64,000 nucleotides of DNA, taken from an uncultured Prochlorococcus sp. GTDB taxonomy: Bacteria; Cyanobacteriota; Cyanobacteriia; PCC-6307; Cyanobiaceae. Positions 1-64,000 of this stretch are shown here, piece after piece. The stretch spans positions 124,001-188,000 of the forward strand of contig CABYGI010000001.1 in assembly GCA_902518475.1 (NCBI GenBank). Direction: 5' to 3'. A program made the position numbers and the translations under genes. The notes below the pieces were generated by a model that saw only the letters and a list, made by a program, of their open reading frames with translations, ran no database searches and had not been told where the DNA came from. Every line of letters starts with the position of its first letter. The stretch's first letter is position 1.

Positions 1-2636
1 AGAAACTTAATAATTTTGATAAAAGAATTTGTTTAGTAATAAGTAATTATCCAGTAAAGAATGGAAGAATCGGTAATGGCGTTGGTCTAAATACACCATC
101 TTCAATAATAAATATTCTTAATTGGTTAAAAGAAGAAGGTTATGACCTTGGATCTTGTAATTATCCTCAAGATTCTTCAGAATTAATGTCAATGCTTATA
201 AAAACTAGAACTAATGACATTGAATCTCAAAATAATAAACCATTAGATTACTTACCACTTAGTGAATATTTAAAATATTGGAATTATTTAGAACTTGATC
301 CCAAAAATATAATTGTTAGTCGTTGGGGTAAACCATCTGAAGCGATCGATCTAGATAATAAAGGCTTCTCAATAAATGGTATTAGATTTGGAAAAATAAC
401 ATTATTGATTCAACCTCAACGAGGTTATGACGCTTTCACTGATAGAGATATTCATTCTCCCGATCTTCCACCTCCCCATAGATATTTAGCACAATATTTT
501 TGGATTGAAAAAGTTTTTAATGCAAATGCTTTGTGCCATATTGGTAAACATGGGACTGTTGAATGGTTACCTGGTAAATCTATAGGTTTAAGCAATAAAT
601 GTTTTCCAAATATTATTTGTCCGGCAATACCAAACATATATCCCTTTATCGTAAATGATCCTGGAGAAGGATCCCAAGCTAAAAGAAGAACTGCTGCAAC
701 AATTATTGATCATTTAACCCCTCCTTTGGATAGGTCAGAATTATATGGAAAATATTCAATATTAGAAAATTATTTAGACGAATATTTTGAAGCAAAATTA
801 TTAAATTCTAATCGGATTGAAATGATAGAAAAATCCATTTTTGAATTAATTAAAAAAGATTTTAACGAAATTACTTTAAAGAACAAAAATAATCAAATAG
901 AAGAAATTGATTCCTTTCTTTGCAAAATTAAAGAATCTCAAATTAGGACAGGTTTGCATATTTTTGGCAATCGGCAGAATGACATTAATGAAATAAATTT
1001 ATTCTTGTGTATTGCTAGAGTACCAAATGCCAACCGAATTGGTGTTATTCAATATATAGCAAAACATTTAAAACTAGATTTGAATCCTTGGACAAATCAA
1101 TATGATCAAATTTTAAGTGAAAATGATAAAAAAATATTATTGACTTTTTCCAACAAAAACATTTTAAACTTTAGAATGGCTATTGATTTTTTGGAACAAC
1201 AAGCAAAGTATTTACTATATTTGTTTTTTTACAAAAAGAGTACAAATATAAAAAATCTAGAAAAATATAAAAATCAGAAAATAATAGACTATTTCTTTAA
1301 TGAAAAAAAACATAATAAGTATTTTGTATTATTAAAAAAAGAGATACTATATCCAATCATTAATTCTTCATATTATGAGAAATTATCATTTATTAATTCA
1401 TTAAATGGACAATATGTAAAAAGTGGTCCATCTGGAGCCCCTACGAGAGGTAAAACTGAAACTTTACCCACTGGTAAAAATTTCTTTTCAGTTGATTCGA
1501 GAGGTCTGCCTACTGAATCAGCATGGAGTGTTGGTTGTCAGTCCGCTTCACAAATACTTGATTTATACAAACAAGATAATGGAGAAGATTTAAAAAATAT
1601 AGCAATATCTGTATGGGCAACATCCACAATGAGAAATGGTGGTGAAGACATTTGTCAAATACTATATTTATTAGGAGTACAGCCTATTTGGGATGGGCCT
1701 TCAAGAAGAATAGTTGATCTAGAAATTATTCCTTTATCTGTTCTCGAAAGACCAAGGGTTGATGTTACTTTAAGGATTTCGGGAATGTTCAGAGATGCAT
1801 TTCCACAGTTAGTTAAATTAACTTCTAAAGCAATAAATCTTGTTTCTAATCTTAATGAGGATGATAAATTTAACCCTCTTGCTGGTGCATCAAGGGAAGG
1901 TGATTCAATTAATCGTATATTTGGGTCAGCGCCAGGTTCATATGGAGCTGGTCTGCAAGAACTAATTTCAAATTCTAATTGGGATAATATTGATGATTTT
2001 GGAGAATCTTTTCTTAATTGGAGTAAGTGGATTTACAGTGATAATCTTGAACCTATAGAGGATAAAAAATCATTAGAAAATGCTCTTAAAAATGTGCAGT
2101 TAGTTGTTCATAACCAAGATAATAAGGAACATGATATTTTAGATTCTGATGATTATTATCAGTTTCAGGGCGGATTATCTTCAGCAGTAAAAAAATTGAG
2201 CGGTAAATTACCTGAAATGTATCATGGTGATTTATCAAAATTTGGATTATCTAAAATATCAAAATTACAAGATGAAATTAATAAAGTTGTTATATCAAGA
2301 ATACTTAACCCTAAATGGATAAATGGAATGAAGGATAATGGTTATAAAGGAGCGTTTGAATTTTCAGCTACACTAGATTACTTATATGCTTTTGACGCTT
2401 CTACTGAAGTAGTCTCAGATTGGTGTTATGAGGAAGTTTACAAATCATGGTTATGTGATCTGGATCTTAAGAATTTCTTTTTAGAGAATAATCCATGGGC
2501 TTTAAGAGATATTGCACAAAGATTTCTTGAAATTGTCAATAGAAAATTGTGGAATAATTGTTCATCAGATGTCATTGACAATTTAAAGAACATTATTATT
2601 AATACTGATTCAATCATTGAAAAAAACGAATTCTGA
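1..2636 (+). CDS. cobN: Cobaltochelatase subunit CobN, 3' part (5' end outside window)
   Basis: Large subunit of the ATP-dependent chelatase that inserts cobalt into the corrin ring during (pseudo)cobalamin synthesis; a cytosolic enzyme. The reading frame is open to the left edge (codons from position 3), so about 875 C-terminal residues are visible; the internal ATG at 186 is not the start. The family signature GKHGTVEWLPGK lies near 530-575, and the conserved C-terminal block with SAWSVGCQSA and ATSTMRNGGEDI lies near 1510-1650. A Lys/Asn-rich, weakly conserved stretch separates them (about 840-1400). No CobS or CobT partner lies in the window. The related magnesium chelatase subunit ChlH is a possible confusion, but the C-terminal motifs fit CobN better. 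Confidence 0.93.
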   Translation, partial: KLNNFDKRICLVISNYPVKNGRIGNGVGLNTPSSIINILNWLKEEGYDLGSCNYPQDSSELMSMLIKTRTNDIESQNNKPLDYLPLSEYLKYWNYLELDPKNIIVSRWGKPSEAIDLDNKGFSINGIRFGKITLLIQPQRGYDAFTDRDIHSPDLPPPHRYLAQYFWIEKVFNANALCHIGKHGTVEWLPGKSIGLSNKCFPNIICPAIPNIYPFIVNDPGEGSQAKRRTAATIIDHLTPPLDRSELYGKYSILENYLDEYFEAKLLNSNRIEMIEKSIFELIKKDFNEITLKNKNNQIEEIDSFLCKIKESQIRTGLHIFGNRQNDINEINLFLCIARVPNANRIGVIQYIAKHLKLDLNPWTNQYDQILSENDKKILLTFSNKNILNFRMAIDFLEQQAKYLLYLFFYKKSTNIKNLEKYKNQKIIDYFFNEKKHNKYFVLLKKEILYPIINSSYYEKLSFINSLNGQYVKSGPSGAPTRGKTETLPTGKNFFSVDSRGLPTESAWSVGCQSASQILDLYKQDNGEDLKNIAISVWATSTMRNGGEDICQILYLLGVQPIWDGPSRRIVDLEIIPLSVLERPRVDVTLRISGMFRDAFPQLVKLTSKAINLVSNLNEDDKFNPLAGASREGDSINRIFGSAPGSYGAGLQELISNSNWDNIDDFGESFLNWSKWIYSDNLEPIEDKKSLENALKNVQLVVHNQDNKEHDILDSDDYYQFQGGLSSAVKKLSGKLPEMYHGDLSKFGLSKISKLQDEINKVVISRILNPKWINGMKDNGYKGAFEFSATLDYLYAFDASTEVVSDWCYEEVYKSWLCDLDLKNFFLENNPWALRDIAQRFLEIVNRKLWNNCSSDVIDNLKNIIINTDSIIEKNEF

Positions 2637-2637
2637 A

Positions 2638-3285
2638 TTATCTACCTAATAGCGAAAGTCCGTGACTATCTGTTCCGCATGTTTTTAGCATTGAATATTT
2701 ATCTGCTAATTTATCTATTTCTGAACATACAAATAAACTAGGATTCCATACTTCATTAAGTTCATAATCGTACCAAACCTCTATTCCATCAATACCTTGT
2801 ATTTTGGCCTCTGGAATTAATTTATAAAAGGGAATCCTGTATCTCGCTGGATGTGCAAGAAATGATAAACCACCAGCTAAATTTATTGCTTTAATAACTG
2901 ATTTAATATTTAAATCATTACCTATTGGTGACTCTCCATGGATGTATGGATTTAGATATTTACTTTTTATATCTATTCCCAATCCAATTACATGTACTAA
3001 ACATCCTAGAATCAAACAATTAATTTCTATTCCCGAAATTAATGTAAAAGAATCTTTAGGATAATTTTTGAGTATATTATTTTTTTTTATATATTCATGA
3101 GCTTTAATTGTATGATGATCGGTTATCGATAAAAATTTCAAGTTATTTTTATAAGCTTGTTCTAAAAGTTCATATGGTTCTAGACTTCCATCACTAAATT
3201 TTGTATGACAGTGAAAATTAATATTTTTAGGACAACTATTTTTATTAATATTGGAAGTTAATTTTACTAAGTCTTCCCTATTCAT
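2638..3285 (-). CDS. PHP-domain metal-dependent phosphoesterase
   Basis: A 215-residue PHP-fold protein. The N-terminal metal motif HCHTKFSDG is at residues 25-33, TDHHT at 55-59, and a C-terminal GTDSHG near 204-209; together these supply the His/Asp ligands of the trinuclear metal site known for PHP phosphoesterases (TrpH/YciV-like). The substrate cannot be read from sequence; relatives hydrolyse 3',5'-nucleotide bisphosphates or short oligonucleotides. It overlaps the end of hemJ by 8 bases, which suggests co-translation, and it ends two bases after the convergent cobN stop. Confidence 0.88.
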   Translation of the reverse strand: MNREDLVKLTSNINKNSCPKNINFHCHTKFSDGSLEPYELLEQAYKNNLKFLSITDHHTIKAHEYIKKNNILKNYPKDSFTLISGIEINCLILGCLVHVIGLGIDIKSKYLNPYIHGESPIGNDLNIKSVIKAINLAGGLSFLAHPARYRIPFYKLIPEAKIQGIDGIEVWYDYELNEVWNPSLFVCSEIDKLADKYSMLKTCGTDSHGLSLLGR

Positions 3286-3844
3286 TACTTAATGAATTCT
3301 CATTTATCTTTCTAATCTTTGCATATAATTGTATTGAAGCCAACATGAAAATAATTAGTCCAATTAGGCTCCATGTAGCAAGACTAGTTGGAAAATTATT
3401 TTTAAAAATAACTAAAAGTACAATTATAAATAATAATAATGTAGGCAATTCATTTAATAATCTAAGGTTTTTAGCTGAAATGGTTGAAGTGCCATTTTGT
3501 AATTTATTCATTATTTTATAACAATAAGAATGATAAATTACTAATGCTAAAACAAAAGAAATTTTAATTTGCAACCACTTCTCACTTAACCAACTTGGGT
3601 GCATAATAACCATGCATATAGCCATACCTAAAGCTAATATCATCCCAGGTGTTGTGATTATATTCGCCAGCCTTTTTTCCATCAAGGTGTATTGTTTATT
3701 AAAGGCAATTTTTAATTCATTATCCATATTTTTAGATTCTTCATGGTATATAAAAAGTCTTACTAAATAAAAAAGTCCCGCAAACCAAACGATTACACCC
3801 ATAATGTGAAGTGATTTAAACCAGAGATATGCTTCAGATGCCAA
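3278..3844 (-). CDS. hemJ: Protoporphyrinogen IX oxidase HemJ (CopD-like membrane protein)
   Basis: A 188-residue membrane protein with about four or five hydrophobic segments, matching the HemJ (formerly UPF0093) family that oxidises protoporphyrinogen IX to protoporphyrin IX in most cyanobacteria, the branch point to heme and chlorophyll. The family N-terminus with conserved His13 (FKSLHIMGVIVWFAGLFY) and the FIYH segment (His34) is intact. The start is TTG at 3844-3842; it gives exactly the expected N-terminus and no ATG lies nearby. It sits between uvrC and the PHP gene on the same strand and overlaps the latter. Confidence 0.88.
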   Translation of the reverse strand: MASEAYLWFKSLHIMGVIVWFAGLFYLVRLFIYHEESKNMDNELKIAFNKQYTLMEKRLANIITTPGMILALGMAICMVIMHPSWLSEKWLQIKISFVLALVIYHSYCYKIMNKLQNGTSTISAKNLRLLNELPTLLLFIIVLLVIFKNNFPTSLATWSLIGLIIFMLASIQLYAKIRKINENSLSNE

Positions 3845-3932
3845 ATTACTTGATTAATTTAAAAATATATATTTTTAATATAGTTATATTTAACAATATC
3901 AAGAAATCTATTTTTCAAAAATTAATTAATAT

Positions 3933-5891
3933 TTATAACTCGTTAAAATATTCATATATATCATTTACTGAATTTTTACCAAGTCCTTTAACTTTTGATA
4001 AATCCTCTTTACTAGCCATTCTTATCGCGTCTATTGATTTAAAATGTTCAAGTAATTCTCTTATTCTTGATGGTCCTAATCCACTGATTTGGGACAATTG
4101 AGATCTATTCATTCTCTTAGATCTTTTGTCTCTATGAAAAGATAATGCAAATCTATGTGCTTCATCTCTTACCCTTCTTAATAAAAGAACTCCTTTTTGA
4201 TTTTCATCAGTATCAAGAGACTTAGTAAAGCCTGGAATAAATATTTCTTCATTTTTTTTTGCTAATGAACATATAGTTACTTCTTCCTCAAGATTTAATT
4301 CTTTTAATGCTTTAATAGCTGCATTTAACTGTCCTTTTCCTCCATCAATCATTATTAAATCAGGCCAATCTGATAGAAGTTCATTGTCTAATTTACTTTT
4401 CGTTTTATCATTTAATATTGAAAAATCCCCTCCGCTTTTTTTAAATCTTGACCATTTTTTAAACCTTCTATGTATTACTTCATATATCGAAGCAAAATCA
4501 TCGCTATGTCCTACAAAAACGTTTGGATCCTTAATTTTATATTTCCTATAATGCTGTTTAGAAGGAATCCCATCAATAAAAACGACTTGTGATGCTACAG
4601 GGTCACTACCTTGTATATGGCTTATATCATAACCTTCAATTCTTTTAGGTTGTTCGCTTAATTCAAGTATTTGGGCAAGATCCTCAATTGATGATTCATT
4701 ATCTTGTATCCCATTTAATACTCTATCTAATTCCAATTTCGCATTTTTTAAAACCATTTCTACAGTTTCATGTTTTTTATTTCTTTTTGGAATTAAAATT
4801 TTTACTTTCTTTTTTCTTAGCTCCGTTAACCAATCCTCTATGGTTGCTTGTTTTGGAAGGTTATATTGAATAAGAATTTCTGATGGTATTTCTACAGCTT
4901 CAACATTCATATAATGCTCTTCTAATATCTTTTGTAAAATTAGATTTTCATCTTCATTATTTAATTTTTGACTATAGCCAATTCTTCCAATAAGCTTACC
5001 AGATCTCATTTGGAAAATTTGTATACTAGCTAGATTTTTTTCTGAAACTATTCCAAAGATATCTCTATTAATTGAAGAATCAGGTATTGATATTTTTTGT
5101 GATTCTGTTAATAATTTTAAACCTGAAATTTGGTCCCTTATTTTTGCTGCATTTTCATAATCTAAATCATTTGAAAATTGCAACATTTTTTTTTGTAAAA
5201 ATATTTCTAAGTCATCATTCCTTCCCTGAAATATCATAGATACTTGCTTCATTATTTTTTTATAATCGTCAGATGATATTACTTCTTGGCAAACACCTGG
5301 ACATCTTCCTATTGAATAATTCAAACAAGTTCTATCTTTATAGACTGGCCTTGGCCTTTGTCTAAGTGGAAATATTTTTTTAATCGTAAATAATGTTCTC
5401 CTTAATAATCCGACATCTACATAAGGTCCATAATATCTATCTAAATTATTTCTATTTCTTCTTCTTCTTGTAATAAATATTCGAGGATATTTTTCACTCC
5501 AAGTTATGCAAAGATATGGATATTTCTTATCATCCTTTAAAAGAATATTAAAGTATGGTTTATTTGTTTTTATTAAATTTGACTCTAAATTTAGTGCTTC
5601 ATATTCGCTATCTGTGACTATAATTTCTATCTCAGTTATTTGACGAACCATCAAACTTAATCTTGGAGTTAAATCTGAAAAATTATTAAAATAACTACTT
5701 ACTCTACTTCGTAGTTTTTTAGATTTACCAATATAAAGTAAATTATTATCTATATCTTTAAAAAGATAGCATCCAGATGACTTTGGAATTTCGGATAATC
5801 TTGATTTTAGTAATTCCTTATTATTAATTAATTTATATTCAATTTTAAAATTATATTTGTTATCTATTGTTTCTATAGAGGCATTACTCAT
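3933..5891 (-). CDS. uvrC: Excinuclease ABC subunit C
   Basis: A 652-residue nuclease of nucleotide excision repair that makes both incisions around a lesion bound by UvrB. The GIY-YIG domain is at about 35-110 (GCYLF, then LLYIGKSKKLRSRV), the UVR motif for UvrB contact near 215-255 (LDYENAAKIRDQI), the RNase H-like 5' nuclease domain at about 370-560 (EGYDISHIQGSDPVAS, MIDGGKGQL), and tandem helix-hairpin-helix motifs at the C-terminus (ISGLGPSRIRELL, VKGLGKNSV). The length is normal. The ATG start at 5891 lies 9 bases after the stop of the flavin reductase-like gene, consistent with one transcript. Confidence 0.97.
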   Translation of the reverse strand: MSNASIETIDNKYNFKIEYKLINNKELLKSRLSEIPKSSGCYLFKDIDNNLLYIGKSKKLRSRVSSYFNNFSDLTPRLSLMVRQITEIEIIVTDSEYEALNLESNLIKTNKPYFNILLKDDKKYPYLCITWSEKYPRIFITRRRRNRNNLDRYYGPYVDVGLLRRTLFTIKKIFPLRQRPRPVYKDRTCLNYSIGRCPGVCQEVISSDDYKKIMKQVSMIFQGRNDDLEIFLQKKMLQFSNDLDYENAAKIRDQISGLKLLTESQKISIPDSSINRDIFGIVSEKNLASIQIFQMRSGKLIGRIGYSQKLNNEDENLILQKILEEHYMNVEAVEIPSEILIQYNLPKQATIEDWLTELRKKKVKILIPKRNKKHETVEMVLKNAKLELDRVLNGIQDNESSIEDLAQILELSEQPKRIEGYDISHIQGSDPVASQVVFIDGIPSKQHYRKYKIKDPNVFVGHSDDFASIYEVIHRRFKKWSRFKKSGGDFSILNDKTKSKLDNELLSDWPDLIMIDGGKGQLNAAIKALKELNLEEEVTICSLAKKNEEIFIPGFTKSLDTDENQKGVLLLRRVRDEAHRFALSFHRDKRSKRMNRSQLSQISGLGPSRIRELLEHFKSIDAIRMASKEDLSKVKGLGKNSVNDIYEYFNEL

Positions 5892-5900
5892 ATATAAAAA

Positions 5901-6389
5901 TTAACCTCCATAATTCCAGCCAGTTGAAGATAAATTTAGAGAGTCAACATCATTATTCAAATAAGCAGATTGAACTTCTCCTACAAAAACTGTATGGTCT
6001 CCATGAATAACACTTCCAACAACATTACATTCAACTCCACCAACACTATCAACTAAAATAGGCAATCCAAGTTCACCTAAATTAAATTCAACAGATTCAA
6101 ATCTGCCTCCTAATGCTTTTTGTGGTTTAAAGAAAACAGCTGCTAGATCCTTTTGATCACTTTTGAGGACATTTAATGAGAACTTATTGGTGGACTTTAT
6201 TATTTCATGACTAGAACCTTCTGCTCTAACAGCCATTACGACTAATGGAGGAGTGAAGGAACCTTGAGTTACCCAACTAGCAGTAAATCCATTCACTTCA
6301 TTTTTATCTTCGTCTCTAACTCCACAAATAAATAATCCGTGAGGTATTTTTCTTAATAAGATTTTTTTTGCTTCTAGATTTAATGTCAT
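5901..6389 (-). CDS. Flavin reductase-like FMN-binding domain protein
   Basis: A 162-residue single-domain protein of the flavin reductase-like (FMN-binding split barrel) superfamily. Family features are NGFTASWVTQGSFTPPLVVMAVR near residues 34-57, the helix with STNKFSLNVL, and GDHTVFVGEV near 130-139. It is the size of the C-terminal reductase domain of flavodiiron proteins but stands alone. The electron donor and acceptor cannot be told from sequence. It is the first gene of a minus-strand run leading into uvrC and is divergent from coaD. Confidence 0.82.
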   Translation of the reverse strand: MTLNLEAKKILLRKIPHGLFICGVRDEDKNEVNGFTASWVTQGSFTPPLVVMAVRAEGSSHEIIKSTNKFSLNVLKSDQKDLAAVFFKPQKALGGRFESVEFNLGELGLPILVDSVGGVECNVVGSVIHGDHTVFVGEVQSAYLNNDVDSLNLSSTGWNYGG

Positions 6390-6448
6390 AATTGATATAT
6401 CTAATAAACTTATTTTAACTAAATTTCTTATTTGATCATAATAAATTC

Positions 6449-6922
6449 ATGAAAATTCTTTATCCTGGTACATTCGATCCTTTAACAAATGGGCATATTG
6501 ATTTAATAGAAAGAGCTGAAAAAATATTTGGCAATCTAGTAGTTGCTGTTTTAGAAAATACTTCTAAAACACCAACATTTAATCTTGAAAGAAGAATAAT
6601 ACAAATAAATAATTCTCTTTCTCATTTACCTAATATTGAAGTTATTTCTTATTCTGGTCTAACTGTAGATTGTGCAAATGATCTAAAAGCTAATCTTATT
6701 CTTAGAGGCTTAAGAGCAATGAGTGATTTTGAGTATGAACTTCAAATTGCTCATACAAATAAATCTCTTAATAATGATATTGAAACTATATTTTTATCGA
6801 CAAATACAAATTATAGTTTTCTCAGTAGTTCTTTAGTAAAAGAAGTTGCAAAATTTGGTGGTGAAATTAATCACATGGTATCCCCCTCCGTTGAGAGGGA
6901 TTTAAAAGAATATTTTAAATAA
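6449..6922 (+). CDS. coaD: Phosphopantetheine adenylyltransferase
   Basis: A 157-residue enzyme for the penultimate step of coenzyme A synthesis, forming dephospho-CoA from 4'-phosphopantetheine and ATP. The nucleotidyltransferase T/HxGH motif is TNGH at residues 13-16, within [31 protein letters not shown] and the C-terminal [16 protein letters not shown] segment are typical of CoaD. The start is ATG and the length is standard. It is convergent with the carboxypeptidase gene downstream. Confidence 0.97.
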
Positions 6923-6930
6923 TATTTTTA

Positions 6931-8149
6931 TTAACAAGGTTTCAAGTAATAAAGATCGCGTAATAATTTGAAAGCTTTTTCCTTATCAATTTTATTAGAA
7001 TTTTGGATAATGCTTATAATTATTGGCCTTTCATTTTTATATAAAAAGCCAGATAATGCAAAAACATTTGAAAGAGTCCCAGTTTTGCCAAAAAACTTTC
7101 CAGACAATTCACTATTTGCAAATCTTTTAGCTAATGTTCCTCTTACTCCAGTAATTGAAAGTGTAGATTGATAAGCTTTAAAATCATTAAAATATCTCAT
7201 TTTATCTAAAAACAATACAACTAACCTTGTTGTAATTTTATTTTTTCGAGACAATCCACTAGCATCTGCAAAGTATGCTTTAGTTGTTGGGAGGCCCTTA
7301 TTTTCAAGCCATCTTTTCAATTTTATATAGTCATTATCGTTCCATGTATTTGAGGCATTTTTAAAGAGAGATTCAGCTGTAAAATTATGGCTTTCAGAAT
7401 TTGTTAGAGTTAATAATGAAATAATTGGAGTTGAATATATTTTATTTATCTCTTTAATATTATTTAAATAAAAAGTTTTTTCTGAATCAAATAAATCTAT
7501 ATATATTTTTGAATTTGGAAATTTATTTTTTAAATAATTTTTAATAAAAATTTTTAATGAATAAATATCATCATATTTATTGTGATTACTTTCTATAGCA
7601 AGAGATGTAATTGGAGATCCATATTCGTAAAGTTTATCAGTATTTGTCCAACCATTAGGCCAATATAATTTTGAATCAATTTCTACAATATTAAAGTTAA
7701 TAATTTTATTTTCTTTAACATTTGAAATTAGTTCGATTATTTGTTCATAATTAAGATCAGGATCACCTTGACCTAGTAAATAATAATCGTTTTTATTTTT
7801 AAATAAGGAAGTTTTTAAATTATTATTTAATTTATATTTACTTAAAACATAAGCTGATGAGAATAATTTTTGATTAGATGCCGGTAACCTTGGAACATTC
7901 TCATTGTAGGAACTTATTATTTCCCCTTTATTATTAATAATTGATACACTAAAAGAATCATCAAGTGTTTGATTCAATAAAGCATCATAAGTAGGACATA
8001 TTTTGTTTTTTAGTAATTATTCCAGGGAAATTAAAATAAATACTATTTAAAATAGTTATTTTCTGATTTGCTAGTAAATATCTTATTAAGAAAGGAGATG
8101 TTACTAATACAAGAACAATTAAGAAAAATGAATAAATTTTTTTTATCAC
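6931..8149 (-). pseudogene. D-alanyl-D-alanine carboxypeptidase (PBP4/DacB family), apparent single-base frameshift
   Basis: Penicillin-binding-protein-4-type enzyme that trims or cleaves peptidoglycan in the periplasm. The main frame (6931 to about 8016) carries all three catalytic motifs: SNQK (SxxK) within PASNQKLFS, SHN (SxN) within SESHNFTAES, and KTG within GKFFGKTGTLSNV. The N-terminus is in another frame: GTG at 8149, 7 bases after the DUF1995 stop, begins a hydrophobic signal/anchor (VIKKIYSFFLIVLVLVTSPF) and runs to FPGIITKK, then hits TGA at 7987-7985. Removing one base from the six-T run at 8006-8011 joins the frames as GIITKNKICPTYDALLNQTL. The TTG at 7977 would give a protein without a signal sequence. 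Either a sequence error or a recent inactivation; the catalytic region looks unrelaxed. Confidence 0.8.
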
Positions 8150-8156
8150 ATTCAGT

Positions 8157-8783
8157 CTATAAATTCACAAAAATAGATTCATTGTCGGGTTTAATTTCAA
8201 ATTCTTTTTTAAAAAAATATCTTTTATTTTCTTCTTTGAAAAGCAACCATTTATTTGGATAAATATGCATAAGAGCAGCTTTATTTAAAGGCTGCAGAAA
8301 ATAAATATTTTTCCATGTTTTCACAAAGTTTTTACGTCGCTCTCTAATAACACTTCCTATACCAATATTGGCGTCTTCAAATTTTGGATTTAATGAATAA
8401 TGCGTACCTTGATAATTATCAGACATTGGTTCAAATGAATCGAAATCATATGGCTGAGGTAGTATCGATATCATTGCACTATCTATATTATTTATATTAT
8501 TTGATTCATTAAATGATTTAAAAGTAAAAATTTTATCTTTGATATCTGGATAGTCTCTTTGTGCCAAAGCCACAGCACCTTGATCAGCAAATGTTATAAA
8601 TACATTATTATTTTTAGACAATATCTTGTAAATAGTTATTCCAATTCTATTAAACTTCAATCCTTCAAAATTAAATTCTATAGTAAATCTTTTATTTGAA
8701 TCTAATAAACTTGGAATAATTGCATCCTCCATATTCTTAAGAGATTCATTTAAATCTTTAGGTAGTCTGTAATTGGTTTCCAT
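8157..8783 (-). CDS. DUF1995 family protein
   Basis: A 208-residue protein that matches my memory of the DUF1995 family of cyanobacteria and plastids (plant relatives include LPA3, involved in photosystem II accumulation). Recognisable features are the N-terminal LPKDLNESLKNMEDA and the C-terminal QPLNKAALMHIYPNKWLLF. There is no signal peptide or membrane segment. The ATG overlaps the stop of the cysteine desulfurase gene (TAATG), and its own stop lies 7 bases before the carboxypeptidase GTG, so it sits inside a coupled operon. No catalytic motif is visible. Confidence 0.75.
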   Translation of the reverse strand: METNYRLPKDLNESLKNMEDAIIPSLLDSNKRFTIEFNFEGLKFNRIGITIYKILSKNNNVFITFADQGAVALAQRDYPDIKDKIFTFKSFNESNNINNIDSAMISILPQPYDFDSFEPMSDNYQGTHYSLNPKFEDANIGIGSVIRERRKNFVKTWKNIYFLQPLNKAALMHIYPNKWLLFKEENKRYFFKKEFEIKPDNESIFVNL

Positions 8784-9955
8784 TAAAATTTTTCAATACA
8801 TATCTGAATAAGTTCTAAAAATTTATCTATTTCTGACTTATTATTTATTGAACCTAAAGTAACACGAATATTTGAATATAGTTCATCATCTTTTAAACCA
8901 ATACTTTTAAGTGTTGAGCTAGGTTTCCCAGATGAACTTGAACAAGCACTTCCACTACTTATTGCTATTCTATTTTCTGACATGAAATTAACAATCTTAT
9001 ATGCCCTTATAGGCTCAAATAGTTTATTTAATAGTAGAAACGAAATATGATTGGGAAGTCTATGGTTAATACTACCGGTAATCTTTATATGATTATTATC
9101 CTTAATTTTTTGAAAAAGATAATTTTTGAGATTATTAATATCGTTAGAAGGAAATTCAGTTATGTAATCATATAATTTTATTTTTCCTTTAATATTCTTT
9201 AATGATTCATACATTCCAGCAATTAATGGCAATGCTTGTGTCCCTTGTCTAATTGAAAATTCCTGAGTAAGTGATATGTCATTATTTTTTAAAATTTGTC
9301 TAGACTTTTCTTTTGTTAAAAGAATACCGATCCCTTTTGGACCTCCAAATTTATGAGCAGATAAACTTAAAAAATCACATTTAAGATCTTTCCAGCTGAA
9401 TATTCCATTACTTAATATTTGAGTTCCATCTAAATGAAACATTATATTTAATTGTTCACATTTGGTACCAATAAATTGGACAGGTTGTATTGTCCCAATT
9501 TCACTTTGCCCCCAAATAATTGATACTAGCTTAGTATCATTGTTTAAAATATTTTCAATATTAGAAATATTTAAAATTCCATCATTATTTACCGTCCATT
9601 CGTAAATATTCCAATTTTGTCTTTTTAGTTTATTAGCACAAATAGTTGTTGCTTGATGTTCAACATTTGAAATAACAACTCTACCATTTTTAAAGTTCTC
9701 ATAAATATTATTAAATACAATATTTGTCGATTCCGAAGAACCAGATGTAAAAATTATATCCTCTGAATCTGCTTCAAATATATAAGCAATTTTAGATCTA
9801 ATTTTTTCAAGATATGTAGAGCATTTTATCCCAAGCTCATAAGTAGATGAAGGGTTATGCCAATAATTCCTGTAAGTTGAATTAATTATATTTAAAACAT
9901 TCTCAGATAATGGAGTTGTGGATGCATTATCTAAGTAAATAAAATTATTTTCCAT
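8783..9955 (-). CDS. Cysteine desulfurase (NifS/IscS-like, class V aminotransferase fold)
   Basis: A 390-residue PLP enzyme that takes sulfur from cysteine for Fe-S cluster or thio-cofactor synthesis. N-terminal FIYLDNASTTPLSENV, the PLP lysine in SAHKFGGPKGIGILL near residue 204, and the active-site cysteine in SGSACSSSSGKPSS near residue 335 are present. This is the group I loop arrangement (NifS/IscS) rather than SufS. The start ATG overlaps the dapF stop (TAATG). Which of several cyanobacterial desulfurase paralogs it is cannot be settled from this window. Confidence 0.9.
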   Translation of the reverse strand: MENNFIYLDNASTTPLSENVLNIINSTYRNYWHNPSSTYELGIKCSTYLEKIRSKIAYIFEADSEDIIFTSGSSESTNIVFNNIYENFKNGRVVISNVEHQATTICANKLKRQNWNIYEWTVNNDGILNISNIENILNNDTKLVSIIWGQSEIGTIQPVQFIGTKCEQLNIMFHLDGTQILSNGIFSWKDLKCDFLSLSAHKFGGPKGIGILLTKEKSRQILKNNDISLTQEFSIRQGTQALPLIAGMYESLKNIKGKIKLYDYITEFPSNDINNLKNYLFQKIKDNNHIKITGSINHRLPNHISFLLLNKLFEPIRAYKIVNFMSENRIAISSGSACSSSSGKPSSTLKSIGLKDDELYSNIRVTLGSINNKSEIDKFLELIQICIEKF

Positions 9956-10815
9956 TAATTTACTAACATTGATCCTGAGAAAACCTTTTTTGCATTACCG
10001 GTCATCATTACTTCACAATCGTCTTTTGACCAATCAATTTTAAGATTTCCTCCTGGTAAGGTTACTATGGTTTGTGAATTACAAAGGCCTAATTTATAAG
10101 CTGCTACATGGATAGCACAGGCACCTGTTCCACAAGCTAAGGTTGCTCCTGCACCCCTTTCCCATACTTTTACTTTGATATTATCTCTATTTAAAATTTG
10201 ACAAAAATGCACATTAGTTTTTTCAGGAAATAATTCATTTTTTTCAAATATAGGACCAAGTCTAGAGAGAACAATTGACTCTATGTCTTGTACAAAGAAT
10301 ATTAAATGAGGATTTCCCATTCCTACGGCATAACCCATATAATTAAAATCTTTCTCAATAAATTCGTGTGAAGGAATTGAATTTATTTTTTTCTCAATTG
10401 TTGTTGGAATATTTTGACATTCTAAAATTGGAACTCCCATTTTTACTGTAATTTCATCATTTATATATTTTGCAATTTTTAAACCTGCTTTAGTCTCAAT
10501 TTTATATTCTATATTTTTATTATGCATTGAATCATTTTCGTGGAGATACTCAACTAAACACCTAATTCCGTTTCCACACATTTGTGCTTCAGAACCATCA
10601 GAATTAAAAATTATCATTTTTGCATAATTATCCTCATTAGGTTCTTCTATAAAAATCACACCATCTGCTCCAATACCGAATTGCCTGTTGCAAATTTTTT
10701 TTATATCAAATAATTTATTTGTCTTGTGATTTTTATATAATTCATTTCCTCTAGAATCTATTACTAGGAAATCATTTCCGTTACCTTGATATTTTTCAAA
10801 AGTTATATTTTTCAT
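9955..10815 (-). CDS. dapF: Diaminopimelate epimerase
   Basis: A 286-residue PLP-independent racemase converting LL- to meso-diaminopimelate, needed for lysine and for the peptidoglycan cross-bridge. The two catalytic cysteines are visible: Cys80 in AQMCGNGIRC and the second near residue 228 in ATLACGTGACA. The substrate-binding GNGNDF is at residues 11-16. It is the first gene of the coupled minus-strand operon that ends in a D-Ala-D-Ala carboxypeptidase, so two of the four genes act on peptidoglycan. It is divergent from leuS. Confidence 0.97.
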   Translation of the reverse strand: MKNITFEKYQGNGNDFLVIDSRGNELYKNHKTNKLFDIKKICNRQFGIGADGVIFIEEPNEDNYAKMIIFNSDGSEAQMCGNGIRCLVEYLHENDSMHNKNIEYKIETKAGLKIAKYINDEITVKMGVPILECQNIPTTIEKKINSIPSHEFIEKDFNYMGYAVGMGNPHLIFFVQDIESIVLSRLGPIFEKNELFPEKTNVHFCQILNRDNIKVKVWERGAGATLACGTGACAIHVAAYKLGLCNSQTIVTLPGGNLKIDWSKDDCEVMMTGNAKKVFSGSMLVN

Positions 10816-10922
10816 TTGTAGATAATATATTTTAAATTTTAATTATAAATTATTCCTTTTAACAATCTATTTCTATTTTATACAATGGATATTAAAATAA
10901 TAATTTAACAAATAAAAATTAA

Positions 10923-13493
10923 GTGATTTCTCCCGATAAACAATATGAGGCTGATACCAATTTATATAAACCATCTGAAATAGAAAAAAAATGGCAGTCC
11001 ATATGGACAGAAAACAATTTATACAAAACCGGTGAATTAACTGAGAATAGCGATAAATTTTATGCCTTATCAATGTTTCCCTACCCTTCAGGTAATCTTC
11101 ATATGGGACATGTTAGGAATTATGTTATTACAGACTTAATAGCTCGATTCCAAAGATTTAAGGGCAAATCTGTTTTACATCCAATGGGTTGGGACGCTTT
11201 TGGTTTGCCTGCTGAGAATGCTGCGATTGAAAGAGGAATTAGTCCAAGTGTCTGGACTAAAAAAAATATTTCTCATATGAAGTCACAATTAAAGCTTTTG
11301 GGACTATCAGTTGATTGGGATAGGGAATTTGCAACATGTGATGAAAATTATTATATTTGGACTCAATATCTATTTTTAGAGTTATACAAAGCAGGTCTTG
11401 TATATCAAAAGGAATCAGAAGTTAATTGGGATCCTATAGATAATACAGTCCTAGCGAATGAACAAGTTGATTCAGATGGTAAATCTTGGAGATCTGGGGC
11501 AGTAGTTGAAAAAAAATTATTAAAGCAATGGTTTTTAAGAATTACTAATTATGCGGATGAGTTATTGGAGGATTTAGAAAAATTAGATAACTGGCCAGAA
11601 AGAGTAAAAATAATGCAAGATAATTGGATTGGAAAGTCAATTGGTACAAATATTAATTTCAATATTAATACCAATCCAGAAGAGAAAATTACTGTATTTA
11701 CAACAAGACCAGATACTTTATTTGGAGTTACTTATTTAGCAATTTCTGTTAATCATTCATTAGTTAAAAATATTTCTGATCAAGAAACAATACAAGATAT
11801 AGAAAATCTTAAACTATATTTGAAAAATAATAAAAATAATGAACTTGAAAAAATTGGAATAAAAACTAAATTAACAGCAATAAATCCAGTTAATTCTGAA
11901 CTTATTCCTATTTGGGTGGCAAGTTATGTTCTCGATGAATACGGTACAGGCGCTGTTATGGGCGTCCCTGCTCATGATATAAGAGATTTTGAATTTGCCA
12001 AGAAAAATAATATTGATATTAAACAGGTAATAATAAAGGATAAAAGTGAACAAAATAAAGAGCTTGAAGAAGCTTATGTAGAAAAAGGATATCTTATTAA
12101 TTCAATTCAATACAATGGCATAGAAAATACTATTGCTAAAATAAAAATTTCAGAGGAGGGAGTAAATAATGGATGGGCTGAAAATAAGATTCAATATCGT
12201 CTAAGAGATTGGTTAATCTCTAGACAAAGATATTGGGGATGTCCGATACCCATAGTTAATTGCAAAAAATGTGGATCTGTTCCATTAAAGCAGTCTGAAT
12301 TACCTGTTTCCTTACCAAAAGATATAAAAATCTCTGCTAACAAGATTAATGCTTTAGGTGATAATAATAATTGGATAAATACTACATGTCCAAAATGTGG
12401 AATAGCGGCAAGAAAAGAAACTGATACTATGGACACTTTCATGTGTTCATCATGGTATTTTTTAAGATATCCATCTTCAAAATGTTCTAATAAGCCATTT
12501 GAAAAAATTGAAATCAATAAGTGGTTACCTGTAGATCAATATGTTGGAGGCGTAGAGCATGCAATATTGCACTTGTTATATGCAAGATTTTTCACAAAAG
12601 CCTTGAGGGATAATGAACTATTTGAAATTGATGAACCTTTCAAAAAACTATTAACGCAAGGAATGGTTCAGGCGGCAGCCTATAAAAACAATAAAACTGG
12701 TAAATATGTTTCTCCTTCAGATATTACTGACTTATCAAATCCTACAGATCCAACTGACAATTCTAAACTTGAAGTTCTTTTCGAGAAGATGTCTAAGTCT
12801 AAATATAATGGAATTGACCCTGAATCAGTAATTAAAAAATATGGAGCAGATACCGCAAGAATGTTTATATTATTTAAAGCACCACCAGAAAAAGATTTGG
12901 AATGGGGAGATACAGATGTTGAAGGACAATTTAGATTTTTAAGCAGGATTTGGAAGCTTTATATAAATTGTGCAAAAGATATAAATAGTAAATCTAATTC
13001 CTATCCAGATAAAGAAAAAAGTTTAATAAAGTCAATGAATATCGCTATAAAAGAAATTTCAAATGACATATTAAATAACCAATTTAATACTGCGATTTCA
13101 GAACTAATGAAGTTTTATAATTCATTATCAAATTCCATTAATGACGTAAATAATAATTTAAAAATTGATGCTTTAAAAACATTTTGTATTTTGTTGGCTC
13201 CATTTGCACCTCATATTGCAGAAGAAATATGGCATCTTATAGGATTTAAAAAATCTGTACATTTAGAACACTGGCCTTCATTTAATGCCGAGGCACTAAA
13301 GGAAGATTCATATGTACTAGTAATACAAGTGAATGGAAAAGTTAGAGACAAAGTAAATATTAATAATGATATGAGTGATGATCAAATTAAAGAATTGACT
13401 CTTAAAAAACCTAACATTTTAAAATGGACTCAAGATAAGGAAATAAGAAAAATAATTATTGTTAAAGGAAAAATTATGAATATTGTTGTTTAA
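10923..13493 (+). CDS. leuS: Leucyl-tRNA synthetase
   Basis: An 856-residue class I aminoacyl-tRNA synthetase. The HIGH motif is HMGH at residues 60-63 ([15 protein letters not shown]), the KMSKS motif is at about 622-628, and the connective editing domain ([28 protein letters not shown]) lies in between. A zinc-binding-like Cys cluster is seen near 440-500 (CKKCGS, CPKCG). The start is GTG at 10923, which gives the expected N-terminus. The last 4 bases overlap the convergent pgi stop. Confidence 0.97.
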
Positions 13494-15074
13494 GAATTTA
13501 TTTTTTGAATAACTAATGAATTTGGATTTGACCAATCGCCCTTAACTAAATAATTATCATTACCGAAACACATTTCACGGAGTATAAAAAATATGGGTTC
13601 ACTAACTGAATTATCAAATAATGATGTTATGTCATTTATAGAATATTCTCCACCTTCATCTAATAAATTACTTACTTTTTGTTGATACTCAATAATATTT
13701 GCAGCTGCTTTCTTTCCAGCTTCAACTCCAGGTTGATCATATGCATTTATATTTACCAATTCAGCGTAGAAGGATACAGCCCTCTCAAATAAAGCGATTA
13801 AGGCCCCTAGTGATAAACAATTTAACTTTTCTAAAGTAATAGTGATACTTTGTCTGTCTTCACAAGAGAGTGCTGATCTGGTTCCTTGCAAAAAAACCAG
13901 AAAGATATTCTTTAGGATTCTCTTTTTCATCAAAAATATTAGTAGATGGAGAATCTAATAATTCAATAAAAATACAAAAGAAATTATCAATACCATCTCT
14001 CAGTTGCTGAACATAAGCGTGCTGATCTGTAGATCCTTTATTACCAAAAACGGAAATACCTTGATTAACTACTTCACCATTCCTATTAAATTTCTTTCCT
14101 AATGATTCCATTACTAATTGCTGAAGATATTTACTAAAAACCTGTAACCTATCTCTATAAGGTAATACCACCATATCTCTCTTTCCAATACCATCCCCAG
14201 TTAAATACCATGCGGATGATAATAGTGCTGCTGGATTATTTTTAAAATCACTTATACGTGTAGCTTCATCCATTAATGATGCACCTCTGATAAATTCAGA
14301 GATATTTTCATTAATAAGAGCTAATGGAAGTAATCCCACAGAGCTTGTAATACTAGTTCTTCCTCCAACCCAATCTTGCAAATTAAATATTTTTAACCAA
14401 TTTTCAGAAGTAGCTTTTTTAAATAACTTACTACCTTTCATAGTTATAGCTATAGCATTAGAATTCCATTCAAGAGAGTTGTTTTCGCAGTGACTTTTAA
14501 TAATTTCCATAGCAATTCTAGGTTCAGGAGTACCACCTGATTTGCTTACTACTACAAATAATGTTGTTGATAATTTTTCAGATAACTCATCTAACTTTTC
14601 GCTAATTAAAAAAGGATCTACATTATCGATATAAGAAAAATTTAATCCTCTAGAACACTTCTGCAGTGACTCTGTAATAAGTAATGGTCCTAGACCACTT
14701 CCACCAATTCCTATCCATAGAACATCAGTATATTTCTGATTATTCTTATTCTTAATATCTCCATTTAAAATTTGTTTTCCAAATTCAGAGATTGCATTAA
14801 TATCAGCTCTAATTTCCTCTTCTATTTTTGAAGAGGGAGAAATTGATGGATTTCTAAGCCAATAATGTCCAACTTGCCTATTTTCATCAATATTCGAGAT
14901 TGCACCATTTTCTAATTCTTTTATTGATGAAAAAACATCTATAAATTTATCTTCTAAATTTTTTATATCTTTACTTGTGAAATTAATTTTGCTTATGTCT
15001 AACCAAATATTCAATTTTTTATCAAACCAAAGATAATTACAAAATTTATCCCAAGAGTTTAAATCTCCATTCAT
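13490..15074 (-). pseudogene. pgi: Glucose-6-phosphate isomerase, apparent single-base frameshift
   Basis: Phosphoglucose isomerase, interconverting glucose-6-P and fructose-6-P in glycogen use and the oxidative pentose phosphate pathway. The N-terminal 404-residue frame (15074 to 13860) carries the SIS-fold motifs ([45 protein letters not shown]); the C-terminal 130 or so residues are in the next frame (to 13490). The break is at the seven-A run 13890-13896 (seven T on the coding strand): with six T the protein reads [17 protein letters not shown] and is a normal 527 residues; as written it reads [13 protein letters not shown] and stops. Loss of this gene would be surprising, so a sequence error is the simplest reading. 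Confidence 0.85.
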
Positions 15075-15254
15075 TTTATATATTTGTTTCTTTTATTTAT
15101 TTATCTAATTATATCTATACTAATTGTACAAAGATTTGAATCATTTAATTTTGTTTAAATTTTTATCTTCAAATTAATATGTTTTTGAATATAAATATTT
15201 AGTCTAGAGGGTTTTTTTTATTTCATATGAATTTATTATTGGATAAAAAAAACA
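15075..15254. other. Non-coding gap between pgi and purN
   Basis: 180 very AT-rich bases between divergent genes. I see no tRNA, clear terminator, or named operator in it. It should hold the promoters of pgi and purN, but no box is convincing by eye. Confidence 0.5.
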
Positions 15255-15911
15255 TTGGATAAATCATTTAATTACATAATTTCGCCTGAGATATCTGAAT
15301 TTAGAAGATTTACCCCAAAATTAAGAATAGGTGTACTTGCTTCTGGGAAAGGAACAAACTTTCAGGAATTAATTAATCTTTCAGAAAAAGGAGAATTAGA
15401 TATAGATATAAAAATTCTAATAACTAACAAAGATGAAGCCGGTTGTATAAAAAGAGCTGAAAGTAAAAAAATACCTCACAAAATCATAAGAGGCAAAGAC
15501 TTTCTGCATAAACAGCTATTTGAATTAGAAATTGTAAATACTCTAATTAATTACGATGTTGAACTTGTTGTTATGGCAGGCTGGATGAAAATTGTTACTC
15601 CATTTTTTATTAATAAATTGAAGAATAAGATAATAAATATTCACCCGTCATTACTTCCTGCATATAAAGGTGGTTCTGCGATAAAGGACTCTATATTAAA
15701 TGGTTCAAAAATAACTGGTTGTTCAGTACATTTTGTTGAAGAGGAGGTCGATAGTGGATCATTGATAATGCAAGCTGCATTGTCAATTAGAGATGATGAT
15801 GATATTGAATCACTTTCCGAAAGAATACAAATGCTTGAGCATAAAATTTTACCTCACTCAATCTCTCATGCTGGTTTTTTGATAAGAAGTAATTTTATGG
15901 AAAATTATTAG
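15255..15911 (+). CDS. purN: Phosphoribosylglycinamide formyltransferase
   Basis: A 218-residue enzyme that transfers a formyl group from 10-formyl-THF to GAR in purine synthesis. The N-terminal LRIGVLASGKGTNFQELI begins near residue 24, the catalytic INIHPSLLPAYKGGSAI segment (Asn and His) near 128-145, and GCSVHFVEEEVDSGSLIMQ (Asp) near 154-173. The start is TTG at 15255; no ATG precedes the conserved domain in frame. It converges on argC and overlaps its 3' end by 17 bases. Confidence 0.95.
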   Translation: MDKSFNYIISPEISEFRRFTPKLRIGVLASGKGTNFQELINLSEKGELDIDIKILITNKDEAGCIKRAESKKIPHKIIRGKDFLHKQLFELEIVNTLINYDVELVVMAGWMKIVTPFFINKLKNKIINIHPSLLPAYKGGSAIKDSILNGSKITGCSVHFVEEEVDSGSLIMQAALSIRDDDDIESLSERIQMLEHKILPHSISHAGFLIRSNFMENY

Positions 15912-16950
15912 TCAACTCAAGACCTTCATCCATTGAAAATCCGCTCATAATATTCAAATTTTGAATTGCTTGTCCAGTCTGTCCTTTTAACAAATTATCA
16001 ATTACAGCTAATATAACTATCCTTCCATTTCTAATATCAACTTTTACAGAAAGGAAAATTTGGTTAGTATTTTTAACCCATTTTGTTGATGGGAATGTAT
16101 CTACAGGTAATACTTTAATATTTTTGAAATTTCTATAATAATTATCCAAAAGAATTCTGCAATCATCAGAAGTTAGTCCTGGATCTCTTAATCTTGCATA
16201 TATAGTCGAATGCATTCCTCTTGAAATTGGAACCAAATGAGGTGTAAACAGCAGTTCAATTTTATTTCCAGAAATAAAAGACGCTACTTGCTCGATCTCT
16301 GAGGTATGTCTATGGTTTATTAATCCATATGCTGATAAACCTTCTCCACATTCTGATAAGAGTAGTTTTTGATTTGGTTCTCGTCCACCTCCAGAGGTTC
16401 CGCTTTTAGAATCAATCACTATACCTTCATTTTCAATAATTCCCTGCGAAAGATAAGGAACTAATGGAATAAGAGCAGATGTTGGATAACATCCTGGGCA
16501 TGCAATTAATCTTCCTTTTGAAATAGCTTCTTTATTTATTTCAGGAAGACCATAGACTGCCTCTTTACATAAATCATCATCATTCCTTTTGTAAATAGAA
16601 GCTTCTTTGGAATATACTTTTTTCCATTCATTTAAAGACTTATATCTGTAATCAGCAGATAAATCAATAACTTTAACTCCTTTATCTAATAATTTCCTTG
16701 TTAAGGTTGAAGATAGACCATTGGGTAGACAAAGCAAGGCAACTTCTGCATTTTTTGAAATATTATCTACTGAAATTTCTTGTATATAAGGATCATTATC
16801 TAGATAAATAAAAGGGAAATTTTCATTCCATTTTGATCCAGATGTTTTATTACCTCCTAAAAATGAAATTTTATATTTTTTATTTTTGTTTAAAAGATTT
16901 ACCGCTTGAATACCGCCGTAACCAGTAGCACCTACTATTGCAACATTCAT
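15895..16950 (-). CDS. argC: N-acetyl-gamma-glutamyl-phosphate reductase
   Basis: A 351-residue NADPH-dependent dehydrogenase of arginine synthesis. The Rossmann motif VAIVGATGYGGIQAVNLL is at residues 3-20, the catalytic cysteine in LIACPGCYPTSALIPL near residue 154, and the conserved DSKSGTSGGGR near 181-191. The length is normal and the start is ATG. It is transcribed divergently from ribBA. Confidence 0.97.
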   Translation of the reverse strand: MNVAIVGATGYGGIQAVNLLNKNKKYKISFLGGNKTSGSKWNENFPFIYLDNDPYIQEISVDNISKNAEVALLCLPNGLSSTLTRKLLDKGVKVIDLSADYRYKSLNEWKKVYSKEASIYKRNDDDLCKEAVYGLPEINKEAISKGRLIACPGCYPTSALIPLVPYLSQGIIENEGIVIDSKSGTSGGGREPNQKLLLSECGEGLSAYGLINHRHTSEIEQVASFISGNKIELLFTPHLVPISRGMHSTIYARLRDPGLTSDDCRILLDNYYRNFKNIKVLPVDTFPSTKWVKNTNQIFLSVKVDIRNGRIVILAVIDNLLKGQTGQAIQNLNIMSGFSMDEGLELTNNFP

Positions 16951-17038
16951 TTCTTTGAATTGGCAGACTTTGAGATAGGATTATAAAGTGTTGAATTAAA
17001 GGTAACTAAAACACTATTTTTCTATATTGATAGGAATA

Positions 17039-18763
17039 ATGAAAGAAACAAGTCCCAAATCAAATAATGGAACAATTTTGGATATAAATGAATCTTTTAA
17101 AATTGAATTTGATCCTATTAGCGATGCGTTGGCAGCTATTAGAAATGGTGAATGCATAATTGTTGTTGATGATGAAAGAAGGGAAAATGAAGGAGATTTA
17201 ATTTGTGCGGCTCAGTTTGCTACTCCTCAGCAAATTAATTTTATGGCAACTGAGGGACGTGGTCTTATATGCCTAGCTATGCAAGGTGAAAAACTTGACT
17301 CTTTAGATTTACCATTAATGGTAGATAGAAATACAGATGAAAATCAAACAGCATTTACTATATCAATTGATGCTGGACCTGAAAATAATGTTACCACTGG
17401 AATTTCCGCTGAAGACAGGGCAAAGACAATTCAAGTTGCTATAAACCCAAATACAAAACCAGAAGATTTAAGGAGGCCAGGACATATTTTTCCATTAAGA
17501 GCTAAAAAAGGTGGAGTTTTAAAAAGGGCAGGTCACACCGAGGCGGCAGTAGATATTGCGGCAATGTCAGGTCTTTATCCTGCTGGAGTGATTTGTGAAA
17601 TACAAAATCCTGACGGTTCCATGTCAAGACTTCCACAACTTAAAGAGTATGCCAAACAGTGGGGCATGAAATTAATATCAATAGCTGATTTAATAAGTTA
17701 TCGGTTTCAAACTGAGAGATTTGTATTTAGAAAATCCGATGCGGTTCTTCCAAGTATCTTTGGGAATTTCAAAGCTTATGGATACATTAATGAACTTGAT
17801 GGTTCTGAGCATGTTGCATTAGTTAAACAAAAATCATCAAAATTAAGTGAACCTGTTCTCGTCAGAATGCATTCAGAGTGTTTAACTGGCGATGCATTTG
17901 GTTCATTACGATGTGATTGTAGACCACAGTTAGAGGCAGCATTATCAAGGATAGAAAAGGAGGAAGAGGGAGTAGTTGTTTACTTGAGACAAGAAGGCAG
18001 AGGTATTGGTCTAATAAATAAATTAAAGGCTTATAGTTTACAGGATGGTGGATTAGACACTGTTGAAGCCAATGAAAAATTAGGTTTTCCGGCTGACCTC
18101 AGAAATTATGGAGTTGGAGCACAAATATTAACTGATCTAGGGATAAAAAAATTAAAATTACTTACCAATAATCCTAGAAAGATTGCTGGATTAGGTGGTT
18201 ATGGAATAGAAGTTATTGAGAGAGTTCCATTAGTGATTTGTCCCAACGATAATAATGCAGAATATTTGAGTGTTAAAAAAACAAAGCTAGGTCACATGAT
18301 TGATGAAGACATTTCAAATTTAAGAAATATCGATCCATTCATATCAATTTTTCTTGACGGAAAATATAAATCTATTGATCTTGTTCCTATAAAAAATAAA
18401 GTTGTTAAATTCTGTAGTGAACAAAACATTAATATCAAACTTGAAAGTAGTCCAAGATTATTAGCTTTTTGGAATCGACCAAAATTAGTTTGGCGGATTT
18501 TACATGATCAGAATAGAATAAATTGCAATATTACTGATGACGAAATAAAGAATATTGAATTATTTATTCAGTTTTTATCCAAATATGAAAATAGTACACA
18601 GATTGGAATTATTGTTTCTAGAAACATTGAACAAGCATTACATCCAAAAAGTAGCATAAAACTAATCAATACTAAATTCACTATTAATAATGAAATCTTA
18701 TATTCATCTACAAGAAAATTTAATTTAGATAAAGAGACATTTAGTATTGTTTTTGAGGGTTAA
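17039..18763 (+). CDS. ribBA: Bifunctional 3,4-dihydroxy-2-butanone-4-P synthase / GTP cyclohydrolase II
   Basis: Fused enzyme making both precursors of riboflavin. The RibB domain is N-terminal ([20 protein letters not shown] near residues 44-63). The RibA domain follows with zinc-binding cysteines in [17 protein letters not shown] and the [16 protein letters not shown] segment. I prefer the ATG at 17039 (574 aa) to the TTG at 17027. After RibA, roughly from residue 415, comes an extra segment of about 150 residues with no motif I recognise; other cyanobacterial RibBA proteins are also longer than the two-domain enzymes. It converges on the cyclophilin gene. Confidence 0.95.
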
Positions 18764-18767
18764 ATTA

Positions 18768-19205
18768 CTATTTAAGTGTTGCTTTAATAATTTTTGAACC
18801 ATTAGTAAGCTTTAAAACTACATCCATATCATTTGTCTTACCAAAAACAGTATGAACTCCATCGAGATGAGGCTGTGGTTCATAAACTATGAAAAACTGA
18901 CTACCACCTGTATCCTTTCCTGCATGAGCCATAGATAATGAGCCTTTAAGATGTTTATTGGAATTAATTTCGCACTTAATATTATATCCAGGACCTCCAG
19001 TTCCAGGCATGCCAGATGCTCCATCACGGGTATTTGGACATCCTCCCTGAGCCATAAATCCAGGAATAACTCTGTGAAATGCAAGACCATCATAGAAACC
19101 ATCACTGATCAAATTTGTGAAGTTTTTAACTGTATTAGGTGCATCTTCGGTGAAAAATTCAATGTTAATGTTGCCAACCTCTGTTTCGAATAATGCTTTT
19201 GTCAT
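18768..19205 (-). CDS. Cyclophilin-type peptidyl-prolyl cis-trans isomerase
   Basis: A 145-residue cyclophilin catalysing prolyl bond isomerisation during protein folding. The active-site motif [13 protein letters not shown] is near residues 43-55; [32 protein letters not shown] follow. There is no signal peptide, so it is probably cytosolic. It sits with the DUF3110, dnaJ and dnaK genes on the same strand in a protein-folding neighbourhood. Confidence 0.94.
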
Positions 19206-19241
19206 GTTTTATCTGTTTATAAATTTTTGCTATTCTAATAG

Positions 19242-19628
19242 CTAAAGCAACTTTTCAAGGTTTTCCTTAATGGTATTTAAATCCATATTTGTATTCTTAT
19301 TCATGTCTCCCTCCCAATCTTCAACTTCTTGGTTTCTCTGGGGTGGTGATATAAGTAACCTATCTTCTGCTGTTTTAGGCACAAAATTTTTCTCTACTAA
19401 TTTGCATTCATAATCTAATTTAATGCAGAAATCCTTTATTTCCTCTATGTCAATCATTTCAACTGTTGGTAAAGGAAAATCTTGAGCTTCAAGTAGTCCA
19501 CAATATCTAGTTGCATCATCCTTATCTTCAAACATAAGAACAATTGTCCTACCTTTAAGTTCTATTGAATGAATTCCTTCCTTATCTGTTCCTGAATTAT
19601 ATAAAAGAACAAATATGTTCATAAGCAT
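19242..19628 (-). CDS. DUF3110 domain protein
   Basis: A 128-residue protein with the compact cyanobacterial DUF3110 domain (NIFVLLYNSGTDKEGIHSIEL; VLMFEDKDDATRYCGLLEAQDFP). Function unknown. The first ATG is at 19628 and a second two codons on gives the more usual MNIF start. The C-terminus (about residues 95-128) is polar and probably flexible. It lies between the cyclophilin and dnaJ genes on the same strand. Confidence 0.78.
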   Translation of the reverse strand: MLMNIFVLLYNSGTDKEGIHSIELKGRTIVLMFEDKDDATRYCGLLEAQDFPLPTVEMIDIEEIKDFCIKLDYECKLVEKNFVPKTAEDRLLISPPQRNQEVEDWEGDMNKNTNMDLNTIKENLEKLL

Positions 19629-19655
19629 CTATTTTTCTACTTATATGATATTTGA

Positions 19656-20582
19656 TTAAGAATCAGAAAGTGATAGTTCTTGTAATCTTGTATATAAAGC
19701 AATTTCCTCATCATTTATATCAGCAGGTATAACTACCATGATTTCAATAAATTGATCACCTACATTTTCTTCGAATTTTAAACCACGTCCTTTCAAACGT
19801 AACATTCTACCGGTAGATGATTTTGGAGGGACTTGAAGTGTGATATCTCCATCTAGAGTAGGAACCTCTACTGCACATCCTAGTAGAGCATCATGAGGAA
19901 ATAACTCTAATTTATAAAGAACTCTTAAACCATCAATTCTTAGACCACTATCCGTTTGAACTTTTAACTGTAGATAATGATCTTTTCCTCCTCTAGCAAT
20001 ATTTTCTAGTCTTAATCGCCATCCATCACCAGCAAAAGGAGGAGTATCAACTTCTACTACAGTTTCATCCTCTAGCTCTATTAATATTGAAGCTCCCTTC
20101 AAGGCCTCATCAGGAGTTAATTCAATAATTGTCTCAATATCTTGATGGAGTTTAACTGGAGGTGGTTCTTCAGGAGTAGTTGTAGGGTATTCATAATTAT
20201 TAAATTCATTATTATCTATATTTATGGATTCATCCTCAAATGGTTCATCATTATATTCGTCGTAATTCTTTGGCGAGTATTCATAACCGAATAATGAATC
20301 AAGATAATCTTGAAAATTGGGAAACCCTGTCTCGAAATTATTATTTTCATAATCTTCCTGAATATTATCTTCTGTATTATTTTTACTTCTATTGGGATCA
20401 CGTAGATATTCATAAGCTTCATTGATTAATTTAAATCTCTCTTCCGCATTAAGATCATTTTTATTCAAATCGGGATGCCATTTTCTCGCTTCTCTTCGAA
20501 AGGCCTTTTTAAGTTCATTATTATCAAAGTCAGGGTTTAATCCCAAAATTGATAAATAATCTTTTTTAGAGGAAGTAGTCAT
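19656..20582 (-). CDS. dnaJ: DnaJ-family co-chaperone (J-domain plus CTD, no zinc finger)
   Basis: A 308-residue Hsp40 from the ATG at 20582. The J-domain is at residues 6-70 with HPD in KWHPDLNKND; it is followed by an acidic, Tyr/Asn-rich linker (about 75-150) and two C-terminal beta domains (TPDEALKGASILIELEDE; DALLGCAVEVPTLDGDITLQVP). The four CxxCxGxG zinc repeats are absent, so this is CbpA-like rather than canonical DnaJ. The first TTG/ATG-type start further upstream adds 11 unlikely residues. The gene start overlaps the dnaK stop by 17 bases, indicating that the pair is coupled. Confidence 0.9.
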   Translation of the reverse strand: MTTSSKKDYLSILGLNPDFDNNELKKAFRREARKWHPDLNKNDLNAEERFKLINEAYEYLRDPNRSKNNTEDNIQEDYENNNFETGFPNFQDYLDSLFGYEYSPKNYDEYNDEPFEDESINIDNNEFNNYEYPTTTPEEPPPVKLHQDIETIIELTPDEALKGASILIELEDETVVEVDTPPFAGDGWRLRLENIARGGKDHYLQLKVQTDSGLRIDGLRVLYKLELFPHDALLGCAVEVPTLDGDITLQVPPKSSTGRMLRLKGRGLKFEENVGDQFIEIMVVIPADINDEEIALYTRLQELSLSDS

Positions 20583-22563
20583 TGTCCCATGGATCGTCGT
20601 CCCTAGAATTACCATACCTCGAATTTCTATAATTTCTATTCATTTGATTATCCCAAGGATCATCATCCCAATAATCATCAGAAAATAATTCATCCTTTAA
20701 TGATCCAAATGTATTTTTAATACCCTGTAACGGATTATTATCAGTTTTCTTTCCTGCTGCAAATTTTCTGTTTAATCCGAATAATGCTTCTTGGAGAGCA
20801 CTTACTGAAATTTCTAATTCTTGAGGATCATCATCATCTATATATTCTTCAACATCTTGAATGGCTAATTCAACAGCTCTTTGTTGCCTTTCGGCCCCAT
20901 AAGGACCAAATTCTAATGAAGCATCCCTAAGTCTTCTCTCTGCTTGCGCTATAAGAGTTAAAGCACTATTTTTTCTATCAATAACGGATCTTTTTTTTCT
21001 ATCTTCATTTGCTTTTGTTTTAGCTTCTTCAATTATGGAATTAATTTCTTGTTCATTTAAATTAGAACCTCCAGAAATTGTAACTGTTTGCTTTCTTCCA
21101 GTTGTTCTATCAGTTGCACTTACCTCTAAAAGACCATTTGCATCAATATCAAATGCTACTTGGACTTGAGGTATTCCCCTGGGAGCTGGAGGTATGCCTG
21201 ATAGCCTAAATTTACCAAGTGATTTATTTTCAGAAGCTAAAGGTCTTTCGCCCTGCCTTACTTGAACAACCACTGATGATTGATTAGCTTCCGAAGTACT
21301 AAAAACATCTGATTGTCTTACTGGTATTGGGGTATTACGAGGAATTAGTACCTTCATAAGACCACCAATAGTTTCTAAACCTAAAGATAAGGGAGTAACG
21401 TCATTTAGAAGTAAATCTTGTAAATCACCACTAATAATTCCAGATTGGATAGCAGCTCCAACTGCTACGACTTCATCAGGATTAACAGATTGACAAGGCT
21501 CATTAGGAACAAGAGTTTTTACTAATTGTTGAACCATTGGGATCCTAGTGCTGCCTCCAACAAGTACTACCTCATCAATATCTTCTGCGTTCCATCCAGA
21601 ATCATCTAAAGCTATTTGCACAGGTTCAAATAATCTATCTAGTAAATCTTGTGATAATGACTCAAATATTTTTCTATCTAAGGTTTCTTCAATATGTAAA
21701 GGCCCATCTTTGCTTGTTGTGATAAATGGTAAAGATATTTTTGTTTTTTGTAATCCTGATAACTCACATTTAGCTTTTTCAGCAGCCTCAGTTAATCTCT
21801 GTAAAGCTTGTCTATCCCTTCTCAGATCAATATCATGTTTACCCAGAAATTTTTCTGCAAGCCAATCAACTATTTTTGAATCAAAATTATTTCCTCCAAG
21901 CTGTGTATCACCACAAGTGGCTTTAACATCAAATACACCATTAGAAATTTTTAATAATGAAACATCAAATGTTCCTCCCCCTAAATCAAAAACCAAAACA
22001 TTATTAGAAGAACTTTTTTCAAAACCATATGCTAGAGCAGCAGCTGTAGGTTCATTTAAAATTCTATCTACTTTAATACCAGCTAATATTGCAGAATCCT
22101 TTGTAGCTTGTCTTTGAGATTCATTAAAGTAAGCAGGGACAGTAATAACTGCAGAATCAACAGTATCTCCAAGATATGTTTCAGCATCATTAATTAATTT
22201 TCTAATCAATGAGCTCACTAATTCTTCGGGAGCATACTCTCTTTCTGTATTTGGACTAAGAACCCTTACGCTTCCATTGGTATTAGCCTTTACGTTATAA
22301 GGAACAGAAATACTATTCTCATCTAATTCGTCCCAGTCACTACCAATAAATCTTTTTAGGTTATAAAAGGTATTCTTAGGATTTAGAACAAGTTGTCTTC
22401 TCGCTTGGTCTCCTATTACTATTTCCTTGTCTTTTGTAAATCCAACTATGGAAGGTGTGGTTCTAGAACCCTCAGAATTTGCAATAATAATTGGACGACC
22501 AGCTTCTATTACTCCGACAACAGAGTTAGTGGTACCTAAATCAATTCCAACTATTTGCCCCAT
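20566..22563 (-). CDS. dnaK: Molecular chaperone DnaK (Hsp70)
   Basis: A 665-residue Hsp70. Phosphate-binding GIDLGTTNSVVGVIEAG is at residues 5-21, VFDLGGGTFDVSLLKI near 190-205, VLVGGSTRIPMVQ near 330, followed by the substrate-binding domain (NDVTPLSLGLETIGG). The C-terminal tail is Asp/Trp/Asn-rich (DDDPWDN repeated near the end) and lacks the EEVD or usual Gly-rich ending, typical of one cyanobacterial DnaK paralog (DnaK1-like, tentative). It partners with the overlapping dnaJ. The upstream gap holds no obvious CIRCE inverted repeat. Confidence 0.96.
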   Translation of the reverse strand: MGQIVGIDLGTTNSVVGVIEAGRPIIIANSEGSRTTPSIVGFTKDKEIVIGDQARRQLVLNPKNTFYNLKRFIGSDWDELDENSISVPYNVKANTNGSVRVLSPNTEREYAPEELVSSLIRKLINDAETYLGDTVDSAVITVPAYFNESQRQATKDSAILAGIKVDRILNEPTAAALAYGFEKSSSNNVLVFDLGGGTFDVSLLKISNGVFDVKATCGDTQLGGNNFDSKIVDWLAEKFLGKHDIDLRRDRQALQRLTEAAEKAKCELSGLQKTKISLPFITTSKDGPLHIEETLDRKIFESLSQDLLDRLFEPVQIALDDSGWNAEDIDEVVLVGGSTRIPMVQQLVKTLVPNEPCQSVNPDEVVAVGAAIQSGIISGDLQDLLLNDVTPLSLGLETIGGLMKVLIPRNTPIPVRQSDVFSTSEANQSSVVVQVRQGERPLASENKSLGKFRLSGIPPAPRGIPQVQVAFDIDANGLLEVSATDRTTGRKQTVTISGGSNLNEQEINSIIEEAKTKANEDRKKRSVIDRKNSALTLIAQAERRLRDASLEFGPYGAERQQRAVELAIQDVEEYIDDDDPQELEISVSALQEALFGLNRKFAAGKKTDNNPLQGIKNTFGSLKDELFSDDYWDDDPWDNQMNRNYRNSRYGNSRDDDPWDNDYFL

Positions 22564-22776
22564 GATTTTAGATCGCTAAATTAAAGCAAAATTTACTAAT
22601 AATTTAATTAATTTTTATCTTTGATATTTACATATAATAATAAAAATCAAACATTTTCAACTTAATTTAAATAAATAAGATTATTTATAACTTATCAAAA
22701 ATATTACTAAGTAATCTAAAACATTTTTTACATACAATGTTGTTGATGTATTAAACCAAAATAAACTAATATATAA

Positions 22777-22863
22777 CGGAGAGAGAGGGATTCGAACCCT
22801 CGATAAAGTTGCCTCTATACAGCATTTCCAGTGCTGCGCCTTCAACCACTCGGCCACCTCTCC
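22777..22863 (-). tRNA. trnS-GGA: tRNA-Ser (anticodon GGA)
   Basis: An 87-base class II tRNA folded by eye. Acceptor GGAGAGG pairs with TCTCTCC plus discriminator G; the D arm holds GCCGAGTGGTTGAAGGC; the anticodon stem is CAGCA/TGCTG with loop CTGGAAA, giving anticodon GGA at 22829-22827; a long variable arm follows (about 45-62); and the T arm is GAGGG TTCGAAT CCCTC. The long variable arm and anticodon agree on serine (UCC/UCU codons). CCA is not encoded. Confidence 0.97.
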
Positions 22864-22912
22864 CAAGATAACCATTTTAACCCTTGACCATACCATTTTA
22901 GAGGAAAGTTAT

Positions 22913-23287
22913 TTGAAAAAGACTTTCACAGTCACGATTAAAAATAAGGAAACCGGAAAGGTTTACCAAGAACAGGTTAATAGTGATGATTACATACTTA
23001 AGGAATTTGAAAAGAGAGGCTTCAAGCTTGCATTTTCATGCAGAAATGGTTGCTGTACAAGTTGTGCAGTCAAAATAATATCTGGTAGTTTGAAACAACC
23101 TGAAGCCATGGGTGTATCTCAATCATTAAAAGATAAAGGTTACGCACTACTTTGTGTCGCTAAGGCTACATCAGATCTTGAGGTTGAAACTACATATGAA
23201 GATGAAGTTTATGATTTACAATTTGGACAATATTTTGGAAGGGGAAATACAAGAGTTGCGCCACCATGGGAGTTTGAGGAAGATTAA
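22913..23287 (+). CDS. 2Fe-2S ferredoxin (plant type) with C-terminal extension
   Basis: A 124-residue soluble electron carrier. Cluster cysteines follow the plant-type spacing: C43-x4-C48-x2-C51 (SCRNGCCTSCAV) and C81 (LCVAKA). The TTG start at 22913 is supported by GAGGAAAG about 5 to 10 bases upstream. The protein runs about 25 residues past a standard PetF core, ending in acidic, Trp-containing sequence (YFGRGNTRVAPPWEFEED), so it is probably a secondary ferredoxin rather than the main photosynthetic one. The IMPase-family gene follows 6 bases later. Confidence 0.92.
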   Translation: MKKTFTVTIKNKETGKVYQEQVNSDDYILKEFEKRGFKLAFSCRNGCCTSCAVKIISGSLKQPEAMGVSQSLKDKGYALLCVAKATSDLEVETTYEDEVYDLQFGQYFGRGNTRVAPPWEFEED

Positions 23288-23292
23288 TTATT

Positions 23293-24141
23293 ATGTTTGA
23301 ATTTAGTCAAATAGAGGATATTTCAAATCAAGTAAACTTATCTAGTTTGTATGAAATAGCCAGGAAATCCGCTCAAATTGGTAATGAAATTCTAAAAATT
23401 AATTACAATAAAATTCAAAAAATATCATCAAAGGGTAGGAAAGGTGATCTAGTAACCAATGTAGATTTGGAAGTTGAACATAAAATAAAAGAATATTTAT
23501 TAGAAGAGACACCAAACGTTTCAATCCATGCAGAGGAATCGGGTAAATTAAACAAATCCTCGGATTTAACATGGTGTATAGACCCATTAGACGGCACTAC
23601 TAATTATTCTCATGGATATCCTTTTTTTGGTACTTCTATAGGTCTTGTATATAAAAACAATCCAATCATAGGGGCTATATCAGTACCTTATTTAGATGAA
23701 CTTTATTCAGCCTGTATCGGTTTAGGATCATTCTGCAATGATAGTGAACTTAAAGTATCGAATCCTTCTAAACTTGCTGATAGCCTACTTGTAACTGGAT
23801 TCTCTTATGACAGATTTGAGACAGAGGATAATAATTATGCGGAATTTTGTTATTTAACACATAAAACTAGAGGTGTCAGGAGAGGAGGAGCAGCAGCAGT
23901 TGATCTAGCATTTGTTGCTTCAGGTAAGGTTGATGGATACTGGGAAAGAGGATTGGAGGTATGGGACCTGGCGGCCGGTGCTATCATTGTTAAAGAGGCT
24001 GGTGGAATTATTTCAGATTATCCATCAGGCAAATTTAATTTAAGTTCTGGAAGAATTTTAGCTTGTTCGCCCAGCCTTGAAAATGAATTAAAAAATGAGC
24101 TAGATAATGTTTCTCCATTTAAAAAAAATCTCTATACTTAA
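23293..24141 (+). CDS. Inositol monophosphatase family protein
   Basis: A 282-residue Mg-dependent phosphatase of the IMPase/CysQ superfamily. Metal motifs are DLVTNVDLEVE near residue 52, the EES segment near 77, WCIDPLDGTTNYSHGYPFF near 93-111, and the C-terminal EVWDLAAGAIIVKEAGG near 222-238. Family members act on inositol phosphate, sugar phosphates or 3'-phosphoadenosine phosphate; sequence alone does not choose. It is in a plus-strand run with ferredoxin and hisZ. Confidence 0.9.
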   Translation: MFEFSQIEDISNQVNLSSLYEIARKSAQIGNEILKINYNKIQKISSKGRKGDLVTNVDLEVEHKIKEYLLEETPNVSIHAEESGKLNKSSDLTWCIDPLDGTTNYSHGYPFFGTSIGLVYKNNPIIGAISVPYLDELYSACIGLGSFCNDSELKVSNPSKLADSLLVTGFSYDRFETEDNNYAEFCYLTHKTRGVRRGGAAAVDLAFVASGKVDGYWERGLEVWDLAAGAIIVKEAGGIISDYPSGKFNLSSGRILACSPSLENELKNELDNVSPFKKNLYT

Positions 24142-24159
24142 AATTCGTTAAATATTAAA

Positions 24160-25311
24160 ATGACAGATATAAAGGAAATTAAATTAGTCGATGTTAAAAA
24201 TAACTCTAATATTATTAATAATTTAAATAATATCTATAAACTATGGGGCTACGAAGAGGTTTCACCCTCATTTATAAATACATTAGAGACGATAAAAGGG
24301 CGTGGAGTTATTGAAGAAAATCAGCTTGTGGGAATTGTAAGTAATAATTCATTATGTCTTAGGCCAGAAATGACAACATCTATTGTTAAATTGTCATCTA
24401 CTAGATTAATAAATAAGAAAAGACCTATAAGATTATTCACCAATGGAATGGTCTTTGATAAAAAACAAAATAATAACAATTCATTTAAGTTACAAGAAAA
24501 ACTGCAGAGTGGAATTGAATTAATTGGATACGATACAAAATACCCTGAAATTGAAGTTATTAATATATTGTTTGATGCGATAGATAATATTAATTTGAAG
24601 GATGGTTGTCAATTATATCTACTCGTTAGCACAACAAAAATAATGGACTTGATACTGAACAAATATAAGAATAATAATTTTGAAGAAATCAAGAAAAGTC
24701 TGGTTAATTTTGATCAGGATAATTTATCTAAATTAAGATTAGATGAAGATGATAAATATATTCTTAAAGATCTTTTATTCACTCGAGGAGAGCCAATTGC
24801 AATATTAAAAAAATTAAAAACTTCATATGGTACTAGTAAAACATTAGATGACTTAAATTTTTTATTTGAAACATTATCAAAAATTTCAAATAAATATGGT
24901 GTTAAATTACAACTTGATCCCACTTTTCAACCTCATTTGAATTTATATGAAGGAATAGTTTTTCAATTAATAGGTGATAATGGAAAAAATAAAAGCGTTA
25001 TCGCAAAAGGCGGAAGATATGATGAGTTAGTAAGATCATTTAGTCCTAATGAGAAAATATTTAACGGGATTGGATTTACAATTTCGGTAGACATTTTAAG
25101 AAATTTAATTAAGGAAGAAAAGACAGATAAAAAAAAGATTTTATTGATGTTTAAAGATTCTAATTTATTAGAAAAAGGTATGAATGAACAAAAAGCGCAA
25201 CAAAAAAAAGGAAATATTGCTGTCTTACATTTAAATCCTGTTGATGACTTGGCTAAAGCTAATCAAATTATGAATGAAAATAATTGTAGTGAGATTTTGT
25301 GGGTTAAATAA
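24160..25311 (+). CDS. hisZ: ATP phosphoribosyltransferase regulatory subunit HisZ
   Basis: A 383-residue histidyl-tRNA-synthetase-like protein that is required by short-form HisG for the first step of histidine synthesis. It shows class II fold landmarks (LWGYEEVSPSFINTLE near 27-43; CLRPEMTTSIVKLSSTR near 67-83; AKGGRYDELVRSF near 285-297), but the catalytic HisRS motifs (such as RGLDYYTG) are degenerate, as expected for HisZ. It lies 18 bases after the IMPase-family gene. Confidence 0.9.
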   Translation: MTDIKEIKLVDVKNNSNIINNLNNIYKLWGYEEVSPSFINTLETIKGRGVIEENQLVGIVSNNSLCLRPEMTTSIVKLSSTRLINKKRPIRLFTNGMVFDKKQNNNNSFKLQEKLQSGIELIGYDTKYPEIEVINILFDAIDNINLKDGCQLYLLVSTTKIMDLILNKYKNNNFEEIKKSLVNFDQDNLSKLRLDEDDKYILKDLLFTRGEPIAILKKLKTSYGTSKTLDDLNFLFETLSKISNKYGVKLQLDPTFQPHLNLYEGIVFQLIGDNGKNKSVIAKGGRYDELVRSFSPNEKIFNGIGFTISVDILRNLIKEEKTDKKKILLMFKDSNLLEKGMNEQKAQQKKGNIAVLHLNPVDDLAKANQIMNENNCSEILWVK

Positions 25312-25344
25312 ATTCTTTGAAAAACTATTTACTTTTAAATCATA

Positions 25345-25360
25345 TATTGTTCGGACAATA
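25345..25360. other. Short hairpin upstream of htpG
   Basis: Perfect inverted repeat TATTGT / ACAATA around a TCGG tetraloop in the 114-base gap between hisZ and htpG. There is no T-run after it, so it is not a standard terminator. It could be an operator or an mRNA leader structure; no role is shown. Confidence 0.35.
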
Positions 25361-25425
25361 CTCCTTATTAAACTTGATTAACTAGTTTTTACGAAATAGG
25401 ATTTATTATGTTTGATTTTTTTTAA

Positions 25426-27330
25426 ATGGAAAAAGGCGAAATTCGTATTAATACCGAAAATATTTTCCCAATTATCAAGAAGGCGGTATATTCTGACCAT
25501 GAAATCTTTTTAAGAGAACTTGTTAGTAATGGTGTTGACGCAATTAGTAAAAGAAGAATGGCCTCTATGGCAGGCGATTGCGAGAATACTGAGGAGTCTC
25601 AAGTAAAAATAACAATTAACCGCGAAAAAAATACGTTAACAATTTCTGATAATGGAATTGGAATGAATGCTGAAGAAATTAAGAAGTATATAAATCAAGT
25701 AGCATTTTCTAGTGCTGAAGAATTTCTAACAAAATACAAAAAAGATAATGATGAATTCATAGGTCATTTTGGACTAGGTTTTTATTCAAGTTTCATGGTG
25801 GCAGATAGAGTTGATATATTAACTAAGTCGGCAATTGGGGAATCAAAAGCTTTCAAATGGTCTTGTGATGGATCGCCTAATTTCACCTTAGAGGAATCAG
25901 AAAGAGAGACAATTGGTACAGATGTTATTCTTCACCTTCTTGAAGAAGAAAAAGAGTTTATCGAGCCTGAAAGGATTAAATCACTAATAAAAAAATATTG
26001 TGATTTTATGCCAATAGACATCTTATTAGAGGGAGAGACAATAAATAAGAAAAATCCTCCTTGGAGAAAACAACCTAGTGAATTAAAAGATGAAGATTAT
26101 ATTGAGTTATATAAATACCTTTATCCTTTCCAGGGAGATCCACTGTTATGGATTCATCTAAATACAGATTATCCATATGACATACAAGGGATATTATATT
26201 TTCCAAAGTTGTCAGGTAGAGCTGATTGGGAAAAGGGAGAAATAAAACTATTTTGCAATCAAGTATTCGTAAGTGATTCAATTAAAGAAATAGTACCAAA
26301 ATACCTTTTACCTCTAAGAGGAGTTATTGACTCTACAGATATACCTCTAAATGTTAGTAGAAGCGCATTACAAACAGATAGAAAAGTAAGGTCTATATCA
26401 TCATTTATCTCCAAAAAAATCGCTAATAAACTGAAGGATTTGATAAAAAATTCTCCAGAATTTTATGCAGAAATATGGGATTCAATCTCTGCTTTTATTA
26501 AAATTGGTGCTATCGAAGATGAAAAATTTGCTGATTTAGTCAATAACAGCATAATTTTCGAAACAATAATGAATTCAGAGAAAGACGTAAATAAAGATAT
26601 TGAAAATAAATCCCTCATCAAGTGCAATGATAAATATTTCACAACTCTCGCAAATTACAAAGAGCGAAATAAATTAACTGATTCTAAAAAAATAATTTAC
26701 TGTTCGGATTTGATTGCACAATCTAGTGCATTAAATATCTGTTTATCTGATAATAAAGAAGTTATTAAATCAGATCCCTTAATTGACGCACAATTTCTTC
26801 CATGGTTGGAAAGTAAAAATGAAAATTATCAATTCCAAAGAGTAGATTCAGAAATAAATGAACTAGAAGATAAAGAATCTAAAGAAATTGTAGATAAGGA
26901 TGGCAAATCAAATACAGATAATCTTAGAGATACGATAGTTAAGGCCCTTAACAATGAGAAAGTAACAGTAAAAGTGCAGTCACTTTCAAGTAAAGATGCT
27001 CCACCAGCGATGATCTTGCTACCAGAACAAATGAGAAGAATTAATGATATGGGTGCTTACATGGAACAAAAGATGCCTGGCTTACCTGAATATCATGTGC
27101 TCTTAATTAACAAAGAACATCCACTTATTATTGGTCTTAATAAAATTACAGGCAATAAAATAATTATTGATAAAAATGATCCTATTGAGAATCCATTGGC
27201 ATCTAAAATTGCTAATCATGTTTACGATATGGCTAAGCTATCTGTTGGTGGATTAGATCAAGAACAAATAATTAATTTACAGAATAATAATGCCGAATTA
27301 ATCTCAGAATTACTTAATTCAACAAATTGA
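25426..27330 (+). CDS. htpG: Chaperone HtpG (Hsp90)
   Basis: A 634-residue ATP-dependent chaperone. The GHKL ATPase motifs are EIFLRELVSNGVDAI near residues 26-40, ISDNGIGMNAEEI near 75-87 and GHFGLGFYSSFMVADR near 111-126; the middle domain has IPLNVSRSALQ. It lacks the MEEVD tail, as bacterial forms do. There is no CIRCE element upstream, only the small hairpin at 25345-25360. The length is normal. Confidence 0.97.
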   Translation: MEKGEIRINTENIFPIIKKAVYSDHEIFLRELVSNGVDAISKRRMASMAGDCENTEESQVKITINREKNTLTISDNGIGMNAEEIKKYINQVAFSSAEEFLTKYKKDNDEFIGHFGLGFYSSFMVADRVDILTKSAIGESKAFKWSCDGSPNFTLEESERETIGTDVILHLLEEEKEFIEPERIKSLIKKYCDFMPIDILLEGETINKKNPPWRKQPSELKDEDYIELYKYLYPFQGDPLLWIHLNTDYPYDIQGILYFPKLSGRADWEKGEIKLFCNQVFVSDSIKEIVPKYLLPLRGVIDSTDIPLNVSRSALQTDRKVRSISSFISKKIANKLKDLIKNSPEFYAEIWDSISAFIKIGAIEDEKFADLVNNSIIFETIMNSEKDVNKDIENKSLIKCNDKYFTTLANYKERNKLTDSKKIIYCSDLIAQSSALNICLSDNKEVIKSDPLIDAQFLPWLESKNENYQFQRVDSEINELEDKESKEIVDKDGKSNTDNLRDTIVKALNNEKVTVKVQSLSSKDAPPAMILLPEQMRRINDMGAYMEQKMPGLPEYHVLLINKEHPLIIGLNKITGNKIIIDKNDPIENPLASKIANHVYDMAKLSVGGLDQEQIINLQNNNAELISELLNSTN

Positions 27331-27369
27331 TTCATGTGATAGAATTTTTATAGTTATAACTCAATAAAT

Positions 27370-27606
27370 ATGTCAAGAGTTTGCGAAATGACTGGTGCAA
27401 AAGCTAATAACGGGATGTCAGTAAGTCACTCACATATTCGTACAAAAAAATTGCAACAAGTTAATCTTCAAAAAAGGAGACTTTGGTGGGAAGAAGGTAA
27501 AAAATGGGTGAATATTAAAATTAGCACCAAAGCACTAAAGTCTATACAAAAAGTAGGTTTAGGTAAATTTGCCAAATCAAATGGAGTTGATTTAAAAAAA
27601 TTCTAA
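27370..27606 (+). CDS. rpmB: 50S ribosomal protein L28
   Basis: A 78-residue large-subunit protein. The L28 hallmark [27 protein letters not shown] is at the N-terminus with [17 protein letters not shown] at 37-53. It is followed 6 bases later by a peroxiredoxin gene. Confidence 0.97.
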
Positions 27607-27611
27607 ATTTA

Positions 27612-28145
27612 ATGAGAAATTTAGTTGTAAGTATAATAATATCATTTAATTTTTTATTTAATTGTAATCTAGCCATCGCTTTTGACTTCGCTCCTGAAAT
27701 TGGAGATATTGCTCCAAACTTTCAATTAGAAGGTTTTAATAAAAACATAAAATCAAAAAATATTTGGGAATTAAATGATTTTCAAGGTAAGTGGCTTGTT
27801 ATGTATTTTTATCCAAAGGACTTTACCGCAGGTTGCACTCTTGAAGCTAAAGGTTTTTCAGAATTAAAAAAAGATTTTTCAAAATATAATGCCGAAATTG
27901 TTGGTATTAGTGCTGATAATCAAGATTCTCATGAAAGTTTCTGCAGCGAGAAATCTATAAACTACACTTTATTATCAGATCCTGAAGGGATTATTAGTGA
28001 TAAATATGGTTCTTGGATTCCTCCATTTTCAGATAGAAATACTTTTTTGATTTCTCCAGAAGGGGAAATTTCTTATAGATGGATAAGTGTTTTACCTATA
28101 AATCATGCCAAGGAAGTACTTAATGTACTAAAGAAAAAAATATAA
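27612..28145 (+). CDS. Peroxiredoxin (BCP/PrxQ type) with signal peptide
   Basis: A 177-residue thiol peroxidase that reduces peroxides. An N-terminal hydrophobic signal-like segment (residues 4-23) implies export, probably to the periplasm or thylakoid lumen. The peroxidatic cysteine is C75 in FTAGCTLEAKGF. The usual PrxQ partner cysteine five residues on is missing; the only later cysteine is C111 in HESFCSEK, a possible resolving residue. It lies between rpmB and the DUF2499/DUF3593/psaK genes on the same strand. Confidence 0.88.
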   Translation: MRNLVVSIIISFNFLFNCNLAIAFDFAPEIGDIAPNFQLEGFNKNIKSKNIWELNDFQGKWLVMYFYPKDFTAGCTLEAKGFSELKKDFSKYNAEIVGISADNQDSHESFCSEKSINYTLLSDPEGIISDKYGSWIPPFSDRNTFLISPEGEISYRWISVLPINHAKEVLNVLKKKI

Positions 28146-28148
28146 ATT

Positions 28149-28451
28149 TTGCACGAGCTATCATTTGGAACTTGGTTAATACATATCTCTTCAGTAATTG
28201 AATGGATATTTACTATCTTTGTCATATACAAAATTTCTACGTATAAAAAATATGATTTATTTTTTTGGTTAAGCATAGCAATGCTACCAAACCTAATAGG
28301 AGCTATGTGCGCTATAACTTGGCACATCTATGATAATCAAGATGCATTGTATGGATTAGTAACGCTTCAAGGTATATTTACTTTTATAGGAAATTCAACA
28401 TTAGCTCTAGCATCATTCACTATTTTTAAAAAGGAAGAGACTTATGAATGA
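28149..28451 (+). CDS. DUF2499 family membrane protein
   Basis: A 100-residue protein with about three hydrophobic segments, recognised from memory as the DUF2499 family of cyanobacteria and plastids (LSFGTWLIHISSVIEWIF; MLPNLIGAMCAITWHIYDN). The start is TTG at 28149, 3 bases after the peroxiredoxin stop; no ATG precedes the conserved block. It overlaps the next gene by 8 bases. Function unknown. Confidence 0.82.
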   Translation: MHELSFGTWLIHISSVIEWIFTIFVIYKISTYKKYDLFFWLSIAMLPNLIGAMCAITWHIYDNQDALYGLVTLQGIFTFIGNSTLALASFTIFKKEETYE

Positions 28452-28779
28452 ATTATTTATAAAATTTATAGAAAAATTAGCTTCTATTGACAATACAGCT
28501 TTGTTTGCCGCATCTATATTTCCATATGCAATATTTTTGTTTTACTTATACAAAATTAAATCTGTTAATAATTTAATAAAAACAGGTTATACTTTAACAG
28601 TTTTATTTGTTTTTATAACTATAGTAGTTTCTTTCTATACATTAAATTACTACAATAAAACTCTTGTTGAAGTTGACTTCTTCCATGGTTTAGCAGAATC
28701 TTTCTTAACCCTAAGCGATTTTATTATTTTGTTTGGATTTATAAGGTTGTTAAATAGCTTAGAAGTAAACAACTCTTAA
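28444..28779 (+). CDS. DUF3593 family membrane protein
   Basis: A 111-residue protein with three predicted membrane helices (about 20-36, 47-70, 85-105), ending in a polar tail. The sequence agrees with the cyanobacterial DUF3593 family (TALFAASIFPYAIFLFYL; FHGLAESFLTLSDFIILFGF). Overlap with the DUF2499 gene suggests that the two products are made together. Function unknown. Confidence 0.8.
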   Translation: MNELFIKFIEKLASIDNTALFAASIFPYAIFLFYLYKIKSVNNLIKTGYTLTVLFVFITIVVSFYTLNYYNKTLVEVDFFHGLAESFLTLSDFIILFGFIRLLNSLEVNNS

Positions 28780-28845
28780 GACCTTTTACAATTTTGTGTT
28801 TTTTAGGTAAAAGTATTAGAGAATATATAAAAATAACGATTTTTT

Positions 28846-29106
28846 ATGTTTACTACATTATTTGCAGCTGCAGATCCAGCAACTTTTTCTTGGTCTCCAA
28901 AGTGTGCCGTCGTAATGATTGCATGTAATGTTTTTGCTTATGCAATTGCCAGAGCAACTATAAGAAAACCAAATGAAGGTTTTGAAATACCTAATGCAAA
29001 ATTCTATGGTGGTTTAAGTCACGCATCAGTTGTAGGTGCTAATTGCCTAGGTCATATTTTCGGAATTGGTGCAATCTTAGGATTAGCCTCACGGGGTGTT
29101 TTATAA
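28846..29106 (+). CDS. psaK: Photosystem I reaction centre subunit PsaK (subunit X)
   Basis: An 86-residue thylakoid protein with two membrane helices (about 18-36 and 60-83) at the edge of the photosystem I core, involved in antenna attachment. The family pattern FSWSPKCAVVMIACNVFAYAIARATI and the GLSHASVVGANCLGHIFGIGAILGL segment are clear. It has its own 66-base leader after DUF3593 and converges on dxs. Confidence 0.95.
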   Translation: MFTTLFAAADPATFSWSPKCAVVMIACNVFAYAIARATIRKPNEGFEIPNAKFYGGLSHASVVGANCLGHIFGIGAILGLASRGVL

Positions 29107-29126
29107 AAAATTTATTTATTAAATTT

Positions 29127-31016
29127 TTAATTATTTAACTTAAATTTCTTAACAATTTTATCTGCCATCTGATCAGGCTTAAGTCCTAATTTTTCTTTAC
29201 TCTGGTCAGGTGAAGCATGATCAACTAAAACATCGGGAATACCTATCCTGTATACAGGAATGTTTACTTCGTTATCGTTAAGTAATTCAACTATTGCAGA
29301 ACCAAATCCACCAATTAATGTTCCTTCTTCCATAGTTACCACTTTTTGAATTCTAGTTACTAAAGGCATAATAAGATTTTTATCAAGAGGCTTCACAAAT
29401 CTTGCATTAACAATACATGCATTAATGTTCATATTTTTGAGGATCTTTGCAGTTTCAATAGCTGATGCAACCATTGATCCATAAGCAATAATTAAAATAT
29501 CTTCTCCTTCTTCAAGTATTTCAGCTTCGCCTATATTCAAAGGTTCCCAGCCCTCATCCATTACAGCCACCCCTAATCCAGAACCTCTTGGTATTCTTAG
29601 AGCTGTTGGACCATTATAGTTAATTGAAGTTATTAACATTCTTTGTAATTCAGACTCATCTTTTGGTGCCATCAATACAAAATTTGGTATAGATCTCATA
29701 TAACTGATATCGTACTGACCTTGATGAGTAGGACCGTCAGCCCCAACTATGCCAGCTCTATCAAGTACAAACGATACAGGTAAATTTTGTATCCCTACAT
29801 CATGAATTAATTGGTCGAAAGCACGTTGAAGAAAAGTACTATAAATAGCTACAACAGGTTTAAGACCATCGCAAGACATTCCTGCCGCAAGAGTAACTGC
29901 ATGTTGTTCTGCTATACCAACATCAATGTATTGATCCGGAATATTTTTTTGCAATATATCTAAACCAGTACCTGTAGCCATTGCAGCAGTAATACCAACG
30001 ACTTTGCTATCTTGCTCACATATTTTTAATAAGGTTTGACCGAATATCTTACTATAACTAACAGGTTTAGGTTTCTTAGATGGAATAGATTTCCCCGTTG
30101 TAAGATCAAATGCAGACTGTGCATGATATCCAACCTGATCTGCTTCTGCATATGGGTAACCCTTCCCTTTTGTTGTGACAACATGAACAAGAACAGGTCT
30201 TTTAAGTTTATGGGCAGCGTTAAAGGTCTTAACTAAGTTACCAATATCATGACCATCAATAGGACCCATATATGTAAATCCGAGTTCTTCAAAAACAGCT
30301 CCAACCTTAGGCACAGATAGTCGTCTAACGCTTCCTTTAATATTTTTTAGTTCTTCTGGGATATCCTTACCAATTAAGGGAATATTTTTTACACTTTCTT
30401 GAACACTATCGGACAAAAATTGCAATGGCGGACTTACTCTTACCTTATTTAAGTAAGATGAAAGGGCTCCAACCGGAGGTGAAATAGACATGTCATTATC
30501 GTTCAATACTACAACTAAAGGGGTATTTGGTAAGTGACCTGCATGATTAATAGCTTCTAATGCCATTCCTCCAGTTAGTGCTCCATCTCCAATAACAGCG
30601 ACACATTTATAATTTTCACCTTTTCTATCTCTTGCTATTGCCATTCCTAAAGCTGCAGAAATAGAAGTACTTGCATGACCAGCACCAAAATGATCAAATT
30701 TACTCTCACTTCTTTTTAGATATCCAGCGACTCCATTTTGTTGCCTTAGAGAATCAAATTGACTGAAACGTCCTGTAATTAATTTATGAGGGTAACCTTG
30801 ATGTCCTACATCCCAAACAACTTTGTCAAAATCAAGATCAAGAGTTTGATATAAAGCCAATGTCAACTCAACTACACCTAATCCAGGACCAAGATGTCCT
30901 CCACTAGTAGATACTACCTGGAGATGTCTTTCTCTAATTTGACAAGCAATTTCCTCTAATTGTGAAACTGTTAAGCCATGAAGTTGATTTGGATGACTTA
31001 ACTCACTTAAAAGCAT
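29127..31016 (-). CDS. dxs: 1-deoxy-D-xylulose-5-phosphate synthase
   Basis: A 629-residue thiamine-diphosphate enzyme joining pyruvate and glyceraldehyde-3-P at the entry of the MEP isoprenoid pathway, which feeds chlorophyll and carotenoid synthesis. The ThDP/Mg motif [18 protein letters not shown] with NDNDMSI is near residues 144-180, and the transketolase pyrimidine domain [15 protein letters not shown] near 425. The length is normal and the start is ATG. ispE, another MEP gene, is also in the window (53.7-54.6 kb). Confidence 0.97.
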
Positions 31017-31132
31017 TTAACAAAAATTGGTATCTATATAATCTAAAACGCCGAGGTGCAAAATGAGTACTTTTTTTGAAATAGATCATGTAATGTTTTA
31101 TTAGATTAATATTTAATGCTAAAAATATATAT

Positions 31133-32674
31133 ATGAATGATTATTTTGAAAAAATACTTCAAGCTGATGTCTATGAAGTTGCTAAAAAAACACCACTAGA
31201 GAAAGCTCATAATTTAAGTAATACACTTAATAATGAAGTTTTTCTAAAAAGAGAAGATCTTCAGGATGTATTTTCATTCAAAATAAGAGGTGCATATAAC
31301 AAAATGAGTAAGCTCACTAATTCACAGCTTGCTCAGGGAGTAATTACATCTAGTGCTGGTAATCATGCTCAAGGGGTTGCACTTAGTGCCCTTAAGTTAA
31401 ATTGCGAAGCAACTATATTAATGCCCATTACCACACCTCTAGTAAAAGTTAATGCAGTAAAAAATTTAAAAGCAAAAGTTATATTATATGGTGATAACTA
31501 TGATGAAACTTATAATGAGGCAATAAGGATTAGCCAAGAAAGAAATTTATGCTTTATTCATCCATTTGATGATCCAGAAGTAATAGCAGGACAAGGAACT
31601 ATAGCTATAGAACTTGAACAGCAGCTTAAGGAAAAACCCTATGCAATCTATATTGCTGTAGGTGGTGGGGGATTGATATCAGGTATATCCTTATACCTTA
31701 AAAAAGTATGGCCTGAAGTAAAAATAATTGGTGTAGAACCAGAAGATGCAGACGCTATGACGAAATCTTTGGAAGAAGAAAAAATTGTGGAACTATCTTC
31801 TGTAGGTCAATTTGCAGATGGAGTGGCGGTTAAAAAAATTGGTAAAAATACTTTTGATATTGGTAGAAAATATATAGATAAGATGATTAGGGTTAATACT
31901 GATGAAATTTGTGCCGCTATAAAAGATGTTTTTGAGGATACTAGATCAATATTAGAGCCAGCAGGTGCCTTATCAATAGCGGGAATGAAAAAAGATATTT
32001 TAAATTCGAATCATTCAAAGAGAAAAATGGTTGCGATCGCATGTGGTGCAAATATGAATTTCGAGAGGCTTAGATTTGTAGCAGAAAGAGCAGAACTTGG
32101 AGAGTGTAAAGAAGTAATGATGGCTGTTGAAATTCCTGAACGTGCTGGTAGTCTAATTGATTTTTGTAAGTTACTTGATAATAGAAATTTAACTGAATTT
32201 AGCTATAGGATGTCAAATTCAAAGAATGCACAGATCTTTGTAGGGGTTCAAGTCTATGGTTTAAATGATAAAAAAAATCTATTAAATGTATTTAAAAATT
32301 CTGAGTACTCGTTTATTGACATAAGTGATGATGAATTATCTAAAAATCATCTCAGACATATGGTAGGTGGAAGATTACCAAGGGATTTTAAAGAGATGGA
32401 ATATAGAAACTTTATTGAGCTTTTATACAGATTTGAGTTTCCTGAAAGGCCAGGCGCATTAATAAATTTCTTAAATAATATGAAATCTAATTGGTCTATA
32501 AGCGTATTTCACTACAGGAATTATGGAGCTGATGTAGGAAAAATTGTTATTGGAGTTTTGATTGATAAAAATGAGATTTTAGAGTGGAATAATTTTGTAA
32601 GAATTCTAGGCTATAAATTCTGGGATGAAACTCAAAACGATACATATAGATTATTCCTTGGTGCATCAGATTAA
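31133..32674 (+). CDS. ilvA: Threonine ammonia-lyase (biosynthetic threonine deaminase)
   Basis: A 513-residue PLP enzyme forming 2-oxobutanoate for isoleucine synthesis. The PLP lysine is in FSFKIRGAYNKMS near residue 52, the glycine-rich phosphate loop VGGGGLISG near 181. Two C-terminal ACT-like domains (VEIPERAGSLIDFCKLL; FEFPERPGALINFLNNM) mark the allosteric, isoleucine-inhibited form. It is divergent from dxs. Confidence 0.97.
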   Translation: MNDYFEKILQADVYEVAKKTPLEKAHNLSNTLNNEVFLKREDLQDVFSFKIRGAYNKMSKLTNSQLAQGVITSSAGNHAQGVALSALKLNCEATILMPITTPLVKVNAVKNLKAKVILYGDNYDETYNEAIRISQERNLCFIHPFDDPEVIAGQGTIAIELEQQLKEKPYAIYIAVGGGGLISGISLYLKKVWPEVKIIGVEPEDADAMTKSLEEEKIVELSSVGQFADGVAVKKIGKNTFDIGRKYIDKMIRVNTDEICAAIKDVFEDTRSILEPAGALSIAGMKKDILNSNHSKRKMVAIACGANMNFERLRFVAERAELGECKEVMMAVEIPERAGSLIDFCKLLDNRNLTEFSYRMSNSKNAQIFVGVQVYGLNDKKNLLNVFKNSEYSFIDISDDELSKNHLRHMVGGRLPRDFKEMEYRNFIELLYRFEFPERPGALINFLNNMKSNWSISVFHYRNYGADVGKIVIGVLIDKNEILEWNNFVRILGYKFWDETQNDTYRLFLGASD

Positions 32675-32785
32675 ATTTAAGGTAAATTAGGAAAGATTTC
32701 GGTAATTAAAATCAATCAATCTGATCTAAATACCACGCCAATATCTGATATAGATCTAGTAACTAAAGTTGAAGCTGTTCTATAC

Positions 32786-33247
32786 TTGAAAGGCAGACCA
32801 ATAACAAAAAAAGATCTTTCAGAAATTACTAATTCTGATATAAACTCAATAAATGATGCAATTAAAGATCTCAAAAATAAATATTCTAATCCCAACTCAG
32901 CTATTGAATTAAATGCAGTTAATAACAGTTTTTCTCTCGAACTAAAATCTAGTCTTAATGAATTTGTCGATGATTTACTTCCTTCTGATTTGAAAACATC
33001 CGAATTAAGGACATTGGCAACTATTGCGATCAAAAAAAAGATCCTGCAATCGGACCTTATACTTCTTCGAGGCTCAGGTGCTTATGATCATATTAAAGAA
33101 TTATTAGAAAAGAAATTCATCGTCAAACGGAAGCAAAAAGATGGTAGATCATATTGGCTATCGTTGTCAGAAAAGTTTTTTCAAACTTTTGCTGTAAGTA
33201 ATGAATATCTCTCAAATATAGGAAGTGGTAAAAATAAGCAGCAATAA
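32786..33247 (+). CDS. scpB: Segregation and condensation protein B (N-terminal start unclear)
   Basis: Winged-helix partner of ScpA and SMC in chromosome compaction. At least 153 residues: the double winged-helix region includes LKGRPITKKDLSEIT, DLKTSELRTLATIAIKKKIL and RGSGAYDHIKELLEKKFIV. The first canonical start is TTG at 32786, but the frame is open back to 32681 and the upstream codons read DLVTKVEAVLY, which is the expected first helix of the family. No ATG, GTG or TTG exists in frame between the ilvA stop and 32786. An AGGAAAG ribosome-binding site (32689-32695) suggests real initiation near 32696-32707, perhaps at ATT or GTA. Confidence 0.85.
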   Translation: MKGRPITKKDLSEITNSDINSINDAIKDLKNKYSNPNSAIELNAVNNSFSLELKSSLNEFVDDLLPSDLKTSELRTLATIAIKKKILQSDLILLRGSGAYDHIKELLEKKFIVKRKQKDGRSYWLSLSEKFFQTFAVSNEYLSNIGSGKNKQQ

Positions 33248-33285
33248 TAAGTAAATGTTAGAATGTATTAAATTACGACAAGATA

Positions 33286-33564
33286 ATGTTATCTGAGATT
33301 TTTGCAGTTCTGGGTCAAACTTTATCAATTTATTCTTTCATATTGATAATAAGAATTTTACTTACATGGTTTCCAGGGATTGATTGGAGTAACGGTGTTT
33401 TATCTGCATTAACCTCTATCACGGATCCTTATTTAAACATTTTTAGAGGTATTATCCCTCCAATAGGTGGATTTGATATTTCATCTTTGTTAGCTTTTTT
33501 ACTTTTAAATGTTATTCAAAATTTAATTACAAATCTCCAGTATGCAAGCTTAGGTTATAGCTGA
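33286..33564 (+). CDS. YggT family membrane protein
   Basis: A 92-residue protein with two hydrophobic segments (about 5-27 and 66-84). The YggT signature is ILLTWFPGIDW near 24-35 and ITDPYLNIFRGIIPPIGGFDISSLLAFLLL near 46-75. Cyanobacterial and chloroplast relatives (YCF19-like) take part in thylakoid membrane protein assembly and nucleoid organisation; the exact role here is inferred only. It is convergent with the MazG-like gene. Confidence 0.88.
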   Translation: MLSEIFAVLGQTLSIYSFILIIRILLTWFPGIDWSNGVLSALTSITDPYLNIFRGIIPPIGGFDISSLLAFLLLNVIQNLITNLQYASLGYS

Positions 33565-33566
33565 AT

Positions 33567-33896
33567 TTATCTATCATCTCCAGAGCCTCTTATATTGCCT
33601 TTAGCAGCTCTTAATTTTAATTTTTCAAGGTTTTGTAATGCAACATCCTCTAAATTGAAATTTAATTCTGTACAAAGATTTGATACATACCACAAAACAT
33701 CTCCTAACTCTTTTTTAATACCTAATCTTGATTCTTTATCAAATATACCATTTTTATCTCTTATAACCTTTTTCACTTTTTCTGCCACCTCACCAGCCTC
33801 TCCCACTAAACCAAGAGTTGGGTAAATATTATTTGAACCTAAATCTGGATATTGTGCTGTTTCTCTAGCTTTTTTCTGATAAGTTTTAAAATCCAT
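33567..33896 (-). CDS. MazG-like nucleotide pyrophosphohydrolase
   Basis: A 109-residue all-alpha NTP pyrophosphohydrolase of the MazG-like superfamily. Metal ligands are the GLVGEAGEVAEKVKK helix near 29-43 and KKELGDVLWYVSNLC near 64-78 (ExxE...ExxD pattern). It probably cleans non-canonical or excess nucleotides; substrate unknown. It is a single-domain protein, smaller than full MazG. Confidence 0.87.
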   Translation of the reverse strand: MDFKTYQKKARETAQYPDLGSNNIYPTLGLVGEAGEVAEKVKKVIRDKNGIFDKESRLGIKKELGDVLWYVSNLCTELNFNLEDVALQNLEKLKLRAAKGNIRGSGDDR

Positions 33897-33957
33897 GACT
33901 TAAATAACTAACTTTGGGTATGGTAAATTAATTTATATCTAGCAATATTATCTATAT

Positions 33958-35748
33958 ATGTCGAATATTGATTTAAAAAGAAGAACAAAAATAGTAGCAA
34001 CTATTGGCCCTGCAACTCAATCTGAAGATATAATTACAAATTTAATTAAAGCTGGAGTAACAACATTCAGATTAAATTTCTCTCATGGAGATCATAAAGA
34101 TCATGCTGAGAGAATAAAAACTATAAGGGAAGTATCAAAAAAGTTAGATATAGATATTGGAATATTGCAAGATCTTCAAGGACCTAAAATACGATTAGGG
34201 CGCTTTAAAGATGGGCCAGTAAAAGTTAAAAAAGGCGATAAATTCACACTGACATCAAATGAAGTCGAATGTACTAATACTATTGCAAATGTCACTTACG
34301 ACAAACTTTCTCAAGAAGTTAGCGAAGGGAAAAGAATACTTTTAGATGATGGGAAAATAGAAATGATTGTAGAAAAAGTTGATACAAAAGCTAATAATTT
34401 GGAGTGCATGGTAACTGTAGGAGGGGTTCTTTCAAACAATAAAGGTGTTAATTTTCCAGATGTTCAATTATCAGTAAAAGCATTAACAGAAAAAGATAAA
34501 GAAGATCTAAAATTCGGTTTATCTGAAGGAGTTGATTGGATAGCACTAAGTTTCGTAAGAAATCCATCTGATATAAATGAGATAAAAGATTTAATAAACA
34601 AAAATGGGCATTCAACTCCTGTAGTCGCAAAAATAGAAAAATTTGAAGCAATTGATCAGATCGATACAGTATTACCCTTATGTGATGGGGTTATGGTTGC
34701 AAGAGGTGATTTGGGAGTTGAAATGCCTGCTGAAGAAGTTCCTCTTTTACAAAAGGAGTTAATAAGAAAAGCTAATTCATTAGGTATCCCAATAATTACA
34801 GCGACTCAAATGCTTGATTCTATGGCTTCTAACCCAAGACCAACAAGGGCCGAAGTTAGTGATGTTGCGAATGCAATTCTGGATGGTACAGATGCTGTAA
34901 TGCTTTCAAACGAGACTGCAGTTGGCGATTATCCTGTAGAGGCAGTTGAAACGATGGCAACCATAGCAAGAAGAATTGAAAGGGATTATCCACTAAAGGC
35001 CATTGATAGCCACTTACCCAGTACGATCCCAAATGCTATTAGTGCAGCAGTAAGTAATATAGCTAGACAACTTGATGCAGGGGCTATAATCCCTTTAACA
35101 AAATCAGGTTCTACCGCTCGAAATGTAAGTAAGTTCAGACCACCAACACCTATATTGGCAACAACTACAGAGAGGAGTGTAGCGAGAATATTGCAACTAG
35201 TTTGGGGAGTTACTCCAATAGTAGTAAAAAATGATGAAAGAACAGCAAAAACTTTTAGCTTGGCTATGCAAATTGCTCAGGAGATGGGAATCCTAAATCA
35301 AGGAGATTTAGTAGTTCAAACCGCAGGCACATTAACTGGAATTAGCGGTTCTACAGATTTAATAAAAGTCGGTTTAGTAAGAAAGATTGTATCAAGAGGT
35401 ATTTCAATAGGAGAAATCGGTGTTACAGGTAAAGCAAGAATAATTAAAAATAATCTTGATATATCCTTAATTTGCCCAGGAGAAATATTATTTGTTCCGA
35501 AGGAATTAATGAAAAATATTCCACTAAGTAAAAATATTGCCGGTATTGTTACGAACCAAAATGTAAATGATGTTTATGCTTTGTTTAACAAAAATAATAA
35601 AAAGATTTCTACAATTTGTAATTTAGATAATATGGATAAACATGAAATCAGTAATGGCGACCTTATTACACTGCAGCTAAATGAAGGTGTTATATACATG
35701 GGGCAAATTGAAGATGATGATGCATTAGATAAATATAAATATGTCTAG
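33958..35748 (+). CDS. pyk: Pyruvate kinase with C-terminal extra domain
   Basis: A 596-residue glycolytic enzyme converting PEP and ADP to pyruvate and ATP. TKIVATIGPATQS is at residues 8-20, FRLNFSHGDH near 37-46, the catalytic VARGDLGVEMPAEEVPLLQKE near 246-266 and ITATQMLDSM near 276. After the core (about residue 480) comes a segment of about 100 residues beginning TGKARII, like the PEP-utilising mobile domain found at the end of some bacterial and cyanobacterial pyruvate kinases. It overlaps the ABC permease gene by 8 bases. Confidence 0.96.
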   Translation: MSNIDLKRRTKIVATIGPATQSEDIITNLIKAGVTTFRLNFSHGDHKDHAERIKTIREVSKKLDIDIGILQDLQGPKIRLGRFKDGPVKVKKGDKFTLTSNEVECTNTIANVTYDKLSQEVSEGKRILLDDGKIEMIVEKVDTKANNLECMVTVGGVLSNNKGVNFPDVQLSVKALTEKDKEDLKFGLSEGVDWIALSFVRNPSDINEIKDLINKNGHSTPVVAKIEKFEAIDQIDTVLPLCDGVMVARGDLGVEMPAEEVPLLQKELIRKANSLGIPIITATQMLDSMASNPRPTRAEVSDVANAILDGTDAVMLSNETAVGDYPVEAVETMATIARRIERDYPLKAIDSHLPSTIPNAISAAVSNIARQLDAGAIIPLTKSGSTARNVSKFRPPTPILATTTERSVARILQLVWGVTPIVVKNDERTAKTFSLAMQIAQEMGILNQGDLVVQTAGTLTGISGSTDLIKVGLVRKIVSRGISIGEIGVTGKARIIKNNLDISLICPGEILFVPKELMKNIPLSKNIAGIVTNQNVNDVYALFNKNNKKISTICNLDNMDKHEISNGDLITLQLNEGVIYMGQIEDDDALDKYKYV

Positions 35749-36973
35749 AAATATCTCAATAAAAGAAGCCTTAGGCATGGCCACAAAAACTTTAGTTTCG
35801 AACAAATTGAGAAGTTCGTTAACAATGCTGGGGATAATTATAGGAAATGCATCAGTTATTACACTTGTTGGGCTTGGAAGAGGTGCTCAAACATTAGCTA
35901 AAAACCAATTAAGTAATTTAGGCGCGAATGTATTATTCATTGTTCCTGGAAATAATGACACCAGAAGAAGAGGTATTTCATTTCCTAAAAATCTTGTTTT
36001 AGAAGATGCACTAGCAATAAGTAATCAAGTCCCAACAGTTAAAAAAGTTGCGCCTCAAATTTCTGCTAACGAAATAGTGCAGTCAAATTCTAAAAGCTTA
36101 AATATATCAATTGCAGGAGTTACTCCTGAATTTCTTGAAGTAAGAAGCTTTGAAGTTGATAAGGGAAGATTTATATCTAAGAATGATATTAATAGTGCAA
36201 GAAGTTATGTAGTAATAGGTCCTGATCTTAAAGACGAATTTTTTAAAAATAATTCTTCATCACTTGGGGAAAAAATCAGAATTAAAGATCATACTTATGA
36301 AATTATTGGAATATTAAAACCAAAAGGTGCTGTATTTGGAAGTAATCAAGACAAAAATGCTTATATTCCATTAACCACCATGGTCAATAGGATTACAGGT
36401 AAGGACCCAACATATGGAGTAAGTTTAAGCTTCATTAGTGTTGAAGCGATAGATAAAAATGCAACAAGTGCTGCTAAATTTCAGATTACTAACTTATTAA
36501 GGCAAAGACATAAAATAATCAGAGATGATGACTTTGCGGTTAGATCACAAGAGGATGCATTGAATATAGTAACCAATATAACAAGTGGGCTAACGTTTTT
36601 ATTGGCTGGTATTGGGGCAGTATCTTTGGTGGTTGGCGGCATAGGAATCATGAATATTATGCTTGTTTCTGTTAGTGAAAGGACTGAAGAAATTGGACTT
36701 AGAAAAGCGATAGGAGCTAAACAATCAGATATATTAATTCAATTTTTAATTGAAGCATTGATTTTATCTACAATTGGCGGGTTAATTGGAACAACAACAG
36801 GATTATCAGGTGTTTTTCTTTTATCTCTGATAACACCACTTCCTGCATCAGTAGGAATTACAACTACTTTTTCCACCATGATCATTTCAGGATCAATAGG
36901 TTTAATCTTTGGTGTTTTACCTGCAAAAAGAGCTTCTAAATTAGATCCAATTGTTGCATTGAGAAGTTTATAA
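35741..36973 (+). CDS. ABC transporter permease, MacB/FtsX type
   Basis: A 410-residue inner-membrane protein: an N-terminal helix (about 21-45), a periplasmic MacB-like domain (about 50-270, with NLGANVLFIVPG), and three C-terminal helices of the FtsX domain (about 280-400, with GIGIMNIMLVSVSERTEEIGLRKAIGA). Such proteins need a separate ATPase and often an adaptor for export of lipids, peptides or glycolipids; neither is adjacent. It is translationally linked to pyk by overlap. Confidence 0.9.
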   Translation: MSRNISIKEALGMATKTLVSNKLRSSLTMLGIIIGNASVITLVGLGRGAQTLAKNQLSNLGANVLFIVPGNNDTRRRGISFPKNLVLEDALAISNQVPTVKKVAPQISANEIVQSNSKSLNISIAGVTPEFLEVRSFEVDKGRFISKNDINSARSYVVIGPDLKDEFFKNNSSSLGEKIRIKDHTYEIIGILKPKGAVFGSNQDKNAYIPLTTMVNRITGKDPTYGVSLSFISVEAIDKNATSAAKFQITNLLRQRHKIIRDDDFAVRSQEDALNIVTNITSGLTFLLAGIGAVSLVVGGIGIMNIMLVSVSERTEEIGLRKAIGAKQSDILIQFLIEALILSTIGGLIGTTTGLSGVFLLSLITPLPASVGITTTFSTMIISGSIGLIFGVLPAKRASKLDPIVALRSL

Positions 36974-36988
36974 ATTGAATTTATAATA

Positions 36989-37558
36989 ATGCTCAATTTT
37001 TACAAATTAATTGAGATACTGGTGAGTCTTCAATCAATAGTAATAACATCAATGTTACCTGTTTATATTCCACTACCTTTTATCTATAAATCTAGTAATA
37101 ACTTTGAGATGCCCATCACATGGCAAATTCCAACCATAATTTTATTAACACTTATATTCCATAAAAAAGTTGTTTTCAGAGCATTTTCTATATATATAAT
37201 TTTGGGGATATTTATACTTCCTGTCTTTCACCAAGGAGGTTCATTAGGTTATTTGCTCACTCCAAATTTTGGTTATTTACTAGGTTTATATCCATTAATT
37301 AAAATAATTGATAATTTAAATAATAGAAATAAAATAAACGTTGGAAACTTTTTAAAAAACGGATTTATAGCAATAGGTGCTATGCATTTAACTGGAATAT
37401 TTTACAACTTCATACAAATTATATTCTACAGTGAATACAATTTATTTTTATATAATTTAGGGAAATACTCATTAGGTAAAATTGGATATCATTTTTTAAT
37501 GCTTTTTCCACTTTTATTAGTTATTAAACCTATAGAACGTGTAAAACGTAGCAAATAA
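36989..37558 (+). CDS. bioY: BioY family biotin transporter (S component)
   Basis: A 189-residue membrane protein with five to six helices, belonging to the BioY substrate-capture family of ECF transporters. The conserved FHQGGSLGYLLTPNFGYLLGLYPL block (about 75-98) is the family's most recognisable segment. No ECF ATPase genes are adjacent. Its last base is shared with the lspA start (TAATG), so the two are coupled. Confidence 0.85.
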   Translation: MLNFYKLIEILVSLQSIVITSMLPVYIPLPFIYKSSNNFEMPITWQIPTIILLTLIFHKKVVFRAFSIYIILGIFILPVFHQGGSLGYLLTPNFGYLLGLYPLIKIIDNLNNRNKINVGNFLKNGFIAIGAMHLTGIFYNFIQIIFYSEYNLFLYNLGKYSLGKIGYHFLMLFPLLLVIKPIERVKRSK

Positions 37559-38013
37559 TGATTAATGTAAAAACAAAATTATATTTTATATCTTTAAGTA
37601 TTTTTATTGTTCTAATAGATCAATTTACTAAATATTTAATGTTTTATAATAAAAAATTATTTATTAATAAAGATTTTATTTTATTCAAATTTGACTTTGT
37701 AAAAAATTACGGAGCCGCATTTAACATATTTAGTGGTAGTAGAGTATTTTTATCTTTAATAAGTATTTTTTTTTCTATATTACTTATTTATTTGATATTA
37801 AGGAAGAATACTTTAAACTCATTCGATCTATATTCTTATAGCTTTATTCTTGGGGGAACTATTGGTAATGGTATAGATAGGATATATAGAGGTTTTGTAG
37901 TTGATTTTATAAATTTAAATATTATAAATTTTCCAGTATTTAATATTGCTGATATATCTATTAATCTTGGTTTCATTATTTTACTTTATAACATTTTTAA
38001 AAATAATCGATAA
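37558..38013 (+). CDS. lspA: Lipoprotein signal peptidase (signal peptidase II)
   Basis: A 151-residue inner-membrane aspartyl protease that removes signal peptides from prolipoproteins. There are four hydrophobic segments. Catalytic aspartates are in GTIGNGIDRIYRGFVVDFINL (near residues 99-123) and FPVFNIADISINLG (near 126-139), and KNYGAAFNIF is near 44-53. It is coupled to bioY and followed after 1 base by the GTPase gene. Confidence 0.96.
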   Translation: MINVKTKLYFISLSIFIVLIDQFTKYLMFYNKKLFINKDFILFKFDFVKNYGAAFNIFSGSRVFLSLISIFFSILLIYLILRKNTLNSFDLYSYSFILGGTIGNGIDRIYRGFVVDFINLNIINFPVFNIADISINLGFIILLYNIFKNNR

Positions 38014-38014
38014 A

Positions 38015-39514
38015 ATGAATTACTTGAAATTGAAGTATATAAAGTATGTAGTATTTATATTATTTCTTTATATTTTATTTTCCATATTTGTAAGAATAGT
38101 AAATATTTATACTCTTTTGTTTTTAATTATAATTATATATACTTTTTATAATATTGATAAAAAATTATTTAAAAAAATAGTTTATAAAGTTATTTATAAA
38201 AATAAAAAAAACACACTTTCATTCAAAAATACATATGGTGCTGCCAAGATAAGTTTGGAAGGAGTCGAAAAAATTAACAAAAAAATTAGCGATAAAGTTA
38301 AAGCTGAATTGTTAAATTACCAAAAAAATAAACTAGAGTCTCAATTAAAAACAGGAGATTATAAAGTTACTCTTTTTGGAGCAGGTTCCTCAGGAAAAAC
38401 ATCTATAGCAAGATCTTTGTTAAAAAATATTGTCGGACAAACCTCAGCAAAAATAGGTACAACAAAGCAAATTAATAGCTATAAAATTCGTATTCCAATT
38501 TTAAAAAGAAACATTAATATAGTTGATACTCCAGGTTTATTCGAACCATCTAAATTAGGAGAAGAAAGAGAAAAAGCGACTATTATACAAGCATCAAATT
38601 CTGACTTAGTTCTTTTTGTCTTAGATCAGGACATAAATAAATACGAAAACTATTTAATTAAAGAATTATTAAAATTAAGGAAAAAAATAATAATAGTTCT
38701 AAATAAATGTGATTTGAGGTCTAGAGATGAAAATAACCTTATCAAAGAAAATATAATTTCTGTAACATCCGCTAGAAAAAATAAAATTTCTGTTGTTCAA
38801 ACAATTGCAGTCCCTGAAAAATCTCCCTATATAAAATCAGATGCTTTAAATTTTCTTCCAGAGGTAGGAATTTTATTTAGAGAAATAATTGAAACCCTCG
38901 ATAATAATGGTGAAGAGTTATTGGCGGATAATATTCTTTTTCGCTCAAATAAGTTAGGTATTAAAAGTAAAAATTTCGTACAAGAACAAAGATATTTAAT
39001 GTCAAATAAAGTGATTAATAAATATATGTGGATAACAGGAGGAGTAATACTAGTTAATCCACTACCAGCTGTTGATTTTCTTACTACTACCTCCGTAAAC
39101 CTTCAAATGATAACGGAGTTATCAAAAATATATGAAATAAAACTTACTAAAAAAGATGCAAAAGATTTGGCGACTTCATTGCTAAGCGCATTGGCTAAAC
39201 AAGGAATACTAAAAGGGGGTCTCGCCATTCTTTCTCCTGCTTTAGCTACTAGCTTGACTAAAATAATATTATCTAAATCAATACAATCAGTTACAGCAGG
39301 CTGGTTAATAAGAATAGTAGGATTAAGTTTGATTGAATATTTTAAAAATGGTCAAGATTGGGGAGATGGCGGAATTCAAGAAGTAGTAGATAAGATCTAT
39401 AGAATAAGTAAAAGAGAGGATATTTTAAATAATTTCGTAAAAGAAGCTATTTCAAAAATTGAAATGAAAAAATATTTTAAATCAAATAAAAGTTTGCCTC
39501 CATTTACTAATTAA
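38015..39514 (+). CDS. Membrane-anchored GTPase with DUF697-like C-terminus
   Basis: A 499-residue protein. Two N-terminal membrane segments (about 8-28 and 33-48), a basic linker, then a G domain: P-loop GAGSSGKTS at 122-130, DTPGLF at 171-176, NKCD at 230-233. The C-terminal part (about 330-480) has hydrophobic helices around WITGGVILVNPLPAVDFLTT and LKGGLAILSPALATSLTK, as in DUF697/YcjF-type proteins. The start ATG at 38015 is one base after the lspA stop; an open frame extending to 37946 lies inside lspA and is not needed. Function unknown; the architecture suggests a membrane-remodelling or stress GTPase. Confidence 0.82.
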   Translation: MNYLKLKYIKYVVFILFLYILFSIFVRIVNIYTLLFLIIIIYTFYNIDKKLFKKIVYKVIYKNKKNTLSFKNTYGAAKISLEGVEKINKKISDKVKAELLNYQKNKLESQLKTGDYKVTLFGAGSSGKTSIARSLLKNIVGQTSAKIGTTKQINSYKIRIPILKRNINIVDTPGLFEPSKLGEEREKATIIQASNSDLVLFVLDQDINKYENYLIKELLKLRKKIIIVLNKCDLRSRDENNLIKENIISVTSARKNKISVVQTIAVPEKSPYIKSDALNFLPEVGILFREIIETLDNNGEELLADNILFRSNKLGIKSKNFVQEQRYLMSNKVINKYMWITGGVILVNPLPAVDFLTTTSVNLQMITELSKIYEIKLTKKDAKDLATSLLSALAKQGILKGGLAILSPALATSLTKIILSKSIQSVTAGWLIRIVGLSLIEYFKNGQDWGDGGIQEVVDKIYRISKREDILNNFVKEAISKIEMKKYFKSNKSLPPFTN

Positions 39515-39638
39515 TATTGGATAATTGATCATTTAGATAAGTTCTGAAATCAAAGATAGTTATTAATAGTAAATAAGCAATGCAAATAGCTATAGAGATA
39601 AAACCTGTTACTATTGCAATAATTTTTGGTCTTACCAT
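39507..39638 (-). CDS. Conserved small membrane protein (43 aa)
   Basis: ATG at 39638 (or 39644, two residues longer) to TAG at 39507. The product has a basic start (MVRPK), one membrane helix (residues 6-29, IIAIVTGFISIAICIAYLLLITIF), then a polar tail. It follows the decarboxylase stop by 9 bases on the same strand and overlaps the end of the convergent GTPase gene by 8 bases. I have a recollection of similar short ORFs in other marine picocyanobacteria, not verified here. Function unknown. Confidence 0.65.
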   Translation of the reverse strand: MVRPKIIAIVTGFISIAICIAYLLLITIFDFRTYLNDQLSNIN

Positions 39639-39647
39639 ATTCATTAG

Positions 39648-41033
39648 TTAAGCATCTAGAAGTCTCAAAAGTTCTTCAATATCAGAATTCTTTGTATTGT
39701 AATTTCCCATGACAACCCGTAAAAAATATTTATCTTTAAATTTTGGTCTAGAAAGCATAAAATTATTATTAATTAGTTCATTTAATTTAGTTTGAGTCCA
39801 TGTATCAGAGTCTTTTGGCTCAAGTTTATTTGGTAAGAATGAAACAATATGAAGAGGACCTGAATATATATCAAATTTATTTTTACTAATATTTTTTACA
39901 AAAAAATCTTTTCTATTAATTGATGACTTTAATATATTTTCTATTCCTTTGAGACCTAAATAACGTAACCCAAGCCATAGTTTGATAACCTCTGCAGGTC
40001 TAGAACCTTGTATTCCTATTTCTCCTCTATTTATAATATTTTCTTTAGATGATATGTATGGTAGTCCAGTATTGAAAGTATTTTCTAAAGTACTCATATT
40101 TGAAACCAATAACAAAGATGAAGTCTTTGTAATGCCAATAATTTTTTGTGGATTTATCGTTATCGAATTAGCCTGATTAATATTATTTAGACCTTCTATT
40201 GGAATAGAAGTTATAGCAAAAATTCCTCCAATTGAACCATCAATATGTAACCATATGTTTCTTTGTTTACAGATTTCACTTATTTCTTTAATAGGATCAA
40301 TGGCTCCTCTTACAGTAGTCCCAAGAGTGGCAACAATAGCAAATATTTTTTTATTTTCTATTGAACAATTATCTAAAGAGTTTTTCATATCGTTTATATC
40401 CATCCGACCTTGATTATCAGTTTTAATCCTGACAAGATTCCTAGTATCAAGACCCATTACTCTTATACATTTAACGAAAGAAGAATGAGCATCTTCACTA
40501 ACAAGTAATACAGAATCTGGATCTGAACCTAATCCAGCATTATTTCTAGCTGCAATAAGTGCATTCAGATTACTTAATGTACCTCCGCTAGCAGCTATAC
40601 CTCCTGAGAAATCATTAAACCCTATTTTTTTGGCAAACCATTTGCATAATGATTCCTCAAGCAAGGTTACACTTGGTGATAACTCGTAAGCGAGAAGATT
40701 ATTATTTAAACCAGCAGCAATTAAATCCCCCAAAATAGAATAAATTAAAGGTGGGGGATCAAGGTGAGCTAGTGAGCCAGGATGAACGGGATTAAATGAA
40801 TTATTCAAAAGAGATCCAATATCAGAAAACAAATCTTCCTCAGAGTTACCATCTTCAGCAGGCATAATACAATTGAAACTCTCATCAAAAGGTAAAGGAC
40901 CATTTTTATCGGCTTTAGAGAACCAGTCACAAAGAGTTCGACTTGCTCTATTAAGAAGAGTAATCAATTTATCATTAGTCCCTAAATTTGAGGGGAAATA
41001 TATATCTTTATTATTTATTAAATCTTCAGCCAT
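39648..41033 (-). CDS. PLP-dependent group II decarboxylase
   Basis: A 461-residue enzyme of the aromatic-L-amino-acid/glutamate/diaminobutyrate decarboxylase family. The substrate-domain start HPGSLAHLDPPPLIYSILGDLIAAGLNNN, GGIAASGGTLSNLNALIAARN, WLHIDGSIGG, and a PLP-lysine motif NPQKIIGIT in place of the usual HK pair are visible. The substrate could be an acidic or aromatic amino acid or diaminobutyrate; sequence alone does not choose. It is divergent from tadA. Confidence 0.85.
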   Translation of the reverse strand: MAEDLINNKDIYFPSNLGTNDKLITLLNRASRTLCDWFSKADKNGPLPFDESFNCIMPAEDGNSEEDLFSDIGSLLNNSFNPVHPGSLAHLDPPPLIYSILGDLIAAGLNNNLLAYELSPSVTLLEESLCKWFAKKIGFNDFSGGIAASGGTLSNLNALIAARNNAGLGSDPDSVLLVSEDAHSSFVKCIRVMGLDTRNLVRIKTDNQGRMDINDMKNSLDNCSIENKKIFAIVATLGTTVRGAIDPIKEISEICKQRNIWLHIDGSIGGIFAITSIPIEGLNNINQANSITINPQKIIGITKTSSLLLVSNMSTLENTFNTGLPYISSKENIINRGEIGIQGSRPAEVIKLWLGLRYLGLKGIENILKSSINRKDFFVKNISKNKFDIYSGPLHIVSFLPNKLEPKDSDTWTQTKLNELINNNFMLSRPKFKDKYFLRVVMGNYNTKNSDIEELLRLLDA

Positions 41034-41095
41034 CAGATAAGATATCTATTAACAATTCTATTCTCAATCATGGTAAATGAGACATATTTTTGAAA

Positions 41096-41590
41096 ATGGA
41101 AATAGTAATGAAGAACAACAAAAAATCAAATAATTCAAAATATACTTCGTGGATGAATTCGATATTAAGAAGATCCAAAGAAATTGGAAAAGTTGAGTTA
41201 CCAATCTGTTCAATAATTTTAGACGAGAGAGGAAGATGTATCGGTAGAGGGGTTAACAGGAGAAATATAAATAAAGACCCATTAGGTCATGCTGAAATAA
41301 TGGCTCTTAAGCAGGCTTCTTTAATAAAAAATGATTGGAGATTTAATGAATGTACTATTATCACAAATTTAGAACCTTGTACTATGTGTTCCTCTGCCCT
41401 TATACAAGCGAGGATGGGTAAGGTTATTTTCGGGGCTTACGATAAGAAAAGAGGGGGATTTGGAGGCTCGATCGACCTATCAAAACATGAAAGTGCTCAT
41501 CATAAAATGGAAATTGTAGGGGGTATTTTAGAAGACGAATGCAGTCAAATTTTACAGCTATGGTTTAAAAAGCTGAGGACTCAAAAATAG
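41096..41590 (+). CDS. tadA: tRNA-specific adenosine deaminase
   Basis: About 164 residues; deaminates A34 to inosine in tRNA-Arg(ACG). The zinc/catalytic motif GHAEIMAL and LEPCTMCSSALIQARMGKVIFGA are intact. In-frame starts are TTG 41090, ATG 41096 and ATG 41108; the last has GGAAA at good spacing and may be the true one. The last bases overlap the 3' end of the convergent aminotransferase gene by 26 bases. Confidence 0.94.
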   Translation: MEIVMKNNKKSNNSKYTSWMNSILRRSKEIGKVELPICSIILDERGRCIGRGVNRRNINKDPLGHAEIMALKQASLIKNDWRFNECTIITNLEPCTMCSSALIQARMGKVIFGAYDKKRGGFGGSIDLSKHESAHHKMEIVGGILEDECSQILQLWFKKLRTQK

Positions 41591-42749
41591 AATATTTTTT
41601 TAACTCAGTATCAAATAGGTTTAATAATCTATCAACATTCTCTTCACTTGAGTTAAAGCCCATTAGTCCTACGCGCCATACCTTACCAGACAATTCTCCA
41701 AGTCCATTTCCTATTTCTATTCCAAAGTTTCTTAAAAGATGATTTCTAAAACCATCACCATCAACTGCTGGAGGTATTTTAACTGTGGTTAATGTTGGCA
41801 ATCTATAATCTTCTGATACATGTAATTCCATTCCAAGACTTTCTAAACCATTCCACAGTTTCCTTGCATTAATATTGTGTCTATTCCAAACATTCTCTAA
41901 ACCCTCATTCGCTATTAATCGTAAACCTTCACGAATAGCAAAATTCATATTTACGGGGGCAGTATGATGGTAAACACGATCAGAACCCCAATATTTATTT
42001 AGTAAAGATAAATCTAAATACCAGTTAGGTACTTTTGTTTTTCTTGTACTTAGTTTTTCTTCAGCTCTTTTATTCATCGTAAAAGGGCTTAATCCTGGGG
42101 GACAACTTAATCCCTTTTGACTACAACTGTATGCTAGATCAATTTTCCATTCGTCTATCAATAGTTCTAGAGCTCCAAGAGAAGTAACTGCATCAACTAA
42201 AAACAAGCAGTTATTTTTTCTACAAACATCCCCAATACCATCAAGAGGTTGCAAAACACCACTTGATGTTTCAGCATGGACAATAGCAAAAATTGCTGGT
42301 TTTTTAGTTTCTATTTCATACTTGATTTCTTCAAAGGAAAAGGATTCACCCCACGGTTTTCCAATAACAGATACATCTGCTTTATATCTTGTTGCCATAT
42401 CAACAAGTCTGTCTCCAAAATATCCTTTTTTAGCGATGAGGATTTTTTCTCCTTCCTCTATAAAATTAGCTATTGATGCTTCCATAGCTGCACTTCCAGT
42501 ACCACTCATTGGAAGAGTCAGGCGATTATTACATTGCCACGTATATCTTAGAAGTTGCTGTACATCAGACATCAATGAAATATATGCTTCATCTAAGTGG
42601 CCAATAGGATTCAAAGAAAGAGCGCTTAAGACTTCTGGATGTGCGTTTGAAGGACCAGGACCTAATAAAAGTCTAGAGGGAACATAAGTCTTTGAGAAAT
42701 GAGATAAATTCTCTTCATTTAAAGCCGAAATAAGTTTTGCTTCTGTCAA
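41565..42749 (-). CDS. Class V aminotransferase (alanine/serine-glyoxylate type)
   Basis: A 394-residue PLP enzyme. RLLLGPGPSNAHPEVL is at residues 26-41, SGTGSAAMEASIANF near 85, VDAVTSLGALEL near 170 and the PLP lysine in SCSQKGLSCPPGLSPF near 197-212. These fit the alanine--glyoxylate / serine--glyoxylate group, which in cyanobacteria would work in the photorespiratory glycolate pathway. It is divergent from glnA, whose promoter lies in the 213-base gap between them. Confidence 0.9.
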   Translation of the reverse strand: MTEAKLISALNEENLSHFSKTYVPSRLLLGPGPSNAHPEVLSALSLNPIGHLDEAYISLMSDVQQLLRYTWQCNNRLTLPMSGTGSAAMEASIANFIEEGEKILIAKKGYFGDRLVDMATRYKADVSVIGKPWGESFSFEEIKYEIETKKPAIFAIVHAETSSGVLQPLDGIGDVCRKNNCLFLVDAVTSLGALELLIDEWKIDLAYSCSQKGLSCPPGLSPFTMNKRAEEKLSTRKTKVPNWYLDLSLLNKYWGSDRVYHHTAPVNMNFAIREGLRLIANEGLENVWNRHNINARKLWNGLESLGMELHVSEDYRLPTLTTVKIPPAVDGDGFRNHLLRNFGIEIGNGLGELSGKVWRVGLMGFNSSEENVDRLLNLFDTELKKYSIFESSAF

Positions 42750-42899
42750 AGCACTACATTCAATTACTTTTAAATTAAACTAATTTGGCCACATAAGCGA
42801 TATTTATTTAAAGAAATTCATTCAATTTAAATATTTAGGTAAACAATTATTAAACTTATGACTTGAAACACTAAAACGAAGACATCAAGTCTTAAAAAA

Positions 42900-42941
42900 G
42901 TTACCGTTGATACATAATAAGAATCATCAAGTTATTAATTT
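42900..42941 (+). promoter_or_regulatory. NtcA-type activated promoter for glnA
   Basis: GTT (42900-42902), 8 bases, TAC (42911-42913), then exactly 22 bases to a -10 box TAATTT (42936-42941). This matches the known cyanobacterial NtcA-activated layout GTA-N8-TAC-N22-TAN3T at all but one position. It lies 22 bases before the glnA ATG. NtcA responds to 2-oxoglutarate and signals nitrogen shortage. Confidence 0.75.
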
Positions 42942-42962
42942 CATATAAGGTATTACAAAATT

Positions 42963-44384
42963 ATGTCTAAATCTCCTCAAGATGTTTTAAGTCAAATTAA
43001 AGACGAAGGAATTGAACTCATCGATTTAAAATTCACTGATATTCACGGAAAATGGCAACATTTAACTCTTACATCAGACATGATAGAGGAGGATTCTTTT
43101 ACAGAAGGTTTAGCATTTGATGGCTCATCAATAAGAGGATGGAAAGCAATTAATGCCTCAGATATGTCAATGGTGCCTGATGCAAGTACAGCTTGGATAG
43201 ATCCTTTTTATAAACATAAAACTCTAAGTATGATTTGCTCTATTCAAGAGCCAAGAAGCGGCGAACCTTATGATAGGTGTCCAAGAGCGTTAGCTCAAAA
43301 GGCTTTAAAATATTTAGACTCGACTGGTATTGCAGATACTGCATTTTTTGGACCAGAACCAGAATTCTTTTTGTTTGATGATGTTAGATATGACTCTAAA
43401 GAAGGAGGTTGTTTTTATAGTGTAGATACTATTGAAGCCCCATGGAATACAGGGAGAATTGAAGAAGGGGGAAACTTAGGATACAAAATACAATATAAAG
43501 AAGGATATTTTCCAGTAGCTCCAAATGATACTGCGCAAGATATCAGATCTGAGATGCTCCTTCTTATGGGTGAATTAGGTATCCCCACAGAAAAACATCA
43601 CCATGAAGTTGCTGGTGCCGGCCAACACGAACTTGGAATGAAATTTGATTCGTTAATAAATGCTGCTGATAATGTTATGACTTATAAATACGTAGTCAGA
43701 AATGTTGCAAAAAAATATGGAAAAACAGCAACATTTATGCCCAAACCAGTATTTAACGACAACGGAACAGGAATGCATGTTCACCAGAGTCTATGGAAGA
43801 GTGGCCAGCCACTATTCTTTGGTGAAGGGTCATATGCAAATTTATCTCAAACAGCAAGATGGTACATCGGAGGCATACTTAAACATGCACCTTCATTTCT
43901 AGCATTTACTAACCCCACTACAAATAGTTATAAACGATTGGTTCCAGGATTCGAAGCTCCTGTAAATCTAGTTTATTCTGAGGGTAATAGATCAGCTGCA
44001 GTAAGAATACCTTTAACAGGACCAAGCCCTAAAGCTAAAAGATTAGAATTCAGATCAGGTGACGCACTTGCAAATCCTTACTTAGCATTTTCTGTAATGA
44101 TGCTTGCTGGTATTGATGGAATTAAAAATCAAATTGATCCTGGTGATGGAGTAGATGTAGATTTATTTGAACTTCCAGCTGATGAACTTGCAAAAATTGA
44201 TACAGTACCTTCATCTCTAAATGACTCACTAAATGCGCTAAAAGCAGATAAGGATTATCTATTAGCTGGTGGAGTATTTACTGAAGATTTTATTGATAAC
44301 TTTATCGATATAAAATACGAAGAGGTACAACAATTAAGACAAAGGCCTCATCCACATGAATTCTTCATGTATTACGATGCATAA
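42963..44384 (+). CDS. glnA: Glutamine synthetase type I
   Basis: A 473-residue enzyme that fixes ammonium onto glutamate and is the entry point of the GS-GOGAT cycle. [14 protein letters not shown] is near 22-35, [14 protein letters not shown] near 48-61, the metal/ATP site [10 protein letters not shown] near 126-135, [17 protein letters not shown] near 207-223 and [12 protein letters not shown] near 262-273. The length is typical of GSI. It is preceded by an NtcA-type promoter and followed by a strong intrinsic terminator, so it is probably monocistronic. Confidence 0.98.
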
Positions 44385-44409
44385 TTAAAAAGACACATTA
44401 GTGTAAATT

Positions 44410-44458
44410 AATCAATTTGAGAAATATCACAAAATAATCTCAAATTGATTTTTTTTTT
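44410..44458 (+). terminator. Rho-independent terminator after glnA
   Basis: A perfect 13-base-pair stem (AATCAATTTGAGA at 44410-44422 with TCTCAAATTGATT at 44438-44450), a 15-base loop, then an eight-T run at 44451-44458. It starts 25 bases after the glnA stop and is the clearest terminator in the window. Confidence 0.9.
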
Positions 44459-44486
44459 GTTGGAATATATATATATATACTGAAAA

Positions 44487-45542
44487 ATGGCTAGGGAATC
44501 TATTTCAAAAATTGCATATAAAACGCTACAACAAAGTAAAAGCATTGCAGGTTTCGCTCACAAGCAGATTAGTTCAAGATTAATGAACTTTATTCTTCCC
44601 GATTCAAAGCTTGAAAATTTTGATATAGATAGAACTCTTCTAATGCAAATCCAAAATTCAATGGATAACTTAAGAGAGGAAGATTGGAATGATGCAGAAA
44701 AAAATATATACCCAAAAAAATTATTGTTTGACGAGCCATGGCTTAGATATTTAACTCAATATCCTAAAATTTGGCTTGATATGCCTAATACATGGGATAG
44801 ACGCAGAAAACAAAACTTTGATGATCTTCCAAAATCAGTTGATAAAGATAATTATCCTCAATATTACTTAAGAAATTTTCATCATCAAACAGATGGTTAC
44901 TTATCCGATTTTTCAGCTAGCATATATGACCTACAAGTTGAGATACTTTTCAATGGTAGTGCTGACTCAATGAGGAGAAGAATTATTAAGCCAATAAAAG
45001 AAGGACTTGATTTTTTTAGAGATAGAAAAAAAAGTTCTATAAAAATACTTGATGTGGCTACAGGATCAGGAAGAACATTAAAGCAACTAAGAGCCGCATT
45101 TCCTAAAGAAAAAATTACAGGGATTGATTTATCTGATTCATACTTAAAAGAGGCAAGTAGATATATTTCAGATTTAGATGGAGATTTAATTCAATTAATA
45201 AAAGCTAATGCTGAGGAATTACCTTTTGAAAACGATAGTTTTCAATGCATTTCTTGCGTTTACTTATTTCATGAATTACCTAGAACAATTAGAGCTAAAG
45301 TATTAAATGAATTTTTTAGAGTTCTTGAACCTGGCGGAATATTAGTTTTAGCTGATTCAATTCAAATTAGTGATTCACCTGACTTTATTTCCGTAATGGA
45401 AAGCTTCTATAAATCTTTTCATGAACCTTTTTATTGTGATTATATAAAAGAGGATATAGATTCTAAAATTGAGGATTTAGGGTTTAAAGATGTAAAATCA
45501 AATTCCTTTTTTATGACCAAAGTATGGTCTGCTGTAAAGTAA
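44487..45542 (+). CDS. Class I SAM-dependent methyltransferase
   Basis: A 351-residue protein. An N-terminal region of about 180 residues has no motif I know (rich in WL, WLDMPNTWDRRRKQNF, then FHHQTDGYLSDFSASIYDLQVEILFNG). It is followed by a Rossmann methyltransferase domain with motif I ILDVATGSGRTLKQLRAAFP near 188-207, GIDLSDSYLKEA near 213, and CISCVYLFHELPR near 255. The fold is sure, the substrate is not; the layout resembles methyltransferases of quinone or lipid metabolism. It is followed by a small ORF 12 bases on. Confidence 0.87.
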   Translation: MARESISKIAYKTLQQSKSIAGFAHKQISSRLMNFILPDSKLENFDIDRTLLMQIQNSMDNLREEDWNDAEKNIYPKKLLFDEPWLRYLTQYPKIWLDMPNTWDRRRKQNFDDLPKSVDKDNYPQYYLRNFHHQTDGYLSDFSASIYDLQVEILFNGSADSMRRRIIKPIKEGLDFFRDRKKSSIKILDVATGSGRTLKQLRAAFPKEKITGIDLSDSYLKEASRYISDLDGDLIQLIKANAEELPFENDSFQCISCVYLFHELPRTIRAKVLNEFFRVLEPGGILVLADSIQISDSPDFISVMESFYKSFHEPFYCDYIKEDIDSKIEDLGFKDVKSNSFFMTKVWSAVK

Positions 45543-45554
45543 ATAAAAACTCCT

Positions 45555-45818
45555 ATGACCTATTGGGATAAAGATACTATTCAGCTTGTTCAAAGTCTTA
45601 ATGACAAATTAAAAATTGATCATTCTAATTGGCATAAAGATAAAGGAAATAAATATAAACGATCTGCAGAATTAATTTCTGCCGGCTTATGCCACTTAAT
45701 TATTTCTTCTAATGAGAAGGAAACTATTGAGTATATAGAAGAAAGTATTAAATGGTTAAAAGAAATTAATGCAGATCAACCTTGTCCTAGTAAAAGTCAC
45801 CTTTTTAAAGCCAACTGA
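45555..45818 (+). CDS. Conserved small cyanobacterial protein (possibly DUF6439-like)
   Basis: An 87-residue soluble, helical protein (two amphipathic helices, about 8-30 and 35-75) with a C-terminal CPSKSH motif. I believe it belongs to a small cyanobacterium-specific family, but the name is from memory and uncertain. It follows the methyltransferase closely and overlaps the convergent ATPase gene by 22 bases. Confidence 0.65.
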   Translation: MTYWDKDTIQLVQSLNDKLKIDHSNWHKDKGNKYKRSAELISAGLCHLIISSNEKETIEYIEESIKWLKEINADQPCPSKSHLFKAN

Positions 45819-46231
45819 AGCCTATTACCTTTACTACTCCATCTAATGTCATCAAAACATTCGTTAATAATGTATAGACCTCGGCCATTTACACTACTTA
45901 TTTTTTTTGGTAATTTATAATTTCTTTTTTTTATTTCTAAACCATTACCTTGATCTTGAATTTGCCAAACACACCAATTAGGAGTAATTATTCTTCTTAC
46001 TCTAATATTTTTTTTAGGATCTAATTTATTTCCGTGTTTTACTGCGTTAACTAAAGCTTCATGTAAACCAAGTTTTATAAGATAGCTTGATTGAGAATTT
46101 TTGATAGGTTCTAATAATTGATCGACAAATTCATTTAACTGTAATGATGATTCGAATTCGTAGTTTGACCAATTAATCTTTGGTCTTTTAAAAAATTTTT
46201 TTAAAATATTTTTGCCCTGAATTAAGGACAT
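45797..46231 (-). CDS. Anti-sigma-factor-type ATP-binding protein (GHKL/HATPase_c)
   Basis: A 144-residue protein made up of little more than a GHKL ATPase domain: N box LHEALVNAVKHGN near residues 57-69, G1 box DQGNGLEI near 94-101, G2 box NGRGLYIINECFD near 114-126. It fits the RsbW/SpoIIAB serine kinase or anti-sigma regulatory family, implying partner switching with an anti-sigma antagonist and a sigma factor elsewhere. It follows a Gun4-domain gene on the same strand, 48 bases downstream. Confidence 0.86.
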   Translation of the reverse strand: MSLIQGKNILKKFFKRPKINWSNYEFESSLQLNEFVDQLLEPIKNSQSSYLIKLGLHEALVNAVKHGNKLDPKKNIRVRRIITPNWCVWQIQDQGNGLEIKKRNYKLPKKISSVNGRGLYIINECFDDIRWSSKGNRLQLALKR

Positions 46232-46279
46232 AATAATATTTTGATACTTTCTTAATTTTAACTTATTAAATACCTTTAT

Positions 46280-46999
46280 TTAAAGAATATTATTATGTCT
46301 CTGTGCAATAGCAGGATGCTTTAGGATCGAGTCCATAAGTCTAACTCCTCTTAGTTGATTTATTAAAGGCATGTGTCCATCAGGGGCATCCAATGACCAA
46401 TGAAAAGATCCCGGATATCTAGTCCATAAGCCCTCTTTTTTCCAACCTATTTTCGGCCACATTAATTCATATTTTTTCCCTACTGATTTTAAAATCTTTG
46501 CTTGTATTGAAAATCCAAATCTTCCAGTTGAATAAATAGTCCATAATCTATCTATTGTCTGTAGATCCTTACCTGACATATTCTTAACTTCACTATAGAA
46601 AACATATCCACGTTTCTCAGCTAATTTACCAGCTAATTTCCGTAGGTAGGAACTTGTTAATCTATCAGCCTCTTCAAATTTTTGCTCAACCAACATCAAT
46701 TGCATATCCTTATAATTAATACCAATATCTGAATATGTATTAAACCAATTATTGAAAATAGAGTTATCAAAAAATTCAGGCTTAAATTTTTTTAAAACTT
46801 GCAATATCCAACCTGCAGCCCAATCATCTCCTTCATTATCAAAGATATCAAAAAGTGAAGGTCCAATATTAAAAATATTTTCGACTTCGGATTCTATTTG
46901 AGATAATGAATTTATTCTTTTTCTTTGATTGGAATTTACAAAATTTTTTATCAAGTCTAATGTAGCATTACTATAGTTATCTTGTTCTTTGTTATTCAT
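46280..46999 (-). CDS. GUN4 domain protein
   Basis: A 239-residue protein with an N-terminal helical bundle (about 1-90, as in cyanobacterial Gun4) and a C-terminal GUN4 porphyrin-binding core (about 95-235, with DMQLMLVEQKFEEADRLTSSYL, IDRLWTIYSTGRFGFSIQAKIL and YPGSFHWSLDAPDGHMPL). Gun4 stimulates magnesium chelatase in chlorophyll synthesis. Cyanobacteria often carry paralogs, so whether this is the main Gun4 is not settled here. It is divergent from mnmH. Confidence 0.86.
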   Translation of the reverse strand: MNNKEQDNYSNATLDLIKNFVNSNQRKRINSLSQIESEVENIFNIGPSLFDIFDNEGDDWAAGWILQVLKKFKPEFFDNSIFNNWFNTYSDIGINYKDMQLMLVEQKFEEADRLTSSYLRKLAGKLAEKRGYVFYSEVKNMSGKDLQTIDRLWTIYSTGRFGFSIQAKILKSVGKKYELMWPKIGWKKEGLWTRYPGSFHWSLDAPDGHMPLINQLRGVRLMDSILKHPAIAQRHNNIL

Positions 47000-47032
47000 T
47001 TTAAAAAATCAATCAAAAAATAAAAACTATTC

Positions 47033-48076
47033 ATGTATTTCAAAAGAAAAGATCTAGAGAAATTTAGAAGTTTTAAAGGACCACTTATAGATGTTAGGAG
47101 CCCAAGTGAATATTATAAAGGACACATGCCTAATTCTATTAACATTCCACTATTTGATAATGATGAGAGATCAATAATTGGCACGATTTATAAAAAAGAT
47201 GGAAGAAAAAAAGCAGTGATAGAGGGATTAAAATTTTTTGAAAAAAAAATGGAATTACTTCTTGATAATTTATTCATGGGTATTGAATCTTATAAAACTA
47301 TGACTAAAAAAAATAATAATGAATTGATTATCAGAATATATTGCTCTAGAGGAGGCATGCGATCACAAAGTATTGCTTGGTTACTGGAAAAATTTAAATT
47401 AAATCCCGTTACACTAAATCGAGGATACAAAATGTATAGGAGATGGGTATTAGATAGTTTTTCGAAAAAGTTGAACATCGTAGTTATTGGCGGAAAAACA
47501 GGAACAGGAAAGACAAGGTTATTATCATTACTAGAAAAATATAAATATCAAACTATTGATCTTGAAGGATTTGCTTGTCATAGAGGAAGCACATTTGGAG
47601 GTTTAGGAATGAAAGAACAACCTTCAAATGAACAATTTGAAAACCAAATTGCTGAAAAATTATTTACGTTTAATAGTTCTAATAATATTTTTGTAGAAGC
47701 TGAAAGTGCAAATATAGGTAAATGCAAAATACCTCATGAATTTTTCAATCAAATGAAAAATTCTAGGAGAATTGAAATTTTAAGGAGCGAATCCAACAGG
47801 CTAGATGAGTTGATAGATACTTATAGTGTTTTTAAAAAAGAGGAACTCCAAGAATCTGTTTTAAGGATTAAAAAAAGATTAGGACCACAAAGAACAAGAA
47901 TAGCTCTTGAATCAATTAATAGTGAGAAATGGGACTTAGTTTGCAGATCAGTTTTAGATTATTACGATAAGTGTTATGAATATGAAAAGGTTGGCAAAAC
48001 AAATATAAAGATATTAGATTTAACTGACAAAAAATACGATGAAAGAATCCTAGAGTTAATAAATAATGTTTTATGA
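47033..48076 (+). CDS. mnmH: tRNA 2-selenouridine synthase / geranyltransferase MnmH (SelU)
   Basis: A 347-residue protein: an N-terminal rhodanese domain with catalytic Cys104 (IYCSRGGMRSQS) and a C-terminal P-loop domain (GGKTGTGKT at 153-161). It converts 2-thiouridine at tRNA position 34 to the geranylated and then the selenated form. Selenium use needs SelD, which is not in this window. The start is ATG and the length normal. Confidence 0.92.
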   Translation: MYFKRKDLEKFRSFKGPLIDVRSPSEYYKGHMPNSINIPLFDNDERSIIGTIYKKDGRKKAVIEGLKFFEKKMELLLDNLFMGIESYKTMTKKNNNELIIRIYCSRGGMRSQSIAWLLEKFKLNPVTLNRGYKMYRRWVLDSFSKKLNIVVIGGKTGTGKTRLLSLLEKYKYQTIDLEGFACHRGSTFGGLGMKEQPSNEQFENQIAEKLFTFNSSNNIFVEAESANIGKCKIPHEFFNQMKNSRRIEILRSESNRLDELIDTYSVFKKEELQESVLRIKKRLGPQRTRIALESINSEKWDLVCRSVLDYYDKCYEYEKVGKTNIKILDLTDKKYDERILELINNVL

Positions 48077-48135
48077 AATAATTAAAACGAATATGGAAAA
48101 TATTTCCTAAAATAAAAAATTATTAATGGAGTATT

Positions 48136-48489
48136 ATGACAGCAAATAAGACTACAAAAATACAATTTTATGAAGGAACTGATGAACCAGTAGTGCCTGA
48201 GATAAGACTGACCAGGAGTAAGGACGGCACCACAGGCCAAGCCCTATTTTTGTTCGAAAAACCTCAGGCTTTATCTTCAATTACAGACGGTGAAATCACA
48301 GGTATGCGTATGATAGATTCCGAAGGTGAAATACTAACTAGGGAAGTTAAAGTAAAGTTTGTTGATGGAGAACCTATATTTCTAGAAGCAGTTTATATTT
48401 GGAAGAACACATCTGACTTTGATAGATTTATGAGATTTGCAAATAGTTATGCCAAATCAAATGGATTAGGATATTCTGAGAAGAAGTAG
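48136..48489 (+). CDS. psb28: Photosystem II assembly protein Psb28
   Basis: A 117-residue soluble protein that binds assembly intermediates of photosystem II near CP47 and the D1-D2 cytochrome b559 region. The family signature [23 protein letters not shown] is near residues 9-31 and [22 protein letters not shown] near 82-103. It follows mnmH after 59 bases and precedes the AI-2E family gene. Confidence 0.95.
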
Positions 48490-48502
48490 AATATTTTAAA
48501 AA

Positions 48503-49546
48503 TTGAGTAGTTCATCATATTTCAAGTTAGTAGTAATTTTAATCACCTCGTTAATAATATGGACTTTAAGAGATTTTCTCCTCTTAATTATTTGTTCTTT
48601 AGTTATTTCAAATATTGTATGCAATTTATGTAATCAAATGCAAAAGGGGTTGAAAATTCCCAGACCCCTATCTTTATTTTTTGTACTAGCAGTTATTTCG
48701 GTAATAGTGTTTACAATTTTTATTCTTGTTTTGCCACCGTTTGTAAAAGAATTCAATGAAATATTAGTTGATATTCCAAATGGCTTATCTAGAATAAATA
48801 TTTTACTTAATACCAATCTGAACAATTTTAATAACCTACTATATGGCGAAGAATCTGAAAATGTTATAGACATTTTTAATCTTATAAATAATGTAGTTAC
48901 CATTCCAGATGCTGCGACTATTGCGAAAGCAATTCAGGAAAGTTTCAAGAACTTAATTAATATCGCAGGTAATCTGGGCTCAGGTTTATTAAAGTTAATA
49001 TTCGTTTTAGTAGTCAGTTTGATGATTTCTATTGAACCAAAACAATATAAAGAAAATATACTTCTACTCATACCAAAAAATTATCGAAATAAATTTAGAA
49101 ATATTCTCAATAAATGCAATATTGCATTAGCAAATTGGACCTTTTCTATGGTTATAAGTTCATTATCAGTAGGTATATTATCGTTGATAGTTTTATCTAT
49201 ATTAGATGTCAAATATGTTGTTTCCAATGCTTTAATAGCAATGGTTTTAAACATAATTCCAAATATAGGTCCAGTTATTAGTGGAATTTTCCCAATTTCA
49301 ATAGCACTACTTGATAATTACTGGAAACCACTAGCAGTTTTAGGAGCATATGTAATAATTCAAAATATTGAAAGTTACATAATAATGCCATCTATAATGA
49401 AGAAAAAAGCAAATTTACTACCTGGTTTAACATTAATATCTCAATTTGGATTCACCTTCATTTTTGGTCCATTAGGATTGATTCTATCTCTTCCTCTAGC
49501 TGTAGTAATACAAGTTTTAATAAAAGAGTCTATTAATGATACATAA
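48503..49546 (+). CDS. AI-2E family transporter (PerM-like)
   Basis: A 347-residue membrane protein with about eight helices: two N-terminal pairs (about 6-40 and 52-80), a middle soluble region (about 85-140), then helices around 155-175, 205-235, 240-270 and 295-340. IPNIGPVISGIFPISIALLD near 249 is characteristic. The start is TTG at 48503. Family members move signal molecules, ions or small organic compounds; the cargo is unknown. It ends 3 bases before the convergent 60-aa ORF. Confidence 0.85.
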   Translation: MSSSSYFKLVVILITSLIIWTLRDFLLLIICSLVISNIVCNLCNQMQKGLKIPRPLSLFFVLAVISVIVFTIFILVLPPFVKEFNEILVDIPNGLSRINILLNTNLNNFNNLLYGEESENVIDIFNLINNVVTIPDAATIAKAIQESFKNLINIAGNLGSGLLKLIFVLVVSLMISIEPKQYKENILLLIPKNYRNKFRNILNKCNIALANWTFSMVISSLSVGILSLIVLSILDVKYVVSNALIAMVLNIIPNIGPVISGIFPISIALLDNYWKPLAVLGAYVIIQNIESYIIMPSIMKKKANLLPGLTLISQFGFTFIFGPLGLILSLPLAVVIQVLIKESINDT

Positions 49547-49549
49547 AAA

Positions 49550-49732
49550 TTACTTATTTAATTTATTATATAAATATGGATAAGAGAACATTATAAAGAA
49601 AGCCAAGGGATGTTTAGCTAAAGCAAAGTAAAGGGAATTAAAAGTAAAATGATCGAACAATATTCTTAACTCAGTAGAAAGATCTATTAAAACCAAAGAA
49701 AATAAAATTATCATATAGTAATTTAATTTCAT
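49550..49732 (-). CDS. Conserved small membrane protein (60 aa)
   Basis: A 60-residue protein with two hydrophobic stretches (about 4-16 and 40-52) and a central polar segment LSTELRILFDHFTFNSLYFAL. It starts 18 bases after the secF stop on the same strand, with normal coding bias in AT-rich style, so it is probably co-transcribed with secDF. I recall like-sized ORFs beside secF in marine picocyanobacteria, unverified. Function unknown. Confidence 0.65.
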   Translation of the reverse strand: MKLNYYMIILFSLVLIDLSTELRILFDHFTFNSLYFALAKHPLAFFIMFSYPYLYNKLNK

Positions 49733-49750
49733 AATTTTATTTATATGAAA

Positions 49751-50665
49751 CTAATCTTTAAGCAAAAAAGATGGAGCCAATAATATACTTGAATAACTTC
49801 CAACTATAATTCCTAACGATAAGGCCAAAGAAAACCAAAATAGTGAGTAAGAACCAAACAAAATTATGCTTATTAAAGGGATTAGGGTTGTAATACTGGT
49901 AAAAGTAGTTCTTCTAAATGATTCATTAACTGATAATTGAATAGTTTCGTTATAATCTTCATCCCTTGACTTTAGATTCTCACGAATTCTATCAAATATA
50001 ACAACAGTATCATTAACAGAATAACCTGCAATAGTTAACAAGGACACAGCAAATAAACTGTTGACCTCGACAGATAATATAATTCCCAACCAGGAGAAGA
50101 TGCCGAAAACAATTAATAAATCATGGAATAAAGCTAATAATGCAAATAATGCATATTTTTTATCAAATCTAATAGTTATATATAGAGATATTGCAAATAA
50201 AGAAACTAATAAAGAAGTAACACAATTAGTAAGTAATCTTTTTCCAAGCTTTGGACCTATTAATCTTGAATCCTTACTCTCATAATTTAAAGGCCCAATA
50301 ATCTTATCAAGACTAGTAATAATTTCATTTGATTCATCAATACTTATATATGGCGTTCTTATTGAAATTAATTTATTATTATTTTGAAATTGTAATTTTA
50401 TATTATTAAAAAAGTTTTTATTTTTCGAGATCTCTTTTAAATTTTCCAAAACTGAATCAGGGGAAATACTAGAACATTCCTCTTCACAAACTCTCTCTAT
50501 TCTTAATTCGTTCCCCCCAACAAAATCCATCCCTAAATTTATAGGTTTCTTATAAGAAGTATTAAAAGTAGAATATAAAATTCCTAAAAGACTAAACAAT
50601 ACAAGAAAAGATGAAAAAGCAATTATATTTCTTTTATTTTTTATTAGATTAAGATTAAATTTCAT
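49751..50665 (-). CDS. secF: Protein translocase subunit SecF
   Basis: A 304-residue RND-type membrane protein assisting SecYEG by a proton-driven pull on the exported chain. The N-terminal helix is followed by a periplasmic domain with LGMDFVGGNELRI near 42-54, and five helices follow with the family motif AGYSVNDTVVIFDRIREN near 213-230 and FRRTTFTSITTLIPLI. It lies 21 bases after secD. Confidence 0.96.
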   Translation of the reverse strand: MKFNLNLIKNKRNIIAFSSFLVLFSLLGILYSTFNTSYKKPINLGMDFVGGNELRIERVCEEECSSISPDSVLENLKEISKNKNFFNNIKLQFQNNNKLISIRTPYISIDESNEIITSLDKIIGPLNYESKDSRLIGPKLGKRLLTNCVTSLLVSLFAISLYITIRFDKKYALFALLALFHDLLIVFGIFSWLGIILSVEVNSLFAVSLLTIAGYSVNDTVVIFDRIRENLKSRDEDYNETIQLSVNESFRRTTFTSITTLIPLISIILFGSYSLFWFSLALSLGIIVGSYSSILLAPSFLLKD

Positions 50666-50686
50666 AGGAAAATTAAAATAAAAAAA

Positions 50687-52156
50687 TTAATTGGAAAAAT
50701 TGTTCCTTGGTAGGTAAAGATTTTTTTGTCTTAAAGATTGGTATGTTATAAAAAATCGCAATATGGTTTTGGAACAATTTAATGATGTAAACAAACTTAT
50801 TAAGACACCAATTCCTAATGTTGCAGCAAAACCCTTTACAAAATTTGTTCCCAATAAGAACAATACAAAACAACTTAAAAGGGTTGTAATGTGGCCATCA
50901 ACTATGGATGAATTAGCTCTTTGAAAACCGCTATCAATAGATCTTGTAAGAGTATTGCCATCAAGTAGTTCTTCTCTAATTCTCTCAAATATTAGAATAT
51001 TTGCATCAACTGCCATACCAATACTAAGAATAAGACCGGATATTCCAGGTAAAGTTAAAGTTACAGGAATTAAAGAATATAGGGCCAGGTTAAAAAAGCC
51101 ATAAAGTATTAGAGATAGAACCGATACAAAACCTAAAATTCTATAATTGTAAATCATAAATAAACCAACAAAAATCAATCCACTAATAGCAGCATAAAGA
51201 CTTTTTAAAATATTATTGGATCCCAGAAGAGCTCCTATAGTATTAGTTTCTACTATTTCAATTGGTAATGGCAAAGAACCACCTTTAAGTTGAACTTCTA
51301 ATTCTCTCGCATTTTCAGCACTAAAATTACCACTTATGGTTGCTGAACCACCTGTAATACCAGTATTAGCAAACTGAGCGCCAACACTAGCTTCACTAAT
51401 AGATTCCCCATCAAGAATAATAGACAAAAGTTGATCAGTCCCAGCTATTGATTTTGTGATTTCAGCAAATTTATCTCCGCCTGAATTACTAAATGTTAAT
51501 AAAACTTCCCAATTATTATTTGTTTGTTCTTGTCTCCTTCCCGCGTTAATAAGATCTTTGCCTGATAAATCAGTTTTGATAAATAAATTTGAAATTTCAT
51601 TGTCAATATACTTTTTAATTTCGATTAATTTCCCATATAAATCCTTACTAGTAGCTGAAAAATTTAGTTCTTGTTCAGTCTCATTAAGATTATCTTGAAT
51701 TATTTTTAAAAAATCATCACCATATTGACTTTTTTCTATAGAGGAATATTTTTTAATTAATTCATTTATATTCAATCTCTGAAGTTGCAGTCTTCTTAAA
51801 TCTGTAGAAGTCCCTACTTTTTGAGTCCTAAATTCTAATAAAGCAGTCTTACCTAAAACTCTAGAAGCAACTAATGGATTTTGTTCTCCAGGTAATTCTA
51901 AAATTAACTGATCGCCACCTAGTGTTTGCAGGTTAGACTCAGAAACCCCTAAATTGTTAATGCGTCTATCTATAACCGAATTAACTGCTTCGAGTTCATC
52001 CTTCGTTACCTTACCTTCCTTTTTAATTATTTGTAGTGTAAGTTGAGACCCTCCTTTCAAATCCAAACCTAACTCTAAAGGGTAATTTAATAATAAATAA
52101 ACCGATAAAGTAAGCAGAAATATTATGAAAAAAAGCCAACCTTGCCTTCTTTTCAT
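50687..52156 (-). CDS. secD: Protein translocase subunit SecD
   Basis: A 489-residue partner of SecF. LGLDLKGGSQLTLQI is near residues 29-43, the large periplasmic P1 domain at about 50-310, and GISGLILSIGMAVDANILIFERIREEL near 370-396 before the last helices. The length is standard for cyanobacteria. It starts 4 bases after the pdhB stop, indicating a pdhB-secD-secF transcript. Confidence 0.96.
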   Translation of the reverse strand: MKRRQGWLFFIIFLLTLSVYLLLNYPLELGLDLKGGSQLTLQIIKKEGKVTKDELEAVNSVIDRRINNLGVSESNLQTLGGDQLILELPGEQNPLVASRVLGKTALLEFRTQKVGTSTDLRRLQLQRLNINELIKKYSSIEKSQYGDDFLKIIQDNLNETEQELNFSATSKDLYGKLIEIKKYIDNEISNLFIKTDLSGKDLINAGRRQEQTNNNWEVLLTFSNSGGDKFAEITKSIAGTDQLLSIILDGESISEASVGAQFANTGITGGSATISGNFSAENARELEVQLKGGSLPLPIEIVETNTIGALLGSNNILKSLYAAISGLIFVGLFMIYNYRILGFVSVLSLILYGFFNLALYSLIPVTLTLPGISGLILSIGMAVDANILIFERIREELLDGNTLTRSIDSGFQRANSSIVDGHITTLLSCFVLFLLGTNFVKGFAATLGIGVLISLFTSLNCSKTILRFFITYQSLRQKNLYLPRNNFSN

Positions 52157-52160
52157 TAAC

Positions 52161-53144
52161 TTAAATACTCCTGCTAACTAAATGTTCAACTTTTTCTACT
52201 ATTTGATGTGGTTGGATTATGGTCAAATTCTCAAGATTTCCATTATACGGAGTTGGAATATCCTGACTAGATAATCTAATTGGACGAGCATCAAGATCAT
52301 CGAAACACTCTTCTGCTATCAAGGCAATTAATTCTGCCCCAATGCCTCCAGTCTTCATACATTCCTCAACAATAATTACTTTATTTGTTTTTCTTATTGA
52401 TTTTGAGATGGTTTCCATATCAAATGGCTTTAAACTTATTAAATCAATCAACTCAACATCTATTCCTTTTTTATCTAATTCTTCAACAGCTTTAAGGCAA
52501 TGATGTCTCATTCTCGAATAAGTCAATAAAGTAATGTCTTTACCTTCTTTGACTACGTCAGCCTGATCTAAAGCACAAGTATAGTCTCCCTCAGGTAATT
52601 CTTCAGACAAGTTGTATAAAAGAACATGTTCGAAAAAAAGAACAGGATTATTATCTCTTATGGCTGCTTTCATTAAACCTTTAGCATTTGTAGGTGTACT
52701 GCATGCAACAATTTTTATCCCAGGAACTGCATGAAAATATGCTTCAAGTCTTTGACTGTGTTCAGCACCAAGCTGACGCCCAACTCCTCCGGGCCCACGA
52801 ACTACTGCTGGTATTTTATAATTTCCTCCACTTGTATATCGAAGCATTCCCATATTATTTGATATCTGATTAAAAGCTAAAAGTAAAAAACCCATATTCA
52901 TTCCTTCTACTATTGGTCTCAACCCCGTCATTGCTGCACCAACTGCCATACCTGTAAAACTATTCTCTGCAATTGGTGTATCTAATACTCTTAGCTCACC
53001 ATATTTTTCATATAAATCCTTAGTTACTTTATAGGAACCTCCATAATGTCCAACATCTTCCCCCATAACACAAACATTAACATCATTTGCCATTTCCTCA
53101 TCAATTGCCTCTTTCAAAGCATTAAACAATAATGTTCCAGCCAA
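52161..53144 (-). CDS. pdhB: Pyruvate dehydrogenase E1 component, beta subunit
   Basis: A 327-residue subunit that, with PdhA, decarboxylates pyruvate to feed acetyl-CoA to fatty acid and pigment synthesis. Transketolase-type features include [34 protein letters not shown] near 9-42, [25 protein letters not shown] near 58-82 and the C-terminal [20 protein letters not shown] near 255-275. It is first of the pdhB-secD-secF run; a 31-aa ORF lies upstream. Confidence 0.96.
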
Positions 53145-53197
53145 AATTAACTACCTAATTAATCACACATATAATCCTACCACTTAGATTAATTGAT

Positions 53198-53293
53198 TTA
53201 TCCTCCTTCTGCAAAGGTTATAAGTAGTAATATTGACAAAATCATTCCTGGTGAGAGCAAAAGAATTAAAAGGCCTAGGTCATGTAAAGACAT
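53198..53293 (-). CDS. Putative very small membrane protein (31 aa)
   Basis: ATG at 53293 to TAA at 53198. The product has a short start MSLHDLG, two leucine-rich hydrophobic stretches (residues 7-14 and 17-27) split by SPG, and ends FAEGG. It fits the otherwise unexplained 183-base gap between DUF3082 and pdhB on the same strand. I see no strong ribosome-binding site. Too short to be certain; support rests on hydrophobic organisation and position. Confidence 0.5.
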   Translation of the reverse strand: MSLHDLGLLILLLSPGMILSILLLITFAEGG

Positions 53294-53327
53294 TAAAAGA
53301 AACTATTTTTTTTATAATATTAGTAAT

Positions 53328-53630
53328 TCAACTTTTCTTCAGAAAAAAACTGCGAATAAATACAATAAAAAGTCCAATACCAATAAAGGCAAAAGAAAAG
53401 GTTAGCAAAAAAGATAATCCAATTATTAAGGTATTAATACTAGAAGAAATATTTTGGACTATTTCAGAAGAATTAGATGGTTTATGTATTGAAAAATAAA
53501 TTACAATTTTATTACTTAAAAAATAAAAAAATATAAATAATAAAAAACTGGTTACTGATCCAACAATAAAATTTAAAGGTCCTTTTTCGGGAATATTTTT
53601 TTCAATATTCCCATTAATATTGTCAATCAC
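53328..53630 (-). CDS. DUF3082 family membrane protein
   Basis: A 100-residue protein with two hydrophobic helices (about 22-42 and 68-93) and a conserved middle segment IHKPSNSSEIVQNISSSINTLIIGLSFLLTFSFAFIG that I recognise as the cyanobacterial DUF3082 family. The opposite-strand open frames at 53193-53499 are shadows. It follows ispE by 23 bases. Function unknown. Confidence 0.78.
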   Translation of the reverse strand: MIDNINGNIEKNIPEKGPLNFIVGSVTSFLLFIFFYFLSNKIVIYFSIHKPSNSSEIVQNISSSINTLIIGLSFLLTFSFAFIGIGLFIVFIRSFFLKKS

Positions 53631-53653
53631 AATAAAATTTATTTAAAAAAATT

Positions 53654-54589
53654 TTAAATGAATGTTATTCCCTTTTCAAGGAAAGTACAAACCCATGTAT
53701 CATAGCCTCTATCTTCAAATAATTTGGAATTTGCATTTAATTCTTTTTTAGCAGTCTCTAAATCTTTAAAGAGTGCAAAGCACGTAGGGCCTGATCCACT
53801 CATTGAAAAAGTCAAACAATTCTCTAATTTAGAAAGTAAATATAGTGCCTGCTTTACAGAATCATTGTCATTTTCAACAACTAACTGCAAATCATTTTTT
53901 ATAGATAAATGTTGATTATCAAAATTTAAGTTATTTAAACCATTATCTCTTAAATTTTTTCTTATGTTCTCAATAATTTCATTATTAGTAAGATATTGAT
54001 CACAATATCTCTTACTATATTTCTTATAAGTTTCAGCAGTAGATACTGATACATTTGGATTTTTTAAAAGAATTACTCCATATTTAAAGTTTGAATCTAA
54101 TTTTTCCAAAATTTCGCCTCTTCCAAAACATAATTGAATACCACCATTTATAAAGAAGGGAATATCAGACCCTAATATTGATGCTAATGAAGATAATTTT
54201 TTTTGATCTAAGTTCAAATTCCATAAATTATTAAGACCAATTAATGTTGCTGCTGCGTTACTGGATCCACCAGCCAATCCTGCACCAATTGGAATATTTT
54301 TTCTTAAAAATATATTTGCACCGAAATCTATATTTGATTTTTTCCTTAAGAGATTTGCCGATTTAACAATTAAGTTATCACTTGATAAGCTTAAATCATT
54401 ACAATCAGACTCAAGTTTAATTAAACCTTCATTATTAATTTGAAATTCTAAATAATCAGAAAGATCAATATTTTGCATAATCATTGCTAACTCATGGAAT
54501 CCATCCTCTCTTTTACCAATAACTTCAAGGTGCAAATTTATTTTGGCAGGAGATTTTATAATAATTTTCTTTCTTGCTAAATCTTCCAT
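53654..54589 (-). CDS. ispE: 4-diphosphocytidyl-2-C-methyl-D-erythritol kinase
   Basis: A 311-residue GHMP kinase of the MEP isoprenoid pathway. KSPAKINLHLEVIGKREDGFHEL is near residues 10-32, the ATP-binding loop PIGAGLAGGSSNAAATLIGL near 95-114 and the C-terminal MSGSGPTCFALF near 262. I use the ATG at 54589; a longer frame to 54661 runs into rsmA and adds residues not typical of the family. It follows rsmA by 13 bases. Confidence 0.95.
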   Translation of the reverse strand: MEDLARKKIIIKSPAKINLHLEVIGKREDGFHELAMIMQNIDLSDYLEFQINNEGLIKLESDCNDLSLSSDNLIVKSANLLRKKSNIDFGANIFLRKNIPIGAGLAGGSSNAAATLIGLNNLWNLNLDQKKLSSLASILGSDIPFFINGGIQLCFGRGEILEKLDSNFKYGVILLKNPNVSVSTAETYKKYSKRYCDQYLTNNEIIENIRKNLRDNGLNNLNFDNQHLSIKNDLQLVVENDNDSVKQALYLLSKLENCLTFSMSGSGPTCFALFKDLETAKKELNANSKLFEDRGYDTWVCTFLEKGITFI

Positions 54590-54602
54590 ATACTTAAATA
54601 TT

Positions 54603-55427
54603 TTATTTTTTAATTTTAATACAATTTTCTGCAAGCTTAATCCATTGTGCAATTGAAACATCTTGTGGTCTTAAATTAAAACATACTTTTGAAGATTCAG
54701 ATAATTCATTTATCTCTTCATTTGAAAGTATGGAATTAAGAGTATTTCTAATCATTTTTCTTCTTGAATTAAAACAAATTCTAAGAAGTTTATCTATATA
54801 CTTTTCTAGATTAATATCTAATCTTAAATCATTTTTAATTGGTTCGAAAACTACTAAAGAAGAAAAAACTTTTGGAGGCGGACTAAATGATGAAGGCGGC
54901 ACATCGCAGATTCTTTTTATTTTTGATAAAAGTTGCATTCTTATACTAAGAGCACCAGCATTATGACTACCCTCTTTGGATATAATCCTATCTACAACGT
55001 CTTTCTGCATTAAAAAAATTATTTTTTCGTAAGTATAGTTTCTTATAATTCCCAATCGCCCTATGAAAATATCCAATATTGGACCAGTTATATTGTAGGG
55101 AATATTCGCAATCACTTTAGTGATCTTATTATTAATCGAATCTAAATTTACAGAAAGAATATCTCCCTGCTGAAGTGAAAACTTATTATTATCATTGAAT
55201 TTATCATTTAATAAATTTATTAAATCTTTATCTAATTCAATCGCATGTAATTTTTTAATTTCTGAATCTAATAACTGAGATGTTAAAGCTCCTTTACCTG
55301 GGCCAATTTCTAAAATAAAGTCATTTTCATTAAGAACAGCAATTTCTTTAATTTTTTCTAATATTTTTTTATTAACCAACCAGTGTTGTCCAAATCTTTT
55401 TTTTTGATGATAGTTTTTAGAATTCAT
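54603..55427 (-). CDS. rsmA: 16S rRNA (adenine1518-N6/adenine1519-N6) dimethyltransferase
   Basis: A 274-residue KsgA/Dim1 enzyme that dimethylates two adenines in helix 45 of 16S r[21 protein letters not shown] is near residues 9-26, the SAM motif [15 protein letters not shown] near 39-53, the catalytic [11 protein letters not shown] near 108-118. It is followed by ispE on the same strand. Confidence 0.96.
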
Positions 55428-55483
55428 CTAAAAGATAATTAATATGTTTAAATTAAATATGAATTTACTTAATACTTTATATC

Positions 55484-55816
55484 ATGAGCTTATCAAAAAA
55501 AAATTTAGATAAACTCAATAAATTTAAAAAAAATAAAAATTTAAATAACGAAAGTAAAAATATTATTAATAACACAAATATATCTAATAAAAATGATTTA
55601 ATAACCAATCCACTTTATTCAGAAGATCCCAATAAAATTTTTTACTCTTTAATTGATAATTCTGAATCTTTAGAAGAGTCTTCTAATGTTAATAATTCTC
55701 TTAGAAAAATTGAGAGTAATCAAATTAATATGAATTCTAGAAAAGCTAATTTTTCTGAGAAATTATCAACCGAAGAGGAACTATATGATGAATTTAATTA
55801 TCTTCTTGATGAATAA
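55484..55816 (+). CDS. Hypothetical Asn/Lys/Ser-rich protein
   Basis: A 110-residue protein of low complexity, rich in Asn, Lys and Ser, with no hydrophobic segment; it is probably largely disordered. The C-terminal part (STEEELYDEFNYLLDE, about 95-110) is acidic and looks more ordered. It is 19 bases upstream of rlmH on the same strand. I do not recognise a family. Confidence 0.6.
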   Translation: MSLSKKNLDKLNKFKKNKNLNNESKNIINNTNISNKNDLITNPLYSEDPNKIFYSLIDNSESLEESSNVNNSLRKIESNQINMNSRKANFSEKLSTEEELYDEFNYLLDE

Positions 55817-55835
55817 TTAGGTTTAATATTTACTT

Positions 55836-56252
55836 ATGCTTCAGAGTAATAGATTAACAATTTACGCTATCGGCAAAATAAAGAAACTTTGGATTAGAGA
55901 TGGAATTAATCAGTACAAAAAAAGAATGCCTGAACTTATCATTAATGAGTTAAAAACTTTTAATTTAAATAATCTCAGATCCAACAACAATATTATTATC
56001 TGCCTAAGTGAAGAAGGAAAGCAGTTTAATTCAGTTGAACTCTGTTCTTTACTCTTAAATTTTAAAAATAAAAAAATTAATTTCTTAATCGGCGATACTG
56101 ATGGAATAAGTTCTGATATTAAAAAAAATTCAGATCTCATACTAAGCCTTTCTCCTTTAACTTTTCCTCATGAATTAGCTAGATTAATCCTAATTGAGCA
56201 AATCTATAGAGCTGTCTCTATATCTATCAACTCCCCTTACCATCGTTCTTAA
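55836..56252 (+). CDS. rlmH: 23S rRNA (pseudouridine1915-N3)-methyltransferase RlmH
   Basis: A 138-residue SPOUT methyltransferase acting on helix 69 of 23S rRNA. The knot motif [44 protein letters not shown] is at about 87-130 and the C-terminus is PYHRS, close to the family's usual YHK/YHR end. The start is ATG. Confidence 0.94.
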
Positions 56253-56324
56253 AAAGATTAGATTTAATCTAAAATTAATCTATAAAACTTTAATAACTAA
56301 CTATTTTTTAAATTTTTATTGTAT

Positions 56325-56338
56325 AGTACATATATACT
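56325..56338 (+). promoter_or_regulatory. LexA-type SOS box upstream of umuD
   Basis: AGTACATATATACT fits the published cyanobacterial LexA consensus RGTACNNNDGTWCB at 13 of 14 positions (A for G at position 10). It sits in an 18-base inverted repeat, ATAGTA-N6-TACTAT (56323-56340), 12 to 29 bases before the umuD TTG start. The site position and the adjoining error-prone polymerase genes support LexA control. Confidence 0.7.
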
Positions 56339-56351
56339 ATTAATTTAAGTC

Positions 56352-56768
56352 TTGGATTCCTTCGATTCAGCTACGAAAAGGTTCAGAATTCCCTTATTAA
56401 ATGATTCGGTATCTGCAGGATTTCCTTCTCCCGCAGACGACTATACAGAAGAAAATATTGATTTAAATGAACATTTAATATCTAATCCATTTAGCACTTT
56501 TTTTCTTAGAGTTAAAGGTGACTCAATGATAAATGCAGGAATTAAAGATAAAGATTTAATAATAGTAGACAAGAGTTTAATAGCAAAGCCAGGGAATATT
56601 ATCATTGCGATGATAGACGGGGAATTTACAATAAAAAGATTATCTATAAAAAATGATGAATTATATTTAAAAGCAGAAAATCATAATTATCCTGATTTTA
56701 GATTTAAAAACCATATTGATGTACAGATATGGGGAGTTGTTATTTATTCAATACATAGCTATTTATGA
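56352..56768 (+). CDS. umuD: UmuD-like self-processing protein (S24 peptidase)
   Basis: A 138-residue partner of DNA polymerase V. It has no helix-turn-helix, so it is UmuD, not LexA. The cleavage site is A22-G23 (SVSAGFPSPA), and the catalytic dyad is Ser58 (VKGDSMINAG) and Lys95 (GEFTIKRL), matching the spacing in E. coli UmuD. The start is TTG at 56352. It overlaps umuC by 4 bases and has a LexA-type box directly upstream. Confidence 0.93.
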   Translation: MDSFDSATKRFRIPLLNDSVSAGFPSPADDYTEENIDLNEHLISNPFSTFFLRVKGDSMINAGIKDKDLIIVDKSLIAKPGNIIIAMIDGEFTIKRLSIKNDELYLKAENHNYPDFRFKNHIDVQIWGVVIYSIHSYL

Positions 56769-58051
56769 GAATTTCAAGTATTAATGCTATAGCTCTAATA
56801 GATGCTAATAATTTTTATGCGTCATGTGAACAAAATATTAATCCTCATTTGAGAAATAAACCAGTAGTAATTTTATCTAATAATGACGGATGTATCATTG
56901 CTAGAAGTCCTGAAGCTCGAGCTTTAAAAATTAAAATGGGAACTCCTTATTTTAAGGTCAAAGAAAAATTAAATAAATTAGATGTAGCAGTTTTAAGCTC
57001 AAACTACTCGCTTTACGGCGATATGAGCAGAAGACTAATGAATTTACTAAAAAACTACTGCGAACAAATAGAGATTTATTCTATTGATGAAGCATTTGTT
57101 TCAATTTCTAGACCAAATGATAAAAATCTATATCCTTGGGCAAGAAGCATAAGATCATCAATATATCAGAATCTAGGGATTACCATAACAGTAGGAATAG
57201 GAGAAAATAAAGTAAGAGCAAAAATTGCTAATAAATTAGCTAAAAATATTGATTATTCAGCTGGAATATTTGATTTATCGAGGACCAGAAATGAGAATAA
57301 TTATTTAAAAAGAATTAGCGTAGATAAGATATGGGGAGTCGGGAAACAAACCTCTAATTGGTTGCAAAGTAAAGGTATTAAAAATGCAAAAGAATTAAGA
57401 GATATGGAAGAAAATGAAATCATTAAGAAATTAGGCATAGTAGGAAAAAGATTACAATTAGAACTGAAAGGTTATAAATGTCTGCCTATAGAAAAAAACA
57501 AGAAATCAAAAAAAGAAATTCAGGTAAGCAGGAGTTTCGGTACTCCTGTCACAAAATTAGAAGACTTAACTCAAGCACTGGCGACTCACGCAATAAAAGC
57601 TTCTGAAAAAATGAGAAGTCAAAAATTGCAATCATCTGATATTAGAGTATTTGCCAGAACCAGTAAATATTCAAGTCAAAATTATCAAAGAAGCGTTCAT
57701 AGAAAACTTTCAAATGCAACAGACGACACAAACAGCATTTTAAAAATAGTAGTTGAATTATCTAAAGAAATTTATAATCCTGAATATAAATTTTCAAAAG
57801 CTGGTGTTTTAATGCAGGATTTAACTAATAGCGAATATTTACAGCAATCAGTTATCAATTACAAATCTCAGAAAGATCTGAAAAAATCAGCAAATCTAAT
57901 GAGAACTATTGATTTATTAAATAAAAGATTTAATAACAATGCAATTACATGGGCTATTACAAAAAAGCCAAAAAGTTGGATGATGAATAAGAATTTCTTA
58001 AGTCGCTCATCTACAACTGATATAGACCAGATCCCAACTATAGTAAAATAA
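56765..58051 (+). CDS. umuC: DNA polymerase V catalytic subunit UmuC (Y family)
   Basis: A 428-residue translesion polymerase. Metal-binding ALIDANNFYASCEQ is near 11-24, YSIDEAFVS near 103-111 (catalytic Asp/Glu), and the thumb/little finger has IWGVGKQTSNWLQSKGI and SRSFGTPVTKLEDL. The C-terminal domain (about 380-428) carries WMMNKNFLSRSSTTDIDQIP, typical of the UmuC family. It is coupled to umuD and followed after 7 bases by the HExxH gene. Confidence 0.95.
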   Translation: MRISSINAIALIDANNFYASCEQNINPHLRNKPVVILSNNDGCIIARSPEARALKIKMGTPYFKVKEKLNKLDVAVLSSNYSLYGDMSRRLMNLLKNYCEQIEIYSIDEAFVSISRPNDKNLYPWARSIRSSIYQNLGITITVGIGENKVRAKIANKLAKNIDYSAGIFDLSRTRNENNYLKRISVDKIWGVGKQTSNWLQSKGIKNAKELRDMEENEIIKKLGIVGKRLQLELKGYKCLPIEKNKKSKKEIQVSRSFGTPVTKLEDLTQALATHAIKASEKMRSQKLQSSDIRVFARTSKYSSQNYQRSVHRKLSNATDDTNSILKIVVELSKEIYNPEYKFSKAGVLMQDLTNSEYLQQSVINYKSQKDLKKSANLMRTIDLLNKRFNNNAITWAITKKPKSWMMNKNFLSRSSTTDIDQIPTIVK

Positions 58052-58058
58052 AAAAAAT

Positions 58059-58526
58059 ATGGAATTTATTATATTTTTAAGCAAATTAGATAAAGAGATT
58101 CTTGCCTTATTAATAAAAGCAAACTACATAGTTGAAGAAAATAAAATTGAATGTCTCTTAAATAAAGAAATAAAAGGACTACATAATTTTGTAGAAAATA
58201 AAATAATAATATGCACTGAAAATGCAAAAAGGAAAACAAATTATAGAAATGAAAAGAAAAGACCAAACAAGGATAATTTCAAAACAGAATTGGCAATAAG
58301 AAAAGCATTAAGACATGAAGCTACTCATGCGATTCAAAAATGTAACAACAATAAGACAGTAGGTGATATAAAAAATTTAGAAGGTAAATTAAATCAAAGC
58401 AAGAGGAAATCATTAGAGTTCTCTACTTCCAATTTTTCTGGAACTTATGCAAAAGAAGTAGAAGCTTATATTCTTGAAGATAAGCCTAAAAAGGTAAAAA
58501 ATATGATTAAAAAATACTGCCTATAA
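58059..58526 (+). CDS. Unknown protein with HExxH zinc-peptidase motif, third gene of the umuDC cluster
   Basis: A 155-residue basic, soluble protein with no signal peptide or membrane segment beyond a mildly hydrophobic N-terminus. Residues 82-95 read KALRHEATHAIQKC: a complete HExxH (86-90) in an amphipathic helix, followed by EVEAYILED (133-141), which could supply the third ligand. Cys95 just after the motif and the layout recall the small Atp23/M76 peptidases, but this is a loose resemblance only. It starts 7 bases after umuC, so it is very likely part of the LexA-boxed transcript. Function unknown; a DNA-damage-linked peptidase is a hypothesis. Confidence 0.7.
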   Translation: MEFIIFLSKLDKEILALLIKANYIVEENKIECLLNKEIKGLHNFVENKIIICTENAKRKTNYRNEKKRPNKDNFKTELAIRKALRHEATHAIQKCNNNKTVGDIKNLEGKLNQSKRKSLEFSTSNFSGTYAKEVEAYILEDKPKKVKNMIKKYCL

Positions 58527-58542
58527 ATTTAAATAAAACATA

Positions 58543-60576
58543 TTAACTAGCAATAAAATTTCCACAGCGTTGTTTGTCTAAAAAATTTATATGTTGTCTT
58601 TCTAAATAATATAATTCCTGAAATTTAATGGCATCTGAGTTTAAATCCTTAAAAAGATCATCTATCTCTTTATTATTGTCTGATAAACCTGAAGAGGGAT
58701 TATCAATCAATATAGATATACAATTTTCTAAAGTTTTTAATCTTTGAGATCCCCAAGATTCGATCAAGTGTCTACATCTTTTTAAAGAATTATATTTCTC
58801 AAGGAGTGATAAAGTTCCAAGCAAATTATCTTTAGGATTACTAAGCAACGTTAAGAACAATTCATTTGGGTTAATAAAATTATTAATTTTGTTTGATGAG
58901 TCGGGATTATTAAGAGCTAAGTAGTCAGGTAGAAGTGAAATTAGGTTGAGGGCAGAAAATTCTTTAAGAAGAATTTGACTATTTGATTGTTTTAATTCGT
59001 TTATATAATTTAAACCCAAATTATTTTGTTCAATTTTTGAAATAGTTTCCCATAAATTTTGAATAAATTTAGTATTAAAACTATTAATTTCTCTTTTTAG
59101 AAATTCATCGCGAATAAAAAGCCGAAGATCCGGACAATGCAAATAATAAAATATTATTTCGGATTCATTTTTTTCGCGCCGAGAAATTTCATTTGGTTGT
59201 TCGAATTTTTTTGATCTACCATGCCAACGAAATCCTTTTACTTGATTTCGTAAATCTTGTTCAAACTGTATCGCTAATCTTGCTTGCCCCTTACTCAACC
59301 TTTCGGAAACTTTTTGTAAGTAATGTGTTCTTGTTGATGATTGAGGTAATTTACTCAATAATTTCACCAATAAAGAAATAACACACTGAAAATTTTCAGA
59401 CTTAGTTAAATCTTTATCTTTAAAAATCTGATCAATCTCCCAATCAATCCAATAGGATGCATTATCAATTAAGTTAAAATAATCTTCTCGAGTATGACTA
59501 TTCAAAAATTCGTCTGGATCTTTAAAATTATTAAGTTGAAGTATCTTAAGATTAATTTGATCATGGATAGATAAGCTTTCGACTTCTTTTATTACTCTTT
59601 TTGTTGCTAATATTCCTGCATTATCAGAATCAAAATTCAAGATTATATTTTTATTATCTGTACATCTACATAGTTGGGAGATTTGATACTTATTTAAAGC
59701 GGTACCAAGGGAAGCTACGGAATTAGAAATGCCTTTTGAGTGAAGAGAAATTACATCAAAGTATCCTTCAACAATAATAGCTTTATCTCTTTTTCTTATA
59801 TTGCTTGATGCTTTTTCAAATGCAAATAACATTTTGCCTTTTTCAAATATCTCTGATTCGGGAGAATTAAGATATTTGGGTTCCTGTCCATCAAGAGATC
59901 TTCCACCAAAGGCAACTACTCTTCCCTGCATATCATGTATTGGAACCATTAATCTATTTCTAAAACGGTCATAGACCTTATCAGAATTATCTTTAGAAAT
60001 TGCAAGACCTGAAGCCAATATAAGATTAATAGGAAATTTTTCTACCTTGGATAGATAATTAAATAAATCATTCCATGAATTTGGAGCAAAACCTAATTCA
60101 AAGTCATCAATAATTTTATTACTCAAGCTTCTTTTGGATATTAAATATCTCATAGCTTCAAGACCAAGAGAATTATTTAATTGAGACTTAAACCAATTTT
60201 TAGTTACTCTTAATATTTTATAAAGCTCCTCCTTTCTGGATAATTGTTTTTTGTAAGCTTCTACTTGGGAGCCAACAAGATTTTCAACATTAATATTATT
60301 TTTCTTAGCAAGAGAAAGCACAACATCAGAAAAATTTGCACGAGTAAATTCCATTAAAAATTTAATAGAGTTACCACCGGCGCCGCAGGAGAAACAATAA
60401 TAGAATTGTTTGCTTGGTGATACTGTCATAGATGGCTTAGTATCATCATGAAAAGGACATATTCCAACAAATTCTTTGCCTTTCTTCTTGAGAACAATAT
60501 GTTCAGATATAACGTCAACAATATCTGTTTTTTCCTTAACCTCCTGAATAGTTCTTGGATGTATAGAATGAACCAT
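58543..60576 (-). CDS. dnaG: DNA primase
   Basis: A 677-residue enzyme laying RNA primers for replication. The CHC2 zinc finger uses Cys40, His43, Cys61 and Cys64 (GICPFHDD; YYCFSCGAGG). The catalytic core has RFRNRLMVPIHDMQGRVVAFGGR near 205 and TOPRIM motifs AIIVEGYFDVISLHSKG near 260 and LNFDSDNAG near 310. The C-terminal third should bind DnaB. I use ATG at 60576; a TTG at 60591 adds five residues. Confidence 0.96.
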   Translation of the reverse strand: MVHSIHPRTIQEVKEKTDIVDVISEHIVLKKKGKEFVGICPFHDDTKPSMTVSPSKQFYYCFSCGAGGNSIKFLMEFTRANFSDVVLSLAKKNNINVENLVGSQVEAYKKQLSRKEELYKILRVTKNWFKSQLNNSLGLEAMRYLISKRSLSNKIIDDFELGFAPNSWNDLFNYLSKVEKFPINLILASGLAISKDNSDKVYDRFRNRLMVPIHDMQGRVVAFGGRSLDGQEPKYLNSPESEIFEKGKMLFAFEKASSNIRKRDKAIIVEGYFDVISLHSKGISNSVASLGTALNKYQISQLCRCTDNKNIILNFDSDNAGILATKRVIKEVESLSIHDQINLKILQLNNFKDPDEFLNSHTREDYFNLIDNASYWIDWEIDQIFKDKDLTKSENFQCVISLLVKLLSKLPQSSTRTHYLQKVSERLSKGQARLAIQFEQDLRNQVKGFRWHGRSKKFEQPNEISRREKNESEIIFYYLHCPDLRLFIRDEFLKREINSFNTKFIQNLWETISKIEQNNLGLNYINELKQSNSQILLKEFSALNLISLLPDYLALNNPDSSNKINNFINPNELFLTLLSNPKDNLLGTLSLLEKYNSLKRCRHLIESWGSQRLKTLENCISILIDNPSSGLSDNNKEIDDLFKDLNSDAIKFQELYYLERQHINFLDKQRCGNFIAS

Positions 60577-60670
60577 TGGGATTATTATCAAAAAATAAAT
60601 AATGATTTATTTGTTATAGGTCAAAATCTAATAAGAATCTACATAATTTCACAATAAAACTATTTTTTAA

Positions 60671-61561
60671 ATGATAAATATCTCAGAATTAGAAAAAAAA
60701 TTTAATTCATTTAATAAGTTTAATTTGGTATTAGCCTCATTTTTCTTTAGTTTAATGACTTTGTGTGTAAAAAATATTGATAAACGAATACCTATTTATG
60801 AATTAGTTTTGTTCAGATCTTTATTAAGTCTTATTATTACATTATTCATAATTAAACAAAAAAATATAAACCCCTGGGGCAAGAATAAAAAATTACTTAT
60901 TTTAAGAGGTATTTTAGGAACATTAGCTTTAATTTGTATTTTTTATGCAATAAGAAATATGCCTCTTAGCATATCTACTGTCATTCAGTACACATATCCT
61001 ATTTTTATATCTATATTTGCTGGCATATTTATAAACGAAAAAATAAATCGGAATATAGTTTTTGCTTTGATTACTGGCTGGATTGGAATATTAGTAATAT
61101 TGAATCCAAGTCAATTATCAAATATTAACGTTGAAATTGAAAATGTTTCGATTTCAATTGCATTTCTTGGTGCAATATGCACCGCACTAGCTTACGTTAC
61201 GGTTAAAAAACTTTCATTTACTGAAAATGTTTATGTAATTATTGAATATTTTCCACTAATTTCTTTTATAACTTTATCGCCGATTGTACTAATTAACTGG
61301 GTCACCCCTAATTGGAATGAATTATTTTGGATAATTGGCATTGGCTTATTCACGCAATTAGGTCAAACATTCTTAACTATAGGATTAAAAAAATTACCTG
61401 CCTCTGAAGCTTCAACAGTTAACTATTTACAAGTATTGTTTGGATCAGTTTGGGGTGTTTTGTTTTTTCGTGAAATAATAAACATAAAATTCTTTTTAGG
61501 TGCTTTACTAGTTTTATTAGGAACTATTATATCTTCAACCAAAATACGCAAAAGGATATAA
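60671..61561 (+). CDS. EamA/DMT-family transporter
   Basis: A 296-residue membrane protein with about ten helices arranged as two five-helix EamA repeats, the first starting near 17 (FNLVLASFFFSLMTLCVKNI) and the second near 156. Typical EamA blocks are YELVLFRSLLSLIITL, MPLSISTVIQYTYPIFISIFAGIFINEKI and SEASTVNYLQVLFGSVWGVLFFREI. Relatives export amino acids, nucleobases or other metabolites; the substrate is unknown. It is divergent from dnaG. Confidence 0.87.
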   Translation: MINISELEKKFNSFNKFNLVLASFFFSLMTLCVKNIDKRIPIYELVLFRSLLSLIITLFIIKQKNINPWGKNKKLLILRGILGTLALICIFYAIRNMPLSISTVIQYTYPIFISIFAGIFINEKINRNIVFALITGWIGILVILNPSQLSNINVEIENVSISIAFLGAICTALAYVTVKKLSFTENVYVIIEYFPLISFITLSPIVLINWVTPNWNELFWIIGIGLFTQLGQTFLTIGLKKLPASEASTVNYLQVLFGSVWGVLFFREIINIKFFLGALLVLLGTIISSTKIRKRI

Positions 61562-61585
61562 TATAAAAAAAATACTTTCTAAGTG

Positions 61586-61936
61586 ATGAAATTACTTTTG
61601 TTTACAATATTTTTCTTTTCTCCATTTCTTCAAGCAAAAGCATCAACTCCAAAGGCTTCAACTTGTACTAGAAAAGAATACAGAGAAGAATATATTCCTG
61701 GAACACAATCAAGTCCGGGCTATGTAAAAAATTATGTAGTTGATATAGAAATCCCATGTGGAGGTGAGCAAGCTCAAAAAATTGATGACAATGATTGCAG
61801 CGAAGGTTCAGTTATTGGAGGCCTTCTTGGGGCTGGATTAGCTCTGTCCTCTTCTAGAGGAAAAGATAGGTTCTGGGCAGTACCTGCAGGAGGAACTGCA
61901 GGGGCACTAATTGGTTGTCAAGTGGATGGTGGTTAA
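61586..61936 (+). CDS. Secreted protein with glycine-zipper-like C-terminus
   Basis: About 116 residues. An N-terminal signal peptide (residues 2-19, KLLLFTIFFFSPFLQAKA) suggests export. The mature part has four cysteines (in STCTRKEY, IPCGGEQ, DDCSEG and IGCQVDGG) that could form two disulfides, and a glycine-rich stretch SVIGGLLGAGLALSSSRG...GGTAGALIG reminiscent of glycine-zipper (surface/outer-membrane) proteins. I use the ATG at 61586 rather than the GTG three bases earlier. It abuts ruvA. Function unknown. Confidence 0.72.
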   Translation: MKLLLFTIFFFSPFLQAKASTPKASTCTRKEYREEYIPGTQSSPGYVKNYVVDIEIPCGGEQAQKIDDNDCSEGSVIGGLLGAGLALSSSRGKDRFWAVPAGGTAGALIGCQVDGG

Positions 61937-62614
61937 TTGATTAGTTGGATTAGTGGAGAACTAGTTGATATTTGGCAAACTAATCAAAGATTTTTTGTTT
62001 TAATTAATTGTCAAGGATTAGGATACGAAATACAAATACTTGAAACCTTTTTTCTTAAATTAAATACAAGTCAGATATCTAATAAAAACATCACTCTTTG
62101 GATAAAACAAATTAAGAAAGAAGATTCAGATTTGTTATTTGGCTTTACATCAAAAGAACAAAAGGATTTCTTTATTGAAATTTTAAGTATTAGAGGTGTT
62201 GGATCTCAAATTGGTATGGGGATGTTAAATAAATTTTCCATTACTGAAGTTATCCAGGCTATAAAAACGCAAAACAAAAAATTAATTTGTTCTGTCCCTG
62301 GTATAGGTCAAAAAATGAGTGAAAGATTAATTTTAGAATTAAAAAGTAAATTTAAAAGTGAAATTCTATTTGAAAAAGAAAAAAGCAAAGATGAATTAGA
62401 GATTAAGGATCCTGAAATCATTAAAATGATTCAGGACGTTCAGTTAACCCTTCAATCATTAAATTACAAAGATAAAGAAATAAAACCTATCATGCCAATT
62501 CTTTTTAAAGAGGTGGATCTCCTTTCTAAAAAAGAAAATAATTTATCATTTGAAAATTTATTGAAAATAGCTATGAATTATTTAGATAATGTTAGTAGTA
62601 ATATCGTTAGATGA
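61937..62614 (+). CDS. ruvA: Holliday junction branch migration protein RuvA
   Basis: A 225-residue junction-recognition subunit that directs RuvB in homologous recombination. The N-terminal OB domain begins MISWISGELVDIWQTN, the helix-hairpin-helix region includes LSIRGVGSQIGMGML near 88-102 and CSVPGIGQKMSERLILELKSK near 117-137, and a C-terminal domain binds RuvB. The start is TTG immediately after the preceding stop. Confidence 0.95.
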   Translation: MISWISGELVDIWQTNQRFFVLINCQGLGYEIQILETFFLKLNTSQISNKNITLWIKQIKKEDSDLLFGFTSKEQKDFFIEILSIRGVGSQIGMGMLNKFSITEVIQAIKTQNKKLICSVPGIGQKMSERLILELKSKFKSEILFEKEKSKDELEIKDPEIIKMIQDVQLTLQSLNYKDKEIKPIMPILFKEVDLLSKKENNLSFENLLKIAMNYLDNVSSNIVR

Positions 62615-62646
62615 CGTAGTATCATATAGTTAAAGGAAATAAATTT

Positions 62647-62916
62647 ATGTCATTAGATACAGCCGAAAAACAAAAGCTGATTGAAACTCATCAAGTGCAT
62701 CCAACTGATACAGGATCCGTTGAAGTACAAGTGGCAATGCTCTCAAAAAGGATATCGAAATTAAGTGACCACCTTCAAGGAAATATTCATGATTTCGCTT
62801 CAAGGCAAGGACTTTTAAAAATGATTGGTAAAAGGAAAAGATTACTATCTTACATTAAAGACAAAAACGTTAATAAGTATCAGGATTTAGTTAAGAAAAT
62901 TGGAATCAGAGGATGA
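62647..62916 (+). CDS. rpsO: 30S ribosomal protein S15
   Basis: An 89-residue small-subunit protein binding the central domain of 16S r[31 protein letters not shown] is near 17-44 and [19 protein letters not shown] near 54-72. An AAAGGAA ribosome-binding site precedes the ATG. It is followed 9 bases later by the PAM68-family gene. Confidence 0.97.
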
Positions 62917-62925
62917 TTTCCCTTA

Positions 62926-63375
62926 ATGAAAAAGAAGCAATCCAAAAAAAAGACACAAAATAAAAAGAAAAAAAATATTCCTGAGAAATCTGCTTTTACT
63001 AGCTTAGAAAAAACACCTAATAAAGTAATTACACAAAAGCGATCATCAACGGGGATACCTAAATATGTTGCTGATAGAATGGCAAGAAGAATATTTTTTA
63101 CAGCTGGAATACCGACAATACTAGGAATGTCGGTTTTTGTTGTTAGCTACATTATTGTTACAAGAAATATTGCTGAAATACCTCCTTCATCAACAATTGC
63201 AATTTCAGCTTTGTTTTTCTTATTAGGTTTAGCAGGTTTAAGTTTTGGAATATTATCAGCTAGTTGGGATAGGGAGCCTGGGTCATTTTTCGGTATTGAA
63301 AATATTCCCATGAATATACAAAGAGCAAAAGCAGCCTTTAAACCTGCAACTCAAAATTATGATGAGAATGGTTAA
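62926..63375 (+). CDS. PAM68 family protein
   Basis: A 149-residue protein with a Lys-rich N-terminus (1-30), a conserved IPKYVADRMARRIFFTAGIPT segment (about 45-64), and two membrane helices (about 63-82 and 93-113), followed by SWDREPGSFFGIENI. PAM68 proteins assist photosystem II assembly in plants and cyanobacteria (also listed as DUF3464). It shares a transcript direction with ruvA and rpsO and converges on dnaE. Confidence 0.88.
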   Translation: MKKKQSKKKTQNKKKKNIPEKSAFTSLEKTPNKVITQKRSSTGIPKYVADRMARRIFFTAGIPTILGMSVFVVSYIIVTRNIAEIPPSSTIAISALFFLLGLAGLSFGILSASWDREPGSFFGIENIPMNIQRAKAAFKPATQNYDENG

Positions 63376-63376
63376 T

Positions 63377-64000
63377 CTAAGAAACTAAAGATTTCAAATT
63401 AACTCGGAATGATTTGTCTTCTAATAATTTGCATGCTCCTTTAATATCACCTATACAAAATTGTTCCCCAAATTTAACATAGGTAACATTATTTTTATTT
63501 CTTACTGCTGCTAAAACTGGAATCTTGATTCCACATCTACCTTTATCTGGTTTAAATTTAATTAAACAGTCTCTCAAAGTATTTTGTACTCTTACATCTG
63601 AGGCTTGTGAGCTTTCAAGATTAATAATAAGCAATTTAAGATTATCTATTTCTCTACAATCATCAATAATTAATTGAGTCTTATCACTTTTCTTATCTAT
63701 TGTTCCCCACACTAATAATCTAGTATCAGTCAATAGAAATTCTGATAATCTGACATAGGTTTTTGGGAAAACTATTGCTTCGCAACTTCCAGAAAGATCT
63801 TCTAGCTGAACTATAGCCATCCTATCTCCTTTTCTCGTTGTGATTTGCTTCAAATCAGGGATCATTCCAACTAAAGAGACTTTGGTTCTATCTTTTGTTT
63901 CTTCTAACTGAGATATGCTTATGGGTGATATAAGTTTTGCTGGCTTAGTTAAATGCTTTAGAGGATGATCAGATAAATAAAAGCCTAATAGCTGCTTCTC
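63377..64000 (-). CDS. dnaE: DNA polymerase III alpha subunit, C-terminal fragment (5' end outside window)
   Basis: The frame is open to the right edge; about 207 C-terminal residues are visible, starting EKQLLGFYLSDHPLKHL, a hallmark of DnaE near its OB-fold region. Downstream comes KVSLVGMIPDLKQITTRKGDRMAIVQLEDLSGSCEAIVFP, the OB-type domain. The ATG at 63865 is internal. It is convergent with the PAM68-family gene. Confidence 0.95.
   Translation of the reverse strand, partial: EKQLLGFYLSDHPLKHLTKPAKLISPISISQLEETKDRTKVSLVGMIPDLKQITTRKGDRMAIVQLEDLSGSCEAIVFPKTYVRLSEFLLTDTRLLVWGTIDKKSDKTQLIIDDCREIDNLKLLIINLESSQASDVRVQNTLRDCLIKFKPDKGRCGIKIPVLAAVRNKNNVTYVKFGEQFCIGDIKGACKLLEDKSFRVNLKSLVS

Follow-up and report, generated by a model that had tools for sequence, protein, structure and literature searches.

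An uncultured Prochlorococcus sp. carries, directly behind its SOS genes umuD and umuC, a small gene, here called M, whose product has the predicted active site of a gluzincin-type zinc metalloprotease. The operon is preceded by a LexA box, the active-site pattern is conserved throughout the relatives listed, and homologues of M lie beside the sliding-clamp gene in cyanophages. The reading that we rate highest, although we hold it tentatively and short of even confidence, is that M cuts proteins at replication forks, performing Spartan-like work as a member of another family. Zinc binding, protease activity and action at the fork are what we infer for M from its sequence and setting.

M in the umuDC operon

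The analysed window comprises 64,000 nt (positions 124,001-188,000 of CABYGI010000001.1). Within it M (58059-58526, + strand) is an intact open reading frame of 155 codons with an ATG start, located 7 bases 3′ of the umuC stop (58051) and convergent with dnaG. The upstream genes, on the same strand, are umuD (56352-56768), encoding the S24 autoprotease subunit of Pol V (PF00717, 2.4e-33; NF007621, 6.5e-48), and umuC (56765-58051), encoding a Y-family polymerase with IMS (8.1e-40), IMS_C and DUF4113 domains above cut-off; the NCBIfam UmuC model NF002955 was matched at 1.9e-98, which is under its own cut-off. Inspection of this UmuC by eye revealed LQQSVI in the place where E. coli UmuC carries the clamp-binding motif QLNLF, so the clamp contact of the window's polymerase may differ.

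The M product is basic (33 Lys and Arg versus 20 Asp and Glu, pI 9.6) and contains three histidines, His42, His86 and His90. The last two belong to the motif HEATH (His86-Glu87-x-x-His90; codons 58314-58328, + strand), predicted to supply two zinc ligands and the catalytic glutamate, while the segment EVEAY (residues 133-137; codons 58455-58469, + strand) contains Glu135, the putative third ligand. The original prediction had described the position, length, motifs, basic character and 7-base spacing correctly. An HExxH motif appeared in 82 of 20,000 shuffles of M's own residues; it is thus mildly unlikely by composition alone and needs support from relatives, and conservation settles the matter.

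Three kinds of scan yielded 258 loci, many of them near-copies, of which one fragment was dropped and 257 encode at least 115 aa. Among these listed matches the patterns HExxHxx[Q/H]xC and [E/D]xE[A/S]xxxE were each present in 257/257; orthologues without HExxH were specifically looked for, and none was found. In an alignment of the family thinned at 90% identity (74 rows), His86, Glu87, His90, Glu135, Glu140, Pro143 and the cysteines at 32, 52, 95 and 154 are invariant, H86 and H90 being the sole invariant histidines; position 133 is Glu in 64 rows and Asp in 10. The active-site pattern is thus invariant even though host and phage rows share only about 25-37% identity with the window's M. The median dN/dS was 0.14 for M (140 sampled pairs) versus 0.13 for umuC (97 pairs), and by this measure M is under strong purifying selection. 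The expectation that M is a real, conserved gene was therefore borne out.

In the available part of PMC2921402, TAGTACA-N2-TGTACTA is given as the LexA consensus for recA, umuC, umuD and lexA of Prochlorococcus, and umuC transcripts of PCC9511 are described as staying high for hours under UV; M is not mentioned in that part. The accessible portion of PMC3091678 places umuCD among the predicted LexA targets of several Prochlorococcus strains. A LexA box with one mismatch to the consensus, TAGTACATATATACTA (56324-56339, + strand), lies 5′ of umuD and is the sole site with at most two mismatches in the 64-kb window (0.17 expected). The best match 5′ of umuD had one mismatch in 81, two in 12 and three in 2 of the 95 loci with enough upstream sequence for scoring. 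The gap between umuC and M is 6-15 nt in 80/80 close loci. Given this box and this spacing, M of the close loci is likely, as far as sequence can tell, to be co-expressed with umuDC under SOS. The earlier claim that M is almost surely co-expressed is too strong for the whole family, since the gap widens to 34-355 nt in 17 divergent genomes and some genomes carry M away from umuC, with no LexA box found. No convincing box was found directly 5′ of M in 30 of the 31 divergent or stand-alone copies scored; the other, locus L139, has a candidate with three mismatches (P about 0.005), and one further copy of the 31 shows a four-mismatch candidate (P about 0.05).

M was present in 25/60 nearby genomes searched with a protein query and in 155/400 family genomes searched with a 23-row profile (E ≤ 0.001), a few of the latter matches being distant paralogues. 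Among divergent genomes, 20 were picked by hand, and 17 of them keep the order umuD-umuC-M-dnaG; in the other three, and in several further genomes viewed, M lies away from umuC, and the stand-alone copies viewed share no neighbourhood. At one such locus (L166, 3059-3912) a gene resembling that of ribosomal protein L20 precedes M, with 45 bp between them. Together with L135, which is on the same branch of the tree, it represents a move of M from umuDC to a probably constitutive place. Scans of plasmids gave no match, and PADLOC no convincing one.

Phage homologues and origin of the family

A tblastn search matched M with four phage records representing three phages, DSL-LC02, S-SRM01 and SynMITS9220M01. 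In the first two the M homologue begins on the final base of the sliding-clamp gene, and in the third a single gene separates them; a clamp-loader gene follows next, or a few genes on, in all three. Viral contigs scanned with the single M protein and with alignment A1 gave no relative, but a phage-based alignment did; together, the scans of viral contigs gave at least 178 loci, one scan being represented by the best 80 of 313. Among the matches listed, 172 contigs had at least 200 bp upstream of the M homologue: a T4-type clamp gene lies within 60 bp on its 5′ side in 158, further upstream in 12, and none is visible in 2. When near-copies were thinned, the clamp was within 60 bp in 58 of the 65-66 listed representatives, further up in seven and not seen in one. 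The gp44 clamp-loader gene was present within 1.5 kb 3′ of the homologue in 137 of the 151 listed contigs with enough sequence.

Related clamps occur in 938 phage records, only four of which (three phages) have a full-length M match near the clamp, so M is a rare clamp neighbour among sequenced isolates. Other cyanophages carry a 2OG oxygenase-like gene or an S-adenosylmethionine decarboxylase gene behind the clamp, so this position may be an accessory slot. Distant, signal-bearing versions of M were found in the ACG-2014f phages and S-CBP42, with no annotated clamp in their neighbourhoods.

Several phage annotations at these loci deserve comment. The M homologue of DSL-LC02 (WJZ48381.1; L173, 5001-5411) is annotated as a serine hydroxymethyltransferase, a name that its sequence does not support. 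SynMITS9220M01_128 (L175, 4389-4988) is annotated as DenV, and its sole Pfam match is to 2OG-Fe(II) oxygenases (1.9e-4, below cut-off); judging from this sequence, the DenV name looks wrong. A "putative cytoplasmic protein" of DSL-LC02 (L173, 6355-7491), whose gene lies between those of the clamp loader, has a match to DruA (PF14236, 3.1e-11); this name, which belongs to a defence system, here occurs within a phage replication operon.

In the phylogenetic tree, 30 Prochlorococcus-type rows, both umuDC-linked and relocated, form one branch (support 97/89). The phage rows are placed elsewhere, mixed with other picocyanobacterial copies, and the non-Prochlorococcus chromosomal copies fall among them. 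M also aligns with secreted-looking cyanobacterial proteins of the pattern HExxHxxQxC (hhalign 99.4%, E 3.5e-21, 120 columns) and, by this sequence comparison, is an offshoot of that mostly secreted-looking HExxH family. No Pfam family was found for the HExxHxxQxC proteins. The present analysis also names, in the M group, a set of proteins for which the Pfam and NCBIfam libraries scanned contain no entry that scores above cut-off. One genome (L272) has five matches to the wider HExxHxxQxC family altogether, including two tandem, membrane-anchored-looking members (421-1023 and 1099-1764).

The cysteines of the family come and go in pairs. Among 28 distant members, the first two are present together in 15 and both absent in 13, the last two are present together in 27 and both absent in one, and neither pair is ever represented by a single residue. 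This pattern predicts two disulfides, 32-52 and 95-154. That cysteine pairs should be kept inside the cell is odd, and, as far as the sequences suggest, they may serve redox control. The conserved YC[F/L] at the C terminus was weighed as a clamp-binding element, an idea given up because the cysteine of YC[F/L] seems to be paired with Cys95.

Predicted fold and possible functions

The AlphaFold2 model of M (pLDDT 91.6, pTM 0.88) places HExxH within a long helix (71-95) and Glu135 within helix 130-139. The HExxH...E pattern of the gluzincin clan is thus present in M, in the right helices of the model, and invariant. His90 and Glu135 are 45 residues apart, a spacing that we take to be that of lethal factor. 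A phage homologue was modelled with a pLDDT of 96.3. Structural comparison with VIA-align ranked IrrE first for the M model (3dte, Z 7.3, 81 residues, 2.2 Å) and the lethal-factor protease second (Z 6.7); ArdC and minigluzincins ranked below these two. The phage model was matched best by the lethal-factor fold (Z 6.6), and PprI scored 5.6 with it. Most entries listed for both models are, to our reading, HExxH peptidases. Their predominance fits the zincin-type fold originally suggested, which we retain as predicted, at modest Z values (at most 7.3); scores below 8 are not proof and may reflect no more than a common arrangement. SprT and WLM structures are absent from these lists, an absence that excludes nothing. 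Foldseek searches of the PDB with the host and phage models gave no match below E 0.6, sequence searches of solved structures gave unrelated matches (E > 0.3) or none, and the best matches in the viral library were cyanophage proteins of unknown function.

E. coli UmuC works with the beta clamp. The umuDC and phage-clamp settings therefore have clamp-bound DNA synthesis in common, and it is this, with the precedent of Spartan, that places a fork protease first. According to this proposal, high-light Prochlorococcus would make M together with the SOS lesion-bypass polymerase UmuD-UmuC, and a set of T4-like cyanophages would encode it beside their sliding clamp. His86, His90 and probably Glu135 would bind zinc, and Glu87 would activate water. 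M would then cut proteins that block, or need to leave, a stalled fork, such as DNA-protein crosslinks or stalled replisome parts, after which clamp-bound synthesis could resume. The clamp-adjacent phage homologues likewise suggest an unrecognised protease at copying forks. We consider a fuller version of the proposal rather unlikely: a clamp-coupled prokaryotic fork protease, independent of Spartan, would have arisen from a secreted cyanobacterial gluzincin that lost its signal and was recruited to DNA replication in two arrangements, clamp-M-clamp loader in cyanophages and LexA box-umuD-umuC-M in Prochlorococcus, while keeping two cysteine pairs that may serve as a redox switch.

Two alternatives, both unlikely and to the same degree, rank next after the fork protease. 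M could be a signalling protease like IrrE/PprI or ImmA, which upon DNA damage cuts a single regulator (a host repressor, UmuD or, for the phages, a host factor) and so switches a response on or off. The available part of PMC10904395 describes PprI as cutting the repressor DdrO and binding ssDNA, IrrE/PprI scored highest among the structural matches of the host model, and the gluzincin-type HExxH...Glu is alike in M and M78. However, hhalign of the M family against cyanobacterial M78 domains reached 12.6%, across the HExxH stretch only, and on this ground kinship with IrrE by sequence was rejected. In addition, neither M nor any family member listed matches Pfam M78 (PF06114), M is missing the HTH and GAF parts that PprI has, and no candidate repressor adjoins M.

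M might equally be an accessory gene that has passed from phages to picocyanobacteria or the reverse, unrelated to the fork and serving as a general peptidase, in host takeover or in defence, with both of its positions being insertion slots. Such traffic would agree with the other genes found behind the clamp, with the grouping of non-Prochlorococcus chromosomal copies among phage rows and with the varied surroundings of the stand-alone copies. It is opposed by the span of the clamp link across divergent phage groups, as seen in the thinned contigs, and by the union of the umuDC-linked host group in one supported branch.

It is less likely still that M brings error-prone synthesis to an end by degrading or processing UmuC, UmuD or the clamp complex. 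The location of M behind umuC speaks for such mutasome turnover, as does the window's genus, in which all five genomes without M, in a sample of 68, also lack umuC. However, adjacent genes can vanish together through one deletion or a missing contig, so this co-loss is weak evidence; in one genus genome a fragment of M lies at a contig edge with no umuC seen, and nine further genomes of the genus that had no M match in the protein query stand outside the umuC count. In the 400-genome family sample, umuC is present in 146/155 M-bearing genomes and in 193/245 of those without M, so UmuC does not need M, and no umuC was seen beside M and the clamp in the annotated phage records viewed. UmuD′ is known to arise by self-cleavage of UmuD, a step that therefore does not require M either. 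Finally, it is very improbable that M is a zincin scaffold for binding only: protease activity is itself a sequence-based prediction, but HExxH and the downstream Glu are complete in all 257 loci listed.

Searches of the literature found nothing on PMM0936/0938/0939 and nothing linking the cyanophage sliding clamp with a metalloprotease; the publications that pair umuDC with a metalloprotease or metallopeptidase concern, as far as their listing shows, other subjects. Should a fork protease prove to be the right reading, lesion bypass in very abundant photosynthetic cells would have a dedicated protease, a version of which phages carry by the clamp; prokaryotes would possess a fork-linked protease other than SprT; and the clearing of protein roadblocks at bacterial forks would become testable on a protein of 136-155 residues.

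Comparison with known protease families

Peptidase M76 (PF09768), proposed earlier for comparison, yielded sub-threshold matches alone: 26 of the 74 family members matched weakly (best 0.0011), and M itself did not. WLM (PF08325) was matched by 1 of 23 members (4e-4) and is not among the families listed for the 74-row set; kinship with it is at best tentative. IrrE/PprI and ImmA (Peptidase_M78) have HExxH with a downstream Glu (H48, H52 and E78 are invariant in the M78 rows aligned), as in M, and IrrE/PprI also shares the DNA-damage setting. The genome of the window (83% complete) gave no SprT-like or M78 match, which leaves that niche open.

The matches to the lethal-factor-type fold (M34) and to minigluzincins span the whole M model (Z 6.7 and about 4, respectively), with modest Z, an rmsd near 4 Å and 10-17% identity. 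Unlike lethal factor, M is an intracellular bacterial protein, and a toxic role is without evidence. PHROG 16003 was matched by all members of the two sets scanned (23 and 14; best 8.1e-12 and 1.8e-15, respectively); in the library it is named without function, and neither clamp nor umuDC linkage is mentioned. The secreted-looking HExxHxxQxC proteins resemble M in motif order and in their ends, but begin, as judged by eye, with a signal or membrane-like stretch at the N terminus, which M and the phage group lack.

SprT/Spartan proteins (PF10263) have HExxH in common with M (74/74 rows), but M lacks their third histidine ligand (H99, invariant in the 10 SprT-like rows aligned). M does not match PF10263, 13 of the 74 family members do so weakly and below cut-off (best 0.0017), and hhalign of the M family against the SprT-like set reached 13.1%. 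By sequence M is therefore not a SprT/Spartan protein, and the kinship that the original prediction had entertained is not supported. M is also a single small domain, in which neither a PIP box or other clamp-binding motif, read by eye, nor a DNA-binding domain was identified. According to the available text of PMC9240642, SPRTN, a PCNA-binding metalloprotease, removes proteins crosslinked at forks and promotes bypass. The likeness that we propose, by analogy, is one of task: M, like Spartan, may work at forks in concert with lesion bypass and a sliding clamp.
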